Below, in pieces: positions 1 to 60,761 of a DNA stretch of 60,761 nucleotides (within the stretch, counting starts at the first letter, position 1; each line of letters opens with the position of its first letter). This DNA is from Desulfamplus magnetovallimortis (GTDB lineage: Bacteria; Desulfobacterota; Desulfobacteria; Desulfobacterales; Desulfobacteraceae): positions 540,042-600,802 of the forward strand of contig NZ_LT828541.1 in the NCBI RefSeq assembly GCF_900170035.1, read 5' to 3'. Made by a program: the position numbers and the translations under genes. The notes below the pieces were generated by a model. It made no database searches. It was not told the DNA's origin and worked only from the letters and a program-made list of their open reading frames with translations.

Positions 1-47
1 CCTGGTTATCCTGGTTCAGACAACTGCAATAACTTCTGAAAAAGCAA
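1..47. repeat. F1 palindromic repeat, truncated by window edge
   Basis: This is the right half of the F1 repeat that recurs at 5770, 14036, 18388, 33903, 49344 and 54119. It shows the diagnostic ATCCTGGTTCAGACAACTGC segment, but the terminal GATGTCGATTTTGAG end seen elsewhere is missing and is replaced by the F6 element that begins at 58. The left half lies outside the window. Confidence 0.75.
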
Positions 48-57
48 TCAAATAAGC

Positions 58-149
58 GGTGGTGTCCCAAATATGTTGATGAGCTCTTCACAAACCTTGA
101 TTCAGCAGGGCTTTCACAAAAAGAAATCAACACTTTTATGACACTATCC
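58..149. repeat. F6 element, 92 bp with inverted ends
   Basis: The ends GGTGGTGTCCC and GACACTATCC are imperfect inverted repeats. The whole element aligns, in inverse orientation, with 42353-42443, sharing the core that reads ATCAACAC and TTTATGACACTA. On the plus strand it can also be read as the end of a coding sequence finishing EINTFMTLSK with a TAA at 153-155, and the second copy encodes a similar string ending EINTFMTLPN. It may therefore be a decayed gene end carried in a mobile repeat rather than a pure non-coding element. Confidence 0.6.
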
Positions 150-159
150 AAATAAGCTA

Positions 160-747
160 TCAGATTTTGAAAATTGTCCTCTTGTCTGTGATAATGATGT
201 CCACATTGTATTTGCGGGAATCCATCTGTATGGCATCTACTATCTGCTCCTCAAAAGCAATGGATACCTTACGGGTGGTCTCTGGCAGCTTTGTAATAAG
301 TTTGTTGTAAAAACCTTCTCCAAATCCAACCCTTCCACCTTTTTCATCAAAGGCAAGCCCTGGAATCAATGCAATATCAATTAAGTCCAGAGGTATCTTT
401 TTGCATGTGGCAGGGTTTGGTTCAAGCACGCCTGCTTCTGTGGTAAGGAGGTCAGCATCGTAATCAGTAACACGCAGAAGCGTGATTGAATGTTTTGATT
501 CTGAATATGCAGGCAGAACTATTCCTTTACCCACATCCAGGCTTGTGCGTATGATTTTTTCCGTTGGAATTTCACTGTTTCTGTTTATATAAAGCAGTGC
601 CAGTTCAGATTCCAGAAAATTGGCAAAAGTTAAAAGGTTTGATTCAATTGCACTCTGCTTTTCTGCCATCTCTTCTTCTGTAAGAGTGGCAAGCCTCTCC
701 ATCACTTCATTTAATACACTTTTTTTGCTGTTTTTTGCATCACTCAT
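160..747 (-). CDS. 5-formyltetrahydrofolate cyclo-ligase
   Basis: The product is a 195-residue cytosolic enzyme of the 5-FTHF cyclo-ligase (methenyltetrahydrofolate synthetase) family, which uses ATP to turn 5-formyl-THF into 5,10-methenyl-THF and so returns a stored folate to one-carbon metabolism. The C-terminal signature GRVGFGEGFYNKL at residues 138-150 matches the family's phosphate-binding glycine loop, and EPN at 109-111 is the conserved Glu-Pro turn. Length is typical. It stands alone, divergent from serS, and ends in TGA only a few bases from the F6 repeat. The start ATG at 747 is the only reasonable one. Folding of the rest of the chain was not tested. Confidence 0.9.
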   Translation of the reverse strand: MSDAKNSKKSVLNEVMERLATLTEEEMAEKQSAIESNLLTFANFLESELALLYINRNSEIPTEKIIRTSLDVGKGIVLPAYSESKHSITLLRVTDYDADLLTTEAGVLEPNPATCKKIPLDLIDIALIPGLAFDEKGGRVGFGEGFYNKLITKLPETTRKVSIAFEEQIVDAIQMDSRKYNVDIIITDKRTIFKI

Positions 748-1017
748 AATTTTATATCCCCACTCATAAAATAATTTTTTGAAATATTATACAGCGTAAA
801 ACAATTGTCAATCATCAATTTCATTGACTGTTTTAAAATGCCATGATATTTTTTCCAGATTATTAAAATTAATGGCTTGGGAAAAAGCCTTAAATACCAA
901 GGTTTATACTAATGATTTCAGTTAGTTAGGCTTTGATATTGTTAAAACCCGATTTTTGCACATCCATTAAATTTTGAAAAAAACAAATATTTGCATAACG
1001 ACCAGACAGGGAAAAAA

Positions 1018-2301
1018 ATGCTTGAAATAAAGTATGTTAGAGAAAATATCGACATGGTAAAAAAGGCCCTCGAAAGCAGGGGCGGCAAAGCTGATTTTGA
1101 CACGTTCATTGAACTTGAAAAAAAACGAAGGGAGTTGCTCCAGGAAATAGAGGGGCTTCGTCATAAGAGAAATACAGTGTCAGATGAGATTGCTCAGATG
1201 AAAAAATCCGGAGAAAATGCAGAATCCCGGATTATTGAAATGCGACAGGTTTCAGAGAATATCAAATCTATTGACAGGGTTCTTTCTGAAACTGAGGAGT
1301 CCATAAACATATTTATGACAACCCTGCCAAACATTCCACACACTGATGTGCCATATGGATTGAGTGAGGATGATAACAGACTTGAAAAACAGGTCGGTAC
1401 CCCTGCAACGTTTGATTTTGAAGTAAAGGCGCACTGGGATATTGGAGAAGAGCTTGGAATTCTTGATTTTGCAAGAGCCACAAAGATAACCGGAGCCAGA
1501 TTTCCTCTCTACATGGGAAGCGGAGCAAGACTTGAAAGGGCTCTTATCAATTTCATGCTTGACATACACATCAACGAGCATGGTTTCACTGAGGTATTGC
1601 CTCCTTTTATGGTAAACAGAAAAAGCCTTACAGGTACAGGCCAGCTTCCCAAGTTTGAAGAGGATCTCTTTAAGGTTGAGGGCTGGGACTATTTCATGAT
1701 TCCCACATCAGAAGTGCCCATGACAAATATTTACGCAGAGGAGATAATCCCTGAAAGCATGCTTCCCATAAGATTTACTGCATATACACCATGTTTTCGC
1801 TCGGAGGCAGGTTCCCATGGTCGGGACACAAGGGGGCTTATCCGTCAGCACCAGTTCAACAAGGTTGAAATGGTCAAATATGCCACCCCTGAGACATCAT
1901 TTGATGAGCTTGAGTCTATGCTTGCAAGTGCTGAAACCATTCTTGAACGCCTTGGACTTCCCTATCAGGTCATTACGCTTTGTACAGGTGATATGGGCTT
2001 TTCTGCTACAAAGACATATGACATTGAAGTGTGGATGCCTGCACAGAACAAATACAGAGAGATATCTTCATGTAGTAACTGCGGTGACTTTCAGGCAAGA
2101 CGGGCTGGGATAAAGTTCAGACGGGAAGGTGCAAAAAAACCTGAATTTGCACATACCTTAAACGGCTCAGGTCTTGCTGTTGGCAGATGCTTTGCCGCCA
2201 TACTTGAAAACTATCAGCAATCTGACGGTTCCGTAAAGATTCCGGATGCACTTATTCCGTACATGGGGGGGCAAGAGAGTATAAATCATGAAAATAGATG
2301 A
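1018..2301 (+). CDS. serS: Seryl-tRNA synthetase
   Basis: This cytosolic class II aminoacyl-tRNA synthetase charges tRNA-Ser (and tRNA-Sec) with serine. The N-terminal 100 residues form the heptad-rich antiparallel coiled-coil arm that holds the long variable arm of tRNA-Ser. Motif 2 is seen in the segment around [19 protein letters not shown] and motif 3 in [17 protein letters not shown]. The product is 427 residues, close to the usual 430. A longer reading from TTG at 991 is possible, but ATG 1018 begins with the family-typical [10 protein letters not shown] and has AGG 8 bases upstream. The 3' end overlaps thrC by 14 bases, implying co-translation. Confidence 0.97.
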
Positions 2302-3793
2302 TTTTCCAAATGAGATAGCTCCATTTCTCATACCGGAACCAAAAGGAGATCTTGTTTATGAGTGCCTTGGATGCTCCGGAATATACCCTATAAAGAAGCT
2401 TCTTTATGTATGCCCTGACTGTGGTTCTGTGCTGCTTATCACTAACCGGAAATTTGATGAGTTAAAAAAAACAGACGGTGCCACCTGGCAAAAGATTTTT
2501 GATTACCGGAGAATGCTCAATATCCCTGCTCTTAAGGGAATATACCGTTATCATGAACTCATAGGCCCCAATATCCCCATTGCATCTGTCATATATCTTG
2601 GAGAGGGGCACACACCTGTTGTTGAGGCAAACCAGCAGCTTCAGCAAAAAGCAGGAGCAAGATTCTACTATAAGAACGATGGTCAGAATCCAAGTGCCTC
2701 ATTCAAGGACAGAGGAATGGCAAGTGCACTTTCATACATCAAGTATCTTATAGACTCAAAACTTGCTGAAAACATAATTGCAGTATGTGCATCAACAGGC
2801 GATACATCAGCGGCAGCGGCCCTCTATGCGTCATACCTTGCCCTTGAAATTACATCTGCTGTCCTTCTTCCCCAGGGAAAAGTGACCCCACAGCAGCTCT
2901 CCCAGCCACTTGGCAGTGGGGCACGGGTTTTTGAAATTCCCGGGGTTTTTGATGACTGTATGAAAGTTGTGGAAAAGCTTTCTGAAAATTACTCTGTTGC
3001 ACTTCTTAATTCAAAAAATTCCTGGAGAATTCTTGGACAGGAGTCATTTTCATATGAAATTGCCCAGGATTTTGAATATGATATGAAAGATAAGGTTGTG
3101 GTTGTTCCCATAGGCAATGCCGGCAACATATCTGCTGTAATGAACGGTTTTCTAAAATTTCACATGCTTGGTATTATTAATCATCTTCCAAAAATTATAG
3201 GGGTGCAGTCAGAACATGCTGATCCTGTGTATCAATACTATCTTGAACCAGATTCAGACAAAAGGGTTTTCAGGCCGGTGAGTGTTAAACCCAGCGTTGC
3301 CCAGGCAGCAATGATAGGCAATCCTGTATCCATGCCAAGGGTGGTATCAATTACCAAAAAATATAATGAAACCGCAGGTCAGCAAAGTGTCTTTTTTGTA
3401 CAGGTTACGGAGCAGGAGATCATGGACTGGGGGCTTTTAGCCAACAGAAACGGACATATTGCCTGCACCCAGGGTGGGGAGTGTCTTGCAGGTCTTGTTG
3501 GTGCCGTAAGAGAGGGTATCATAACTGATTCTGAATGTGCTATTCTTGATGCAACTGCACATGCCATAAAATTTTCAGGATTTCAGGATAAATACTACAC
3601 CAAAACCCTTTCCGATGAATACAGGGTAGTCTCAAAACAGGAGCTTATAAACACCCCAATCCTGATGATGCCCGACAACCCTGAAAAAATTCCGGCCCAG
3701 GGCAAGCCTCTTGGTGAAGAGGACTTCAGGGTTTTTGTCGATGATATATGCCGGAAAATTGCAAGGGAGCTTGAACTTTCGGATAGTAAGTAA
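2288..3793 (+). CDS. thrC: Threonine synthase
   Basis: This PLP enzyme converts O-phosphohomoserine to threonine and phosphate, the last step of threonine synthesis. The 501-residue chain opens with a four-cysteine zinc-ribbon-like segment (C26, C29, C42, C45), found in a subset of long threonine synthases. The PLP lysine is K140 in [13 protein letters not shown], and the Gly-rich phosphate cradle appears as VPIGNAGN. The start codon lies inside the last codons of serS, so the two genes form an overlapping pair. It stops with TAA, and the LysM gene begins 28 bases on. Confidence 0.94.
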
Positions 3794-3821
3794 ACCTGAA
3801 ATAACAGAAACCTCTGGATTG

Positions 3822-5711
3822 ATGATGAAAAAAACGGAAATATTATTCAGTGTATTTTTAATCGCTGCACTGTTAACAATATGTTCTGCTGCTCTTTTTT
3901 TCGGGTCAACCGCAACTGTAAACGCAAGCACAACAAAGCCCCGGGCAGAGATAGCTCCACAACTGCTTGAGACAGCCTACAAACGCTACTCCCTCTATCG
4001 CTACAAGGATAGTGAAATCCTGTGTGAACGATATACTGTAAAAAAAGGGGACTGGATTTATAAAATTTTCAGAACAAAAGGGGAGTTGTCCAGCGCTGAT
4101 TTTCCTCTTTTTCTGAATATTTTTAAGGAAATAAACCCGGGCATAAAAAATATGGACAGCATCAATCCCGGACAAAAGATGCTTATTCCCCTGAAAAGAG
4201 TTAAAGCAGATGATTTTGTGGAAAGCACTCCGGGAATTGTTGATGTTCCGGTTATAAAACTGTCAAATATTCCAGAAAGTTTTGATCAGTTTATTATCCC
4301 CCATGATGTCCGTCAAGGAGACAAGGTATCTGATCTCATTCACAAATCATTTCTGGATAAGCACGGTGCCATATCACAGGAGGGTATATTTGCCTTTAAG
4401 CTCCTGAATCCTGCCGTTGAGTCACTTGATATTATCTTTGAAGGCTCTACCATAAATCTTCCCAAGCCCTCCATAGTTGAGCAGCCATGGTTTGTATCGC
4501 TTATGAATAGCAATGCACAAAAGGAGAATGGGGCAGTCCCATCTCTTTCAACCATACCACCGGATGTCAGCCAACCAGACCTTTCACTAACTGGAGAATC
4601 CTCTTTTGCCTCAATTACTTCTGACAGAAACGATTCAGAAGATAAAAAGTCAGCCGGCAATCCAAAAGAGAACAAAGATAGTCTGCCTGAAAAATCTTCT
4701 GAACAATCATCAGAGACTCTTCCTGAACCTGAAAACATCTCATCACAGACAAACAGCAACAAAGATAAGCAGGAACAACTTTCAGACAGTCAGCAGAGAC
4801 AGTTTTCACCCTCTTTAAAACACCTGAAACGTCTTGCAAATCTTAATAATGGAAAGCTTATGTCAAGGGGGAAATACCACTTTCCAGGTGACGATGGCAA
4901 AGATACAGTGCTTGATCTTTCATTGACGCCGGTTATTAGATTGCAAGATGGCACACGCATACTTATTGTACCTGACAAACGACAGTTTGACTCTGTCTCA
5001 AAAAGTATTTCTCACTTCTGGCGCAAGGTCAAAATAATGGAGTTCAGTGAGATTGAGCAGGCATTAAAATCATACAACTCATTGAATATTATGTATGGAA
5101 ACCATGACCGCAAGGCTGAAAATCAACAGGGGAAATCAGAGTCAACAAAGAGTAATAAAAAAGCATCAGACATCTCAAAAGATTTAACTGTCTCTCAATC
5201 TTCTCTTCCTTATATCCAGAGGACATACCTTCCCATACAGAATATAATACCGTTTTATCAAAAAGATGCTGTAAAAAAACTTCTTGAAATCACAAATTAT
5301 AATTATATTCCTGAAACAGAAATTCAGCTTCCGGTGGATTCAATAACTATCAATGTAACAACAGGGCTTGTGTTAAGACCCGGAAAGCCGGATACTGTAA
5401 TATTCTTCGGAAATGTTTATGGGGCAACCATTGATGCTTTCATGGAAAAAAACAAGGCCATTGTTATAAGTCTTCCCCCAACAGGCAATCTTTTTCAGAT
5501 TGCAGGAACACTTTTTTCAGGCCTTGGAGCATCCCTGACCAGGAATCCTTCTTTTATTTCTCCATCAACGAGAAAGGCTGTCACAATATCAGGTCTTTAT
5601 ATTAATACTACAAACAGGGATGTTTTTGTCTCAGACACTCCCATGATTCTAAAAGAGGCCTTTGACTATCTGACCAAAAAACAGATTGCAATAGCAACCG
5701 TTTCAAAATAA
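3822..5711 (+). CDS. Secreted or membrane-anchored LysM-domain protein
   Basis: The product is a 629-residue protein of unknown specific role. An N-terminal hydrophobic stretch (about residues 7-28) looks like a signal peptide or anchor. A LysM peptidoglycan-binding module follows at roughly 70-125, with YTVKKGDW at its start and INPGQKMLIP at its end. A Ser/Gln/Lys-rich disordered linker covers about 250-330, and a C-terminal region (about 500-629) is well conserved in appearance but not recognised. The open frame extends back to 3711 inside thrC; ATG 3822, directly before the hydrophobic segment, is the better start. Location just after thrC suggests read-through transcription. It is probably a cell-wall or outer-layer associated protein. 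Confidence 0.75.
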   Translation: MMKKTEILFSVFLIAALLTICSAALFFGSTATVNASTTKPRAEIAPQLLETAYKRYSLYRYKDSEILCERYTVKKGDWIYKIFRTKGELSSADFPLFLNIFKEINPGIKNMDSINPGQKMLIPLKRVKADDFVESTPGIVDVPVIKLSNIPESFDQFIIPHDVRQGDKVSDLIHKSFLDKHGAISQEGIFAFKLLNPAVESLDIIFEGSTINLPKPSIVEQPWFVSLMNSNAQKENGAVPSLSTIPPDVSQPDLSLTGESSFASITSDRNDSEDKKSAGNPKENKDSLPEKSSEQSSETLPEPENISSQTNSNKDKQEQLSDSQQRQFSPSLKHLKRLANLNNGKLMSRGKYHFPGDDGKDTVLDLSLTPVIRLQDGTRILIVPDKRQFDSVSKSISHFWRKVKIMEFSEIEQALKSYNSLNIMYGNHDRKAENQQGKSESTKSNKKASDISKDLTVSQSSLPYIQRTYLPIQNIIPFYQKDAVKKLLEITNYNYIPETEIQLPVDSITINVTTGLVLRPGKPDTVIFFGNVYGATIDAFMEKNKAIVISLPPTGNLFQIAGTLFSGLGASLTRNPSFISPSTRKAVTISGLYINTTNRDVFVSDTPMILKEAFDYLTKKQIAIATVSK

Positions 5712-5769
5712 ATTCCTTTAACATATTAATTTATGGTATTCCAGATATAGAAGTTAACAAAGTAGAATT

Positions 5770-5945
5770 ACTCAAAATCGACATCTTATTGCTTTTTCAG
5801 AAGTTATTGCAGTTGTCTGAACCAGGATAACCAGGATGGATAGGATGCTCAGGATAGATAATCCTGCCTTATCTTGTTAATCTTGGGAATCCTGATTCAG
5901 ACAGTGTTGACAAGGCTTACAAGATCATAGGTGTCGACTTTGAGG
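5770..5945. repeat. F1 palindromic repeat (full copy)
   Basis: This copy runs from ACTCAAAATCGACATCTTA to GGTGTCGACTTTGAG, the two ends being inverted repeats. The inside is dominated by a palindromic pair, TCTGAACCAGGATAACC against AATCCTGATTCAGACAG. It fills most of the 274-base gap between the LysM gene and the TPR lipoprotein gene. Confidence 0.85.
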
Positions 5946-5985
5946 AATTAAGCATGCCTGAAAATCCAATGGAGTTTTAAATACT

Positions 5986-6750
5986 ATGAAAAAAAGCTGT
6001 ATCCTGATGCTAATGATCTCTCTTATGCTCTCATCATGCTCTACATCTTCATCACCTAAAGTTGACCGTCACCAGAGTAAAATGGCCTCTGCAACCCGGG
6101 AACTTGGGGAAGCATATATGGCCCAGGGGAACTATACGGCTGCACTGAAAGAGTTCATAACAGCAGAAAAAGTAATTCCAAATGACCCATACCTTCAAAA
6201 TGATCTGGGGCTTGCTTATATGGCCAAAAATCGTTTTGACCTTGCAGAAATACACTTCAAGAAGGCAATAGAGTTGAACCCTGAGTATGTGCCAGCAAAA
6301 AACAATTTGGGTTCTGCTTACCTGAAAGGTGAAAAATGGGATCTTGCCATAGAGTGTTTCAAGGAGATTTCAGACAATCTTTTATATGCAACTCCACACT
6401 ATCCTCTTTCAAATCTGGGATGGGCATATCTTGGAAAAGGGGATATGAAGATTGCTGAACATTATTTTCAGAGGTCACTTAAGGAGCAGCCAGATTTTAT
6501 CAATGCAATCCACGGACTTGCCACGGTATATATCATTGAATCAAATTTCAGCCAGGCTCTTGACCTTCTAAAAGAGGGGATCAAAAGAAACTCTCAAACA
6601 TCTGCGGTTGCCATACTACATTCAGATATTGCAAAGGTATATGAAAGATATGGTAATTATAAAGAGGCTGACAGACACTGGAGAAAAGTGCTGGAAATTG
6701 CCCCCCAGAGCAGTTCCCTGGCCCAGGAGGCAAATAAAAAAATCAAGTAA
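5986..6750 (+). CDS. TPR lipoprotein, PilF/PilW-like
   Basis: The product is a 254-residue outer-membrane lipoprotein built of tetratricopeptide repeats. The signal peptide ends in a clear lipobox, LSSC, with the acylated cysteine at position 18. At least five TPR motifs follow from about residue 35 to 245, for example LGLAYMAKNRFDLAEIHFKK and LGWAYLGKGDMKIAEHYFQR. Proteins of this build (PilF/PilW) pilot the type IV pilus secretin to the outer membrane, but no other pilus gene lies nearby, so a general scaffold role is equally possible. It is convergent with dppF, with 50 bases between the stops. Confidence 0.85.
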   Translation: MKKSCILMLMISLMLSSCSTSSSPKVDRHQSKMASATRELGEAYMAQGNYTAALKEFITAEKVIPNDPYLQNDLGLAYMAKNRFDLAEIHFKKAIELNPEYVPAKNNLGSAYLKGEKWDLAIECFKEISDNLLYATPHYPLSNLGWAYLGKGDMKIAEHYFQRSLKEQPDFINAIHGLATVYIIESNFSQALDLLKEGIKRNSQTSAVAILHSDIAKVYERYGNYKEADRHWRKVLEIAPQSSSLAQEANKKIK

Positions 6751-6800
6751 TAATTTTGTAAGAATCGGGCACTTTGTATGTCTCTGTGGTACATAGCGCT

Positions 6801-7802
6801 TTAGTGACTGTTGTTTATCAGCTTTTCTGCGTTATGGCAGGAGATCATCCTGTTGGCCACTTCCCTTAGATGGGGAGGCTTATGTTTGCAAATGTCTGTC
6901 ATATAGGCACATCTTCTGTGAAAAGTGCATCCTGGTGGAGGGTTCAGTGGTGAGGGAAGCTCTCCGGAAAGGCGGATTCTTTTCTGCCTTGATTTTACAT
7001 CCACATGGGGAGTTGCTGCCAGAAGGGCCATTGTGTAAGGATGAAGGGGTTTTTCAAAGATAACATTTTTATCTCCCTGTTCAACCGGCCTTCCAAGATA
7101 CATCACCATGATATCATCTGAGATAAGCCTTACCACACTTAAATCATGGGAAATAAAAAGATAGGCCAGATTCATCTCATCTTGAAGATCCATCAAAAGA
7201 TTAAGGGTCTGTGCCTGCACAGAGACATCAAGTGCAGATACAGGTTCATCTGCCACAACAATATCAGGATTTAGCATAAGTGCCCTTGCAACGGCAATCC
7301 TCTGCCTCTGCCCCCCTGAAAACATATGTGGATAGCGGTTATACTGCTCCTTGCTCAATCCCACCTTATCCATTATATGCAGGGCCTTTTCCCTCATCTG
7401 GGAAGCATTTAGATCAGTATTTATTTTAAGAGGTTCCTCAAGAATTGTTCCCACCTTTTTTCGGGGATTCAATGAACCGTAAGGATCCTGGAACACTATC
7501 TGTACCTTGCGTCTCAAAATTTTTTTATCTTTTTTGTTTCCCACTGCATTGATGCCACCTATGTGCAAGTTGCCTTCTGTAGGAGACTCAATCATTGTGA
7601 TAAGCCTTGCAAGGGTGGATTTTCCGCAGCCTGATTCACCGACAACAGCCAGGGTTTTTCCTTTATTCAGGGTAAAGGATGCGCCGTCAAGGGCCTTAAG
7701 AGAGAGAGGCTTTTTTAAAAAACCTTCCTGGCTGACCGGATAGTATTTTTTTAAATTTTCTGCTTTAATAACGGGATATTGAGTAGTATCGACATCAGTC
7801 AT
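6801..7802 (-). CDS. dppF: Dipeptide ABC transporter ATP-binding protein DppF
   Basis: This is one of two ATPases driving a peptide importer at the inner membrane. The Walker A (GESGCGKST, about residue 55), ABC signature ([14 protein letters not shown]) and Walker B ([13 protein letters not shown]) are all intact. The C-terminal oligopeptide/dipeptide extension carries four cysteines, as in Opp/Dpp ATPases that hold a 4Fe-4S or metal site (CTFHRRC to CHN). Its ATG overlaps the dppD stop by eight bases, so the two subunits are translationally coupled. It is the last gene of a five-gene set dppA-B-C-D-F, all on the minus strand. Confidence 0.95.
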
Positions 7803-8766
7803 ATTGTGGAACTCCGTTTATCAATGGGAAATGGCACCGGACACCAATTGAATTTTTTTCTGAATACTTTGGCACAACCTCTTTGCACATCTTTTTTGCA
7901 TGTTTGCAACGTGGATGGAAAAGGCAGCCATCTGGCCTGTCAAACTTGCCGGGAACAAGACCCGGAATTGTGGGAAGTCTCTTTGAGTTGATGTTTCTTT
8001 CAGGAAGGGCATTTAAAAGGGCTTCTGTATATGGATGGCAAGGGTTGGTAAAAATACGGTCAGAGCTGTTTTTTTCAACCACCTGACCTGCATACATTAC
8101 AACTACATCCTCAACTGTCTCTGCAATAACAGCCATGTCATGGGTGATTAAAACCAGAGCCATATTTTTTTTCTGCTGAAGATCCATTATAAGCTCCAAA
8201 ATCTGAGCCTGAATGGTCACATCAAGTGCAGTTGTGGGTTCATCTGCAATCAAAAGTCTTGGAGAACATGCAATGGCCATGGCAATCATCACCCTCTGGC
8301 TCATACCACCGGAGAGCTGATGGGGAAAGGTTCCAAGGCGATCTTCCGGTGCAGGTATTCCCACCTGTGAAAGCAGCTCTATTACCCTTTTGCGTCGCTC
8401 CTGCCGGGTTCCTCCCTCGTGTATTTTCAATGCTTCGCTTATCTGGTATTCAACTGTAAAACAAGGGTTCAGGCTTGTCATGGGCTCCTGAAAAATCATG
8501 GAGACATCCTTGCCTGTAATGCTTCGTCTCTTTTTTGCAGAAAGGGCCATAAGATCACTGTTGTGAAACATAAGCCTGTCTGCCTTTATTATACCAGGAT
8601 AGGGTATAAGTCCCATCAGGGCAAGCTGGGTGACACTTTTCCCTGAACCGGACTCTCCAACAATACCTACAACCTTTCCTTCATCAACGCTTAGGTTCAC
8701 CCCATCCACTGCCTTGAATCCGTCAAATTCAACAGAGAGATTTTCTATTTCCAGTAATTTTGTCAT
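7795..8766 (-). CDS. dppD: Dipeptide ABC transporter ATP-binding protein DppD
   Basis: This is the second ATPase of the dipeptide importer. The 323-residue protein has Walker [10 protein letters not shown], signature [15 protein letters not shown] and Walker [15 protein letters not shown]. The cysteine-bearing C-terminal extension ([15 protein letters not shown]) is typical of Dpp/Opp ATPases. An AAGGGA ribosome site sits nine bases before the ATG. The gene follows dppC after 12 bases and overlaps dppF, consistent with a single polycistronic message. Confidence 0.95.
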
Positions 8767-8778
8767 TGTAAGATCCCT

Positions 8779-9678
8779 TTACCTTTTCATTTTGGGATCA
8801 AGGGCATCCCTTAATCCATCTCCGGCAAGATTAAAGGCCAGAACAGTCAGCAGAATTGCAAGTCCCGGAAAGGTCACAACCCACCATGCCCGCTGGACAA
8901 ACTGGAGAGAATTGGCAAGCATAGCTCCCCATTCCGGAGTTGGAGGCTGTGCTCCCATACCAAGAAAACCAAGAGCTGCGGCATCCAGAATTGCAGATGA
9001 AAAGCCAAGGGTTGCCTGTACAATAAGAGGTGCCATGCAATTGGGCAGAATAACCACAAACATCATCCTAAATGGACCTGCTCCGCTCACCCTTGATGAT
9101 GTGACGTAATCCTTGCTTTTTTCTCCAATTACAGATGCCCTTGTAAGCCTTACGTAGTGGGGAAGCACAACAACTGCAATGGCAAGAATGGCATTCTGAA
9201 GGCTTGGCCCCAGAATGGCTACAATGGCCATTGCAAGCAGAAGGCTTGGAAGGGCAAGCATTATATCCATAAGACGCATTACAACTGTTTCGTAGAATCC
9301 ACCAAAATATCCGGAGGTAATGCCCAGAAAGATACCCACAGCAAGTGAAAGCGTAACAACAATTACGCCCACAAAAAGGCTTAACCTTGCACCAAAGATA
9401 AGTCGGGAGAGAATATCTCTGCCAACATCATCTGTACCAAGAATAAACTCTGTTGTTCCTCCATCCATCCAGAATGGAGGTTGAAGGATTGCATCTCTGT
9501 ATTGGGTAAAAGGGCTGTGTGGTGCAATGAGATTTGCAGAGATTGCAACAAGAATGGCTATACCTATAAACCATAATCCTGCAACAGCACCTTTGTTTTC
9601 ACTAAAGTATTTCCAGAACTCCTTTAAGGGATGGGGAGGGGAAATGTTATTTTCAGCAATAATAGCAGTTTCATTCAT
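8779..9678 (-). CDS. dppC: Dipeptide ABC transporter permease DppC
   Basis: The product is a 299-residue inner-membrane permease with about six hydrophobic segments, forming one half of the translocation channel with DppB. The N-terminal OppC-type cytoplasmic tail is followed by a membrane segment at about 32-52, and the inner-membrane component (BPD) signature with its EAA loop, including RVSGAGPFRMMFVVILPN, lies at about 200. The ending GDGLRDALDPKMK is the family's conserved tail. It is separated from dppB by 56 bases and from dppD by 12. Confidence 0.95.
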   Translation of the reverse strand: MNETAIIAENNISPPHPLKEFWKYFSENKGAVAGLWFIGIAILVAISANLIAPHSPFTQYRDAILQPPFWMDGGTTEFILGTDDVGRDILSRLIFGARLSLFVGVIVVTLSLAVGIFLGITSGYFGGFYETVVMRLMDIMLALPSLLLAMAIVAILGPSLQNAILAIAVVVLPHYVRLTRASVIGEKSKDYVTSSRVSGAGPFRMMFVVILPNCMAPLIVQATLGFSSAILDAAALGFLGMGAQPPTPEWGAMLANSLQFVQRAWWVVTFPGLAILLTVLAFNLAGDGLRDALDPKMKR

Positions 9679-9734
9679 ATCTATAGTCTCTTTCCCGCAA
9701 TTTAAACCTGATTATATCCTGAAGGTAAACATGA

Positions 9735-10745
9735 TCAAGCTGTATGTCGTATTCTTGGGTTTACAATACCATAAAGAATATCAACAATGAGATTGACAAA
9801 TATTACTAAGGAGGAGATCATTAGAATTCCACCCTGAACAACAGGATAATCACGTCTGTTTATAGCTTCAACAATCCATTTGCCTATGCCTGGCCAGGCA
9901 AAGATGGTTTCTGTGAGAATGGCACCTGCAAGGAGTACTCCTATCTGAAGACCAATAACTGTAATAACCGGAATCAGGGCGTTTCTTAAGGCATGTACCA
10001 TAACAACACGTGATGGAGAAACTCCTTTTGCCCTTGCAGTACGGACATAATCTTCCTGAAGTACCTCAAGCATGGAAGACCTTGTCATCCTTGCAATTAC
10101 AGCAAGCGGAATGGTGCCAAGTACAATTGAAGGGAGTATCAGGTGACTTAAAGCAGATTTGAATGCCCCAGGCTCATTGGAGCGCAGTGTGTCAATTAGC
10201 ATAAAACCTGTGTCAGCATCAATCCAGAAAAGCGCTGATAGACGGCCTGACACCGGCGTCCATCCAAGCTGAACTGAGAAAAAGAGAATCAGAAGAAGTC
10301 CCCACCAGAAAATGGGCATGGAGTAACCGGTCAGGGAGATGCCCATAACAGAGTGATCAAAAATAGTACCCCTCTTTACACCGGCAATTACACCGGCGGG
10401 CAAACCAAAGATGATAGCAAATATTATGGCGCAGAAAGAGAGCTCCATGGTGGCAGGAAAAAGAGTTAAAAATTCTTTTAATACCGGCTTTTTTGTCACA
10501 AAGGATTTCCCAAGGTCCCCTTTAAATACGCCTGTAATATAATCAAAATACTGAACAGGAAGTGGTTTGTCCAGCCCCATTGCAGCTTTCATTTCAGCAT
10601 GGCGCTTTGGATCAATACCGCGTTCACCTGCCCTTAATTCCACAGGATCTCCTGGTATAAGATGAACAAGGGAAAAAGTTAAAAGCGTAACTCCAATAAA
10701 AGCTGGTATGATTTGTAATAATCGTTTGGCAAGAAATTGAATCAT
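9735..10745 (-). CDS. dppB: Dipeptide ABC transporter permease DppB
   Basis: The product is a 336-residue permease subunit. The start MIQFLAKRLLQIIPAFIGVT and the segment SLVHLIPGDPVELRAGERG are hallmarks of DppB, including the periplasmic loop that precedes the binding-protein-dependent transport domain. The EAA loop is visible as ARAKGVSPSRVVMVHALRNA. The length matches Escherichia coli DppB closely. It is parted from dppA by a 436-base gap packed with F2 repeats, so transcription from the dppA promoter would have to cross them. Confidence 0.95.
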   Translation of the reverse strand: MIQFLAKRLLQIIPAFIGVTLLTFSLVHLIPGDPVELRAGERGIDPKRHAEMKAAMGLDKPLPVQYFDYITGVFKGDLGKSFVTKKPVLKEFLTLFPATMELSFCAIIFAIIFGLPAGVIAGVKRGTIFDHSVMGISLTGYSMPIFWWGLLLILFFSVQLGWTPVSGRLSALFWIDADTGFMLIDTLRSNEPGAFKSALSHLILPSIVLGTIPLAVIARMTRSSMLEVLQEDYVRTARAKGVSPSRVVMVHALRNALIPVITVIGLQIGVLLAGAILTETIFAWPGIGKWIVEAINRRDYPVVQGGILMISSLVIFVNLIVDILYGIVNPRIRHTA

Positions 10746-10925
10746 AATATTGAGGTTCCATCATTTAGATTCTTGTCTCTGATTTTTCGCATATTTGCAA
10801 GAAAATCAAAAAATCCGGCATCTTAAAAGTAGTTATCCTAAAAAAAACTACAAGATTAAGATGAAAAGTTGCAAGGCGAAAATGGCGGGATAAAAGCATA
10901 AGGCAGGGTTTGCAGACTGCCTTTT

Positions 10926-11165
10926 TTATATGAAAGTCCCCGCAAATTGCTGTTTTTATAAAGACTTTCAACACTTCGATTGTGACGGTGAACCGCCATG
11001 TTGGTTATATGAAAATCTCCGTAACGGCCTGTTTTAAAAAAGACTTTCAACCCTTCGAATGTGGCGGCAATCCGCCATGTTGGTTATCAGAAAGTCCCCG
11101 TACTTTAAAGATCTTGGGGACTTTCATGCTTCGCTGTGGCAGATGGGTCTGCCATGGCCGTTATA
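10926..11165. repeat. Three tandem degenerate F2 repeats
   Basis: Three successive units (about 10926-11007, 11008-11087, 11088-11165) each contain ATGAAAGTC or ATGAAAATC, then GACTTTCA, then a GCGG...CCGCCATG stem, and end near GGTTAT or CGTTAT. They occupy most of the 436-base dppA-dppB gap. The remaining part (10746-10925) shows only an A/T-rich stretch with a weak inverted repeat around 10780-10810 and no gene. Confidence 0.7.
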
Positions 11166-11181
11166 CTAAAAGCTTCTGTGT

Positions 11182-12777
11182 TTATTTGAGGTCAACCCCA
11201 TAGAAAATATGACCGCCAAAAGGGTCAATTTTGTAATCAACCACATTTTGACTCATGGGTTCAAATACAACAGAATGTGCAATGGTAACCCAGGGCGCCT
11301 GCTCCTTGAAGATCATCTGAGCCTCTTCATAAAGCTTTGTCCTCTCCTCTATATTTGAGGTAAGTTTGGCTTTCTGAAGCAGATCATCAAATGGTTTATA
11401 GCACCAGCGTGCGCGGTTTGAACTTCCCACAGCATCACAACTGAGAAGTACAGCCAGGAAGTTATCAGGATCACCATTGTCTCCTGTCCATCCAAGCAAT
11501 ACTGTCTGATGCTCTCCATTCATTGAACGTTTAAGGTACTCTCCCCACTCATATGAAACTATTTTTGCCTTTACCCCAACTTTTGCCCAGTCTTCCTGAA
11601 TAATTTCAGCCATTCTTCTGGCATTTGGGTTGTATGGACGCTGAACAGGCATTGCCCAGATATCTGTCTCAAAACCATCTGCATACCCTGCTTCAGCAAG
11701 AAGAGCCTTGGCTTTTTCCATATTATACTCATAATCTTTTACAGCATCATTATATGACCAGATTGTAGGCGGAATAGGGTTTTTGGCAATTTTTCCAGCA
11801 CCCTGGAAAACAGCGTCAATGATGGCCTGTTTGTTAATGGCCATGCTCAATGCCTGACGTACCCTTGCATCTTTGAAATGATCCATTGTTACATTAAATG
11901 CAAGGTATCCAACATTTAATCCTTCCTGCTCCATAAGGTTTATGGCGGGATCGTTTTTCATCTGCTCAAGATCAGCAGGATTTGGATAAGGCATAAGATG
12001 GCACTCTCCTGCCTTGAGTTTTGCATAGCGTACAGATGCATCAGGTGTAATTGTAAAAACAAGCTTGTCTATTTTTGCACGTCCCTGCCAGTAAGTTTCG
12101 TTTGCAACATAGCGTATTGATGAATCTTTCTGATAGGATACAAATACAAATGGGCCTGTTCCAACAGGTTTCTGGTCAAACTCGTCAGGAGTAGAAGCCT
12201 TAAGCATATTGTCTGCATATTCAGCAGAATGTATGGAAGCAAAATCCATGGCAAGGTTTGCAATAAATGGGGCTTCTGGTTTTGTCAGGGTGAATACAAC
12301 TGTATAATCATCCTTTTTTTCAATGGATTTAATAAGTTCCTGCATATTCATGCCGGTAAAGTATTCATAGCTTCCGCCTGATATTTTGTGATATGGATGG
12401 TTGGGATCCCTTTGACGGTCAAATGAAAAAATAACGTCATCTGCATTGAATTTACGTGTGGGTGTAAAAAAAGAGGTGGTATGAAAATCAACGTTTTCTC
12501 TAAGATGAAAAGTGTAAACAGTTCCATCATCAGAGACATCCCAGGAAGTTGCAAGACCAGGAACGATTTTAGTTGTACCTCTCTCAAAGTGCACAAGTTT
12601 GTCAAATATCTGTCTTGACGATGCATCAAAGGTTGTGCCAGATGTGTAGAGTGCAGGAGTAAAACCTTCGGGGCTTCCCTCTGAACAGTAAACAAATGTT
12701 TTGGCATGTACGGATGCGGTTAGCATGACCAGTGAAATTCCCACAGCCAAAGCGGTAACGCAGTTGCGCAATTTCAT
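11182..12777 (-). CDS. dppA: Dipeptide-binding periplasmic protein DppA
   Basis: The product is a 531-residue periplasmic solute-binding protein of the SBP_bac_5 (peptide/nickel) family, delivering dipeptides to DppBCDF. A standard signal peptide ends at about residue 25 (ASVHA). The mature N-terminus, KTFVYCSEGSPEGFTPALY, is strikingly like Escherichia coli DppA, and so are SGGSYEYF, VGTGPFVFVSYQKDSSIRY and MPVQRPYNPNARRMAEIIQ. From memory of that family the match is higher than expected between phyla. The ribosome site AGGAGA precedes the ATG. It is the promoter-proximal gene of the dpp set; the 280-base divergent gap to the ferritin-like gene holds no recognised operator. Confidence 0.96.
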   Translation of the reverse strand: MKLRNCVTALAVGISLVMLTASVHAKTFVYCSEGSPEGFTPALYTSGTTFDASSRQIFDKLVHFERGTTKIVPGLATSWDVSDDGTVYTFHLRENVDFHTTSFFTPTRKFNADDVIFSFDRQRDPNHPYHKISGGSYEYFTGMNMQELIKSIEKKDDYTVVFTLTKPEAPFIANLAMDFASIHSAEYADNMLKASTPDEFDQKPVGTGPFVFVSYQKDSSIRYVANETYWQGRAKIDKLVFTITPDASVRYAKLKAGECHLMPYPNPADLEQMKNDPAINLMEQEGLNVGYLAFNVTMDHFKDARVRQALSMAINKQAIIDAVFQGAGKIAKNPIPPTIWSYNDAVKDYEYNMEKAKALLAEAGYADGFETDIWAMPVQRPYNPNARRMAEIIQEDWAKVGVKAKIVSYEWGEYLKRSMNGEHQTVLLGWTGDNGDPDNFLAVLLSCDAVGSSNRARWCYKPFDDLLQKAKLTSNIEERTKLYEEAQMIFKEQAPWVTIAHSVVFEPMSQNVVDYKIDPFGGHIFYGVDLK

Positions 12778-13057
12778 CTCAGATTCTCCTTTTTTAATAA
12801 TTTTTTTTAAAAGAATGGATTTTTTGGCAGATTAACAGTTGCCTGCATGAAATAATGCATATAGAATTAAAACATAAATGTCAATGCTACTTTAATCCAT
12901 ACTTTGAGCATAAAAGTGTATTTCATAGAAGCAATGACACTTATTTGCTCTTTAAATATTACATGTAGATACAAAATTCAACCAATATTAAATAAATACC
13001 TTAACAATTTGAGCATCAACAAACATTCCATCAATCAGAAAGCATAAGGAGTAGATC

Positions 13058-13513
13058 ATGAATTCAAATGACTATAAAGAGATAATACAATATGCCATCA
13101 ACCTTGAAATTGAAGCTGAGATATTCTACACAAAGGTTGCGGAAAAAGTAAGTGATTCATATCTCAAGGAGATGTTCAAAGCCTTTGCCGGAGAGGAAAA
13201 CAAGCACAGGGAAATTCTCACAAATCTGATGGTCAAGGGTGACGCTGGCGGCTTTTTTGGTAAGAGTAAGGATTACGGCATATCCTCAACAGTTGAAAAG
13301 CCAAGAATTACTGAAAAAATGACATTGGCTGATGCATTTGCAATTGCCATGAAAAACGAGGAAAATGCCATGAAAATGTATCATAAAATGGCTGATGACT
13401 GCAAGGACGACAAGATTAAAAAAGTATTTATAGATCTTGCAGAGATGGAAAAAGGTCATAAACATAAAATGGAGACATCCTATACTGAAGTGGCTTATCC
13501 TGAAGCGTGGTAA
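13058..13513 (+). CDS. Ferritin-like/rubrerythrin-type di-iron protein
   Basis: This 151-residue all-helical protein has the rubrerythrin/ferritin-like diiron pattern: EIEAEIFY early, EENKHREIL at about 50, ENAMKMYHKM at about 105 and EMEKGHKHKM at about 132, giving the paired E and ExxH ligands. No rubredoxin domain is attached, so it is a short rubrerythrin-like protein, probably used against peroxide or oxygen in an anaerobe. A strong AAGGAG site precedes the ATG. Its TAA is four bases before the ATG of pylSn, so the two genes are almost certainly co-transcribed. Confidence 0.85.
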   Translation: MNSNDYKEIIQYAINLEIEAEIFYTKVAEKVSDSYLKEMFKAFAGEENKHREILTNLMVKGDAGGFFGKSKDYGISSTVEKPRITEKMTLADAFAIAMKNEENAMKMYHKMADDCKDDKIKKVFIDLAEMEKGHKHKMETSYTEVAYPEAW

Positions 13514-13517
13514 TCTA

Positions 13518-13871
13518 ATGTCGTCAGCAAAAAATTCTGTAAAAACCAAAACCAGGAAACGATATTACAGAAAACGCATCGAACTTTTCAGGCTTATTGA
13601 TAAAATAAAATTATGGCCATCCAGAACAGGAGTCCTTCATGGGATTAAAACCATTGAAAAAAAAGGAAATATTGCCATTATAACAACCCATTGCAATAAA
13701 ACCTTTGAGGTTAATAACTCCCGAAACAGCAGAGCTGCCAGACTCTTGAGAAATAAAATTTTTAATAAAGTCTGCGGAACATGCAAAATACCGGAATGGA
13801 AACTTGAGAAGTTTGATGCCACCCGTTTCAGTCGGAAAAGTGGCTCATTTTTAAATCAAACAAATGCTTGA
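13518..13871 (+). CDS. pylSn: PylSn, N-terminal tRNA-binding part of split pyrrolysyl-tRNA synthetase
   Basis: This 117-residue basic protein matches the N-terminal domain of pyrrolysyl-tRNA synthetase, which in bacteria is a separate protein that binds tRNA-Pyl tightly and assists the catalytic PylSc. Visible hallmarks are LWPSRTGVLHGIKTIEKKG, FEVNNSRNSRAARLLRNK and the closing CGTC; compare archaeal PylS, with LWMSRTGTLHKIKHHE and VNNSR...RTAR...RHHKYRKTC. The conserved RTG, NNSR, RAAR and zinc-ligand CxxC elements are all present. The open frame extends upstream into the ferritin-like gene; ATG 13518 gives the family-typical length. The cognate tRNA lies 560 bases downstream. No PylSc, PylB, PylC or PylD gene is in the window, so they must be elsewhere if the system works. 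Confidence 0.93.
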   Translation: MSSAKNSVKTKTRKRYYRKRIELFRLIDKIKLWPSRTGVLHGIKTIEKKGNIAIITTHCNKTFEVNNSRNSRAARLLRNKIFNKVCGTCKIPEWKLEKFDATRFSRKSGSFLNQTNA

Positions 13872-13909
13872 TTTGTTTTCAAAAAACTTTTAAATTAAAC
13901 ACTTTTGTA

Positions 13910-13990
13910 TAACGTACATGGCTGATCAACGCCACAATCGAAGGGATGAAAGTCGTTTTAGAAACAGGCTGTTACCGAGACTTTCATATA
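13910..13990. repeat. F2 repeat
   Basis: This unit reads AACGTACATGGCTGATCAAC through CGAAGGGATGAAAGTCG to GAGACTTTCATATA. Read from its ATG at 13918 it is open (MADQRHNRRDESRF...) and continues into the adjoining F1 relic. Confidence 0.85.
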
Positions 13991-13994
13991 AAAA

Positions 13995-14220
13995 ACTCAA
14001 AGCTGACACCTATGATCTTTTGTGCTTTGTTAATAACTCAAAGTGGACACCTATGATCTTGTAAGCCTTGTCAACACTGTCTGAATCAGGATTCCCAAGA
14101 TTAACAAGATAAGGCAGGATTATCTATCCTGAGCATCCTATCCATCCTATCCATCCTGGTTATCCTGATTCAGACAACTGCAATAACTTATGCAAAAGCA
14201 ATAAGATGTCGATTTTGAGT
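13995..14220. repeat. F1 repeat with a duplicated left-end relic
   Basis: A 40-base left-end relic (13995-14034) is followed by a complete F1 copy (14036-14220) running from ACTCAAAGTGGACACCTATG to AAGATGTCGATTTTGAGT. The central palindrome pairs CTGAATCAGGATTCCCAAG with the complement of CTGGTTATCCTGATTCAG. Confidence 0.85.
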
Positions 14221-14225
14221 AATAA

Positions 14226-14360
14226 TGTCTGAATCAGGATACCCGAGATTAACAGGATAAGGCAGGATTATCTATCCTGAACATCCTTTCCATCCTGGTT
14301 ATCCTGATTCAGACAAATAAAATAATTGCTGATAAATCAATACACGATGTCGTTTTTTAG
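14226..14360. repeat. F1 repeat lacking its left terminus
   Basis: A second F1 core (GTCTGAATCAGGATACCCG to CCTGGTTATCCTGATTCAGAC) follows the previous copy directly. Its right end is diverged (GATGTCGTTTTTTAG). It lies just upstream of the tRNA-Pyl region. Confidence 0.8.
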
Positions 14361-14393
14361 TAATAAACAGGCATGTTGATTACGTATTAATCA

Positions 14394-14431
14394 CCTCCAA
14401 ATATAAAAACGATAGTCATTTTAACGGTAAA
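14394..14431 (+). repeat. F3 stem-loop element upstream of tRNA-Pyl
   Basis: CCTCCAAATATAAAAACGAT then AGTCATTTTAACGGTAAA matches the F3 consensus found three times at 23171-23338 and once, inverted, at 46699-46741. It ends four bases before the first base of the tRNA. It may carry or overlap the tRNA promoter, but no convincing -35/-10 pair with standard spacing was found. Confidence 0.6.
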
Positions 14432-14434
14432 AAA

Positions 14435-14507
14435 GGAGAATGGATCGGATGTGATCATGCGGACTCTAAATCCGCACAGCCGGGTGCAACTCCCGGATTC
14501 TCCGCCA
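14435..14507 (+). tRNA. pylT: tRNA-Pyl (CUA anticodon, decodes UAG)
   Basis: The gene folds as a cloverleaf with the peculiar tRNA-Pyl traits. The acceptor stem GGAGAAT (14435-14441) pairs perfectly with ATTCTCC (14497-14503), followed by discriminator G and an encoded CCA. There is a single base between acceptor and D stems, a GATC/GATC D stem with a short loop, and a six-pair anticodon stem TGCGGA/TCCGCA closing the loop CTCTAAA, with anticodon CTA at 14466-14468. The variable loop is three bases (CAG), and the T loop TGCAACT lacks the usual TTC. These features match known archaeal and bacterial tRNA-Pyl and not an ordinary suppressor tRNA. With pylSn at 13518 it points to UAG decoding as pyrrolysine in this organism. 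Confidence 0.95.
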
Positions 14508-14516
14508 CAAACCATT

Positions 14517-14705
14517 TCATGAGATTCCTGAATATTCCAAGGCTCTTGTGATTTCAAGATTATAATGACTTTTTTGTTTCTGTTTGTTCCAAATATACGC
14601 TGCCCAATGTCCCTTGAAATTATCCTTTCTTGTGAACCTCACTTGCTGTTTGGATTTCAGACAGTTCAGATGCTGGAGAAATAATTCATTAATGGGCCTC
14701 AACAT
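14517..14705 (-). CDS. Small hypothetical protein overlapping hicB end
   Basis: A 62-residue basic reading frame starts with ATG inside the last codons of hicB (17-base overlap) and ends in TGA nine bases from the 3' end of tRNA-Pyl, convergent with it. The product is rich in Lys and aromatic residues (KGHWAAYIWNKQKQK) and has no recognised domain. The hicB overlap suggests translational coupling, but no strong ribosome site is visible, and it may be the decayed end of another gene. Confidence 0.35.
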   Translation of the reverse strand: MLRPINELFLQHLNCLKSKQQVRFTRKDNFKGHWAAYIWNKQKQKSHYNLEITRALEYSGIS

Positions 14706-15102
14706 TTTGCTGCAAATGGCTTTCAACCGCATTACAGATGAACTTTGATCGATCAAGTCCCTTTCGATTTTTAAGAAATTCACCGACTCTATCCAATAAA
14801 TCAACAGGAATCATAACATTAATCCTTTTTTTGGGTCGATACGCTTCCATTGCCTTTTCTGCTGGCATTACAGGAAAGACAAGCTCACCGTCTTTTGCCT
14901 CTGCCTGAATTTCTTCATATCCTCTCGGGTCACCATATTCACGTCCCTTTCTACCAAGTACCATCATGGCACTCAAGGCATCAATCGCCATTTCAATTGC
15001 TTCATCGACAGTTTCTCCGCAAGTGTTCACAGACGGTGCATCAGGGAACCTGACACTCCATTGACCATCCTCTTGAAAAAAGATACCGTAATATCGAACC
15101 AT
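14689..15102 (-). CDS. hicB: HicB-family antitoxin
   Basis: The 137-residue product combines the HicB fold with a C-terminal DNA-binding tail. The N-terminal segment YYGIFFQEDGQWSVRFPD followed by GETVDEAIEMAIDAL is the partly degraded RNase H-like HicB domain. The C-terminal part (INVMIPVDLLDRVGEFLK then SRSKFI-like RSKFICNAVESHL) looks like a ribbon-helix-helix module used for autorepression. It neutralises HicA, encoded 44 bases upstream, in the usual hicA-hicB order. Confidence 0.85.
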   Translation of the reverse strand: MVRYYGIFFQEDGQWSVRFPDAPSVNTCGETVDEAIEMAIDALSAMMVLGRKGREYGDPRGYEEIQAEAKDGELVFPVMPAEKAMEAYRPKKRINVMIPVDLLDRVGEFLKNRKGLDRSKFICNAVESHLQQNVEAH

Positions 15103-15146
15103 AACAACTCCCTTTAAATTCTAAGGGGCATTTTGCTCCCCCTCCC

Positions 15147-15320
15147 TTATTTGTCTGCTTGTTTCAGGATTGTTTTTGCCAATCCTTCACCGATCTTTGA
15201 GTGTCTGGGAACTGTGAATCTGTAACCGTTTTTGCTTTCCCAAACTTCATGACCAGAACCTTGACATATGAGGAAAGCCCCTTTTTCCTTGATCTTTTTA
15301 ATCAGCAGATTCTTTTTCAT
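15147..15320 (-). CDS. hicA: HicA-family mRNA interferase toxin
   Basis: This 57-residue toxin has the small dsRBD-like HicA fold that cleaves mRNA. Its conserved core is GSGHEVWESKNGYRFTVPRH, with the catalytic histidine in GSGHEVW, and the ending GLAKTILKQA is the usual helix. The open frame reaches upstream to 15344, but ATG 15320 has a GAAGGA site six bases before it. It pairs with the downstream hicB. Toxin-antitoxin genes this close to tRNA-Pyl suggest an accessory insertion point. Confidence 0.85.
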   Translation of the reverse strand: MKKNLLIKKIKEKGAFLICQGSGHEVWESKNGYRFTVPRHSKIGEGLAKTILKQADK

Positions 15321-15349
15321 GTGCATTCCTTCTTTCATAAACAAAATAT

Positions 15350-15359
15350 ATACATGTAT
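15350..15359. promoter_or_regulatory. Palindrome upstream of hicA, possible operator
   Basis: ATACATGTAT is a perfect 10-base palindrome within an A/T-rich stretch about 30 bases upstream of the hicA start. This is where a HicB ribbon-helix-helix dimer would be expected to bind. No experimental or comparative support is visible in the window. Confidence 0.35.
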
Positions 15360-15462
15360 GAAAATATCGCCAAGTATTTTGTGTGTGTATGTAAAAAATA
15401 TCTGATCAAAAGATCTTTTTTTTCCTTATATGAGTATGGAAGTTATTATTGCATTACGCTGA

Positions 15463-15693
15463 AACCACAGTATCAATCATTTTGTCAAAATTCTCACTCA
15501 CTTTTTTCTCGAAATCCAAGTTCATGGCAAAAATATCTGTGAACTCGGCAAATGTCCATCTGCCATATTGCCCGTTGTTGTGGGTGCTCGAAGAATTTAT
15601 TGTTCATTTGGCGTTCCCAACAATATAAAATGTTTTAAAGATAGAGATTCTGTTAGTAGAGTTAAAATAATTGGGTCTCTAAAAAATATATGA
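15463..15693 (+). pseudogene. Unrecognised gene remnant, no start codon
   Basis: A frame open between TGA at 15460-15462 and TGA at 15691-15693 encodes a plausible protein end (CPSAILPVVVGARRIYCSFG), but it has no ATG, GTG or TTG near its beginning with a ribosome site. I do not recognise the family. With the next remnant it suggests decayed accessory genes between hicA and the exonuclease gene. Confidence 0.25.
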
Positions 15694-15751
15694 GCAAAAC
15701 AAAGACTTTGTTTACATTTAAATTCGAATGACGTAATAAAATACGCATTGA

Positions 15752-15919
15752 CTGTCAAGATTATTCTGCACAAAAGAACATATTCGTTCTATTGTGGAGC
15801 GTGAGTGTGTCATTTTTGATAAGAAGAAGGTTGGAAAGCAAGTGTGGGAGCACTACACTGAAACCTACGACTATTTTCAAAAGTTGCATGATGCGGGGTA
15901 TTTATCAGACACAATATAA
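15752..15919 (+). pseudogene. Unrecognised C-terminal coding remnant
   Basis: After a TGA at 15749-15751, an open frame of 55 codons reads through to TAA at 15917-15919. It contains IVERECVIFDKKKVGKQVWE and YDYFQKLHDAGYLSDTI, which look like genuine protein sequence. It lacks an ATG start and its upstream part is absent. The stop codon lies at the edge of the following F2 repeat. The family is not recognised. Confidence 0.3.
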
Positions 15920-15999
15920 AACGTACATGGCGGATGCCCGCCACAATCGAAGAAATGAAAGTTGTTTTAAAAACAGCTATTTATTGAGACTTTCATATA
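15918..15999. repeat. F2 repeat, in frame with the exonuclease gene
   Basis: This is nearly identical to the copy at 20830 over more than 75 bases. From its ATG the repeat is open (MADARHNRRNESCFKNSYLL) and runs in frame into the exonuclease coding sequence at 16005, so it could add about 26 residues to that protein. Confidence 0.85.
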
Positions 16000-16004
16000 A
16001 AATT

Positions 16005-16517
16005 ATGAAAATTATAAGACCAAATATAATTGATGTTGAAGCATCCGGCTTTGGACCGGAAAGTTATCCCATTGAAATAGGTTTTGTCACGACTTCCAGA
16101 AAACGCTACTCTACATTGATTATGCCGCATGAAAACTGGAACCACTGGGATCCGGAATCTGCCAGAATTCACAACATAACAAGGGATCTGCTTAATAGAC
16201 ACGGCAGACCGCTGGGTGAGGTTGCAGAGTATCTCAATAAAATTTTCAAGGGTGAAACTGTTTACAGTGACGGATGGGTGGTGGATAAACCCTGGATTGA
16301 CAGGCTTTTTTATGAGGCAAACGCCCAAAGGCTTTTTTCGGTCAGTCCCTTAGAGCTTATTCTGAAGGAAGATCAAATGGAGATCTGGCACAGAATAAAA
16401 ATTGAAGTAATAAAGCAGCTTAAAGCTGAAAGGCACAGGGCAAGCATTGATGCCTATGTAATACAGGAGACTTTTGTCAGAAGCCGGAAAATTCTGTCAG
16501 ATCACCAAGGTATTTAA
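16005..16517 (+). CDS. DEDDh 3'-5' exonuclease domain protein
   Basis: The product is a 170-residue nuclease of the RNase T / DnaQ-like superfamily. The three exonuclease motifs are visible: Exo I IIDVEASGFG (D and E at about residues 9-11), Exo II in YSDGWVVDKPWID, and Exo III HRASIDAY, giving the HxxxxD spacing of the DEDDh class. It would release nucleotides from 3' ends of DNA or RNA; the substrate cannot be told. A frame extending to 15792 includes an F2 repeat and remnant sequence, so ATG 16005 is chosen because the conserved domain begins right there. It overlaps the convergent cbiR by 41 bases. Confidence 0.8.
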   Translation: MKIIRPNIIDVEASGFGPESYPIEIGFVTTSRKRYSTLIMPHENWNHWDPESARIHNITRDLLNRHGRPLGEVAEYLNKIFKGETVYSDGWVVDKPWIDRLFYEANAQRLFSVSPLELILKEDQMEIWHRIKIEVIKQLKAERHRASIDAYVIQETFVRSRKILSDHQGI

Positions 16518-17433
16518 GGGAAGCAGAAAGATCTTCATAATTGAAAACTTCAAGGGAAACAACCCCTGTAAACTCCTTTAGAACATTCAATGTCTCGGCA
16601 ATTTTGTTTTGCGGAGTTTTGTCAAGGGCTTGATGATCCTTTGGAAATTTATTTGTAGGTGCTGGCAAATAATCTGTGTCGTCTGGCAAAATTCCGGAAA
16701 AGGCTTCTTCTCTATTGGAAAAATCAACACCATGCAGATGAACAAGGGGAATTTTGTCTCTGTATTTTTTAAAAACAGCATCAATGCTGTAACCATATTT
16801 TATAAGATGACCTGCATCCACACATACTGACATACCGCAGGCATCAATTATGCCATCCAGATATTCAAAGGGATAATCAAGGGTCTCAATGGATATGGCA
16901 GAAGTATCAGTAAGGCTTTTCGCCAGATGCGACAGACTCGCAAAGGCCATTTCCCTCCATCGGACAACAGTTTGGTCATTCACATCATTATAATTGCATT
17001 TTTTTTTCCTGCCAGCGTATGAATCTGAATTGAAATCAAGATGAAGTGTGTGGGTGGTGGGAGATAAAAGGGCGCATAGCTCCAGCACACTCCTGATTGT
17101 ATCAGATGCCTTTCTGCGAAGAGCAAAAGAGCTGTCTGTCATGGAGATATCAACCGGAAGGTGAATGTTGTACGTTATATCAAACTCCATGGACAATTCC
17201 GCAAGCTCTTTAATTTCAACAGGGGAGGGGAGAACATCAATTGCCTTGCCATTCAGGATAAATGGTCGGCTTTCAAAAAAAAGAAGCTCTATCTCGTCAA
17301 AAAAGGGAGCAAGTTTTATCACATTGGGGATTATTTTGTCAGGATATATAAAAGATGTTGTTGAAAGCCTAAATGGTAATTTTGTTTTTTTTATGGATTG
17401 AAGTGGAGTGTGTAAATTTTCATTGAGTCCCAT
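16477..17433 (-). CDS. cbiR: CbiR-like cobamide remodelling hydrolase
   Basis: This 318-residue TIM-barrel protein is of the xylose isomerase-like/AP-endonuclease 2 superfamily. The opening LPFRLSTTSFIYPDKIIPNV and the metal-site segments HLHGVDF, VDAGHLIKYG and SIETLDYPFEYL fit CbiR. CbiR removes the lower-ligand nucleotide loop from cobamides so they can be rebuilt with a preferred base. Assignment rests on family memory plus context: cobS, cobD and cbiB, the nucleotide-loop assembly genes, lie 1-4 kb away on the same strand. An AAGGA site precedes ATG 17433. It could alternatively be an unrelated sugar-phosphate isomerase of the same fold. Confidence 0.72.
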   Translation of the reverse strand: MGLNENLHTPLQSIKKTKLPFRLSTTSFIYPDKIIPNVIKLAPFFDEIELLFFESRPFILNGKAIDVLPSPVEIKELAELSMEFDITYNIHLPVDISMTDSSFALRRKASDTIRSVLELCALLSPTTHTLHLDFNSDSYAGRKKKCNYNDVNDQTVVRWREMAFASLSHLAKSLTDTSAISIETLDYPFEYLDGIIDACGMSVCVDAGHLIKYGYSIDAVFKKYRDKIPLVHLHGVDFSNREEAFSGILPDDTDYLPAPTNKFPKDHQALDKTPQNKIAETLNVLKEFTGVVSLEVFNYEDLSASLKYLGDLTEFSGF

Positions 17434-17511
17434 CTTTTTTTCCTTAAGGAAATAAATTAACCATTTATGGCAATATCTTTGTTTGATAGATTGTTTGTAT
17501 AGATATATATT

Positions 17512-17967
17512 TTACCACCAACACTCAGTTTGAAGTTCCGGTTTATGTTTGCTGATTTTATGGTATATCTCGTCTCCACTTACAACTATACATCCTTCAT
17601 AAAGAGCGGTACTGGCAATCATAATATCAATATTGAACTTCTTGATATTCTCCCGACTAATCTTTCCTTTTTGTTTCAAAGTGCATTTTATCTCACCATA
17701 CAAATAAGCCATATCCTCTCGAATCGGTAGGCTGGAAAAATTTGAACGATACTTGAGGTGTTCAAGCGTATTGCGAAGCTCTTGCTTCTTTAGGAGATCG
17801 GAAGTATTGGTAATACTGTATTCTAATTCAAAAAAAGTTAAAACAGAGACAAATAGTTGGTCAGAATCCTGTAATATTCTCAGTTTTTTTAAAATTGAAA
17901 TCTTTTCAGATCTTTGTTTGTTATGATATAAAAGAGATATAGCGTCGGCATCAAAAAGGTATTTCAT
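17512..17967 (-). CDS. PIN-domain ribonuclease toxin (VapC-like)
   Basis: The product is a 151-residue PIN-domain protein. The acidic residues of the active site are visible in KYLFDADAISLL (start), LTFFELEYSI (about 45) and FNIDIMIASTALYEGCIVVS (about 110-130). Such proteins cut tRNA or rRNA as the toxin of a type II toxin-antitoxin pair. The upstream gene ends in TAG two bases before this ATG, as expected for an antitoxin-toxin operon. Confidence 0.8.
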   Translation of the reverse strand: MKYLFDADAISLLYHNKQRSEKISILKKLRILQDSDQLFVSVLTFFELEYSITNTSDLLKKQELRNTLEHLKYRSNFSSLPIREDMAYLYGEIKCTLKQKGKISRENIKKFNIDIMIASTALYEGCIVVSGDEIYHKISKHKPELQTECWW

Positions 17968-17969
17968 AA

Positions 17970-18245
17970 CTATACTTCATTATCATTTTTAAAATGGAAA
18001 TCTTCTCGGAACTCTTTGGATTGCTTTAAAAAATAGTCCCCCACCCCGTTATCCATGAAATCTATATTTTCCATTTCCTGAGCAAGTTGTTCCCATTTGT
18101 TTTGTTTTTTTGATGGTTTGTTTTTGATTTCGGGTTTCACCTTAAGTATAATAGTGAAATTAGTTTCAGGGCTTTCCTTTGATTTCTGTAGCCAAGGGAG
18201 AGGAATATCTTTTCCCTTGATATTATCAAGCACAGTCGTCGGCAT
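17970..18245 (-). CDS. Putative antitoxin partner of the PIN toxin
   Basis: This 91-residue Lys/Glu-rich protein has no clear DNA-binding motif that I can name. Position directly upstream of the PIN gene argues for an antitoxin. The frame continues upstream to 18335 through an F2 repeat, but ATG 18245 (MPTTVLDNIKGK) is the likelier start. The stop is UAG, followed by UUA UGA, so read-through as pyrrolysine would add only two residues. Confidence 0.55.
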   Translation of the reverse strand: MPTTVLDNIKGKDIPLPWLQKSKESPETNFTIILKVKPEIKNKPSKKQNKWEQLAQEMENIDFMDNGVGDYFLKQSKEFREDFHFKNDNEV

Positions 18246-18261
18246 CTCTTTTTCCTTTTTT

Positions 18262-18346
18262 TTATATGAAAGTCTCAGTAAGTGGCTGTTTTTAAAATGA
18301 CTTTCATCTCTTCGATTGTGGCGTGAATCCGCCATGTACGTTTATA
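18262..18346. repeat. F2 repeat (minus orientation)
   Basis: Read on the minus strand it opens with ATG at 18335 and encodes MADSRHNRRDESHFKNSHLL, in frame with the antitoxin gene. This is the second case, after 15918, where the repeat forms a possible N-terminal extension of a host gene. Confidence 0.85.
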
Positions 18347-18387
18347 TGGTTTCAAGCTTCAAGGATATCGTAAGTATAAGGTTATTT

Positions 18388-18561
18388 ACTCAAAATCGAC
18401 ACCTATAATCTCTTGAGCCTTGTCAATAGTGTCTGAATCAGAGAAACCCAAGATTACAAGATAAGCCATGATTATTATCCTGAACATCTTTTTTATCCTG
18501 GTTATCCTGATTCAGACAAATTCAAGAGATGGAAAAAAGTAATAAGATGTCGATTTTGAGT
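18388..18561. repeat. F1 palindromic repeat
   Basis: A complete copy with ends ACTCAAAATCGACACC and GATGTCGATTTTGAGT and the internal GTCTGAATCAG / CTGATTCAGAC palindrome. With the F2 unit it accounts for the 340-base gap between the antitoxin and cbiB. Confidence 0.85.
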
Positions 18562-18585
18562 ATTTATCTGGAAATCTATATTAAA

Positions 18586-19545
18586 TTACATCATAAAAAC
18601 GCAAGTTAGAAGAGAAATAAGAGAAGAGAGCAGCATAAGATCACAGGCCATCCTTATTTTACCCCTGTCAGGTGAAGGAAACTGGCTGCCAAGGTAAGGT
18701 TTTTCAACAAGAGAACCATGATAATAGTTGGGGCCTCCAAGTTTTACAGAAAGTGCTCCTGCAAAAGCTGCCTCCGGAAATCCGGAGTTGGGACTTTTAT
18801 GAAAACGACCTTCTTTAATAGATGTTTTCCATGCCCTTATACCTCTTGCTCCTCCAGGTAAAGACAAAAGAGATGCAGCAATGGAGATAAAAACAACAGA
18901 TAAACGGGCAGGAATGAAGTTTGCTAAATCATCAATTTTTGCAGATGCCCTTCCAAAAAGTATATATTTTTCGTTTTTATATCCAACCATTGAATCCAGG
19001 GTATTGACCATTTTATAAGCCACAGCCATAGGTACCCCACCTACAATTGCAAAAAAAAGAGGTGATAAAAAACCATCCACAAAGTTTTCGGCAACAGTCT
19101 CCACAGTAGCTTTGACAACTCCTGTCTCATCAAGATATTTTACTTCTCTTCCCACAATCATGGATACTTTGAGACGTCCAGCTTCAACTCCTTGTTTTTC
19201 AAGGGCATCTCCAACTTCTGATGCAGCTTTTTCAAGGGTTCTTGCAGAGATGCAGAAAAACATCAGAATGACCTGAACAACTCCTCCTGCCACTGGATGA
19301 ATTAGTGAAAAAAGTAAAATCACAAAATATGCAGCTCCCCATGCAGAAAAGATTAGAAACAGAGCAAAAAGCAATCCGGAGAAAAGCTCCCCGTTGATCC
19401 ATTTTCTAAATCGTGGTTCAAAAAAAGAGATGGCATTGCCCATCCACACCACAGGATGAGGCAGAACCCGAGGATCTCCAAACAAAATATCCAGAAAACA
19501 GGCAGTAACAATAATTATAGAAAAATCATACGAAATATCCATCAT
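18586..19545 (-). CDS. cbiB: Adenosylcobinamide-phosphate synthase
   Basis: This integral membrane enzyme joins (R)-1-amino-2-propanol phosphate (or ethanolamine phosphate) to adenosylcobyric acid. The 319-residue protein has several hydrophobic segments and the family signatures DILFGDPRVLPHPVVWMG, ATVETVAENFVDGFLSPLFF, YKMVNTLDSMVGYKNEKY and FHKSPNSGFPEAAFAGAL. Its ATG overlaps the cobD stop as ATGA, so translation is coupled. The gene is named CobD in some organisms. Confidence 0.95.
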   Translation of the reverse strand: MMDISYDFSIIIVTACFLDILFGDPRVLPHPVVWMGNAISFFEPRFRKWINGELFSGLLFALFLIFSAWGAAYFVILLFSLIHPVAGGVVQVILMFFCISARTLEKAASEVGDALEKQGVEAGRLKVSMIVGREVKYLDETGVVKATVETVAENFVDGFLSPLFFAIVGGVPMAVAYKMVNTLDSMVGYKNEKYILFGRASAKIDDLANFIPARLSVVFISIAASLLSLPGGARGIRAWKTSIKEGRFHKSPNSGFPEAAFAGALSVKLGGPNYYHGSLVEKPYLGSQFPSPDRGKIRMACDLMLLSSLISLLTCVFMM

Positions 19546-20795
19546 GAGGTCACTTTAGAATCCTTTGCACAGCATAATTTTAAAATATCCGCAAGTTTCT
19601 GGTTACTATCCCTGTCCCGTAAAGAAAATCTTACAAAACTATCAGACAGACCATCAAAATTTGCACAATCCCGTATAAGAATTTTATGCCTGCCCAACTC
19701 GTCGCAAAGCTCATGTGATTTAAGTGTTCCTGTCAGTTTTGCAAGCAAAAAATAGGTTTCTCCAGGATAGATATCAAGTTCCAGACCTGCAACAGCATTA
19801 AGGCTATCTGTAAACAACTGTTTCTCCTGTTGTACAAATCGGCGGGTGGTCTCAAGAAATGGAGCTATCAGGGCACTATTTTCAAGTATATGCAGTACTG
19901 CTGCCTGGGCAAGGGCATTTACAGACCATGGCTGATAAAATGTCATTATTTGCTCTGTCACAGAAGGGTCAGCGCAGAGAAAGCCGGTTCTCAAACCCGG
20001 AATTCTGAATATCTTTGACATGGATGATAGAACAATCAGGTTGGGATATCTGGTTTCAGAAACAAGGGATATATTTTCAGCATCAATGACAAAGGGAAGA
20101 TAGGACTCATCAATAATGAAAAAGACATCAGGATGCTCTTTTAATAGCGAGATAAGGTCATCATGTTGAATAAGAGCGCCTGTGGGGTTGTTGGGGTTAC
20201 AGATAAAAACCGTATCAATTTTATGCTCTTTGGCATGGGAATGCAATTGTGTATTTTTATGATTTAGTGTGTCTGATGATGTCAATGACTCTTTTGAAGC
20301 ACCTATTGAAGTACCTATGGAAGCGTCTATTGAAGAGTCACCTGTGTTTTTTGCAGCTCCTCTGCTTCTTGCTATACGCCTGCTTAGGGCTTCAATATCT
20401 GGTTTGAACATATTAGATTCGTCTGCCATTAAAAAATCCAACGGCACATGATGCATTTTGCAACCGTCCCTGTAATCAGCATAGGTAGGCCCTGCAATGA
20501 GAACTCCCTTGGAGCCAAGGGCAAGCGGCAGGGTATAAATAAACCATGTGGTGCCGTTTCCGCCAATAACCCTGTTAAAAGGAATATCGTAAACCTTGCT
20601 GAATGCTGTAACCATATCCCTTGCATCTGGCTGTGGAAGAGATCTCACAGCAGCAATGTTGTTTGCAATAAAGGCTTCAACACCTTCGGGAGGCCCCAGG
20701 GGGTTGATGTTGCTGCTCATGTCTATTATTTCATCAATGGAGCAATGGTTCTGTTTTGCCAAATCCTGAACATTACCCCCGTGACCTGTAATCAT
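19542..20795 (-). CDS. cobD: L-threonine-O-3-phosphate decarboxylase (PLP aminotransferase fold)
   Basis: This enzyme makes aminopropanol phosphate, the linker that CbiB attaches to the corrin ring. Start MITGHGGNVQDLAK, substrate segment GGNGTTWFIYTLPLAL, CNPNNPTGALI, the aspartate in DESYLPF, and the PLP lysine in SSMSKIFRIPGLRTGF are visible. The 417-residue chain is longer than usual because a Ser/Ala/Ile/Gly-rich insertion (DASIGTSIGASKES region, nt about 20240-20365) sits just before the NPNNPTG strand. The frame extends to 20855 but ATG 20795 is the natural start. Histidinol-phosphate aminotransferase is the alternative, made unlikely by the neighbours. Confidence 0.88.
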   Translation of the reverse strand: MITGHGGNVQDLAKQNHCSIDEIIDMSSNINPLGPPEGVEAFIANNIAAVRSLPQPDARDMVTAFSKVYDIPFNRVIGGNGTTWFIYTLPLALGSKGVLIAGPTYADYRDGCKMHHVPLDFLMADESNMFKPDIEALSRRIARSRGAAKNTGDSSIDASIGTSIGASKESLTSSDTLNHKNTQLHSHAKEHKIDTVFICNPNNPTGALIQHDDLISLLKEHPDVFFIIDESYLPFVIDAENISLVSETRYPNLIVLSSMSKIFRIPGLRTGFLCADPSVTEQIMTFYQPWSVNALAQAAVLHILENSALIAPFLETTRRFVQQEKQLFTDSLNAVAGLELDIYPGETYFLLAKLTGTLKSHELCDELGRHKILIRDCANFDGLSDSFVRFSLRDRDSNQKLADILKLCCAKDSKVTS

Positions 20796-20829
20796 TATTT
20801 TCAAACTCCTGTGGTTTAAACAGACAATA

Positions 20830-20940
20830 TAACGTACATGGCGGATGCCCGCCACAATCGAAGAAATGAAAGTTGTTTTAAAAACAGCTATTTATTGAGA
20901 CTTTCATATAGAGGTAAATGGCGGATAACCGCCACAATCA
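20830..20940. repeat. F2 repeat plus partial second unit
   Basis: A full unit (20830-20910) is followed by 30 bases of a second unit (ATGGCGGATAACCGCCACAA). The last bases of the partial unit supply the TGA stop codon of cobS at 20938-20940, so the insertion has redefined the end of that gene. Confidence 0.85.
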
Positions 20941-21678
20941 AATAGCCATTCCTGCTGCAAGAAACATTACAGATTCAGTGACTTCTGTCATGGCTCCCAG
21001 CATATCTCCGGTAATGCATCCCATTTTTCTGCTGTAAAAAAAAAGAATCAGGGATACACATAGGACAAAACAAATATTCAGGATAATCCCTCTGAATCCC
21101 AGAAACAGGGATAAAAAGATCGGAACTGAAATCCAGATAAAATGGGCAAGAGGCAGTCGTTTCTCAAAAAGATCATGGCCTGTTCCTGTTGATTCTCTTC
21201 CATATTTAAAATAACGGATGCCAAAAAGCATTCCCGCTCTTGAATAGGCAGGGATCACAAGAAGGAGCAAAGCAACATCAAGGCCGGAACAGAGATCCTT
21301 TAAAGAATAGATACCGGCAATTTTTATGGCAAAAGACCAGAAAACAGCAACAAGCCCCATCATGCCGATTCTGCTGTCTTTCATAATTTCAAGTGCCCTC
21401 TCTCTGGATCTGTGGCTGAAAAGGCCATCTGCTGCATCTCCAAGGCCGTCAATATGGAAAGCTCCTGTCAATGCCACCAAAACAAGAACATCAATTAGGG
21501 CAACAACAGGTGTCTGCCAGAAAATGGATGCAATAAGATCAGCGCACAGCACTATAAAGCCAAGAATCAATCCCACCACAGGGAAAAAACGAATCATTCC
21601 TGTTGGGGAAAACTCACCCCCCTTTCCTGCCGGTAAAATGGTTATGAACATTATGGCAGAGCGTAAATCTCTCCACAA
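20938..21678 (-). CDS. cobS: Adenosylcobinamide-GDP ribazoletransferase (cobalamin synthase)
   Basis: The product is a 246-residue integral membrane enzyme that joins adenosylcobinamide-GDP to alpha-ribazole, completing the cobamide. The conserved N-terminus IMFITILPAGK, the strongly conserved segment TGAFHIDGLGDAADGLFSHR with its acidic catalytic residues, and RALEIMKDSRIGMMGL identify it. The only fitting start is TTG at 21678, preceded by a short GGA. The stop codon comes from an F2 repeat, suggesting a slightly altered C-terminus. It is upstream of cobD and cbiB on the same strand, separated by the repeat. Confidence 0.93.
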   Translation of the reverse strand: MWRDLRSAIMFITILPAGKGGEFSPTGMIRFFPVVGLILGFIVLCADLIASIFWQTPVVALIDVLVLVALTGAFHIDGLGDAADGLFSHRSRERALEIMKDSRIGMMGLVAVFWSFAIKIAGIYSLKDLCSGLDVALLLLVIPAYSRAGMLFGIRYFKYGRESTGTGHDLFEKRLPLAHFIWISVPIFLSLFLGFRGIILNICFVLCVSLILFFYSRKMGCITGDMLGAMTEVTESVMFLAAGMAI

Positions 21679-21747
21679 AGTTCCATGACGGCTGTGATCA
21701 AAAGAATTTTCCGGTTTTTTTATTCTGTTTACAGAAGATATTTTTTG

Positions 21748-21874
<127 letters not shown>

Positions 21875-23080
21875 TTATTTGACTGTATGATAAAAAACCC
21901 CTCTCTTCTGCTTTACAGAAGCAATCTCTCCTTTTTGTTCAAGGGTGGAGATATATTTGTTTATTTCAGTTATTCGACTGCCTGTGACTTTTGATAGATC
22001 ATCTGCGGTGCATGGTCTTCTGTGTATGGTTTCAAGAATTGCTGATTCCATGTCCTCTCTGTATGAGCTGATTTTTTTTCGATCCCTTCCGGCAGCTATT
22101 ATTTCAACATTGAGACTTTTGTCATTTCCTGGGTTGTCACCATCTGATTCACTCTCCGGTGTTTCATAACTTGAAAGGAATGACTTAATCTGTTCAAGCT
22201 CGTTGAAAGAAGCCGGAGTAATTCCTGAGACAGCCCCTGGCCTGTCAAGGGTATTTATCTGTATAACATCAGGAGCTATCTTAATGCAGGCATCTTTTAA
22301 TGCTGTCAAATCTTCAGGTGAATCATTGATACCATGCAATATTAATATTTCAAGGGCAATTTTTCCATTTCTGACAGAGAAATTCACATCTGAAGATGAG
22401 GAAGATGCTTTATCTCCTGAGTTCAATGATAATAATTTATCATTGAATTTCAAAGATGCTGCCTTGTCATCTGATCCCAAAGAGTTTGTTTTGTCATCTG
22501 AGTCAGAGCAGGATGCGTTGTTTTCCTGGCATGGGAAAGTTTTATTTTCATCAGATAACGAACTTTTCTTCCTGCGAAATGCTTTGTACATTGAAGTAAA
22601 ATCCACAAGGCCATTAATGTAATCCTTAATATCTATATTTTTGTGGGGACGATTTACAGCTTTGAAGGTTGAAGAAATGGCTGCATCAAGGGATGGCATT
22701 ACAAGATCAGCTTTCAGCAGGGAGTTTCGTACCTCTTTTTGATTTAAAAGGGTGCCGTTGGTAAGAACAGCAACAGAGATGTTAGGCTTGCGTTTTTTAA
22801 TAAAGTCAATCACTCTCCCGATATTAATATTCAGGGTTGGCTCCCCTGAACCTGAAAAGGTTATATAATCGGGATCAGGATGATTGTCAAAATAGTGCCC
22901 AAGTTCTTTTATTACCCATTCATGTGGGACATACGCTCTTCTTTCGAGTGTCAGTTCAGTTGTTTTTCCGCACTCGCAATAGATGCAGTCCAGAGAACAT
23001 ATCTTGTGGGTTACAAGATCAACACCAAGTGAAATCCCAAGACGCCTTGATGGAACCGGGCCAAAAAGATATTTATACAT
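21875..23080 (-). CDS. Radical SAM protein with C-terminal winged-helix segment
   Basis: The product is a 401-residue iron-sulfur enzyme of the COG0731-like group. The start YLFGPVPSRRLGISLGVDL and the cluster motif CSLDCIYCECG (Cys spacing C-x3-C-x2-C within CSLDCIYC) are typical, as are ITFSGSGEPTLN and AVLTNGTLL. The C-terminal 60 residues form a helix-turn-helix-like unit (CTADDLSKVTGSRITEINKY). A Ser/Asp/Lys-rich low-complexity insert interrupts the barrel at nt about 22385-22580. The substrate is unknown. A 3' microsatellite separates it from cobS. Confidence 0.8.
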   Translation of the reverse strand: MYKYLFGPVPSRRLGISLGVDLVTHKICSLDCIYCECGKTTELTLERRAYVPHEWVIKELGHYFDNHPDPDYITFSGSGEPTLNINIGRVIDFIKKRKPNISVAVLTNGTLLNQKEVRNSLLKADLVMPSLDAAISSTFKAVNRPHKNIDIKDYINGLVDFTSMYKAFRRKKSSLSDENKTFPCQENNASCSDSDDKTNSLGSDDKAASLKFNDKLLSLNSGDKASSSSSDVNFSVRNGKIALEILILHGINDSPEDLTALKDACIKIAPDVIQINTLDRPGAVSGITPASFNELEQIKSFLSSYETPESESDGDNPGNDKSLNVEIIAAGRDRKKISSYREDMESAILETIHRRPCTADDLSKVTGSRITEINKYISTLEQKGEIASVKQKRGVFYHTVK

Positions 23081-23170
23081 TTTCTTTACCCTCCAGGGGG
23101 GGTTTTAAGGTTTGATTTTAGGGTAAACCGTCATGACAGTAGAGACAAGGCATGCCTTTTCTTTACCGCT

Positions 23171-23338
23171 ACCCCCGAATATGAAAATTTGTATCCATTT
23201 TCACGGTAAACATTCATGGCCAAATGATATTTCTGTCCCCCCGAATATGGAAAATTGTATCCATTTCCACGGTAAACGGTCATGGCTGTCATCCAGCCAC
23301 CCCCGAATATAGAAATTTGTATCTATTTCCACGGTAAA
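23171..23338 (+). repeat. Three direct F3 units, 64-65 base period
   Basis: Three units begin CCCCGAATAT at 23173, about 23238 and about 23302, each continuing through GTATC[CT]ATTT[TC]CACGGTAAA. Each contains an inverted pair (GAAAAT/ATTTTC, GGAAAAT/ATTTCC, AGAAAT/ATTTCC) whose bases differ between units but stay complementary. The rest of the 523-base gap (23081-23170 and 23339-23603) shows a degenerate fourth unit end at about 23122 and otherwise nothing recognised. Confidence 0.75.
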
Positions 23339-23603
23339 AAACGGGCTTAAACTAACAATCACCTTCAGCAAAATCAAGTAAAAAGCCTTAAGTTACATGT
23401 TAAAAAGAGATGCAACTATTTCAAGTTGCTTTACAATATGCCGGAATATTGATAATGCATTGGGTGTACAAACGACCTGTAAAAAAAGATTTTCGGCATC
23501 TTTCATACAATCTCAAAGACTTTGATACTTTTTGGAAAGCCAACCCGAAATTATCTAAAATCATCATTTTTTTTAAGACTTCAAGGAAAAAGCAAAACCC
23601 CAA

Positions 23604-24359
23604 ATGAATCAGAACAGGCAAACCAAAATACTTGAGAAAATTCAGGCCCTGGGATTTGTATCCATTGAGGATCTTGCCAGGGAATTCAGAGTAACACCCC
23701 AGACAATACGTCGGGACATCAACCAGCTAAGCCAGCAGGGACTTGTAAAGCGATATCATGGTGGAGCAGGACTTGCCACAAGTGTGGAAAATATTGGTTA
23801 TTCAGCAAGGCAGATTCTATGTCTTGAGGAAAAAAGAGCTATTGCAGTAAAAGTTGCAGAGAGAATTCCCAACAGAGCATCTCTTTTCATCAATATCGGA
23901 ACAACCACCGAAGAGATTGCAAGGGAACTTCTTAAAAAATCGGGACTGAGAGTAATAACAAATAACCTCAATGTGGCTGTGATGTTAAGCCGCAATCCAG
24001 ATATTGAAATATTCATGGCAGGAGGTGTGGTCAGAAACCGTGACTGTGGAATTACAGGCCCTGCAACCCTGGACTTTATCCGCCAGTTCAGAGCTGATTT
24101 CTGTATTATCGGCATAAGCGGAATTGGTGAAAATGGAGATCTGCTGGACTTTGACTATCGGGAGGTGAGAGTTTCAAGGGCAATAATTGACAATTCTGAA
24201 AGGGTGCTTCTTGCTGCTGATCACACCAAGTTTGGCAGAAGTGCAATGGTGCGCCTTGGACACATCTCAGATATCCATGAACTTTTTACAGATAAAAATC
24301 CTCCAAAAAAAATGAACAGGCTCTTTAAGGAACATGGAGTACAACTTCATGTTACGTAA
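23604..24359 (+). CDS. DeoR/GlpR-family transcriptional regulator
   Basis: The 251-residue product has an N-terminal DeoR winged helix (residues 5-58, with the signature VSIEDLAREFRVTPQTIRRD and RYHGGA) and a DeoR C-terminal sugar-phosphate sensing domain (INIGTTTEEIARELL, VITNNLNVAVML, FMAGGVVRNRD, and the closing AADHTKFGR). Such proteins usually repress sugar or polyol genes and are released by a phosphorylated sugar. No sugar genes are adjacent, and the following flavoprotein gene starts 39 bases on, so the target is unclear. Confidence 0.9.
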   Translation: MNQNRQTKILEKIQALGFVSIEDLAREFRVTPQTIRRDINQLSQQGLVKRYHGGAGLATSVENIGYSARQILCLEEKRAIAVKVAERIPNRASLFINIGTTTEEIARELLKKSGLRVITNNLNVAVMLSRNPDIEIFMAGGVVRNRDCGITGPATLDFIRQFRADFCIIGISGIGENGDLLDFDYREVRVSRAIIDNSERVLLAADHTKFGRSAMVRLGHISDIHELFTDKNPPKKMNRLFKEHGVQLHVT

Positions 24360-24398
24360 AGTTATGGTATGTTCATTGTTTATTGAGAATTTAAGCTC

Positions 24399-25718
24399 AT
24401 GAGTCTCAATATAAATAAAGCTGATGTAGTGATTGTCGGAGCCGGTGCTTCAGGTCTTATGTGTGCCGCCGTTGCAGGGCAACGCGGCCGAAAGGTTCTG
24501 GTTCTTGATCATGCAAAAAGAGCGGGAACTAAAATTTTGATGTCTGGCGGAAGCAAATGTAACTTTACCAACTATGAAATAAGTGCTAGAAACTATTTTT
24601 CCAACAATCCCCATTTTTGTAAGTCAGCCCTTAAACAGTTCAGCCAGTGGGATTTCATTGAGATTATAAACCGCTATAATATCCCCTTTGAAGAGAGAGA
24701 GCATGGTCAGCTTTTTTGTATCAACAGCGCTGTGGATATCCTTGATATGCTGCTGGCTGAATGCAAAAAAGGCTTTGTGGAATTCCAGATGAACTGTGCC
24801 ATCAATGATATTGCACTGTGCTGCAATAATACACAATTTTTTGAATCAATGACCTCAGAGCATGGGAATCAAAATGAAAAATCTCATTGCAAGGGTGTAG
24901 ATAATGCAATCTCTCATTGCAAGGGTGTGGATAACGCAATTGATAGCATTCACAGTGGTTTTAATATATCAACCGACAAAGGTATATTTTATGCAAAATC
25001 CCTTGTTATTTCAACAGGAGGCCTTTCCATACCATCTTCAGGAGCTACTCCATTTGGCCTTAAGACAGCAGAGAAATTTGGAATAAGTATTGTACCTCCA
25101 CGTGCAGGGCTTGTTCCCTTAACGCTTCAGCCCGGGGACAAAAAGATTTTCTCTGACCTTTCCGGAATAGCTCTTGAAGCATCTGTAATATGCACAAAGC
25201 ACACATTTAGGGAAAATATTCTTTTTACCCATCGTGGATTAAGCGGACCTGCTATTTTACAGATATCTTCATGCTGGAATCCGGGAGATGAGATCATGAT
25301 CGACCTGCTTCCGGATCTAAATCTTTTTGAGCTGCTTGTGGAACAGAAAAAAAGAAATCCCAACAAAAAATTAAAAACCGTTTTGTCAAAAATTCTTCCT
25401 AAACGTCTTATTTCTGCTTTGCTTCCTGTCTCTCTGGAAGAGAAATCACTTCAGGAAATATCCCTTAAAACGTGTGGGGATGTCTCAAATATGCTTCAAA
25501 AATGGAGACTTAAACCTGGTGGCACAGAAGGCTACAGAACCGCTGAAGTGACCCTTGGCGGGGTTGATTGCAATGAAATCTCTTCAAAAACCATGGAGAG
25601 TAACAAGATTAAAGGGCTTTTTTTTACAGGCGAAGTTCTTGATATTGCAGGTTGGCTGGGGGGCTATAATCTTCAATGGGCCTGGTCATCAGGATGGTGT
25701 GCAGGCCAGACAGTATAG
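24399..25718 (+). CDS. NAD(P)/FAD-dependent flavoprotein, HI0933/BaiN family
   Basis: The product is a 439-residue flavoprotein with an N-terminal Rossmann FAD site (DVVIVGAGASGLMCAAVAG), the family motif GTKILMSGGSKCNFTN, and the C-terminal FAD segment GLFFTGEVLDIAGWLGGYNL. Members are widespread and mostly of unknown reaction; BaiN acts on bile-acid intermediates. A loop near nt 24880-24960 holds a 27-base direct duplication encoding SHCKGVDNAI twice, absent from the usual family layout. It ends in UAG; read-through would add about 20 residues before UAA and would run over the next start. Confidence 0.88.
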   Translation: MSLNINKADVVIVGAGASGLMCAAVAGQRGRKVLVLDHAKRAGTKILMSGGSKCNFTNYEISARNYFSNNPHFCKSALKQFSQWDFIEIINRYNIPFEEREHGQLFCINSAVDILDMLLAECKKGFVEFQMNCAINDIALCCNNTQFFESMTSEHGNQNEKSHCKGVDNAISHCKGVDNAIDSIHSGFNISTDKGIFYAKSLVISTGGLSIPSSGATPFGLKTAEKFGISIVPPRAGLVPLTLQPGDKKIFSDLSGIALEASVICTKHTFRENILFTHRGLSGPAILQISSCWNPGDEIMIDLLPDLNLFELLVEQKKRNPNKKLKTVLSKILPKRLISALLPVSLEEKSLQEISLKTCGDVSNMLQKWRLKPGGTEGYRTAEVTLGGVDCNEISSKTMESNKIKGLFFTGEVLDIAGWLGGYNLQWAWSSGWCAGQTV

Positions 25719-25784
25719 TGGTTCTTCAGGTTTAAACTGTCGGCTTTTTTAAGACCGTATAAGAACAATGGGGGTTAATTGATC

Positions 25785-26930
25785 ATGATTACAGAAGATG
25801 AAAAGAAAAATGATACCTTCTTTGCTCCGCCAGGACGTGCAGACAGACGAAAGCTTAAAAACCAGATAAACAGTATAAGTTACAGTCCTGTAATGAGTAC
25901 TCTTCTGAAATCAACAGGTGGTGTGCTGGTAATTATTAATGAAAACCGGCAACTTGTTGCAATGAACAATTCGTTCCTGGAATCCCTTGGAATAAAAGAT
26001 CCTGAAGCCGTGATTGGCTTGCGTCTTGGGGAGTCTTTGAACTGTATTCATGCTTTTAAGGAGCCTGATGGGTGCGGCACAACCCCCCATTGCAGCTCCT
26101 GCGGTGCTGCAATTGCCATGATGTCAGCGATAAAGGATGAAAAACCAGATGAACAGATATGTACGCTGACCTCTAATAAAAATGGCTTGACAGAGGATAT
26201 ATGTCTTTTGATTCGTGCAGAACCATTGATTGTCGATAATAATAAATGGATACTTATATATGCCCAGGATATCACAAGGCAACAATTCTGGATAAATCTT
26301 GAGCGTATATTTTTCCATGACATAAACAACACCCTTGGTGCACTTCAAGGCTACACAAATCTGCTCTTAATGGAGATACCAGATGATGAGATTGTGAAAA
26401 AGATAAACTATATAACAGAACGCCTGACAAAAGAGATCTCTCTTCAGAAAAGCCTCTCCTATCATAAAGACACCAGTTTCACTATTCAGAAAAAGCAGAT
26501 AAAACTCAAGGATATCAAAGATGAAATTAATCTGATTATCAGAGAACACGAATCTGCCATTGGAAAAAAATTCAGTGCAGAGTGGAATTGCCTTGATTTT
26601 CGGTTCAGAACCGACCCTATCCTGGTCACAAGGGTATTGGGAAATATGATCATAAATGCGCTGGAAGCAACAGATGAAGGGTGCATAGTTACCCTTAAAA
26701 CAGAGATTGCACCGTCACATATTGAATGGAAGGTGTGGAACAAACAACATATTCCCCAAAAGATGCATACCAGGATATTCCAGAAACACTACACCACAAA
26801 ATCATCTCCCGGCAGAGGACTTGGAACCTACTCCATGAAGCTTTTCGGAGAGTCTTACCTTAAAGGAGGCGTGGGATTTCATTCATCTGAGAAAAAAGGC
26901 ACAACCTTTTTCTTTCGTCTGCCATTATGA
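25785..26930 (+). CDS. PAS-domain sensor histidine kinase
   Basis: The 381-residue cytosolic kinase has a PAS region at about 35-165 with a cysteine group (CGTTPHCSSCG) that may bind metal or sense redox state, a phosphoacceptor helix with FFHDINNTLGALQGY at about 178, and an HATPase domain with N box LGNMIINALEAT and G box GRGLGTYSMKLFG. No membrane segment or fused receiver is present and no response regulator is adjacent. ATG 25785 is preferred over TTG 25779 because GGGGGT lies nine bases upstream. Confidence 0.85.
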   Translation: MITEDEKKNDTFFAPPGRADRRKLKNQINSISYSPVMSTLLKSTGGVLVIINENRQLVAMNNSFLESLGIKDPEAVIGLRLGESLNCIHAFKEPDGCGTTPHCSSCGAAIAMMSAIKDEKPDEQICTLTSNKNGLTEDICLLIRAEPLIVDNNKWILIYAQDITRQQFWINLERIFFHDINNTLGALQGYTNLLLMEIPDDEIVKKINYITERLTKEISLQKSLSYHKDTSFTIQKKQIKLKDIKDEINLIIREHESAIGKKFSAEWNCLDFRFRTDPILVTRVLGNMIINALEATDEGCIVTLKTEIAPSHIEWKVWNKQHIPQKMHTRIFQKHYTTKSSPGRGLGTYSMKLFGESYLKGGVGFHSSEKKGTTFFFRLPL

Positions 26931-26953
26931 CTTAAGAATTGATTTTTAATAAC

Positions 26954-27059
26954 GGCATGCTTCATTTTTCAGTTTACACTTTCCGAAGAAAAAACACTGA
27001 ATGGCGGTAATCCTTCACAAAAAAGTGTAAAGTACTTTTGGTGTCATATGAAGGATGCC
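26954..27059. repeat. F4 repeat, inverted ends
   Basis: The ends GGCATGCTTCAT and ATGAAGGATGCC are inverted, with a second inner pair TTTACACTTT / AAAAGTGTAAA. Homologous copies lie at 42464 and 57241. Confidence 0.85.
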
Positions 27060-27085
27060 TTAATAACTTGCCCATTCACCTCACC

Positions 27086-27108
27086 CCCCTCTCCATTCTT
27101 GAGAGGGG
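27086..27108. other. Short hairpin in intergenic region
   Basis: CCCCTCTC and GAGAGGGG form an eight-pair stem around a seven-base loop. It lies between the converging histidine kinase and permease genes. No T-run follows on either side, so a rho-independent terminator is not convincing. Confidence 0.4.
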
Positions 27109-27173
27109 AAGTTTGGGTAAGTTAATTAAACCCTATGACTTAATGGTGGAATTTTAGTCTGAGCCTTTAGTTT

Positions 27174-28367
27174 TTAATGGTTGCATTGCATATGAATATC
27201 TGTGGGGTGGCTATGTCCGCAATTGCAATCATTTTGGTGCCCTCCCTCTTTACTGCCTGCAAGCTTAAAAAACCACGGTTTCAGAATAAGTGCCAGAAGT
27301 AGCAGCGCCGCCATTGCATAAATCAATCCATGTTCGTTATGTCCAGAAGAGTGAACCCATTCCTTAATGTTCATACCCAGGGCAAGATAGATATAATTCA
27401 CCAAAAAACCAAGCATAAGTGAACAAACCATGATGTTTGCAACATAGATTGCTGCTATTTTTTTCCCAAGAATCCGAGATACAACAGTAATTGTGGCCAT
27501 GTTAGTGGCAGGGCCTGCCAGAAGAAAAACAAGTGCTGCACCAGGAGATATCCCTTTTATTGCAAGTGCGGCTGCAATGGGGGTAGATGCTGTGGCACAC
27601 ACATAAAGAGGAGTTGCCAGAGCAATCATTATCAGCATGGAAAAAAGAGTGTTTCCAAGATAGGATTCTATGAATTCAGGTGATATATAAACTGTGATTA
27701 AGCCTGCCAGCAAAATTCCTGCCAAAAGCCATCTTCCGATATCGTTGAGAAGCTCTCCAAAAGCAAAGCTCATTCCGTTTTTAAATTTTGTCCCCCATCC
27801 CTTTTGGGATACTGAATTGTTGGAGCAGCATCCACAGGAAGCGTGTTGGGATAATGTTGCTTCTGATGATGACTTTGGCAATGATGAGCTGGATGACAAA
27901 CCATTCTCAAATGATGTAGCTTCCATTGGAGCCGGATGTGATGATCTCTCAAGGATATTGACCATAAGACCTGTCAGGGATGCTGTGAAAAATGCTGACA
28001 GAGGACGAATAATTGTCATAAGTGGATCAAGGAGAGCATAGCTTACAGCCATGGAGTCAACACCTGTTTCCGGAGTGGAGATCATGAAGGCTGTGACTGC
28101 ACCTTTGCTTGCGCCCTGTTTTCTCAGGCCAGCAGCAGCAGGAATAACGCCGCAACTGCAAAGGGGAAGAGGGACACCAAAAAGAGATGCCTTGAAAACA
28201 TTTGCCGTGCTTTCCCTGCCAAGATGCCTGTAAATGAAATCATCTGGAATAAAGCCCTTAAGTAAACCTGCGACAAAAAAGCCAAACAGAATAAAAATTG
28301 ATGAATCAAGGAGTACATCCCACGAGGCAGACAAAATCTTTAAAAGCATATCCAGCAAACTATCCAT
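27174..28367 (-). CDS. Permease, SO_0444/YraQ-type metal efflux family
   Basis: The product is a 397-residue polytopic inner-membrane protein of the DUF318-like permease family; the SO_0444 group is linked to Cu/Zn export. The signature PLPLCSCGVIPAAAGLRKQG followed by FMISTPETGVDSMAVSYALL is intact, and LLAGPATNMATITVVSRILG appears in the second half. A cytosolic loop at nt about 27820-27930 carries a Ser-rich, Cys-containing low-complexity stretch, and the tail is His/Cys-rich (NCGHSHPTDIHMQCNH), compatible with metal binding. GGAGG before ATG 28367 fixes the start. The beta-propeller gene lies 42 bases upstream in the same direction. Confidence 0.83.
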   Translation of the reverse strand: MDSLLDMLLKILSASWDVLLDSSIFILFGFFVAGLLKGFIPDDFIYRHLGRESTANVFKASLFGVPLPLCSCGVIPAAAGLRKQGASKGAVTAFMISTPETGVDSMAVSYALLDPLMTIIRPLSAFFTASLTGLMVNILERSSHPAPMEATSFENGLSSSSSLPKSSSEATLSQHASCGCCSNNSVSQKGWGTKFKNGMSFAFGELLNDIGRWLLAGILLAGLITVYISPEFIESYLGNTLFSMLIMIALATPLYVCATASTPIAAALAIKGISPGAALVFLLAGPATNMATITVVSRILGKKIAAIYVANIMVCSLMLGFLVNYIYLALGMNIKEWVHSSGHNEHGLIYAMAALLLLALILKPWFFKLAGSKEGGHQNDCNCGHSHPTDIHMQCNH

Positions 28368-28409
28368 ATTAAAACCTCCATATCCCCATGCCCTGAGAAG
28401 CACAGCTTA

Positions 28410-29816
28410 TCACCAGGATGAGCAGCCCAGTATCTCGTCAATAATATCAGTATCAGTTAAAAGCATGAAATATTTTGTTCCATCCTTTTCCATGATTTTT
28501 AGCTCATGAATTCCATCTGAACCCTCTCTGTTAAGCCAGAGGCTTGCAATACGGCCATCTCCAAGGACACAAGGGGAGTTATCATTGGAAAACTCAAGGT
28601 TTATAGGAGATATCTGTCCTGTAACCGGTGAAATTCTGAAAATTGATTCTCCATATTCAACAGAGTCAAGCTCCGCAACAACAGTTCCATCGGGTGAGTA
28701 ATCCGGTGTTCTGGCAGCCAGATACTCTTTATCTGGTGCAAAAATAACCCTGAAACCACTTCCATCCAGAGAGACCTCGCATATGGATTTATTTTCATAT
28801 GGCTCATTGCCACACTCAAAAAGAACCTTTGCACCATCCTGTGAAACAGCCGGAACATTGTTGTAAAGGAAAGGAGAATCTACTGTTATCATAAATGGGG
28901 CACTCCAGTTTGTACCTTCACGCTCAACAAGCCACAAATCCCTGATATGTCCATCTTCTCCAGGGTAATCACTTCCAAGAGAAAATACAACTCGTTTTCC
29001 TGATGAATCCACGGCAGATGCCCCTTCGTTGTGAACCACAGAACCATCTGCAATAATGACTTCCGGATTTGAAAAATCATTGTCTGACAGCGCAAGGCAT
29101 GGCCATCCTGCGCAATCATCATGGAAGCGATCAGTGGATATGAGATACCAATCGCCATTGGGAGAGACATTGATACTGTTTTCCTCTCCGGATGCTGAAG
29201 CATCCAGCTTTTTTGAAATATTTTCCGGAGAAGCACCCTGAACAGCTTCCACACGGTAAACCTCACCATTGTAAAGGTATGTAATGAAATGACCGGAATA
29301 AGCATTCACTTTAAGAGATGTTGAACTGAAAAAAAGCTCTCCAGGCCCAAAGTCAAGACGACCATTTGCAATTGTGTCAACTCCAAAATAGATGGTATAA
29401 TCACCGGTTCTGGTATAAAAAACAGGTATCTGTACATTATCGAGGGCAAGAAGCTTTCCCTGATAGGTAGGATTCAGGCCTGATACAAACTTCATTGAAA
29501 GAAGATCAAAATAGTATAAAGACTCCCCTCTGACAGCAAGAAGCCACAAATCAACAGGAGTATCATCGGAAGTTCCTGGTTGTAAGAAAAGAGAAAAGGT
29601 TGCCGTTGAATCCACCATAATTGTACTTTTAATGGCTTTAATCCCGATTTCAGCAACAAAGTCTGGCTCAACTGATCTTGAGTGATTGTCATTCACAACA
29701 GTGTCGGCAAACAGGTTGGAAAAAGGCAGCAGAAACAAAAGCATAGCAAACATTGCAGCATAAAAATGTCTTGTGATGCCTGTAACAAAAAAAAGATTCA
29801 TAATAAGCAATTTCAT
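28410..29816 (-). CDS. Secreted TolB/WD40-like beta-propeller protein
   Basis: The 468-residue protein has an N-terminal hydrophobic export segment (about residues 18-36, ending LFADT). Its first half has a beta-rich region of unknown family (TATFSLFLQPGTSDDTPVDL), and its second half shows several PD40-type blades with the pattern SPDGT, SQDGAKVLFECG and SSGKRVVFSLGSD. It probably works in the periplasm or outside the cell. The permease follows downstream, but no functional link is clear. Confidence 0.7.
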   Translation of the reverse strand: MKLLIMNLFFVTGITRHFYAAMFAMLLFLLPFSNLFADTVVNDNHSRSVEPDFVAEIGIKAIKSTIMVDSTATFSLFLQPGTSDDTPVDLWLLAVRGESLYYFDLLSMKFVSGLNPTYQGKLLALDNVQIPVFYTRTGDYTIYFGVDTIANGRLDFGPGELFFSSTSLKVNAYSGHFITYLYNGEVYRVEAVQGASPENISKKLDASASGEENSINVSPNGDWYLISTDRFHDDCAGWPCLALSDNDFSNPEVIIADGSVVHNEGASAVDSSGKRVVFSLGSDYPGEDGHIRDLWLVEREGTNWSAPFMITVDSPFLYNNVPAVSQDGAKVLFECGNEPYENKSICEVSLDGSGFRVIFAPDKEYLAARTPDYSPDGTVVAELDSVEYGESIFRISPVTGQISPINLEFSNDNSPCVLGDGRIASLWLNREGSDGIHELKIMEKDGTKYFMLLTDTDIIDEILGCSSW

Positions 29817-29910
29817 ACTTCCCCCATTTTAAATGTGAAAAAAAACTATACGACCAACTGTTTTTTAGGCAATGTTCGTCTCTTAGGCTGTGGCAGTGAA
29901 TAGCCATGAA

Positions 29911-30000
29911 TGTTTATATGAAAGTCTCGGTAACAGCCTGTTTTTAAAACGACTTTCATCCCTTCGATTGTGGCAGAAATCTGCCATGTATGTTATATGA
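29911..30000. repeat. F2 repeat (minus orientation)
   Basis: On the minus strand it reads ATGGCAGATTTCTGCCACAA onward and is open as MADFCHNRRDESRFKNRLLP. A shorter fragment of the same family (TGTGGCAGTGAATAGCCATG) lies directly to its left at about 29889-29908. Confidence 0.85.
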
Positions 30001-30046
30001 AACACTATAGACTCCCAGAAAAATATTTTTTAATCTCAACCTTGAA

Positions 30047-30068
30047 GGGCAACCACATGGGGTTGCCC
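30047..30068. other. GGGCAACC hairpin
   Basis: GGGCAACC and GGTTGCCC pair across a six-base loop in the gap between the DUF333 lipoprotein gene and the propeller gene. It could act as a weak terminator of the minus-strand lipoprotein message, but no T-run follows. Confidence 0.4.
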
Positions 30069-30109
30069 CTACATTGTGCTTGCCAATTTAATTATCTGGA
30101 ATACTATAT

Positions 30110-30586
30110 TTAAGGTTCAATAAAGCACTCCTTGCGAAAGTAAGACCATACTTCACATGACCTGTTTGTTTCAGGATCAATGCACATATGGCCAACAGTA
30201 ACCCCGTTTTTAATTATAGGCTTTAGTTCATAACCATCTTCAACACATTTTTTTGCAGCAGGATTTGCCATATTACGGCCTTTATAACTATCCTGCTTTT
30301 CAACAGATGTGTTCTGTTTTTCAACAGATGTGCTCTGCTTTTCAACAGATGTGCTCTGCTTTTCAACAGATGTGTTCTGCTTTTCAACAGATGTGTTCTG
30401 CTTTTCAGCAGATGTCTTCTGATTGGGAGTGACAGTATTATCTATTGTGTGCTCCTTTCCTGAATGATTATTGGCAGTTTGAGTGTGAGTTGCATCAATA
30501 TGTTTACCTGAGCTGATTTTTCCTTCATCACTACAGGCAAGAAGAAGAAACATTATTGCGGTTGCGGCAATTATTAAAAATCTCAT
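30110..30586 (-). CDS. DUF333-domain lipoprotein with heptapeptide repeats
   Basis: This exported lipoprotein of 158 residues has signal peptide MRFLIIAATAIMFLLLAC with the lipid cysteine at 18. About six copies of a seven-residue repeat, NTSVEKQ, fill the middle (nt about 30295-30420), and a DUF333 domain closes the protein (NPAAKKCVEDGYELKPI through CEVWSYFRKEC). The frame extends back to GTG 30646, but ATG 30586 gives a clean lipobox. DUF333 proteins are of unknown function, and the repeat spacer probably varies in length between strains. Confidence 0.75.
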   Translation of the reverse strand: MRFLIIAATAIMFLLLACSDEGKISSGKHIDATHTQTANNHSGKEHTIDNTVTPNQKTSAEKQNTSVEKQNTSVEKQSTSVEKQSTSVEKQNTSVEKQDSYKGRNMANPAAKKCVEDGYELKPIIKNGVTVGHMCIDPETNRSCEVWSYFRKECFIEP

Positions 30587-30657
30587 CAAAGCAGAATTTC
30601 CTTTTGTTTTCAATATCTTATGTAATGAATACGAGGTTATTTTCACTTTTCAGGAAT

Positions 30658-30682
30658 GGGGACAGATTTGAAACCTGTCCCC
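30658..30682. other. GGGGACAG hairpin
   Basis: GGGGACAG and CTGTCCCC form an eight-pair stem with a nine-base loop, upstream of the DUF333 lipoprotein start. Its role is unknown and no similar copy was noticed elsewhere in the window. Confidence 0.4.
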
Positions 30683-30797
30683 CAAATACGCAATTATCAT
30701 CACACACATCCTGTTGTAAGGATGCAATAAAAAGAACACTTAGTAGTTTGTTTTATATATTGGACAACTTATAACTTGCTCACAAAAATTTCGAATA

Positions 30798-33503
30798 CTA
30801 CTTCATCATAATTCTGGATTTTGTGGGGAAAATCACCTCAGTCCTTGAAGAGGCACTTTTGCAATTGCCACATGGCGATTCAAGGGTTGCTGATTTCTGA
30901 CCCTGATTGTCATTAATCACCTCAATTTCTGTTTTGCCGGTTCCATTGCGGCTGATTTCAACTTTTTTCCACAAGATTTCGGAAGTTGGCAGACGTTTGC
31001 CGTTATATGCCTTGCCTCCTTTGCCTGAGTCATCTGAAAAACCTGAAAGCTCAGGTGAGTTTGCGATATTTGTTGAACCTTCAACATCCATACTGGTGGT
31101 TGCAGATCTTGATATTTTCATTGAAGTCATTGAAGAATCCCCATTTTCCTGACTTGTTTGGCCATCTTCCTGATTATTCTCACTGCCTTCCTGACTGCTC
31201 TGTGCAACTCCATATCTTCCGGATATCCTGACTGTTCCCCAGCTATATGATCCATTATTTAGTTCATTGCTTTCAGATTCCATATCAAGATCATCGACCC
31301 ACAATGCCATGTAGTAGGTACCAGTAGGGACAGGATTGCCTCCATACGAGTAGTAAAGATCAAAATAAGCAGGATTTGTATAATCACGATAGATATATCC
31401 TTCGGGTTCCAGGAGAAACTGCGCAGACTCGTAGAAAAGATATATCTCGTTGCCATTGCCAACAATCTGATCCCTGTCAAGAATAAGATTGATATCCCAG
31501 TCCATGCTGGTTGTACTTGATGCACCACTGTTTATCACTTCATACGTTAAAATTCCGTTGCCTCTTGAATCCCATTCTGCATACCATGTATTAACGCTGA
31601 GATCAGGAAGTGTGTTGCTTATGGTGACTTTGGTGTCAGAAAGAGAAGTATTGTCATCCTCACGGGACTCATCAAGAGCATTCATGGGGTCAACCACTAC
31701 TGCCATATAATATGTTCCGCTTACAGTATCAGGTAAATTGAAATATATGGGGTTATCCTCGTCTCTGTAGAGGGAGTATCCAGAAGGGAGTTCCGGTATA
31801 ATTTCATAAACCACTGTGTGGTCACTTGATGAAAAATCAGAATTTCTGGAGAGCATAAGGGCTACCCTTGCCCCTTCCTGTGCAACGCCGGTACCAGTAT
31901 TTTTTATACTGTACAAAAGATATCCTCTTCCCCTGGGGCTTGGGTCATAGGATGGTATCTTCCAGCTCTCCACAACAAGATTTGGAAGCTCTGAATCATC
32001 AGGCTCAGGCTGGGTTGGTTCCACAGGTACAACTGTGTCGGAATTTTCACTGTCCTCAAGAACATAGGCTTCCGACATGACCCCTGATGCAGCAAAATTA
32101 TAGGGCATCCAGAAATATCCGTTGTCTCCCCAATACTGTCCCCAGGAGTTGATAACCTTGAAGGCTCCACCATAACGATTATCATCATATCCTACAATGG
32201 TAATTGCATGACCTCCCTGATTGGCACCTGAGGTTGTATTATAGACAGAGCCTGAGCCGCTAAGATCCATAAGCTGCTGATAGACGGCAATGCCACCCAC
32301 AACAGGCATTCCGTTTGCAAGAGCGGCCTTTATCTGGGAAGTATCATTTACACGCCTCCAGCTTGCTGCCTTGAATTTTGATGCTTCAGTAAAAGCTGCC
32401 TGGGAAGGCTGGGTGCGATAGTCTCTGTCTGAATAGGGCATGGTCGAAAGGGTTGCAAGTCCCTTGTCAACTGCAAGATCAAGAGCCTCATAAATATATG
32501 AACCATTGTCCTGGCCATAATTTATCTGGTTGTAAAGAAATGCTGGGCTGAAAAGATGTTCAGGCGTATTGAGTGACCAGCCTATCTCTACTTTTTCCTG
32601 ATAGGATTTTAAAGCATATGCAGTTGCCCAGCCAACACAACTGTTCTGTTGTCCCTGGTCTCCCGGGGTTGGAAAATTATCACTTAGATCAACAGAAGTC
32701 GGTGTTGTGGGTTCTGCTCCCACAAGTCCGAAAAGGTCGCTTCTTAAGGTGCTTAAGGCAAAGCGTGCGTACTCTTCCGGGTCAACATCATTTTTTCCTG
32801 TATTTTTTTCATCCTCGGAAAGATAGGTTACTGTAACAGATACCGTTGCAGGGTCACTGAAAAATTTACCATCTGTTACACGGAAAGATATGGAAAAACT
32901 ATCATTGCCGGAAGGTACATGGGTAAGATAGAGTTTTCCGCTGGAAGGATTAATATATGCATCTTCATAGCCTGTACCTGAAGATGGAGATACAAGTTCA
33001 TATATAATAACATCATTGTCCGGGTCATGGGCAGAAAGCTGCTGCACGATATAGGGCACAGATGAGTCCACATTAAGTGTTATGGAATCTGCAACAGGTT
33101 TGCCGTCTCCTCCATCAGTGACATCACCTGCAAGACCGATATTGACGGTTTTCCAGTAAATCCCGAAAGGGTCTGCACTGTTTTGGTACAACTCAAGCAT
33201 AAGTGAAAACTTTTGACCCTGAAACTCAACGCAACTTACATTAATATTTAAATAATCGTCAATCACTGCACATGAACTGTCTGAATTTGAGCTGTAAGAT
33301 CCCTGATATCTGAAAAAAAGCGTGGATGAATCAGAAGGGTTATCATACAGCCCGAGAACAATCCGGTAACGGCTGCCCTGAAATTCAGCGCATGAAATAT
33401 CCATTGTAATGCCACTGTTCAGTTCAACTGTGGCACAATTTGCTCCTGCAAGTCCGGGCAGCAGCAACAGAATAAAAAAAATAATAAGTAATTGTTTCTT
33501 CAT
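30798..33503 (-). CDS. Secreted papain-like (C1) peptidase with CARDB domains
   Basis: The product is a 901-residue exported protein. The signal peptide ends at about residue 21 (GLAGAN). Two short repeats of a beta domain (about 22-115) are followed by a cadherin-like Ig region (about 130-225) and then a C1A catalytic domain with the oxyanion Gln and Cys in GDQGQQNSCVGWATAYALKS (Cys about 288), His in GGHAITIVGYDD (about 430) and Asn in VINSWGQYWGDNGYF. Two CARDB adhesion-like domains (LPNLVVESW and LPDLSVNTW) follow at about 510-760, then a Ser/Gln-rich tail. No propeptide is recognised. It ends in UAG, with UGA five codons later. Confidence 0.88.
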   Translation of the reverse strand: MKKQLLIIFFILLLLPGLAGANCATVELNSGITMDISCAEFQGSRYRIVLGLYDNPSDSSTLFFRYQGSYSSNSDSSCAVIDDYLNINVSCVEFQGQKFSLMLELYQNSADPFGIYWKTVNIGLAGDVTDGGDGKPVADSITLNVDSSVPYIVQQLSAHDPDNDVIIYELVSPSSGTGYEDAYINPSSGKLYLTHVPSGNDSFSISFRVTDGKFFSDPATVSVTVTYLSEDEKNTGKNDVDPEEYARFALSTLRSDLFGLVGAEPTTPTSVDLSDNFPTPGDQGQQNSCVGWATAYALKSYQEKVEIGWSLNTPEHLFSPAFLYNQINYGQDNGSYIYEALDLAVDKGLATLSTMPYSDRDYRTQPSQAAFTEASKFKAASWRRVNDTSQIKAALANGMPVVGGIAVYQQLMDLSGSGSVYNTTSGANQGGHAITIVGYDDNRYGGAFKVINSWGQYWGDNGYFWMPYNFAASGVMSEAYVLEDSENSDTVVPVEPTQPEPDDSELPNLVVESWKIPSYDPSPRGRGYLLYSIKNTGTGVAQEGARVALMLSRNSDFSSSDHTVVYEIIPELPSGYSLYRDEDNPIYFNLPDTVSGTYYMAVVVDPMNALDESREDDNTSLSDTKVTISNTLPDLSVNTWYAEWDSRGNGILTYEVINSGASSTTSMDWDINLILDRDQIVGNGNEIYLFYESAQFLLEPEGYIYRDYTNPAYFDLYYSYGGNPVPTGTYYMALWVDDLDMESESNELNNGSYSWGTVRISGRYGVAQSSQEGSENNQEDGQTSQENGDSSMTSMKISRSATTSMDVEGSTNIANSPELSGFSDDSGKGGKAYNGKRLPTSEILWKKVEISRNGTGKTEIEVINDNQGQKSATLESPCGNCKSASSRTEVIFPTKSRIMMK

Positions 33504-33681
33504 GTTCTTTTCTCCCCTTTCATTGTGGCTTGAATAGCAGCCGTTTTATTATTGCATTCCAGACAATTGAAATGTCAAAAATGCTTCATGGACAATGTTT
33601 TGAGATATCTGCATCTCGTAATGCAAGATTAGTGCATCATATCAGAACTTAAATGCAATATCATCAGAAATCACAGAACTC

Positions 33682-33902
33682 TTAAATCATTCCAAAAATT
33701 ATCCCTGAAACTGTTGCCATTACCACAACAAGAAGCACAAAAAACGCTGTCATTTTGGTACCGATTACGCTCCTTATAACCAGCATGTTTGGAAGGGATA
33801 GTGCATGTCCGAGAATCCGGGCTGTCAGAATAATAGAAAGAACACTTATAGCAGTACCTGAATAAAAAATGCAGTTGCCGGGCCAACTCCTGCAGCTCTT
33901 TG
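33682..33902 (-). pseudogene. C-terminal relic of a DUF318-type permease
   Basis: Two overlapping frames together encode the end of a membrane permease: GVGPATAFF in one and GTAISVLSIILTARILGHAL to ATVSGIIFGMI in the next. The switch falls at a run of six A (33864-33869, T on the coding strand); one more T would restore the frame. The 5' part of the gene is missing because an F1 repeat begins at 33903 exactly where the coding sequence breaks. It resembles the permease family of the gene at 27174 but is a distinct, dead copy. Confidence 0.6.
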
Positions 33903-34078
33903 CTCAAAATCGACATCTTATTGCTTTTTCAGAAGTTATTGCAGTTGTCTGAACCAGGATAACCAGGATAACCAGGATGCTCAGGATAGATAATCCTGCC
34001 TTATCTTTGTTAATCTTGGGATTCCTCATTCAGACAGAGTTGACAAGGCTTACAAGATCATAGGTGTGGACTTTGAGT
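33903..34078. repeat. F1 palindromic repeat interrupting a permease relic
   Basis: A full-length copy from CTCAAAATCGACATCTTA to GTGTGGACTTTGAGT. It forms the boundary of the dead permease and accounts, with the relic, for most of the 722-base gap upstream of the RACo gene. Nothing further is recognised at 33504-33681 or 34079-34225. Confidence 0.85.
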
Positions 34079-34225
34079 CTTTTTGAAATGTTCCGGCAAA
34101 AATAGATATAATGGTGCATGAGCATAAATAACTTCGTGGTAAATAATCGTTGTTTACCATCCCTTAATCGTGTAAAAATATCAGGTTGTTTACATTGGCG
34201 CAAAATAGATAATGGGAGAATCCCA

Positions 34226-36274
34226 ATGATTAATATAATTGTTCAACCACTTGGAATTAATGTTCCAATTAATGAAGGCGAGACTCTGCATGATGGACTT
34301 GAAAGGTCAGGCATAAGCATTGAGACACCCTGTGGCGGTACAGGTGTATGCGGCGGATGCAGGGTCTGGGCACAGGATCCCTCAAAAATACCGCCAACCC
34401 TCCACTCTGACATAAGCACAAGGGAGGAGGCAGAAGGTTTAAGGCTTGCGTGCATGGCTGTCCCCATAGATGATACCACAATTTTACTGGAAGAAAACTA
34501 TGTTTATGCACATGGTGAATGCAGCGATGGACAGATTCTTTCAGGTAAAAGAGAAGATGAAAAGGAAAGAGAACTGCATCCTGTTGATCTTCCGGCAGTA
34601 AGGGTTGCTACCCTTTCGGAAGCATCGGGTACGGAAGAGAATTCTGAAAATACGGCTGAAGTGTTCCAAATGTATCATGACAGGTCCCCTAAGCCAATTG
34701 ATCTGCATTTATGGAAAGCTTCATATACTCCAAAGGGTGTTGCAATTGACATTGGCACAACAACCATGGTGACAAGCCTTGTAAATCTTGAAACCGGGAA
34801 GATTCTTGCATCAGAATCATGCCTTAACCCCCAGGTGATACACGGCCATGATGTTTTGAGCCGTATCCAGTACGCTTCAACGTTGGAGGGGCTTTCTGAA
34901 ATGGCATCCCTTGTGCAGAACAAGCTCAACGAACTTATTGACAATCTCTGCTCCAACTCCGGCTCATCCACAAAAGAGATTGTGGATATAACCATAGGGG
35001 CAAACACCACGATGCTTCAGCTTGCGGCCTCCATCGACCCTTCTCCTCTTGGGCATCTGCCTTTTGATGTTGATATTAAAAGCAGTTGCAATTATCCGGC
35101 TGACCGATTTGGATTGCATGTAAATCCACAGGCGCAGGTGTACATTCCTCCGGTAATGCATGCATTTGTCGGCTCAGACATAACTGCCGGCCTCCTTCTA
35201 TGTCCGGAATTTTTTGATGATACAAAATCTGTGCTTTATCTTGATATGGGAACAAATGGCGAAATATGCCTAAATGTTAAAGGTAATCGCCTTACCACAT
35301 CAACAGCAGCAGGGCCTGCCTTTGAAGGGATGGGACTATCTTCCGGCATGAGGGCAAAAGATGGTGCAGTTCAAAAGGTAATACTTGATGGCTCAAGCAT
35401 GATTTTTCATGTCATCGGCCACAAAGAACCAAAGGGAATATGTGGCAGCGGAATAGTTGACTTTGTTGCTGCTCTTTTAGGTGCAGGTTTTATCAATCCT
35501 TCAGGACGACTTGCAGCAATAAACAACCGGAATGACTCAACAAGAAGTCAGTTTGGATTATCAAATAGCCAGCAAGGAGCATCAAATAATCAGTTTGGAG
35601 CATCAAATAGTCAGTTTGGAGCATCAAATAGTCAGTCTGGAGCATCAAATAGGCAATCTGGAGAATCAAATAGTAAACTTGGAGTATCAAATAGGCAATA
35701 TGGGTCATCAAATAATCAGTCTGAAGCACTAAATAATCAGTCTGAAGCACCAAATAACAAAAATTATTCTTTTGAATTGCTTCAATTTAAAGGTGATAAA
35801 AAGCCCCATGAGACAATTGTATGTAACAGAGAAACACCTTCTCCTGTTTCAGAACTTGATGGTCAGCCTGTTTTCTATTTTGGAAAAAAGGCACATCTTA
35901 GCCAGAAGGATATACGTCAGATTCAGCTTGCTAAAGGTGCTGTAAGAACCGGAATTGACCTGATGCTTGAAACAGCCGGTATCTCCTGCCGTGATCTTGA
36001 CTGCATCTACATTGCCGGTGGATTTGGATATCACCTGAGTCCTGTCAACATGGAGAAAATTGGCCTTCTTCCGGAACATGCGGCTGAAAAGGTTATATTC
36101 TGCGGTAATGCTTCAATTGACGGAAGTCTTCAGCTTTTGAGGAATGGAAGTAAACGTATTTTCATTGAAGGGGCTTTGAAAAATATGGAACACCTTCAAC
36201 TGGCAGATTCTCCTCGTTTTATGGAAATGTTTGTAACAAACCTCAATTTCCCAAATATGGATCAACCATCATGA
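34226..36274 (+). CDS. RACo-like corrinoid activation protein (2Fe-2S + DUF4445/ASKHA)
   Basis: This 682-residue ATP-using iron-sulfur protein restores inactive Co(II) corrinoid proteins to Co(I). The N-terminal ferredoxin domain has the 2Fe-2S cysteines in TPCGGTGVCGGC and LACMA. The ASKHA part has VAIDIGTTTMVTSLV, YLDMGTNGEICL, GICGSGIVDF and IYIAGGFGYHLSPVNM. Nine tandem eight-residue units (SNSQFGAS-like) are inserted at nt 35545-35758 at a normally short loop. ATG 34226 has GGGAGA upstream; a longer frame to 34118 is unlikely. The stop overlaps the first micro-ORF as ATGA. It points to corrinoid-dependent methyl transfer in this organism, as in methylamine or methoxyl metabolism. Confidence 0.9.
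   Translation: MINIIVQPLGINVPINEGETLHDGLERSGISIETPCGGTGVCGGCRVWAQDPSKIPPTLHSDISTREEAEGLRLACMAVPIDDTTILLEENYVYAHGECSDGQILSGKREDEKERELHPVDLPAVRVATLSEASGTEENSENTAEVFQMYHDRSPKPIDLHLWKASYTPKGVAIDIGTTTMVTSLVNLETGKILASESCLNPQVIHGHDVLSRIQYASTLEGLSEMASLVQNKLNELIDNLCSNSGSSTKEIVDITIGANTTMLQLAASIDPSPLGHLPFDVDIKSSCNYPADRFGLHVNPQAQVYIPPVMHAFVGSDITAGLLLCPEFFDDTKSVLYLDMGTNGEICLNVKGNRLTTSTAAGPAFEGMGLSSGMRAKDGAVQKVILDGSSMIFHVIGHKEPKGICGSGIVDFVAALLGAGFINPSGRLAAINNRNDSTRSQFGLSNSQQGASNNQFGASNSQFGASNSQSGASNRQSGESNSKLGVSNRQYGSSNNQSEALNNQSEAPNNKNYSFELLQFKGDKKPHETIVCNRETPSPVSELDGQPVFYFGKKAHLSQKDIRQIQLAKGAVRTGIDLMLETAGISCRDLDCIYIAGGFGYHLSPVNMEKIGLLPEHAAEKVIFCGNASIDGSLQLLRNGSKRIFIEGALKNMEHLQLADSPRFMEMFVTNLNFPNMDQPS
35545..35758 (+). 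repeat. 24-base coding minisatellite within RACo gene
   Basis: About nine imperfect 24-base units (consensus near TCAAATAGTCAGTTTGGAGC) lie in frame, encoding an eight-residue repeat rich in Ser, Asn, Gln and Gly. Unit count is a multiple of three bases, so gains or losses keep the gene open. Confidence 0.9.
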
Positions 36275-36402
36275 TATGCTCTAATCTTAACTTTCCAAAT
36301 ATGGATCAACCATCATGATATGCTCTAATCTTAACTTTCCAAATGTGGAGCAACCATCAATGATATGCTTTAATCTCAACTTTCCAAATATGGAGCAATT
36401 AT
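36251..36402 (+). repeat. 44-base tandem repeat of the RACo/DUF1638 junction
   Basis: Units start CCAAATATGG at 36251 and 36295, CCAAATGTGG at 36339 and CCAAATATGG at 36384 (period 44, 44, 45). Each holds the last codons of RACo (NFPNMDQPS), its TGA, and the overlapping ATG plus first codons of DUF1638 (MICS). The array therefore duplicated a translational stop/start overlap rather than a random stretch. Confidence 0.9.
36271..36318 (+). CDS. Micro-ORF 1, ATGA-coupled (15 aa)
   Basis: The ATG overlaps the RACo stop (ATGA) and the frame encodes MICSNLNFPNMDQPS, then a TGA that overlaps the next ATG. It is the head of DUF1638 joined to the tail of RACo by the tandem duplication. Translation by re-initiation is likely on sequence grounds; a peptide function is not implied. 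Confidence 0.4.
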   Translation: MICSNLNFPNMDQPS

Positions 36403-36407
36403 CATGA
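36315..36407 (+). CDS. Micro-ORF 2, ATGA-coupled (30 aa)
   Basis: A one-base insertion (CATCAATGAT in place of CATCATGAT) fuses two units into a single 30-residue frame whose TGA overlaps the DUF1638 ATG at 36404. Coupling from RACo to DUF1638 is thus preserved through two intermediates. Function as a peptide is not implied. Confidence 0.4.
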   Translation: MICSNLNFPNVEQPSMICFNLNFPNMEQLS

Positions 36408-37219
36408 TATGCTCTCATAACCCTGATACTTCAGGAGCAGCAAAGGCATTCACCCCAAACAATATAATTGCCTGCGGCTCACTTTACCATGAACTTGAAT
36501 CCGTGAAGAGAGATGATCAACAGGTTACAATACACTATCTTGATACAGATCTTCACCGAACACCAGCCAAAATACCGGCAATTCTTCAGAAGAATATTGA
36601 CATCATTGAACACTCTTTGAAAGATATTTCTACTATTTCTGACAAATCCAAAATTATTCTGGGGTATGGTCTATGCTCCAATGCGGTTGTGGGCGTCACA
36701 ACAAAAAAAAGCTCTCTTGTTGTGCCAAGGGTTCACGACTGTCTTGATCTTTTTCTGGGCTTTGTGGGAAAAGGTGTCTCCAGATCAGGAGTTGACATTG
36801 ACTATAATAATAGTGGTAATAACCACAATGTTGATAGCAGCATTGAGGTAGAAAATGCCAGAGATACAGGGAAAACACACCATTACTTTTTGACACCTGG
36901 CACACTTTTGAACCATAAAGACCCATACAGTATAATGGTTAATGAATATACTCCCAAAATGGGAGAAAAGATTGCCCAATGGGGCATGAAAGAGGAGTTA
37001 AAGCACTACACACACTTTGACCTTATCGCCACTTTAAGGGAAGATATGGATGAAATCAGGCAACAGGCTTTAAAAAATGCGGATTTTTTCAATATGGAAC
37101 TTGTTGAAATTCAAAGTGATCTGAAATTTTTTGACAGGCTCGTTAATGGCCCCCATGATGAAGATTATTTCATACATATTCAACCAGGAGAAATTGTTGA
37201 ACAGGCTATGTTTTTTTAA
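36404..37219 (+). CDS. DUF1638 protein
   Basis: This 271-residue cytosolic protein of unknown reaction belongs to a family often found beside corrinoid methyltransferase and RACo genes. Family features seen are IIACGSLYHELE at the start, ILGYGLCSNAVVGV, VPRVHDCLDLFLG and a C-terminal region ending in GEIVEQAMFF. A Asn/Asp-rich insertion (DIDYNNSGNNHNVDSS) interrupts the middle at nt about 36785-36870. Its ATG overlaps the preceding micro-ORF stop. Context suggests a part in corrinoid protein activation or methylamine use. Confidence 0.8.
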   Translation: MICSHNPDTSGAAKAFTPNNIIACGSLYHELESVKRDDQQVTIHYLDTDLHRTPAKIPAILQKNIDIIEHSLKDISTISDKSKIILGYGLCSNAVVGVTTKKSSLVVPRVHDCLDLFLGFVGKGVSRSGVDIDYNNSGNNHNVDSSIEVENARDTGKTHHYFLTPGTLLNHKDPYSIMVNEYTPKMGEKIAQWGMKEELKHYTHFDLIATLREDMDEIRQQALKNADFFNMELVEIQSDLKFFDRLVNGPHDEDYFIHIQPGEIVEQAMFF

Positions 37220-37265
37220 TGGCCCAATCAAATTCAAAATTGTAAAGTCGTAAATGAAATGTTCT

Positions 37266-37304
37266 AAAAAATACAGGGATTCAGTTTGATACCCTGAATC
37301 CCTG
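37266..37304 (-). terminator. Rho-independent terminator of the large secreted protein gene
   Basis: On the minus strand CAGGGATTCAG and CTGAATCCCTG form an eleven-pair stem with a nine-base loop, followed directly by TATTTTTTAG. The position, about 100 bases after the stop of the 37400 gene, is right for its terminator; the hairpin also lies after the convergent DUF1638 gene. Confidence 0.8.
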
Positions 37305-37399
37305 CATCTTCTCCTCTGCCTACGCTAAATCAATCAAGGATTTTTTGTGATCATTAAAACATCAGCATAAACTAAACTTTTTCAGATGGTTAAATGAAT

Positions 37400-40300
37400 T
37401 TACATCTCCAGCCTTAATGACTGTATCATGTGAGGCATAAATCCTGAGGGAGTAATCACAATACGGTTACCTGTTTTGCTAATCGTTGTTTGCAAAATAG
37501 TTATCAATCCAAACTCATCAACTGTTACTTCTCCGCTTTCAATGATTGTGTTTGTTGCTGAATCAATATTGATGAAACTTACCGTTTCGCCAGATTCAAC
37601 ATAAAACTCTTGCAAACGCCTTGGCGTTATATCAACCTTGCAGTTATCTTCAGGAGCTGTATCCATAAGGGCAACACTTATCCCCCAGCTATCCACTGTA
37701 TCTGACAGATCATCTGTCTCCCAGTAAAGATATCGGTTTACCTGTCCTGATGCATCACCATCATTTGGATCGCCGTTGCCATAAACATCATCGAGAGTAC
37801 AGCCTGTAAATGCCGGCAGGGACTGATCTACCCTAACATCAATGACCATGTGACGCTCACTTCCGTTTTTGGGCAGATAAGTTCTCTGGGAGTGGCCGGC
37901 CTGTCCCCATATGAACAGATGAGGCTGACGGGTCTCCTGAAGGGCATTTATAAAGTCCACTGCCTGTTCCCATCCAATTGCATTGTCATTTTTTCCGTTG
38001 CAGAAGCTCAAGAATCCAATGCTTTTTTCCACATGATTTTTCAGGTACCACACATCATTGTAGTAGTCCCAGACAGGGGTGCCGTTATCTGGATTGTCAG
38101 GGTCAAAGCTTTCAAAAAGAACGCCATATTCAGGTTTTCCAAAGACTCCCTGATATGAGCTTTTAAAATTGGGAGATTTTTCAGGAACATGCACACCAAC
38201 CCATGAACGGCTCCAGGAGAAGAGTTCCGGATATCTGATGGCCATCATCAAAGTGCCGGATCCGCCCATTGAACTGCCTGCGGTGAATGTTCTGCTTCTA
38301 TCAATATTCCATCCTCCGCCTGTCTCCATCCAGTCAAGAAAAGAGATCATGCGTGTGGTGCTGTACGGTCTTACAACGCCGTTGTCTGCCCATGAGCTGG
38401 AGTTAATGCTCTTGTCGTAGTATTTTTCATGATATCCTGTCCACCAGTCATATGGATATTGATTTGATGCAAGAATCAAGGCTCCATCCTCGGCATCATT
38501 CCACCAGCCGTATCCGCCGTAAAGATTGCCTCCCCAGCAGTGAAGATGAATGCCAACAGGTGCAGGATTTGCCATGTTTGAGGGTTTTCCCACAAGATAG
38601 TCATAAGGCTTACCCATCACAGAAGAGTTAGGGGGAGCTTCCCAGCGGGTGTAAAGATAGAGTTCCACATCATAGACCCACTGGAAATTGTCATCAAATT
38701 CGACCCGCTGAAGTACTGGTGTACCCTGTCCAACGGTTTCGTTATATACGACAGCCATGTTTTCGTTTTCAACAACGGTACGATTCTCAACGCCTTCCAC
38801 AACAGCAGTAACTGCATACCATGAAAGCCCGGGCTGTGGTGGATTATATACAAAAAGCCCCTGGGAAAGGCCAAGTTGTGCACCATTATCCTCAATTACA
38901 TATCTAATTGCCTTTGCATGCTTGTTGTAGGTTCCGATTCCCCACAGTTCAAGGTTCCATCCAGAAAGAATATTTACGCTTCCTACAGGTTCAAGGGTTG
39001 CTATCATCTCTTCTGTTATTGGTTCATCTGATGAATATATCCTGTACTCAATAGACCTTGGATATGAATCCACAAGGTCATAGAGCTCATCATAATAGAT
39101 ATTTTCATCATCAACAATGGCTACAATCTCCTCAAATGTGATGAATGTCTGGCCGTCCCGATGCATAAGAGAAATATTACTTGCCTGTACCTGCGTCAGG
39201 TTCTCCTCAACCACATTCACAACAACGCTGGTTCCTGAAACATCCTGGGCAGAGGAGACAATGGTATATTCTCCTGTGACAAAACTTGTGAATGTTGTTG
39301 ATGAAAGGGTTCGGGAGTTGCCGTTGCTGTCTGTAACAACAATGGTATCGGCATTTATATAAGCCTCGGAGCCATCTTCATAAACAGCTCTGGTTGATAT
39401 CTCTGCCACATCTTTTCCATTGGAGAGTATCTCGGTTTTGCTTGCCTCTGTGAAAATCTCAACAATGGTTTTAAGCTCAAATGATACTTCATCTGCGCCT
39501 ATATCTATTTTGCCACTCTCCCTTGAGTCACCATCAATATCATGGGTAAGACCATCAATATCCATTCCCTGGTCAATAATTACATATACAGCCTCTGCAA
39601 GATGAAGATCTCCGGCATATGGATCAACAAACCATGAATCAACAGCATAATCCACGTTGTTTGATATTGTGGCAATTCCGCCATTTCTTGAGGCAATTGC
39701 CTTATTTGTAAGGTTGTTGGATATCTGTACATCTGTTTCTTCAAACCGATACTCAATGGCATTGATATAATTTGAATCCAAAAATATTGTATTATTGTAT
39801 ATTTGTGTATTATGAGCATTGGCCATGTATATTCCAACATCGCGATTTACATGGATAAAATTATTACGGACAACTCCACCATGATGGTGACTGCTATCAA
39901 GGCCGAACATTATGCCTCTGTCACAATTAATAATAAGATTGTTTTCAACAATGGTATCAGTTGAATCTGACCAGAAATGAACAGCTCCTTCAGACAGGGC
40001 TGATGATGGAGATATGATATCCTGAAAGAGGTTGTTTCTGATTATCCATCCCTTTGACTTGTGTCCATCCACTCCGCCTATATAGTACTGAGGGCCTGTG
40101 CCTGCTGTATAAATGAAACTGCACCCCTCAACAAGACCATTATCGCTGAATCCTTCTTGACTTCCGGAGTATGAAATTTTGAGCATCTGTTCATACGTAT
40201 CCCTGAAATGGACATTTCTTACAACAACGTTATCGGCATCAAGCTCACCATGAACCTGAATACCATGATTTCTCACCCAGCCAAGTGTTATATCCTCAAC

Positions 40301-42061
40301 TGTAAAATTATCACTGTAAACCGAAAATACATGGGGAACATTTCCATCCATCCCTTTTCCACGTACAATAACCTTTGACGCATCACCATTGAGGCTTTTT
40401 ACAGTAACGTTATCTCCTCTGACCATAAACTGGTCTGACAGAACATACTCTCCATCATCAATCAGGATAAGAAGGTTACCATCCCTTGCAGCAATTTCTG
40501 CCTGATTGAGCTCATCAATATTGCGTACAATAATGGTGTCAGGCGCATCAAGCTCCTGAAAAAAAGCTGTAAATGAGACATTCTCAGTTACCTCAAAAGA
40601 ATAGGGATTTTCTGACACTGTTGCACTTCCCGATCCGGCATTAAGTCCTTCTCCTGTAAACTGAACAAACTCATACCCCTCTGCCGCGTCTGCGCTGATT
40701 TCAACAACATCACCATAGTTATAAACATCCTTTTGGGGAGAAACAGAAATTGAACCTCCTCCCTGGGGAGTGACTGTAAAGGAGATATGGTACTCATCAT
40801 TTACCGGAATCTCTTCAAAGAAAAGGGTAACTGATTTATCTGCGTTCATTGTCAAAGAGTTACCTGTGACTTCGGTTCCGTTGGTTCCGCCATAGGATAT
40901 AAAACGATATCCTTCAGAAGGTGTGACTGAAAAGGTTATATTCTCTCCATCAGAATAGGAGCTTTTTTCAGGTGATACCACAACTGATCCCCCTGATTCC
41001 GGGGAGATGGCCAAATAAAGTGAATATGTTGGTGCAGGTGGAGCAGTGCTTACAAAATTAACAAGAGTACTACCAGCAACCGTGGATTTCTGATCTTCAT
41101 ATTTATTATCAACATACATGCGGAATGTGTAAGTTCCGTCAAGAAGCTCTCTTATGACATTTCCATCGGTTCCTGTTACTCCAAAATCATTCCATGAGGC
41201 TCTGCTGTATCTTACCCTGCCTCCTTCAAGGCCGTTTCCTTCTGAATCTTCAAGACGGACTGTCACAGGAGAGGTTTTAAAAAGCACAATTGGATCAGCT
41301 CCTATCTCCTGCTTTATATCAACACGACCTTCATCATATGACATCCTGAAGGTATATGTACCTGTCAGAAGTTCACGATAAGCATTTCCTGAAGCATCAG
41401 TGAGCCCGTAATCAATCCAGGATGCACGTACATAGATGATACTTCCTCCTTCAAGTCCATTGCCATCACTGTCTTCAAGCCTTACATTTACTTTAATGGT
41501 CTGAAAGATTACATTTGGGTTTTCTCCTATGTCCTGTTTTATATCAACACGACCTTCATCATAGGACATACGGAAGGTATATGTAGTTGGAAGAAGCTCC
41601 ATTGCAGCTTCTCCAGAAGCATTGGTTACACCGAAATCAGCCCATGAGCTGTAAACATACTGCACAAAGCCGCCTTCAAGTGGTACACCTTCACTGTTGA
41701 CAAGGGAGACAACTGTTTTTACAGTATGAAATTCAATTTCAGGATTTGTTCTTATATCCTGACGGATATCAAGTCGTCCACCATTGTAATGGGCACGAGC
41801 TGTAATTGTACTGTATTTTTCTGGAATTGATAAAAATACCTCTCCATTGGAATCGGTATCTCCTGCATCATACCAGGATGATGTCTGATATTTTATCTGA
41901 ACACCCTTAAGCGGAGCTCCATCACTGTTAAGGACACGGATAACAACATTTTCTTCAAGATTGTCATCTGTGCTATCCACAACTGCATGGGCAGTGCAAA
42001 CAAATATCTGGAACAAGAACAGTGCCAGAATTAGTACAATATTTTTTTTTGTGCCTATCAT
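37400..42061 (-). CDS. Very large secreted beta-helix/esterase multidomain protein
   Basis: The product is a 1,553-residue exported protein. The signal peptide (about 1-27) is followed by four copies of a carboxypeptidase-regulatory/Cna-B-like beta domain (about 35-310, each with the pattern VRLEDSEGNGLEGG...YTFRM), two InlB-type repeats (about 345-510, with SPESGGSVVVSPEK), a right-handed parallel beta-helix (about 520-830), an invasin-like Ig domain (about 850-960), and a C-terminal alpha/beta hydrolase whose nucleophile motif is GSSMGGSG (Ser about 1263), like feruloyl esterases or PHB depolymerases. The His of the triad is probably in GQAGHSQRTY. It may attack plant or algal polysaccharide esters. 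GGAGGA six bases before ATG 42061 fixes the start. A terminator follows. Confidence 0.8.
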   Translation of the reverse strand: MIGTKKNIVLILALFLFQIFVCTAHAVVDSTDDNLEENVVIRVLNSDGAPLKGVQIKYQTSSWYDAGDTDSNGEVFLSIPEKYSTITARAHYNGGRLDIRQDIRTNPEIEFHTVKTVVSLVNSEGVPLEGGFVQYVYSSWADFGVTNASGEAAMELLPTTYTFRMSYDEGRVDIKQDIGENPNVIFQTIKVNVRLEDSDGNGLEGGSIIYVRASWIDYGLTDASGNAYRELLTGTYTFRMSYDEGRVDIKQEIGADPIVLFKTSPVTVRLEDSEGNGLEGGRVRYSRASWNDFGVTGTDGNVIRELLDGTYTFRMYVDNKYEDQKSTVAGSTLVNFVSTAPPAPTYSLYLAISPESGGSVVVSPEKSSYSDGENITFSVTPSEGYRFISYGGTNGTEVTGNSLTMNADKSVTLFFEEIPVNDEYHISFTVTPQGGGSISVSPQKDVYNYGDVVEISADAAEGYEFVQFTGEGLNAGSGSATVSENPYSFEVTENVSFTAFFQELDAPDTIIVRNIDELNQAEIAARDGNLLILIDDGEYVLSDQFMVRGDNVTVKSLNGDASKVIVRGKGMDGNVPHVFSVYSDNFTVEDITLGWVRNHGIQVHGELDADNVVVRNVHFRDTYEQMLKISYSGSQEGFSDNGLVEGCSFIYTAGTGPQYYIGGVDGHKSKGWIIRNNLFQDIISPSSALSEGAVHFWSDSTDTIVENNLIINCDRGIMFGLDSSHHHGGVVRNNFIHVNRDVGIYMANAHNTQIYNNTIFLDSNYINAIEYRFEETDVQISNNLTNKAIASRNGGIATISNNVDYAVDSWFVDPYAGDLHLAEAVYVIIDQGMDIDGLTHDIDGDSRESGKIDIGADEVSFELKTIVEIFTEASKTEILSNGKDVAEISTRAVYEDGSEAYINADTIVVTDSNGNSRTLSSTTFTSFVTGEYTIVSSAQDVSGTSVVVNVVEENLTQVQASNISLMHRDGQTFITFEEIVAIVDDENIYYDELYDLVDSYPRSIEYRIYSSDEPITEEMIATLEPVGSVNILSGWNLELWGIGTYNKHAKAIRYVIEDNGAQLGLSQGLFVYNPPQPGLSWYAVTAVVEGVENRTVVENENMAVVYNETVGQGTPVLQRVEFDDNFQWVYDVELYLYTRWEAPPNSSVMGKPYDYLVGKPSNMANPAPVGIHLHCWGGNLYGGYGWWNDAEDGALILASNQYPYDWWTGYHEKYYDKSINSSSWADNGVVRPYSTTRMISFLDWMETGGGWNIDRSRTFTAGSSMGGSGTLMMAIRYPELFSWSRSWVGVHVPEKSPNFKSSYQGVFGKPEYGVLFESFDPDNPDNGTPVWDYYNDVWYLKNHVEKSIGFLSFCNGKNDNAIGWEQAVDFINALQETRQPHLFIWGQAGHSQRTYLPKNGSERHMVIDVRVDQSLPAFTGCTLDDVYGNGDPNDGDASGQVNRYLYWETDDLSDTVDSWGISVALMDTAPEDNCKVDITPRRLQEFYVESGETVSFINIDSATNTIIESGEVTVDEFGLITILQTTISKTGNRIVITPSGFMPHMIQSLRLEM

Positions 42062-42352
42062 ATTTTCCTCCATTAATTCATTTTTAGATCAAGGTAGCTT
42101 TAAAGAGGGCGTACCCTGTCATTTTTTAATAAACACCAGTATCCACGCTTATTCACAATGTGTGCCTGAACAAAAAAACAATAAAAATCGGTGGAATATC
42201 CACACCGGTGATGATATAGTGCAAATGAATCTGTTTTATTTAGTATATTTGATTTTATTTCAGCATGACACACATACAGCAGTGCATTATCAGCGCTTAA
42301 TTTTGATGGTCTCGTAAAAACTCCATAACACCAAAATAACTAATGATAATTT

Positions 42353-42443
42353 GGTAGTGTCATAAACGTGTTGATCTCTTCCTCTGAAGGCCTTACTGGA
42401 TAAGGGTTTGTAGAAAAGTCATCAACAGATTTGGGACACTACC
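42353..42443. repeat. F6 element (second copy)
   Basis: The ends GGTAGTGTC and GGGACACTACC form inverted repeats. It aligns with the copy at 58-149 in inverse orientation over its whole length. It lies in the 596-base gap upstream of the sigma-54 activator, beside an F4 element. The remainder of that gap (42062-42352) holds no recognised gene. Confidence 0.7.
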
Positions 42444-42463
42444 GATAATTTTAGTGGTTTATG

Positions 42464-42568
42464 GGCATGCTTCATTTACCGGTTTACACTTTCTGGGATA
42501 CATGTCCATTTATCGGGAATTTCCATCAAAAAAGTGTAAACTACTTTTGGGATGATATGAAGGATGTC
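42464..42568. repeat. F4 repeat
   Basis: The ends GGCATGCTTCAT and ATGAAGGATGTC are inverted, with inner TTTACACTTT / AAAAAAGTGTAAA. It sits about 90 bases before the ATG of the sigma-54 activator. Confidence 0.85.
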
Positions 42569-42657
42569 GGTTTATGAGTGAAATAATCTCAAAATGGGAC
42601 TTTTTACAGGCTTCATCAATTTAAGGCTGTTCATTTAAAAACGTCAAGGACGATAAC

Positions 42658-44295
42658 ATGACAAAATCATCATTCGATCTTTTTAAATCATTTGCAGGCG
42701 AACTTGACCCCCGTACGCTTCAGAAAAAATTTCTGCTCTCCCTTCTGAAGCTCCAGAATGTACACAGAGGCTCTATATGGATTAAAAAAAATAATTCATA
42801 TCACTGCATTGAAGCTGCCGGAAAAGAGAGTGATTCCATTATAGAGATAGACATTGATGCAGATCAGCCAAGTATCGTTGGCTGGGTAATTGAAAACGGC
42901 AAACGCACCGTGGCCGATACAAAAAGTGATGGCCGTCACTTCAGGGAGCTTGAAGATAACATGGCTGTCAAAAGCAGTCTCATCCTCTGTTTTCCTCTGT
43001 TCCTTAAGGAGAAGGAGGTTTATGGCGCTGTACAGATAATTGACACCACCCCTGAAAAAAGCTGTGTAAATCTTGATGAAGATTACCTGAATTATCTTCA
43101 AAACCTTGTTGACATCGGCTCTGTTGCCCTGAGCAATGCAATTTTGTACAGTCGGCAGGTCAAGGAGGCTGAATCCCTTAAAATCACACTTAAGGAGCTT
43201 CAGAAGAGAAGTTCACTGATCGGCCACAGCAAATCCTTTCAGCAGTGCATCAACCTTGCAAGAAACTATGCCAATTCAGATCTCCATGTCTTGATAACAG
43301 GAGAAAGCGGAACCGGAAAAGAGCTTATAGCAAATGAAATTCACCGTTTGGGGCATCGAAGCAAAAAGCCTTTTCTTGTGCAAAATTGCAGCGCAATTCC
43401 AAAAACACTTCTGGAAAGTGAACTTTTTGGGTATCGGAAAGGAGCTTTTTCCGGAGCTGTCAGGGATAAAAAGGGACTTTTTGAAGCAGCAGACGGCGGA
43501 ACTGTATTTCTTGATGAAATAGGTGATATGCCTTTTAACATACAGGCAGCAATATTGAGGGTACTTCAAAACAATGAAATAAAACCTGTGGGAGCAAATG
43601 AAATAATTCATGTGGATGTCCGAATAATTGCTGCCACAAACAGAGATATTAAAACCATGATTGGAGAAAATCGATTCCGGCAGGATCTTTTCTATCGGCT
43701 ATCTGTTCTTCCCCTGGAGTTGCCGCCTCTGCGGGAACGCAGGGAGGATATTCCCATTATGGTAAAGCATTTCCTGAAACAGGAGAGTCTTAGAAGTGGT
43801 CAGCCAGAAAAAAAGCTAAAGCCCGATGCCATGCAACGTCTTACAACGTGGTCATGGCCTGGAAATGTCAGAGAACTGGAGAACCTTATAAAATATCTTA
43901 TGGTGGCAATTGACAGTGAATATATTGATGCAGAGGACATCCCCGACCATTTTTTTGAGGGATCGGTTCACGATATTCACGCATCTTCTCCACTTTCTGA
44001 ATCAGGTGATATGGAAGATAGAGTTCATTCCAGATCCTCTGATTTTCAAAGCTCAAAAGCTTATTACTATAATGGTAACATTAATGTGCCTGAAATAGAC
44101 AGAAGAAAGGGCGGCATTAATTTTGGAAATTTTTCATGGCAGGAAGTTGAGGAGCAGTATATTCATTTTACGCTTCATAAAAATAACTGGAATGTCACAT
44201 GGGCAGCAAAAGATGCCGGTGTAAATCGGTCAACATTTGCATCACGAATGAGGCGCCTTGGTATAAGCAGATCAAATCTCCCACAAAAAGCATAG
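42658..44295 (+). CDS. Sigma-54-dependent activator with GAF domain
   Basis: The 545-residue regulator has an N-terminal GAF sensor (about 15-165), an AAA+ sigma-54 interaction domain at about 190-420 (Walker A GESGTGKELIANEI, Walker B GGTVFLDEIGDM, R-finger region RVLQNNEIKPVG) and a C-terminal Fis-type helix-turn-helix (WAAKDAGVNRSTFASRMRRL). The sigma-54 contact loop reads GAFSGA rather than the usual GAFTGA, an allowed but less common variant. A Tyr/Ser-rich insertion (SSKAYYYNGNINV) separates the AAA+ and DNA-binding domains. AAGGA precedes the ATG. Its target genes are unknown. It ends in UAG, with UAA six codons later. Confidence 0.92.
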   Translation: MTKSSFDLFKSFAGELDPRTLQKKFLLSLLKLQNVHRGSIWIKKNNSYHCIEAAGKESDSIIEIDIDADQPSIVGWVIENGKRTVADTKSDGRHFRELEDNMAVKSSLILCFPLFLKEKEVYGAVQIIDTTPEKSCVNLDEDYLNYLQNLVDIGSVALSNAILYSRQVKEAESLKITLKELQKRSSLIGHSKSFQQCINLARNYANSDLHVLITGESGTGKELIANEIHRLGHRSKKPFLVQNCSAIPKTLLESELFGYRKGAFSGAVRDKKGLFEAADGGTVFLDEIGDMPFNIQAAILRVLQNNEIKPVGANEIIHVDVRIIAATNRDIKTMIGENRFRQDLFYRLSVLPLELPPLRERREDIPIMVKHFLKQESLRSGQPEKKLKPDAMQRLTTWSWPGNVRELENLIKYLMVAIDSEYIDAEDIPDHFFEGSVHDIHASSPLSESGDMEDRVHSRSSDFQSSKAYYYNGNINVPEIDRRKGGINFGNFSWQEVEEQYIHFTLHKNNWNVTWAAKDAGVNRSTFASRMRRLGISRSNLPQKA

Positions 44296-44508
44296 TTGCA
44301 CCGTCAAGGCTAACAAAAAATTTTTAATTTTTGAAGGTGACGGTATGGAAACTTTTATCGAAATATCGAAATATCGGAATAGGGTAACCAAAAATCAATT
44401 GCAGACAAAGCACTACTGTTTCTTCAAGTTTAAATCGTCGGGTGATTTTTTCAGACATTTCAAATATTCAAAGCGTTTTATACCCGACAATCAAACCTGG
44501 CAAGAGGA

Positions 44509-44978
44509 CTACCACATATAAAAGCCTATTTCTTTGGCGTAGTTGTCATCCATAAACTCCAGCCCAAGCCATCCATCCATTTTTAAACGGACTGCACATC
44601 GTTTTGTAATAAGATTACCTTTTCTGTCATCAAGTTTAAACTCAACAACCACTACATTTCCAAGTTCAAGAGCTTTCATATCCTTTCTGTCCATAATAAA
44701 GTAATCCATTCGTATTCCGCTTCTGGAAATATTCCTTACGACAATATCACATTTTTTACCAGTTTTCTCAATCACACAGGTACCATGCAGTTCAACATCT
44801 TTCCGAAAATGCTTGCGAAACTCAATGCTCATTTCTGTGGGGGTACCACATCTGCATTTTACGGTAATAGTTTTCTTGGCTTTATTTCTGAATGGAGTAG
44901 CATCAAAGTGTTTTTCAAATCCGCAGTGAGGGCAAATAAAACCGATTTATTCTGTTCATCAACATAGACACTAACCAT
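44509..44978 (-). pseudogene. Zinc-ribbon/PilZ protein gene with a -1 base frameshift
   Basis: The PilZ part is open from 44832, but the coding sequence really begins at ATG 44978: MVSVYVDEQNKSV, then after a run of four T (A at 44938-44941) the frame changes to ICPHCGFEKHF and continues to the PilZ end. One additional T would join them. The rebuilt protein aligns end to end with the neighbouring gene at 45026 (two CxxC ribbons, then PilZ). A PilZ domain binds cyclic di-GMP at an RxxxR and (D/N)xSxxG pair; here RKHFRKD and NISRSGIRM are visible. It may be a true frameshift, a phase-variable tract, or an assembly error. It ends in UAG. Confidence 0.6.
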
Positions 44979-45025
44979 ACCATATATTCAAGCCCCCATC
45001 TTTTCTGCGTGTCACACCGGCTTTC

Positions 45026-45502
45026 CTACATGAGGTAAAAACCCAGTCTGTCATTATATTTTCCATCCACAAATTCAGCTCCGATCATATTATCTGATAT
45101 GGTACGAACAACACAACGTTTTCTTATAAAATCAGCCTTAAGATTGTCTAGTGTAAATTCAATTTCCATAATATCTCCATGCTCAAAAGGTGTGAAATTT
45201 TTTTTATTCACAAAGCCCATATCAATGGCAATACCCTTCATGGAGATATTTTTTATAAAAACATCATATTTTGCACCATTTTTTTCAAGGGTACACATTC
45301 CAACAAGGGAGACATCTTTTCTAAAACGTTCCCGAAATTCAAAATGAATCTCATAGGGCTGACCGCACCTGCACTTTATTTTAAGATCTTTTTTTTCTCG
45401 GCTGAAAAGAGATGGGTCTATTTTTTTTTGGAACCCACACTCTTTGCATACAAACATGGTGTCTTCATGGTCGCTTGCGTATAGTGTAACTGACTTAAGC
45501 AT
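45026..45502 (-). CDS. Zinc-ribbon plus PilZ domain protein
   Basis: The 158-residue protein has an N-terminal four-cysteine zinc-ribbon-like unit (CKECGF and KCRCGQ at about 19-52) followed by a PilZ-like cyclic di-GMP binding domain. The RxxxR-type motif lies in RERFRKDV and the second motif in NISMKGIAIDMG. PilZ proteins usually change motility or secretion when cyclic di-GMP rises; the specific partner is unknown. The neighbouring copy at 44509 is a broken paralogue, and this copy is intact. It ends in UAG; read-through would go on for about 38 residues. Confidence 0.75.
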   Translation of the reverse strand: MLKSVTLYASDHEDTMFVCKECGFQKKIDPSLFSREKKDLKIKCRCGQPYEIHFEFRERFRKDVSLVGMCTLEKNGAKYDVFIKNISMKGIAIDMGFVNKKNFTPFEHGDIMEIEFTLDNLKADFIRKRCVVRTISDNMIGAEFVDGKYNDRLGFYLM

Positions 45503-45540
45503 AATTTATTAACCTGGAAAATAGAATTCAATAATAGTTT

Positions 45541-45654
45541 ATTAGCTCGTGAGTTGTAAGTTCTCAATTTTAACACTACATATATTAATATAAATTTAAA
45601 TTAGTCACCATATGTGGTGGCCAATCAGAGAACTTATGACTGACGAGTTTATTA
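45541..45654. repeat. F5 inverted-repeat element, left of speB
   Basis: The terminal inverted repeats pair ATTAGCTCGTGAGTTGTAAG with the complement of CTTATGACTGACGAGTTTAT. It has about 25-base ends and a 114-base length, the form of a miniature inverted-repeat transposable element. The second copy lies at 46743, the two flanking speB. Confidence 0.75.
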
Positions 45655-45761
45655 GAATGTCCCTGTTTTTTTTAAAAGCAGCATATGCAATTACATAAAA
45701 CTTTCATCTGCAACTCAATAATCTTCAAGTAACCATAAATCATGATATACTGAAGGTCAAC

Positions 45762-46694
45762 TTACGATATCAAATCAAGATTCAAAATGCCACTTTTTTC
45801 ATAATTCCTCTGAACCATCCCCATTACCATGTAAACCAGAAGAGCCGCTGCAAAATCAGATGCCGTATCATTTTCTACCGGTGCAAGCTCAACAATATCG
45901 AAACCGATGACGTTTCTACCGTATATACAGCGTTCAAGAAGTGCAATTGTATCATACCAGCCGATACCACCTGGAACAGGTGTTCCTGTTGCACGAATAA
46001 CAGAAGGATCAAGGCCATCAACATCAATGGTGATGTAAATATTGTCCGGAAAGTCCTGCGGGAGAAGTTGGCGGGGTAAGCCATTCAACCCTTTGAGATA
46101 TATATCACGGGCATCTATGCAGGAAATTGACTTCTCCTTTCTGAATTTTACCTCCTCAAAACACAATGCCCTTACGCCTATTTGAAACAGGGGTAGGTCA
46201 AGATCATCAACTGCTCTTCTCATTACAGATGCATGGCTTAATGGATCACCTTCATATTCATCCCTAAGATCTGCATGGGCATCAATCTGGATAATTCCAA
46301 ATGGGGACAAAGGTCTTGATGCATAATGAGAATGCAGTGCACGAAGCGCACCCAATGTAACTGTATGTTCTCCGCCAAGAATAACTGGAATTGCATTACA
46401 GTCCAGTGATGCATTTACAGAATTTTCGATATGGGAGAGAATTTCTTCTGTATTTCCTGTGCAGTCAACGCATTCAACTGTGTGTATTCCCATGTCAAGG
46501 GGAATCGAAAAACCATCCCAGGCCTCAAGCTGTTGAGATGCCTCAAGAATTGCAAAGGGTCCTTGATCTGTGCCTCTGCCATAGGATACAGAGCGCTCCA
46601 TGGGAACAGGGATTACATGAAACAGTGAATGTTCTTTCCTGTTCTCTGTCACTTCTGATGCTAAAAAGTCAGAAAATCCTTTAGGTATAACCAT
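45762..46694 (-). CDS. speB: Agmatinase (agmatine ureohydrolase)
   Basis: The 310-residue manganese enzyme converts agmatine to putrescine and urea. The ureohydrolase signatures GGEHTVTLGALR, IDAHADLRDEYEG, SHASVMRR and ITIDVDGLDPSVI hold the two-manganese ligands (His and Asp residues). It is the second step of the arginine route whose other enzymes (speA, CASDH, nspC) lie just upstream. An F3 element ends immediately before its start region. Confidence 0.93.
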   Translation of the reverse strand: MVIPKGFSDFLASEVTENRKEHSLFHVIPVPMERSVSYGRGTDQGPFAILEASQQLEAWDGFSIPLDMGIHTVECVDCTGNTEEILSHIENSVNASLDCNAIPVILGGEHTVTLGALRALHSHYASRPLSPFGIIQIDAHADLRDEYEGDPLSHASVMRRAVDDLDLPLFQIGVRALCFEEVKFRKEKSISCIDARDIYLKGLNGLPRQLLPQDFPDNIYITIDVDGLDPSVIRATGTPVPGGIGWYDTIALLERCIYGRNVIGFDIVELAPVENDTASDFAAALLVYMVMGMVQRNYEKSGILNLDLIS

Positions 46695-46698
46695 AATC

Positions 46699-46741
46699 TC
46701 TTTACCGTGAAAATGACTATCATTTTTATATTTGGGGAGAT
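46699..46741 (-). repeat. F3 stem-loop element before speB
   Basis: On the minus strand it reads CCCCAAATATAAAAATGATA then GTCATTTTCACGGTAAA, matching the copy before tRNA-Pyl at 14394. It contains AAAATGA / TCATTTT as an inverted pair. It ends about five bases from the speB start codon, so it lies in the untranslated leader or promoter. Confidence 0.7.
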
Positions 46742-46742
46742 G

Positions 46743-46858
46743 ATTAATACTCGTCAGTCATAAGTTCTCTAAATGGAGACCGCAGATAGTATTTCTCAAA
46801 GTATTGAAAGTACAATATGTGGTAGTGGATTTGAGAAGTTAGGACTCTTGAGATTAAT
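46743..46858. repeat. F5 inverted-repeat element, right of speB
   Basis: ATTAATACTCGTCAGTCATA and the inverted GAGAAGTTAGGACTCTTGAG end resemble the copy at 45541. The two copies bracket speB and its F3 leader, like a composite insertion. Confidence 0.6.
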
Positions 46859-46874
46859 ACAATAAAGCATAAAG

Positions 46875-48089
46875 TTATGAAAGCCGACTTTTGAAATCGT
46901 CATAGCTGAATTGCCTGACCATCTCAACGCACTTTTTGCCATGGGGAACAAGGGCAATGTCAGGCAGTTTTACTCCGTTGAAAGTATTGGTTTTAACCAT
47001 GGAGTAGATTGCCATATCAGTAAATACAAGCCTATCCCCAACCTTGAGTGGCTCATCAAAGGAGTACACTCCTGCAATGTCACCGGCAAGACATGAAAGC
47101 CCTCCAATCCGGCAGGTGTATCTCTTTTCCCCTTGTTTTCCGGAACCCATTATATATGGACGGTATGGTGCCTCCATAACATCAGGCATGTGGGCAGGTA
47201 CGCATGCATCCATTATGGCTATATCCATATCACTGCCTTTTATGATATCAAGAATTGTCACCACAAGAAACCCTGCATTTAAAGCAACAGCCTCACCTGG
47301 TTCAAGATATACCTCAACGCCCCATTTTTGTCTGAATTTTTGTATTGTTGTGATGAGAAGTTTCATATTATATCCAGGACGGGTTATATGGTGTCCTCCG
47401 CCAAAATTGACATATTTCATTTTTCCTATCAGATCACCAAAACCCTTTTCCACTGCCTTGATTGTTCTTTCAAGGCAGTCGGCATCCTGCTCACAAAGGT
47501 TGTGCCAGTGAAGACCTGAAATATCATGGACAAGATCCTCCCTGAAATTGATACGCCTTACACCCAGCCTGGAGCCAGGTGCACATGGGTCATATATTGG
47601 CAGTGCCCCTTCAGAATGCTCAGGATTAATTCGGATACCAATCTCAATCATGCGCCCTGATGCAGAGTTGCTTTTATCAATGATGGGTTTGAAGCGTTCC
47701 ATCTGGTCAAATGAATTGAAAATAAGATGATCCGAGGTATTGCATAGATCAACAATATCAGATTCAGAGTATGCTGCTGCAAATGTATGAACCTCTTTGT
47801 TGAAATTCTCACGGCCAAGCCTTGCCTCATGGGGAGAGCTTGCACATATGCCGTCAAGATAGCTGCGAACCAGTGGAAAAACCCGAAACATTGCAAAACA
47901 TTTCAGGGCAAGCAATATTTTGCAGTTAGTCTGACTGCGAACATGTGAGAGTGTTTCAAGGTTTTGGGCAAGAAGGTTCTCATCAACAACAAAGCAAGGG
48001 CTGACAACTTTCTCAGGATTGAAATTGAGCATTTCAATAATCTTTTCGTATGGAGAATCAATGGCTTCATGATTGACAGATTGAGTCAT
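46875..48089 (-). CDS. nspC: Carboxy(nor)spermidine decarboxylase
   Basis: The product is a 404-residue PLP decarboxylase of the fold-III (alanine racemase-like) group. It removes the carboxyl from carboxyspermidine to give spermidine. The PLP lysine is K63 in ILLALKCFAMFR; HWHNLCEQD, GGGHHITRPGY and DACVPAHMPDV carry other family residues. The start lies one codon after the CASDH stop, in the same reading frame, so a UAG suppressor event would fuse the two enzymes. Ends in UAA. Confidence 0.93.
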   Translation of the reverse strand: MTQSVNHEAIDSPYEKIIEMLNFNPEKVVSPCFVVDENLLAQNLETLSHVRSQTNCKILLALKCFAMFRVFPLVRSYLDGICASSPHEARLGRENFNKEVHTFAAAYSESDIVDLCNTSDHLIFNSFDQMERFKPIIDKSNSASGRMIEIGIRINPEHSEGALPIYDPCAPGSRLGVRRINFREDLVHDISGLHWHNLCEQDADCLERTIKAVEKGFGDLIGKMKYVNFGGGHHITRPGYNMKLLITTIQKFRQKWGVEVYLEPGEAVALNAGFLVVTILDIIKGSDMDIAIMDACVPAHMPDVMEAPYRPYIMGSGKQGEKRYTCRIGGLSCLAGDIAGVYSFDEPLKVGDRLVFTDMAIYSMVKTNTFNGVKLPDIALVPHGKKCVEMVRQFSYDDFKSRLS

Positions 48090-48092
48090 CTT

Positions 48093-49286
48093 CTAATCAA
48101 CCTCTACAGCTTTCCAGGGCAGGCCATATAGATTAAGATTATCCATGAAAGGATCTGGATCAAACTCTTCCATATTCCAGACACCTGGCCTGTGCCATTT
48201 TTTCTCAAGCATCATTTTGGCTCCTATCATGGCAGGAACACCTGTGGTGTAGGAGATGGCCTGGGAGCCGACCTCTTCATAACATGCCTCATGGCTGCAT
48301 ATATTATAGACATAAAGCTTTTTGGGTTGACCATCTTTTATGCCTTTTAGCAGGCAGCCTATGCAGGTACGCCCCTGGGTAAGAGGGCCTAATGATGCAG
48401 GTTCCGGAAGCACTGATTTTAAAAATTTCAGGGGAACCACAGGAGTACCATTGTATTCAACTGTGTCAATCCTGGTCATGCCTACATTTTCAAGCACCCT
48501 TAAATGGGTGAGATACTGCTCTGAAAAGGTCATCCAGAATCGTGCACGTTTAAGCCCCTTAAGGTGCATGACCAGAGATTCAAGCTCTTCATGATACATG
48601 AGATAACATTTCTTTTTGCCGATCTTTTCAGGAAAATCATATGTCATTGACCATGAAAGGGGATCTGTTTCCACCCACTCTCCATGATCCCAGAATCTTC
48701 CCCTCTGTGTAATCTCCCTAATGTTGATTTCAGGATTGAAGTTTGTGGCAAAATGCTGCCCATGATCTCCTGCATTGCAGTCAATTATATCAAGTTCATG
48801 GATCTCATCAAAATGGTGCTTTTGTGCCCAGGCACAAAAAACATTGGTAACTCCCGGGTCAAAGCCTGAACCAAGAAGTGCCATAATACCTTTTTCCAGA
48901 AATTTTTTCTTATATGCCCACTGCCATTTATATTCAAATTTTGCCTCGTCAGGGGGTTCATAGTTTGCAGTATCAAGATAATCAATTCCTGCATCAAGAC
49001 ATGCGTCCATCAATGGTAGATCCTGATACGGAAGAGCAAGGTTAACCACAATGTCAGGTTTGATCCTGTCAAGGAATGATTTTGTCTCTGATACATTGTC
49101 AGCATCAATGGCAAAAGTTGATATTGAGCGGCCGGTACGCTCTTTGATGCTTTGTGCAATGGCATCACATTTATGTATTGTACGACTAGCCAGTATTATT
49201 TCAGAAAAAATTTCAGGGAGTTGAGCACATTTATGGGCTGTGACACTTCCCACACCTCCAGCACCTATAATCAAAATTTTTGACAT
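48093..49286 (-). CDS. Carboxy(nor)spermidine synthase/saccharopine dehydrogenase family
   Basis: The 397-residue NADPH-binding enzyme joins putrescine with aspartate semialdehyde to form carboxyspermidine. ILIIGAGGVGSVTAHKC is the nucleotide-binding motif, and GSGFDPGVTNVFCAWAQKH and DYLDTANYEPPDEAKFEYKW are typical of the saccharopine dehydrogenase-like family member used in this pathway. GGAG nine bases before ATG fixes the start. The stop is UAG (48095-48093), followed by AAG and then the ATG of nspC, all in one frame. Confidence 0.92.
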   Translation of the reverse strand: MSKILIIGAGGVGSVTAHKCAQLPEIFSEIILASRTIHKCDAIAQSIKERTGRSISTFAIDADNVSETKSFLDRIKPDIVVNLALPYQDLPLMDACLDAGIDYLDTANYEPPDEAKFEYKWQWAYKKKFLEKGIMALLGSGFDPGVTNVFCAWAQKHHFDEIHELDIIDCNAGDHGQHFATNFNPEINIREITQRGRFWDHGEWVETDPLSWSMTYDFPEKIGKKKCYLMYHEELESLVMHLKGLKRARFWMTFSEQYLTHLRVLENVGMTRIDTVEYNGTPVVPLKFLKSVLPEPASLGPLTQGRTCIGCLLKGIKDGQPKKLYVYNICSHEACYEEVGSQAISYTTGVPAMIGAKMMLEKKWHRPGVWNMEEFDPDPFMDNLNLYGLPWKAVEVD

Positions 49287-49343
49287 TTTAAGTTACTCCA
49301 TTATTGTTTTTTTTAAGGTTTGATTGTCGGGTAAAACATATAA

Positions 49344-49519
49344 ACTCAAAAAACCACACCCATAAACTTTTGAACCTTGTCAATACTGTCTGAATCAGGA
49401 TGCCCAGGATAACCAGGATTTACAGGATAAAAATTTTGATCATCCTGTAAATCCCGGTTATCCTGATTCAGACAAATGTAATAAATATCAAAAAAGCCAA
49501 CAAGGTATCAGTTTTGAGT
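49344..49519. repeat. F1 palindromic repeat
   Basis: A full copy from ACTCAAAAAACCACACCC to GGTATCAGTTTTGAGT, with GTCTGAATCAGGATGCCC and GGTTATCCTGATTCAGAC inside. It separates speA from CASDH. Confidence 0.85.
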
Positions 49520-49530
49520 ATAAAAACAAG

Positions 49531-51444
49531 TTATCGTTCAAAATATGTGTATCCCCTCAAACCCATCTCATAGGCCTGCATGATTTCTCGCCTCTCCTGT
49601 GCTGTAATATTACCCTTCCGGACAGCCCTTTCTGCAGTCTTTCTGAAACGGACAAGCAGGCGTTTAGGATCATACTCCACATAGGATAGTATATCTGAAA
49701 CACTGTCCCCTTCAAGTTCTCCCACAAATTCGTACTCTCCGTTGTCAAGTACCCTGATCGTGACAACATTTGTGTCTCCAAGCAGATTATGAAGATCTCC
49801 AAGTGTCTCTTGATAGGCTCCAACCAGAAATGCTCCAAGATAGTACTCCTGTGAATCATTAAGCTCATGGAGCGGAAGAAATCTTTTGATATCATGGCGG
49901 TCAATAAAGTGATCAATCTTTCCGTCGCAGTCACAGGTAATATCGGCTATGATGGCATTTCTGATAGGCTCTTCATTAAGTCGATGGATGGGCATAACAG
50001 GAAAAAGCTGATCAATTGCCCATGCATCAGGCAGAGATTGAAATACGCTGAAATTACAGTAGTATATATCTGATAGCGCCCGCTCAATATCAGAGATTTC
50101 CGGAGTAACATGCTTGAGTTCCTTGGAGACACGGGCAATCTCGTTGATGGTTGTCCAGAAGATTTTTTCTGCAAGGGATCGTTGTCTAAGGGTTATCTTG
50201 CCATGGTTAAAAAGCTGCCTGACTTCATCCCTGTAGTAAATAGTATCATTGAAACACTCCTGAATATTGCGAACAGAGAGAGTATGCAAGGTGTCATACA
50301 TGTATTTGATTTGAGGCGGACACTTTTCAGGCAGCTCTTCAGGAAGGGGATCCGGTTGAAACTGTGTAACATCAAGCACATTAAAAAGCAGCATTGAGTA
50401 GTAGGCAACAAGAGCTCTTCCAGATTCAGTGATAATTGTGGGGTGGGGCACTCCTGTCTCATCTAAGGATGTCATAACAGCTTCAACAATATCTGTGCAG
50501 TACTCATTCAGGGTATAGTTTCTGCTGCTCAGAAAATTGGACTGGGAGCCGTCGTAGTCCACAGCAAGGCCTCCGCCCAAATCAAGATATTTAAGCTGTG
50601 CCCCCTCCTGCACAAGGCCGGCAAAGACTCTGCAAGCCTCGTTAACTGCTGTGCGGATCTCCCTGATATTGGATATCTGTGAACCAAGGTGATAATGAAG
50701 AAGCTGAAGGCTTTCAAGCATGCCTTCTTGTTTAAGATAATCCACGGCCGCAATAATCTGGGTTGTATTAAGGCCAAAAATGCTACGTTCTCCTCCAGAT
50801 TCTCCCCAGTGTCCCCCGGCCTGGGTTGCAAGTTTTATCCTGACTCCAAGAATCGGTGTGGCATTGAGCTTTCTTGATCTCTCAATTATGAGAGGAAGTT
50901 CGCCTGGCATCTCCAGAACCATGATGCATTTATAGCCAATTTTGGTTGCATACAGCGCAAGATCAACAAACTCTTCATCTTTATAGCCATTGCAGATGAG
51001 AGGGGCTTTTTTGTCAGTCATCATACCCATGGCTGCAATAAGCTCAGCTTTGCTTCCTGCTTCAAGGCCGTGATGGTATTTGGAACCATAGTGGGTAATC
51101 TCTTCTATGACCTGTTGCTGCTGGTTAACCTTGATTGGATATGCACCCTGGAAAGTGCCTTTATAGTCAAGTTCCTGCATTGCTGCAAGAAAGCAGTCAT
51201 TGAGTGCTGCAATCTGGGAATCTAGTATATTTTCAATGCGAAGCAACACAGGCATTCCAAGGCCCCGGGCTTCAATACCTTCAACAATTTCACGAATACT
51301 GACAGCTCGTTTTACACAACCAGGAGATGGCATGACCATGACATCACCGTTGTTGTCAATCTTGAAGTAGCCCCCTCCCCACTCGTTGATTCCATAGAGC
51401 TCGGCAGATTTTGTAATGTTCCATCTTTCCAGTGTATGGTTCAC
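49531..51444 (-). CDS. speA: Biosynthetic arginine decarboxylase
   Basis: The 637-residue PLP enzyme decarboxylates arginine to agmatine, the first step of the route to spermidine. The PLP lysine is K105 in GAYPIKVNQQQQ; GYKDEEFVDLAL, HYHLGSQISNIREI, LDLGGGLAVDYDGS and ESGRALVAYY are the family's cofactor and dimer segments. Length and order match E. coli SpeA. Start is GTG 51444, with AGGAG seven bases upstream. The F1 element at 49344 lies downstream, ahead of CASDH. Confidence 0.95.
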   Translation of the reverse strand: MNHTLERWNITKSAELYGINEWGGGYFKIDNNGDVMVMPSPGCVKRAVSIREIVEGIEARGLGMPVLLRIENILDSQIAALNDCFLAAMQELDYKGTFQGAYPIKVNQQQQVIEEITHYGSKYHHGLEAGSKAELIAAMGMMTDKKAPLICNGYKDEEFVDLALYATKIGYKCIMVLEMPGELPLIIERSRKLNATPILGVRIKLATQAGGHWGESGGERSIFGLNTTQIIAAVDYLKQEGMLESLQLLHYHLGSQISNIREIRTAVNEACRVFAGLVQEGAQLKYLDLGGGLAVDYDGSQSNFLSSRNYTLNEYCTDIVEAVMTSLDETGVPHPTIITESGRALVAYYSMLLFNVLDVTQFQPDPLPEELPEKCPPQIKYMYDTLHTLSVRNIQECFNDTIYYRDEVRQLFNHGKITLRQRSLAEKIFWTTINEIARVSKELKHVTPEISDIERALSDIYYCNFSVFQSLPDAWAIDQLFPVMPIHRLNEEPIRNAIIADITCDCDGKIDHFIDRHDIKRFLPLHELNDSQEYYLGAFLVGAYQETLGDLHNLLGDTNVVTIRVLDNGEYEFVGELEGDSVSDILSYVEYDPKRLLVRFRKTAERAVRKGNITAQERREIMQAYEMGLRGYTYFER

Positions 51445-51660
51445 AGATAGACTCCTGTAATACTCAAAGTTGACACCTTGGTGCTAAAGTACAAAAGAGT
51501 ATGAAAGTTGACTCTAAAGTAATATGCATCTTTCTACTCCTTGATTTGCTTATTTTTCTGAAACTCCAAAAAAAGTTTAAACCATGCCTTTTACCAGTTT
51601 ATGAAAGGGTTTATCAAGAAACTTTTTTGTAGGCTCTCTGAAATATGCCAAAACGAAGTT

Positions 51661-53814
51661 TTATACTTTGAATTTGTTAACCATGTCACGAAGTGCTGCT
51701 GCCAGATGACTCAGTTGCCCGGCATTTTCATTTACCTGACTTGCATGTTTGGAAATTTCCGTAGCAGAGTCGTTTACATCAGATATTTCAATTGAGATCT
51801 CGTCTGCTGCTGATGAAGTCCTGGAAAGATTGTCATTGATCTCAAGGATCCCCTGTGAAGAGTTGGCAACATTAATGGATATCTCCTTTGTGGTTGCTGT
51901 CTGCTCTTCAACAGCATCTGCAATACCTGCAACAATATTATTGACATCATCAATAACCAGTGAAATGTTATGGATATTTTCTCCGGCAAGTTTACTTGAG
52001 TTCTGAATCTCATTTATCTGATCATTGATTTTTAGGGTGGCATCTGCTGTCTGGCGGGCAAGTGCCTTGATTTCGTTGGCAACCACTGCAAATCCCTTTC
52101 CTGCTTCACCTGCTCTTGAGGATTCAATGGTGGCATTTAGTGCCAGAAGATTTGTCTGCTCTGAAATTTCAGTGATCACCTCTGTGATTTTACCAATTTC
52201 CATTGCAAGCTCCCTTAACCTTCCTACATTTTCAGTTGCCATGGATGACTGATCAACTGCTTTTTGGCTGATCTCTCTTGCATTGATTGTACTGCGGGCA
52301 ATTTCGTTTATGGTGGAGGTCATCTCCTCTGTGGCACTTGCTATGGTGTTAATGTTTGTGGTGCTTTGTTCCATTGCCGTTGAAACTGACTTTATATTGT
52401 CATTCATGTCAAGGGTTGACTTTTTGGCTTCACCAACCTTTAGTGATACTGAGTCTGATACACTATGGGTCACAGATGAGACATCGCTCATCTCTTCAGC
52501 ACTTTTTTCAAGCAGATGAACATGTTCTTTTATCTGTTGAATCATTTGCTGTAGATTGGCAATAAACTGATTAAACCAGTGGGCAAGTTCCCCTGCCTCA
52601 TCCTTTGAAATCTCTTTTATTCTTCTGGTCAGATCCCCCTGGCCTTCGGCAATATCCTTAAGAACAAGGCTTGTCTCTATAATAGGTCTGGATATTCTTC
52701 GTGAGACATAAAATGTAACTATTAGTATTATCAAACATACAAGAGCAATTACCACTATCTGCTTTACAGAATTACTGATCATCATGTTATTCAGCTCTTC
52801 GGTCTTCATGGCAACGGCTTCTTCGATATCATTGATATAGACACCTGTTCCGATAATCCAGCCATAAGGCTCAAAAAGTTTTACAAATGAGACTTTGGCA
52901 ACAGGCTCTTTTTGCCCGGGTTTTGGCCACATGTACTCCACGAAACCTTCTCCATTTTCCTTACAGACAGAGACCATCTCTCTAAAAAGATATTTGCCGT
53001 TGGGGTCTTTAATGCCACTTATATCCTTGCCGTCAAGCTCGGGTTTTATGGGATGCATCACCATTTCAAGGTCTAAATTGTGAATCCAGAAGTAGTCTGA
53101 CTTATCAGGTCCGTATCTCAGAGAGCCAATCTCTTTTTTACTGCGCTCCTTGAAACCTTTTTCAGCAGATTTAAGTGAGAGGCTGGAGCCAACAATCCAG
53201 TTCCATGGCCTGAAGATCTTTGCATATGCGATTCTGGGATCATTGTCATTTGTATCTTTTTTATACCACATGTAATTAAAAAATGCTTCACCTGCTTCAA
53301 TGTTGTTTCTGAGCAAATCCGGAAACAGATAGTTGCCCTGGGTATCTTTTAGAGCCTTTACATCTTTTCCTATAAGCTCGGGAAATTTTGGGTTTGCAAT
53401 CATCTTCAAATCAGTGTCAGTTATCCAGAACACTGTATCACCATCATACTTTAAAGATGTTATCTGTTTTATTGCAGTTTGCTGTTTTTTCTGAAGGTCT
53501 CCTTCTGTCTCCTTTTCAACAAACCCAATTGTACCGTGGGCAACTTCAACTGCATTTTTCAGTCTCAAGCTGACAGTGTCGCGGATTCTTTCATAATTAT
53601 TGCCCTCTTTATGAGCTGTTTCAACTATGGCGTAGGCATTTTCGGTTAATAACTTTAAAGCAGCGGTTTTATGACTAAAAAGAGTCTCTTTTGTAGTTTT
53701 GATTTCAATATCCCGCTGTTTTTTGATTGATGCTACAGAAATGGCAATGGAGGTTAATCCCAGAATTCCTACTACACTGAAAACCAACAAGATAAGTTTT
53801 GCTGTAATTTTCAT
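51661..53814 (-). CDS. Methyl-accepting chemotaxis protein with two Cache domains
   Basis: The 717-residue chemoreceptor has a first membrane segment at about 7-29, two successive periplasmic sCache_2-like domains (about 75-205 and 215-325, each with the pattern [17 protein letters not shown] or [15 protein letters not shown] and VGSSL or IGTGVY), a second membrane segment at about 345-370, a HAMP region, and the MCP signalling domain. The hairpin reads [20 protein letters not shown]. The ligand is probably a small organic acid, as for related Cache domains. No CheA or CheW is near. Confidence 0.9.
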
Positions 53815-53829
53815 GATATTTTTCCTTTT

Positions 53830-53921
53830 TTTTATGAAAGTTTCTATAAAATACTGTTTTTATAATGACTTTCATTTTTTTTGATTTTGACGGGTATCCG
53901 CCATGTACGCTATATTAAACT
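53830..53921. repeat. F2 repeat (degenerate)
   Basis: It reads ATGAAAGTTTCTATAAAATA, then GACTTTCAT, then the CCGCCATGTACGCTATA end. On the minus strand it opens MADTRQNQKK and then stops. The 53931-54118 interval to its right holds nothing recognised. Confidence 0.75.
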
Positions 53922-54118
53922 GTAGGGGGAAGAATCAATTTTTGACAGACAGGTAATCCATGTGGTGGCTAAAAAAAGGATTATGAAATCTCCTTTAAGC
54001 GGGCATTATGAGTTTTGATGAGAAACCCCGACAGTTGAGGTAATCTTTAAAAAAAGAGATGTATGCAAAAATATTGATATTCAGATTTCACATGAACTAT
54101 ACGATATAAAGGTTATTC

Positions 54119-54294
54119 CTCAAAGTCGAGACCTATGATCTTTTGAGCTTTGTCAATACTGTCTGAATCAGGATACCCAAGATTAACAAAGATAAGGCAG
54201 GATTGTGTATCCTGAACACCTTATCCATCCTGGTTATCCTGATTCAGACAAGTGCAATAACTGATGAAAAAAGCAATAAGATGTCGATTTTGAG
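54119..54294. repeat. F1 palindromic repeat
   Basis: A full copy from CTCAAAGTCGAGACCTATG to AAGATGTCGATTTTGAG, with the usual GTCTGAATCAGGATACCC and TATCCTGATTCAGAC palindrome. Confidence 0.85.
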
Positions 54295-54379
54295 GAGTAT
54301 AACCATATAATTCTGTTACGATGCAGCATATTTTTTTTATTAAATCACACTTATGAAGTCAAGCAGGAAAGGAGAAATT

Positions 54380-54904
54380 ATGGAAATATCAAATGCTTCA
54401 AAACATTCAATTCAACAATATAAGGCAGAAAAACACTCTGCTTCTGCCAGCATAGTATCAAATAACATGAAAAATAGCAGTTCTTCTGAATTAAATGTCA
54501 TGTTTAGTAAGTTTAAGGCAAAAATAACCTTTGAATCTTTTGAAGGTTTCAACAAACAGAATTCTGTTTTTCAGGAAACTCTTTCTGATAAGCTCTTGAA
54601 AGCAGGAAAAGACATTTTATCACCTGATTCACAGGAATCCACAAATCTTTTTGGTGATGATGGTTACTGGGGTGTAAATAAGACATCACAGCGTATCAGC
54701 GAATTTGTTCTAAAAGGTGCAGGAGAAGATATTGAGCGTTTAAAAGCCGGAAGAGAGGGTATGTTACAGGGCTTTAAAGATGCTGAAAAGGCATGGGGTG
54801 GAAAATTACCCGATATCTCATATGAGACAATGGAAAAAAGCCTTGAAGCAATTGATGAAAAAATTCGAGAGCTGGGGGGCAGCGTGGTAGATTTTTCGGC
54901 ATAG
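54380..54904 (+). CDS. Hypothetical protein resembling DUF5610
   Basis: This 174-residue soluble protein has a low-complexity Ser/Lys-rich N-terminus and a conserved-looking C-terminal part: YWGVNKTSQRISEFVLKGAG, GREGMLQGFKDAEKAWGGKL and SYETMEKSLEAIDEKI. This pattern agrees with DUF5610 as I recall it, a domain of unknown function seen in proteobacterial proteins, sometimes near flagellar genes. A GGAAAGGAGAAATT ribosome site decides for ATG 54380 over 54353. It ends in UAG, and read-through would add 16 residues. Confidence 0.65.
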   Translation: MEISNASKHSIQQYKAEKHSASASIVSNNMKNSSSSELNVMFSKFKAKITFESFEGFNKQNSVFQETLSDKLLKAGKDILSPDSQESTNLFGDDGYWGVNKTSQRISEFVLKGAGEDIERLKAGREGMLQGFKDAEKAWGGKLPDISYETMEKSLEAIDEKIRELGGSVVDFSA

Positions 54905-55088
54905 AAAATCGGCATCTTTCTATCATCCTCAAACTATAAACGCTTCCTCTAAATAAGGTTATGATTGGTAAGGTTTATTGTTGCATCCATATATTTTGTG
55001 TGTTATGGAAAATCAATTCAAATATGCTGCAATCAAGAATTCTGTCCGGCGTTTTATAACTGTCATTGATCACCCGTCTGTCACAATG

Positions 55089-55292
55089 AGTCATGAAAGT
55101 CTTTATATATCAATATGTTATGGAGGCTTTCCAATAAACCCTAATGATCGTGATGGCATCACAACGAATCATGAAAGTCCTTTAGAGCCTTAAAAGACGG
55201 GGACTTTCTTATAACGTACATGGCGGATTACCGCCACAATCGAAGGGATGAAAGTCGTTTTTAAAACAGGCTGTTACGGAGACTTTTATATA
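55089..55292. repeat. F2 repeat with degenerate upstream pieces
   Basis: A complete unit at 55213-55292 (AACGTACATGGCGGATTACC to GGAGACTTTTATATA) is preceded by two broken pieces containing CATGAAAGTC at 55091 and 55178. The complete unit's reading frame is closed after MADYRHNRRDESRF by TAA, unlike the copies at 15918 and 20830. No gene is recognised in this 430-base interval. Confidence 0.75.
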
Positions 55293-55334
55293 AAAAATGT
55301 GCAGAAATAGCTATCCAACTTGGAACAGGTAGAG

Positions 55335-57233
55335 ATGGTTCAAACTTTTCACAGAATAATTATCAAAAAATGCCATACAGGAGAAAAACACAATGCTGTT
55401 TGTCGTTTTCTTGCAAAGGAATTTGGTATTTCAACAGAAAGAGCTGATTTCATTCTCAGGCATCCTCCTGCGGTTCTTGGTGATCTGAATAATATTGAGA
55501 ATGTTGACTTTGCAAAGCACTTCCTGCTTCAGCATCAGGTGGAATGTGATGTAAAAAAAGTCATAAAAGACAAAAAGTTGCCATTTGCCATAAATCCCCG
55601 CCAGTTAAAGTGGATCTCCAAAGAGTTCAGCAAAACTTTGAGAGCATGTGTTGAAACTGCCCTTTTTTATGTGATGATTGAACCCTCTGATGACTCATAT
55701 TTCTTAAAATCCCTTCTTGGCAAACAAGAAGAAATTGAGGATGCATTTCGCTACAGTGACTCTGTCTTTGTAATTGATGACAACACTTTTCTTTTACTTG
55801 GATTTGCAAGTGACCGTGAAGGTTCTGATGTAGTGTTTGACAAAATTGTTTATTGTATTGAAAATTACATTCATCGGGATGCAATCGTAAATATAGGTCT
55901 TTCCGTAATCCCTGAAGATGGAAAATCATTTTATGACCTTATCACAGTTGCCAAAAAGAATCTTATAACTTTTAAAAAAGACATTGTTGGTGTTCAGAAA
56001 AAAAGCGAAACCATACAGCCCAATGAAATAATTCCCAAAAGTAACGTCTCTCTCTCTGATCTTCAAATTTTCAGCCTCTGCTTTAATAAAGCAAGGGGAA
56101 AGTTTTACAATGAGCTTACAGACTTGCCCCCTGATGTTTTATGGGGAGCCTTGAGTAAAATTTCCGTATCTGACCAGAAAAAATTTTTTCTCAAACTTCC
56201 CCATGACTCACCCCTTACCTCATATCTTGCTGAAAAAATAAAAAATCAGTCTGATGAAGTTGATGTTAAGGCCGCAAGAAAAACCGTCCGTAAAGTAATT
56301 AGCAAGATGCAGCTTGTGGAAAACCTTAAGGAGAGACAGGAGAACCAGAAAAAAGTAATAACCTTTATGAATCAGGTTGATACTATATTTACCATGCCGT
56401 CAATTGCACTTCAGGTGTATCATGTAGCGTCTGATCCTGAATCCGACCTTGATGATGTTGTGAAAAATATACTGTTAGATCCTTCTTTGAGCATAAAAAT
56501 ATTAAAAATTGTCAACTCACCTTTTTATGGCCTCTCAGAGAAGATAGCTTCCATAAAGGATGCAGTGGTAATGCTGGGAATGGACGAAGTTGTTAATATG
56601 GCATTTGGTCTTTCACTTTCAAAATCCTTTCTTGATTCAGAACTTAAGGGCCTTATGAATCCTGAAGATCTCTGGCGCCATTCAATGGAAACAGCCATTA
56701 TTGCCCGTCATCTTTCTGAAGGACTTTCCCAGTTTAAAAAAATGGGAGTCTTTACAGCAGGGCTTCTCCACGATCTCGGGAAGGTTTATCTTATAGAAAA
56801 TTTCGGAGATATTTATACAAAAGTACTTGAAAGAGCTGAGGAGCATTCAATTTTTATAAGCGCAGTTGAACAGGAAATTATAGGAATTGACCATGGAAAC
56901 ATCGGCAGACGTATCGGAGAAAACTGGAATCTGCCGGATTCACTTGTTCAGGCAGTGGCATTCCACCATCAACCCTCGGCAGCCATAAGTTATTCAGCTT
57001 TTGCAGGTCTTATTGGATTTGCTGACTACCTGGCTCACATGATTAATATAAGACAAACTGAAAATAGTACAGACTCAGCAATTTATTTAAAAACCAAGCA
57101 ACTGTTTAAAGTTGATCATATGATTATAATGAAAAAGTTATTTACAAATTTTAATGGTAATTTTATTGAACGAACCCTGGAAGAATCCATGGGTATTCTG
57201 GAAGAAAATCACCATATCCTTAACATCACATAA
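55335..57233 (+). CDS. HDOD-domain signalling protein
   Basis: The product is a 632-residue cytosolic protein. The first 330 residues are not recognised as a named domain. An HDOD module covers about 350-560: TMPSIALQVYHVASDPESDL, LLDPSLSIKILKIVNSPFYG and LLHDLGKVYLIENFGD. HDOD proteins are HD-fold relatives lacking the full catalytic set and act in signal transduction; here HDLGK and an AVAFHHQ motif are kept, so some phosphohydrolase capacity cannot be excluded. ATG 55335 is preferred over TTG 55320. Confidence 0.85.
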   Translation: MVQTFHRIIIKKCHTGEKHNAVCRFLAKEFGISTERADFILRHPPAVLGDLNNIENVDFAKHFLLQHQVECDVKKVIKDKKLPFAINPRQLKWISKEFSKTLRACVETALFYVMIEPSDDSYFLKSLLGKQEEIEDAFRYSDSVFVIDDNTFLLLGFASDREGSDVVFDKIVYCIENYIHRDAIVNIGLSVIPEDGKSFYDLITVAKKNLITFKKDIVGVQKKSETIQPNEIIPKSNVSLSDLQIFSLCFNKARGKFYNELTDLPPDVLWGALSKISVSDQKKFFLKLPHDSPLTSYLAEKIKNQSDEVDVKAARKTVRKVISKMQLVENLKERQENQKKVITFMNQVDTIFTMPSIALQVYHVASDPESDLDDVVKNILLDPSLSIKILKIVNSPFYGLSEKIASIKDAVVMLGMDEVVNMAFGLSLSKSFLDSELKGLMNPEDLWRHSMETAIIARHLSEGLSQFKKMGVFTAGLLHDLGKVYLIENFGDIYTKVLERAEEHSIFISAVEQEIIGIDHGNIGRRIGENWNLPDSLVQAVAFHHQPSAAISYSAFAGLIGFADYLAHMINIRQTENSTDSAIYLKTKQLFKVDHMIIMKKLFTNFNGNFIERTLEESMGILEENHHILNIT

Positions 57234-57240
57234 AAAATGC

Positions 57241-57346
57241 GGCATGCTTCATTTCCCAGTTTGCACTTTCCGGAGAGAAAACTCTGGGTAGCGAGAATTT
57301 CTCACAAAAAAGTGTAAAGAACATTTGGAGTAATATGAAGGATGCC
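57241..57346. repeat. F4 repeat supplying a start codon
   Basis: The ends GGCATGCTTCAT and ATGAAGGATGCC are inverted. In this copy the right end forms TTGGAGTAATATGAAGGATG, that is, a GGAG site and the ATG of the adenylate cyclase gene at 57335. Confidence 0.85.
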
Positions 57347-58717
57347 AAAAATTCAAGGATATATTCATTCATGGTTAAAGAGAAAAAACCGGAAGATCAG
57401 TTTGACCTGTTCAGAAAAAATTTTCTCTCTCTTCAGAAAAAATATGATGAAAAAATAAAAGAGATCTCCATCATAAAAGAGATGAACAACACCATGCAGC
57501 AGATTGATTTTATTGATCAGGACCTTATATGGACACGTCATCTGGAATGTCTGAAAAAATACAAAAGTCTTGCTGCGGCAGCTCTCTATTTCTCATCTGA
57601 AAATGAAATAAAAAGAGACCATTTTTTTTATACTGATTTTGAAGAACCATTTGACATTAATATGTTAAAAAATGTCTCTTTTTTCCAGGAGCTACTCTGT
57701 ACCAAAAAAGTCATTGTCATAGAACAGCTTGGCAAAGCAGAAAAAGAGCTTATGAATAAAGAGCAGTCAGATGGTTTTCGATACTGTTCCGGCAATAATG
57801 ATTTGGAAGATCTCTCCAGTGATGAAACTGAACCACATAGTACTAAAGATTATCTTTTTGCTGATTCAGATTACTCATTTTACGGTCAATCAATATCGTC
57901 CGGCAGCAAGGTTGTAGCAGTGCTTATGCTTTTTGCCCGGGACAAAAATGCCTTTGAATCTTCCAATCTCTATTTTTACAATGTTGTATGTGAACATCTA
58001 TACAACAGTATGGTCTTTTTAAGGCTCTATTACGGCAAACTTAATGAAGAAAAACAGATGATTCAGCTAAGTCGTTTTTTTTCAAAGAATATCATTGGAG
58101 AAATATTCAAAAAAGGAAAGCTTCGACTTGGAGGAGAAAAAAAGCGTGTTGCAGTACTGTTTGTTGATCTAAAAGGGTTTACAAGTTTTTCCGAGTCCAT
58201 GGAACCTGAAGATGTTGTTATTTTGCTCAACCGCTTTTTTTCAAGAATGATCCCTGTAATTTTCAGGAACAGAGGAACTCTGGACAAGTTGCTTGGGGAT
58301 GGAATTATGGCTGTATTCGGGACACCCATTGAAGATGATGAAAGCTGTCTTCATGCAGTCAGAACAGCCCTTGAGATGTTTTCTGTACTCAATTCCCTGA
58401 ACAGAGAACAGAAAAACAATTTTAAGAACCTTGAAATGACTGTAGGGATCAATTACGGTGAACTTATTGCCGGCTTCATGGGCTCAGAAGAGCATCTTAA
58501 CTATACCGTGGTGGGAGATACAGTCAATGTAGCCCAACGAATTCAGTCCCTTGCAGACAGTAACCAGATTTATGTCTCAGGCACTGTGTGGGAACAGATT
58601 AAACCTCATATTGAAAACCTTGAAAATCTGAAAAAGGTGGTTCCTCTTGAAGATGTAAAACTTAAGGGCAAAGAGAAAAAAGTCTCCCTTGTCAGACTTG
58701 ATCCTGATCTTTGTTGA
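57335..58717 (+). CDS. Class III adenylate/guanylate cyclase
   Basis: The 460-residue protein has an unrecognised N-terminal sensor region (about 1-260, GAF-like in places) and a class III cyclase catalytic domain at about 270-450. Metal-binding aspartates are seen in VLFVDLKGFTSFSE and LLGDGIMAVFG; VGDTVNVAQRI carries the substrate-contact region. The product is cyclic AMP or GMP; residues deciding this were not resolved. The ATG and its ribosome site lie inside an F4 repeat, so the first five residues are repeat-encoded; M at 57371 is an alternative. Confidence 0.85.
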   Translation: MKDAKNSRIYSFMVKEKKPEDQFDLFRKNFLSLQKKYDEKIKEISIIKEMNNTMQQIDFIDQDLIWTRHLECLKKYKSLAAAALYFSSENEIKRDHFFYTDFEEPFDINMLKNVSFFQELLCTKKVIVIEQLGKAEKELMNKEQSDGFRYCSGNNDLEDLSSDETEPHSTKDYLFADSDYSFYGQSISSGSKVVAVLMLFARDKNAFESSNLYFYNVVCEHLYNSMVFLRLYYGKLNEEKQMIQLSRFFSKNIIGEIFKKGKLRLGGEKKRVAVLFVDLKGFTSFSESMEPEDVVILLNRFFSRMIPVIFRNRGTLDKLLGDGIMAVFGTPIEDDESCLHAVRTALEMFSVLNSLNREQKNNFKNLEMTVGINYGELIAGFMGSEEHLNYTVVGDTVNVAQRIQSLADSNQIYVSGTVWEQIKPHIENLENLKKVVPLEDVKLKGKEKKVSLVRLDPDLC

Positions 58718-58722
58718 TAGAA

Positions 58723-59856
58723 TCATGAATCACTGACAATGGCTCGCACTTCATTATGGTTAAGTGCCCTTGATAGTGTGGCACTTTTCGATTTTATTGC
58801 TTCTGTTATGCTTTTGATGCGACTTGAGTTATATGAAATGTCCATTGAATCAAGATAGTTTTTCACAAGTCTTTGACCACATAGAACATTGAGAAAATAT
58901 GCTTCATCTCTCATAAGCCCGAATCCAGTTCCGGCATGGGTACCTGCTACATGGGTGTTTGCTGCATCCCCAAAAAAAGGCGTATTATAACCAAGCAGAT
59001 GCTCTCCTGTTTGCTCTTTACAGATATCGCTTACAAATTGATAATAATCTCTGAAGGTTTCAATGTTATTGACATCAAGGTTGAGTTCATATCCCTTATC
59101 CTTAAGGAGTCTTCCCACAGTAAAAAGATCTGCAATACCGTTTCTTTCACCAATACCCATGGCGGAAAGTTCAACAACAGTTGCTCCGGCCTTGACACCC
59201 ATAAAGGTGTTGGCAGACGCCATACCAAGATCGTTATGACAGTGGACGCTTACCTTTGTATTGCACTTTAATTTATTTACTTTGTCTGTAACAGATTTGA
59301 TTCTATCATAGAAGCTGTCCGGAGCCATTATTCCTGATGTATCAGGCAAGGAGATAATATCCACTCCAACTTCTCCTGCAAGAAAAATGGATACCTGACC
59401 AAGAAGTTTTAGTGTTGCATTGCCAACATCAAGAACTGCCATTGATATAACAGCTCCATCCACTACTTCTCTGATGGCATTGACAACTCTGCCCATGGAG
59501 TCAAAAATTGCCTGGCAGTTGTCGTTGTTATTTTTTATGTCATGGCTTATATGAGAGTGAAGATGGAAATTCTGCACCCCTGTTTCCACAAGTGAAATGA
59601 TATCTTTTTCCGAGGCTCTGCCCATGGCTGCAACATTAATTGCAAGTCTCTCTTTCCTTGTCAGAGCCCCAAGATTGCTTATGCACCTCTCTTCTGTAAT
59701 ATGTGCAGGAGCATAACCGGCCTGGCATATGTCAACCCCCAATTGTTCCTGAAATTTAAGAATTTTTTCCCGCTGGGCAAGGGAAAAGACAACACCGCGA
59801 TATTGCATCCCTTCACGGATTGTCTCATCAATTACAACAATTTGCTGTTTCTTCAT
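58723..59856 (-). CDS. HMGL-like/homocitrate synthase-family enzyme
   Basis: The 377-residue TIM-barrel protein of the pyruvate carboxyltransferase (DRE) family has the first metal/catalytic motif VIDETIREGMQYRG, the His pair in VSVHCHNDLGMASAN, and GIGERNGIADL. Family members condense acetyl-CoA with a 2-oxo acid (isopropylmalate, homocitrate, citramalate synthases) or cleave such products. The C-terminal regulatory domain of isopropylmalate synthase is absent, which fits a homocitrate synthase or HMG-CoA lyase-like member. Substrate is not decided by sequence. GTG 59865 is an alternative start; AGAGG stands eight bases before ATG 59856. Convergent with the cyclase gene. Confidence 0.75.
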   Translation of the reverse strand: MKKQQIVVIDETIREGMQYRGVVFSLAQREKILKFQEQLGVDICQAGYAPAHITEERCISNLGALTRKERLAINVAAMGRASEKDIISLVETGVQNFHLHSHISHDIKNNNDNCQAIFDSMGRVVNAIREVVDGAVISMAVLDVGNATLKLLGQVSIFLAGEVGVDIISLPDTSGIMAPDSFYDRIKSVTDKVNKLKCNTKVSVHCHNDLGMASANTFMGVKAGATVVELSAMGIGERNGIADLFTVGRLLKDKGYELNLDVNNIETFRDYYQFVSDICKEQTGEHLLGYNTPFFGDAANTHVAGTHAGTGFGLMRDEAYFLNVLCGQRLVKNYLDSMDISYNSSRIKSITEAIKSKSATLSRALNHNEVRAIVSDS

Positions 59857-60054
59857 ATCCTCCACCTCTATATTCTCAGTGTTATTTCAAATTTTCGTGT
59901 CCTTCTGGTAAGCCTGCGTGAATACCTCCTATTTTTCAAAGCTCAATAAATATACAGATTTACTACATTTACTGTAAAAAACAGGCATATTCAAAGCAAA
60001 ACTATCTAAATCTATAACAATCTTATGGAATCGGAAAGGATTATTTGACGCTGA

Positions 60055-60165
60055 AGAGTCATTTTGCTATGTCAAAAGTGGGCAGAAAAGCAGAGGCGGA
60101 TTCTGGTCATCTGTCCAGCATCACTTAGAAAACAATGGGCTATGGAACTGCTGAATATCAACTGA
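60055..60165 (+). pseudogene. Relic of an SNF2/DEAD-type helicase
   Basis: A 36-codon open frame after TGA 60052 encodes CQKWAEKQRRILVICPASLR then KQWAMELL, which is helicase motif Ia of SNF2-like or restriction-associated helicases (typical form RRILVICPASLRKQW). It has no start and stops at TGA 60163. It is an internal piece of a lost gene. Confidence 0.55.
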
Positions 60166-60305
60166 AATTTGACGATAATGGAAGTTTAATTGAATATTAC
60201 CTGAATTTTAAGGATGGAAGAATCATTCAGGAAACATTAACTGTTGATGGAACAGGCAAATTAGATCGAGTTAAAGGAAAGCTTTGGTATGAAGGTGCCA
60301 AATGA
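60135..60305 (+). CDS. Small hypothetical protein, possible chimera
   Basis: This 56-residue frame starts at ATG inside the helicase relic, in another frame, and encodes an acidic product (IQETLTVDGTGKLDRVKGKL). Its TGA overlaps the next gene by 17 bases. The N-terminal residues may derive from relic DNA; the rest looks like the tail of a longer unrecognised protein. No ribosome site is clear. Confidence 0.35.
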   Translation: MGYGTAEYQLKFDDNGSLIEYYLNFKDGRIIQETLTVDGTGKLDRVKGKLWYEGAK

Positions 60306-60603
60306 TAACCTTGATTTTGAAACAGATGAAGATATACTTGCTGCCACCAAAAGAGATAAGAAACAACACTCTTTTTTTGAAAAACTATATTCCTGGGGAA
60401 AAAATATCAAGCATTATCTCTTTGGCAGCCAATTGGGTAAAGATGCACTGCTGAAAGAGTTAACTGCAATTAAAGATGAAAAAAATGTCGATTTTAAGGA
60501 TAGTGATGCAGTGGCTGGAATCTATTTATTATTGAAATTTAAAATTTTACAATTAGATTATTTGATAGTTAAAATAGATAATTTTCTCACATATAACATG
60601 TGA
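60289..60603 (+). CDS. Hypothetical protein upstream of AAA ATPase
   Basis: The 104-residue Lys/Asp-rich protein has no recognised domain (start MKVPNDNLDFETDEDILAAT). It overlaps the previous small frame by 17 bases and stops 39 bases before the AAA ATPase start, so it may be a co-transcribed partner of that gene. Confidence 0.5.
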   Translation: MKVPNDNLDFETDEDILAATKRDKKQHSFFEKLYSWGKNIKHYLFGSQLGKDALLKELTAIKDEKNVDFKDSDAVAGIYLLLKFKILQLDYLIVKIDNFLTYNM

Positions 60604-60642
60604 GACAAAAGAGGGTTGTTAATATTTATAGGCTGTTGTGAT

Positions 60643-60761
60643 ATGTATTTACTTGATAAACTGACAATAAGAGGATTCAAATCCATTAAGGAACTGGTCG
60701 ATTTAGATTTGAAGCGTCTCAATGTCCTGATCGGTGCCAATGGTGCCGGTAAAAGTAATTG
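60643..60761 (+). CDS. AAA-family ATPase, N-terminal part (runs off window)
   Basis: Only 39 codons are present. MYLLDKLTIRGFKSIKEL and LNVLIGANGAGKSN are the conserved first strand and Walker A motif of RecF/OLD-like ATPases, often found in phage-defence modules (for example Retron, Gabija-type or standalone OLD systems). With the helicase relic next to it, this may be the edge of a defence island that continues beyond the window. Confidence 0.75.
   Translation, partial: MYLLDKLTIRGFKSIKELVDLDLKRLNVLIGANGAGKSN

Follow-up and report, generated by a model that had tools for sequence, protein, structure and literature searches.

Predicted pyrrolysine system with genes in three places of the Desulfamplus magnetovallimortis genome

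Desulfamplus magnetovallimortis, which is related to sulfate reducers, very probably possesses a working and complete system for pyrrolysine, the rare 22nd amino acid, with its genes distributed over three places in the genome (6.68 Mb in 108 contigs, 97.3% complete). The piece held by the window, by which we mean the whole stretch of 60,761 nucleotides analysed here (G000:C2:540042-600802, in contig C2 of 665,663 bases), consists of pylSn and the tRNA gene pylT; pylSc behind a TRAP gene is the second piece, and pylB-pylC-pylD near a methylamine locus the third. This reading builds on the observed presence of the genes, their intact reading frames, the family membership of the products, the structure of the tRNA, and the position of the UAG codon in MttB. 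The system is a new arrangement of known parts and a modest variation on a known one.

The pylSn gene (13518..13871, + strand), which extends from the ATG at 13518 to the end of the stop codon at 13871, codes for 117 amino acids and for the predicted tRNA-Pyl-binding subunit of a split pyrrolysyl-tRNA synthetase. An earlier note, made from the letters of the window, had named this protein from its motifs, and a profile search bears out the identification: residues 19-107 match NCBIfam TIGR03912 with 120 bits (cut-off 51.15, E=4e-35). A search of Pfam-A gave no match at E 0.001. The protein further aligns to the structures 5ud5 (E=4.8e-12) and 5v6x (2.2e-11) of the PylRS N-terminal domain. Its residues His41, Cys59, Cys86, and Cys89 coincide with the His/Cys positions of 5ud5, which presumably have a zinc role, and are invariant in 15 sequences. 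The alignment with 14 relatives contains 38 invariant columns, and one nearly invariant Trp is missing from the window's PylSn alone, which has Ile at residue 81 (alignment A1).

The gene pylT (14435..14507, + strand) starts 563 bases 3' of the pylSn stop codon and is the sole tRNA gene that ARAGORN reports in the window, as tRNA-Pyl(cta). The CUA anticodon, the one base between the acceptor and D stems, the six-pair anticodon stem, and the three-base variable loop, from which tRNA-Pyl had been recognized in the earlier note, are confirmed by ARAGORN, by the fold, and by covariation. In the fold, a single base, G8, separates the 7-bp acceptor stem from the D arm, whose loop has 4 bases. The anticodon stem of 6 bp carries the 7-base loop CUCUAAA, the variable loop has 3 bases, the T loop reads UGCAACU, and the molecule terminates in GCCA. 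Its free energy of -30.1 kcal/mol (z=-2.74) was equalled by 2 of 200 shuffles. Covariation was assessed in 23 tRNA-Pyl sequences, all 73 bases long, that we selected from overlapping lists of 29 and 63 rows with other lengths excluded. The bases pair in 96.6% of the cells, and both sides have changed in 7 of the 23 pairs. Neither value was reached by any of 500 shuffles, and the count of further pair types was reached by 98 of 500. In the window's own tRNA, both the acceptor stem and the anticodon stem contain compensated changes, which the six-pair anticodon stem also displays among the 23 sequences. Rfam found nothing at the gathering threshold in the window and one sub-threshold match (E=0.23), and a degenerate tRNA-Pyl pattern applied to the whole genome with up to two mismatches matched once, at pylT. 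The T loop UGCAACU had been considered as a marker of a 'type B' tRNA, an idea that was dropped because the same loop is present at other loci too.

As the earlier note had stated, other pyl protein genes are absent locally. That note regarded the cluster as dispersed or partly lost and pointed to a search for pylSc, pylB, pylC, and pylD in the rest of the genome. All four were found with intact frames, and each product scores above its curated cut-off; the genes are thus dispersed, and the supposed partial loss does not hold. The pylSc gene is located on the same contig as pylSn, 293 kb away (C2:259774-260628), and starts with TTG. Its product scores 309.7 bits (cut-off 178) and has as closest solved structures 3dsq/2zni (E ~1e-85), which we take to be PylSc of D. 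hafniense. The surrounding 40 kb was inspected for ORFs of 150 aa or more, and no other pyl proteins were seen among these. On a different contig, C15 (locus L015), pylB (11168-12556; 459 bits, cut-off 348), pylC (9772-11118; 390 bits, cut-off 248), and pylD (8849-9784; 224 bits, cut-off 150) follow each other head to tail on the minus strand. PylB carries a His-rich, repetitive insert of ~40 residues between the two stretches matched by the profile.

The search for methyltransferases with in-frame UAG, also proposed in the earlier note, was successful for mttB and mtbB, while mtmB had no match in the genome. Both genes are adjacent on C15, 6-8 kb from pylB, and contain one in-frame TAG each (MttB, 734 bits, cut-off 525; MtbB, 516 bits, cut-off 369). 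Upstream of them lie an MttB-like gene without TAG, a GntR/FCD regulator, and a corrinoid protein (215.6 bits, cut-off 215.3). The UAG of MttB (residue 328) aligns with the X of 7xcl, which is presumably the pyrrolysine of M. barkeri MttB, and with a Lys of 7xcm. In MtbB the UAG is residue 356 if numbering begins at the start chosen for the profile score; a search for solved relatives of MtbB gave no match. Members of the MttB superfamily occur at 13 places in the genome. One of these is interrupted by an internal TAG, and a TAA seen in a different one is located at the end of its reading frame. The second UAG gene, mtbB, belongs to a different family. Five stretches of the genome contain 79 long ORFs (>=200 aa) after removal of overlaps, and 11 of these end at TAG, including the two methyltransferase UAGs. 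Thus, UAG is not strongly avoided as a stop codon, and its suppression must be tolerated or regulated.

That PylSn binds tRNA-Pyl and PylSc charges it is said to go back to Jiang and Krzycki 2012. In the proposed system PylB, PylC, and PylD would build pyrrolysine from two lysines. PylSn would grip tRNA-Pyl and aid its charging by PylSc, and the charged tRNA would decode the UAG codons of MttB and MtbB, which in turn would demethylate trimethylamine and dimethylamine, respectively, with a corrinoid protein as the methyl acceptor. We infer the charging, the read-through of UAG, the substrates, and a joint expression of the parts despite their unrelated surroundings. PMC11764691 and PMC3941956 describe the same roles of PylSn in binding and PylSc in charging, and also state that PylSc of D. 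hafniense can function without PylSn; the former calls the purpose of PylSn unclear.

To place this arrangement among relatives, PylSn was sought in 86 genomes of the family, the source genome included, and exceeded the cut-off in 27 of them. Within the genus, the source genome is the only one of ten with a match, several of the other nine being incomplete. The scan yielded 33 PylSn places, of which the window's own and a weak partial match were set aside; the remaining 31 loci were taken with up to ~10 kb of flank per side where the contig permitted. The weak match (L057, G037:C103:133611-133709; 25.8 bits, positions 1-33) lies in an open frame of 417 aa that contains one TAG; PylSc and PylC are present in the same genome. 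All 31 loci contain at least one of pylB, pylC, pylD, and pylSc. The tRNA gene was found at 27 of them; at 26 it precedes pylSn in the same orientation, and L066 has it on the opposite strand. In the window the order is reversed, pylSn being followed by pylT, which recurs in Desulfacinum (L119-L122). A second scan, of named genomes, gave 156 PylSn relatives; among the best 80 of these, a set overlapping with the family loci, 75 loci include another pyl protein gene. The earlier note's statement that bacterial clusters usually keep the pyl genes together is also found in PMC3941956. The five exceptions comprise four loci truncated by contig ends, namely L124 and L142, which start ~100 bases from such an end, and L137 and L177, with a downstream flank of ~1 kb or less, as well as L151 from Desulfococcaceae bacterium HSG9, where 17.8 kb of a 19.4-kb contig contain no other pyl gene. 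The sole PylSc match of HSG9 (L204) is located with pylT and pylD ~25 kb inside another contig, pylT lying 3 kb before pylSc. HSG9 is thus probably a second case of a PylSn apart from every other pyl protein gene. It resembles the source genome in this respect and in having PylSc elsewhere, and differs in that its tRNA gene accompanies pylSc and pylD instead of pylSn. Such isolation of PylSn is rare among the loci examined, being seen in the window and probably in HSG9. Scattering of pyl genes as such occurs in other genomes too; in G056, pylT-pylSn-pylB and pylC-pylD-pylSc are split across two contigs.

The immediate surroundings of pylSn suggest another way to read the separation. A gene of the ferritin-like/rubrerythrin family (13058..13513, + strand; Pfam PF02915, Rubrerythrin, 1.2e-19) ends 4 bases 5' of the pylSn ATG, and judging from this spacing the two plausibly form an operon, although the ferritin-like gene has no known tie to pyrrolysine. 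In a similar manner, pylSc begins 20 bases 3' of the stop codon of a TRAP fused permease gene, with GGAG in front of its start. The two subunits might therefore be under separate regulation, PylSn being expressed with the ferritin-like protein and PylSc with the transporter in response to different signals, so that UAG would be read only when both are on. However, none of the 31 family loci and none of the best 80 of 156 named-genome loci (overlapping sets) has the ferritin-like gene, and a conserved ferritin-pylSn pair was rejected on these grounds. The closest ferritin-like genes of five genus relatives (69, 59, 58, 59, and 58% identical) have other surroundings, and a promoter scan gave 11 sites compared to 7.9 (sd 2.5) in shuffles. 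Regulatory decoupling of this kind is improbable.

The earlier note had also considered that pylSn and pylT could be the relic of a decayed system that no longer decodes UAG. This would fit the lack of other pyl protein genes near the pair, and decay can occur in the family, as is indicated by G057 (L060), which we take to be Desulfobacterium autotrophicum HRM2. Its chromosome of 5,589,073 bases, listed as 100% complete, keeps pylT, pylSn, and pylB together, and PylSc and PylC had no match there at E 1e-20, which makes it a candidate for a partial or relic pyl system. In PMC3639795, D. autotrophicum was kept among the organisms with tRNA-Pyl and pylS. In the source genome, however, the relic reading fails because intact PylSc, PylB, PylC, and PylD and the two UAG-bearing methyltransferases are all present, and the compensated changes in the tRNA stems also speak against it. 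We consider it very improbable for D. magnetovallimortis.

The idea that one real cluster was misjoined during assembly at dispersed repeats hardly deserves credence: a repeat copy does lie between pylSn and pylT, and a similar-looking stretch behind pylSc was spotted by eye (it is not among the scored repeat matches), but pylSn and pylSc are located deep in one contig with unrelated genes on both sides of each, the separation is also seen in G056 and HSG9, and the most similar further copy of the repeat, among the 40 of 557 candidates that received a score, shows 95% identity over 130 bases, so that a misjoin is not forced. The copy in question (14074..14203, + strand) belongs to a family of ~130-base repeats and is followed by a second one at 14226-14342 with 82% identity to it. 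The repeats reported in the earlier note between pylSn and pylT are real, and a particular tie of them to the pyl locus was rejected, because the family is dispersed over the genome with at least 42 matches (scores cover 40 of 557 candidates).

Several other features of the window were observed. A second repeat family (AACGTACATGGC...) was spotted by eye at ~13910-13995 and 15916-16005. A HicB-like and HicA-like toxin-antitoxin pair (14689-15344, - strand) adjoins pylT. From 2 kb past pylT, corrinoid genes follow on the minus strand (16480-21678), namely cbiR for cobamide remodelling, cbiB, a cobD-like gene below the cut-off, and cobS; corrinoid is needed by methylamine methyltransferases. At 46875-49286 (- strand), a carboxynorspermidine synthase-like gene (405 bits, cut-off 800) and nspC (464.6 bits) are in the same frame, separated by a TAG and one Lys codon. 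Read-through of this UAG would yield a fusion protein of 803 aa, and the joined frame may be due to chance.

The preferred reading, a complete system in three places, can be compared with known cases. According to PMC3941956, pyl genes usually cluster, in bacteria in the orders pylTScBCDSn or pylSnScBCD, and this clustering is usual and not required. The bacterial split system with PylSn and PylSc has the same five proteins, the tRNA, and the UAG in mttB and mtbB in common with the source genome. It is clustered, however, whereas in D. magnetovallimortis the genes occupy three places, with pylSn beside no pyl protein gene and pylSc behind the TRAP gene. The marine Deltaproteobacteria of PMC8318568, which use both pyrrolysine and selenocysteine, show conserved gene neighbourhoods with the Pyl trimethylamine methyltransferase near the pyl genes. 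The location of pylBCD near the methyltransferases is similar here, but the tRNA and both synthetase subunits are encoded away from the methyltransferase locus. A separated gene is also described in PMC3941956 for 'Ca. Methanomethylophilus alvus', whose pylB is ~0.7 Mb from the other pyl genes. This organism is archaeal, has no PylSn, and keeps pylTSCD together, whereas in the source genome the synthetase subunits themselves are apart. Literature searches in an open-access collection turned up no paper whose title or abstract opening reports pylSn and pylSc at a great distance within one bacterium.

With respect to descent, quick trees place most parts of the system with the family. PylSc falls into a set of 20 rows (support 84) that comprises, next to the window's organism, 10 rows from genomes of its family, 6 rows labelled Desulfobacteraceae, and 3 further rows. 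Sets of like composition, mostly of the same family, contain PylB (28 rows, support 95), which is on a long branch (0.84), and PylD (22 rows, support 97). PylC pairs with G056 only (98) and does not clearly group with the rest of the family. The window's PylSn lies outside a clade of 28 rows with most of the family sequences (support 98; 27 rows and 98.8 in the rebuilt tree). Forcing it into this clade costs 1.7 log units and is not rejected (AU p=0.47), so that neither transfer nor a foreign origin of PylSn is claimed. A separate 'type B' PylSn/tRNA pair shared by the window, D. joergensenii, and Desulfobacula found no support either, as a family clade including these rows is not rejected (p=0.44). 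The PylSn tree is based on 120 columns, and many of the tree rows come from metagenome bins. The AU-tested PylSn tree lacks L090 and L132, and the quick trees of the other Pyl proteins lack L132 and short fragments. The simplest reading of these trees, suggestive and not proven, is one early-branching pyl system of the family whose genes were scattered later.

A more speculative possibility is that PylSn together with tRNA-Pyl constitutes an autonomous module, which is separable from PylSc and can multiply independently. This would be in line with the distance between the pair and pylSc in the source genome and with Desulfospira joergensenii DSM 10085 (G060; L073, L088), which has two PylSn, two different tRNA-Pyl, and one PylSc match. 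Ca. Desulfobacula maris (G030; L065, L089), a 94% complete draft, shows the same numbers, and going by these gene counts one catalytic subunit is possibly shared by two PylSn-tRNA pairs in both organisms. In HSG9, however, the tRNA gene sits with pylSc and away from pylSn, and we regard the module as rather unlikely. A single pyl cluster of G081 (L077/L181) also contains two different tRNA-Pyl genes, at a distance of 2.8 kb from each other. If the module exists, a single catalytic subunit would serve two tRNA adaptors in D. joergensenii. This would differ from the organisms with two PylRS genes in PMC9071458, which are archaeal and have no PylSn. Those relatives in which two PylSn-tRNA pairs accompany one PylSc offer a natural test of the role of PylSn. 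For draft genomes, the scattered genes are a warning that a pyl gene absent from the cluster is not necessarily lost. More generally, the arrangement in D. magnetovallimortis suggests that the subunits of bacterial pyrrolysyl-tRNA synthetase can come from separate operons and that an expansion of the genetic code can persist in scattered form.
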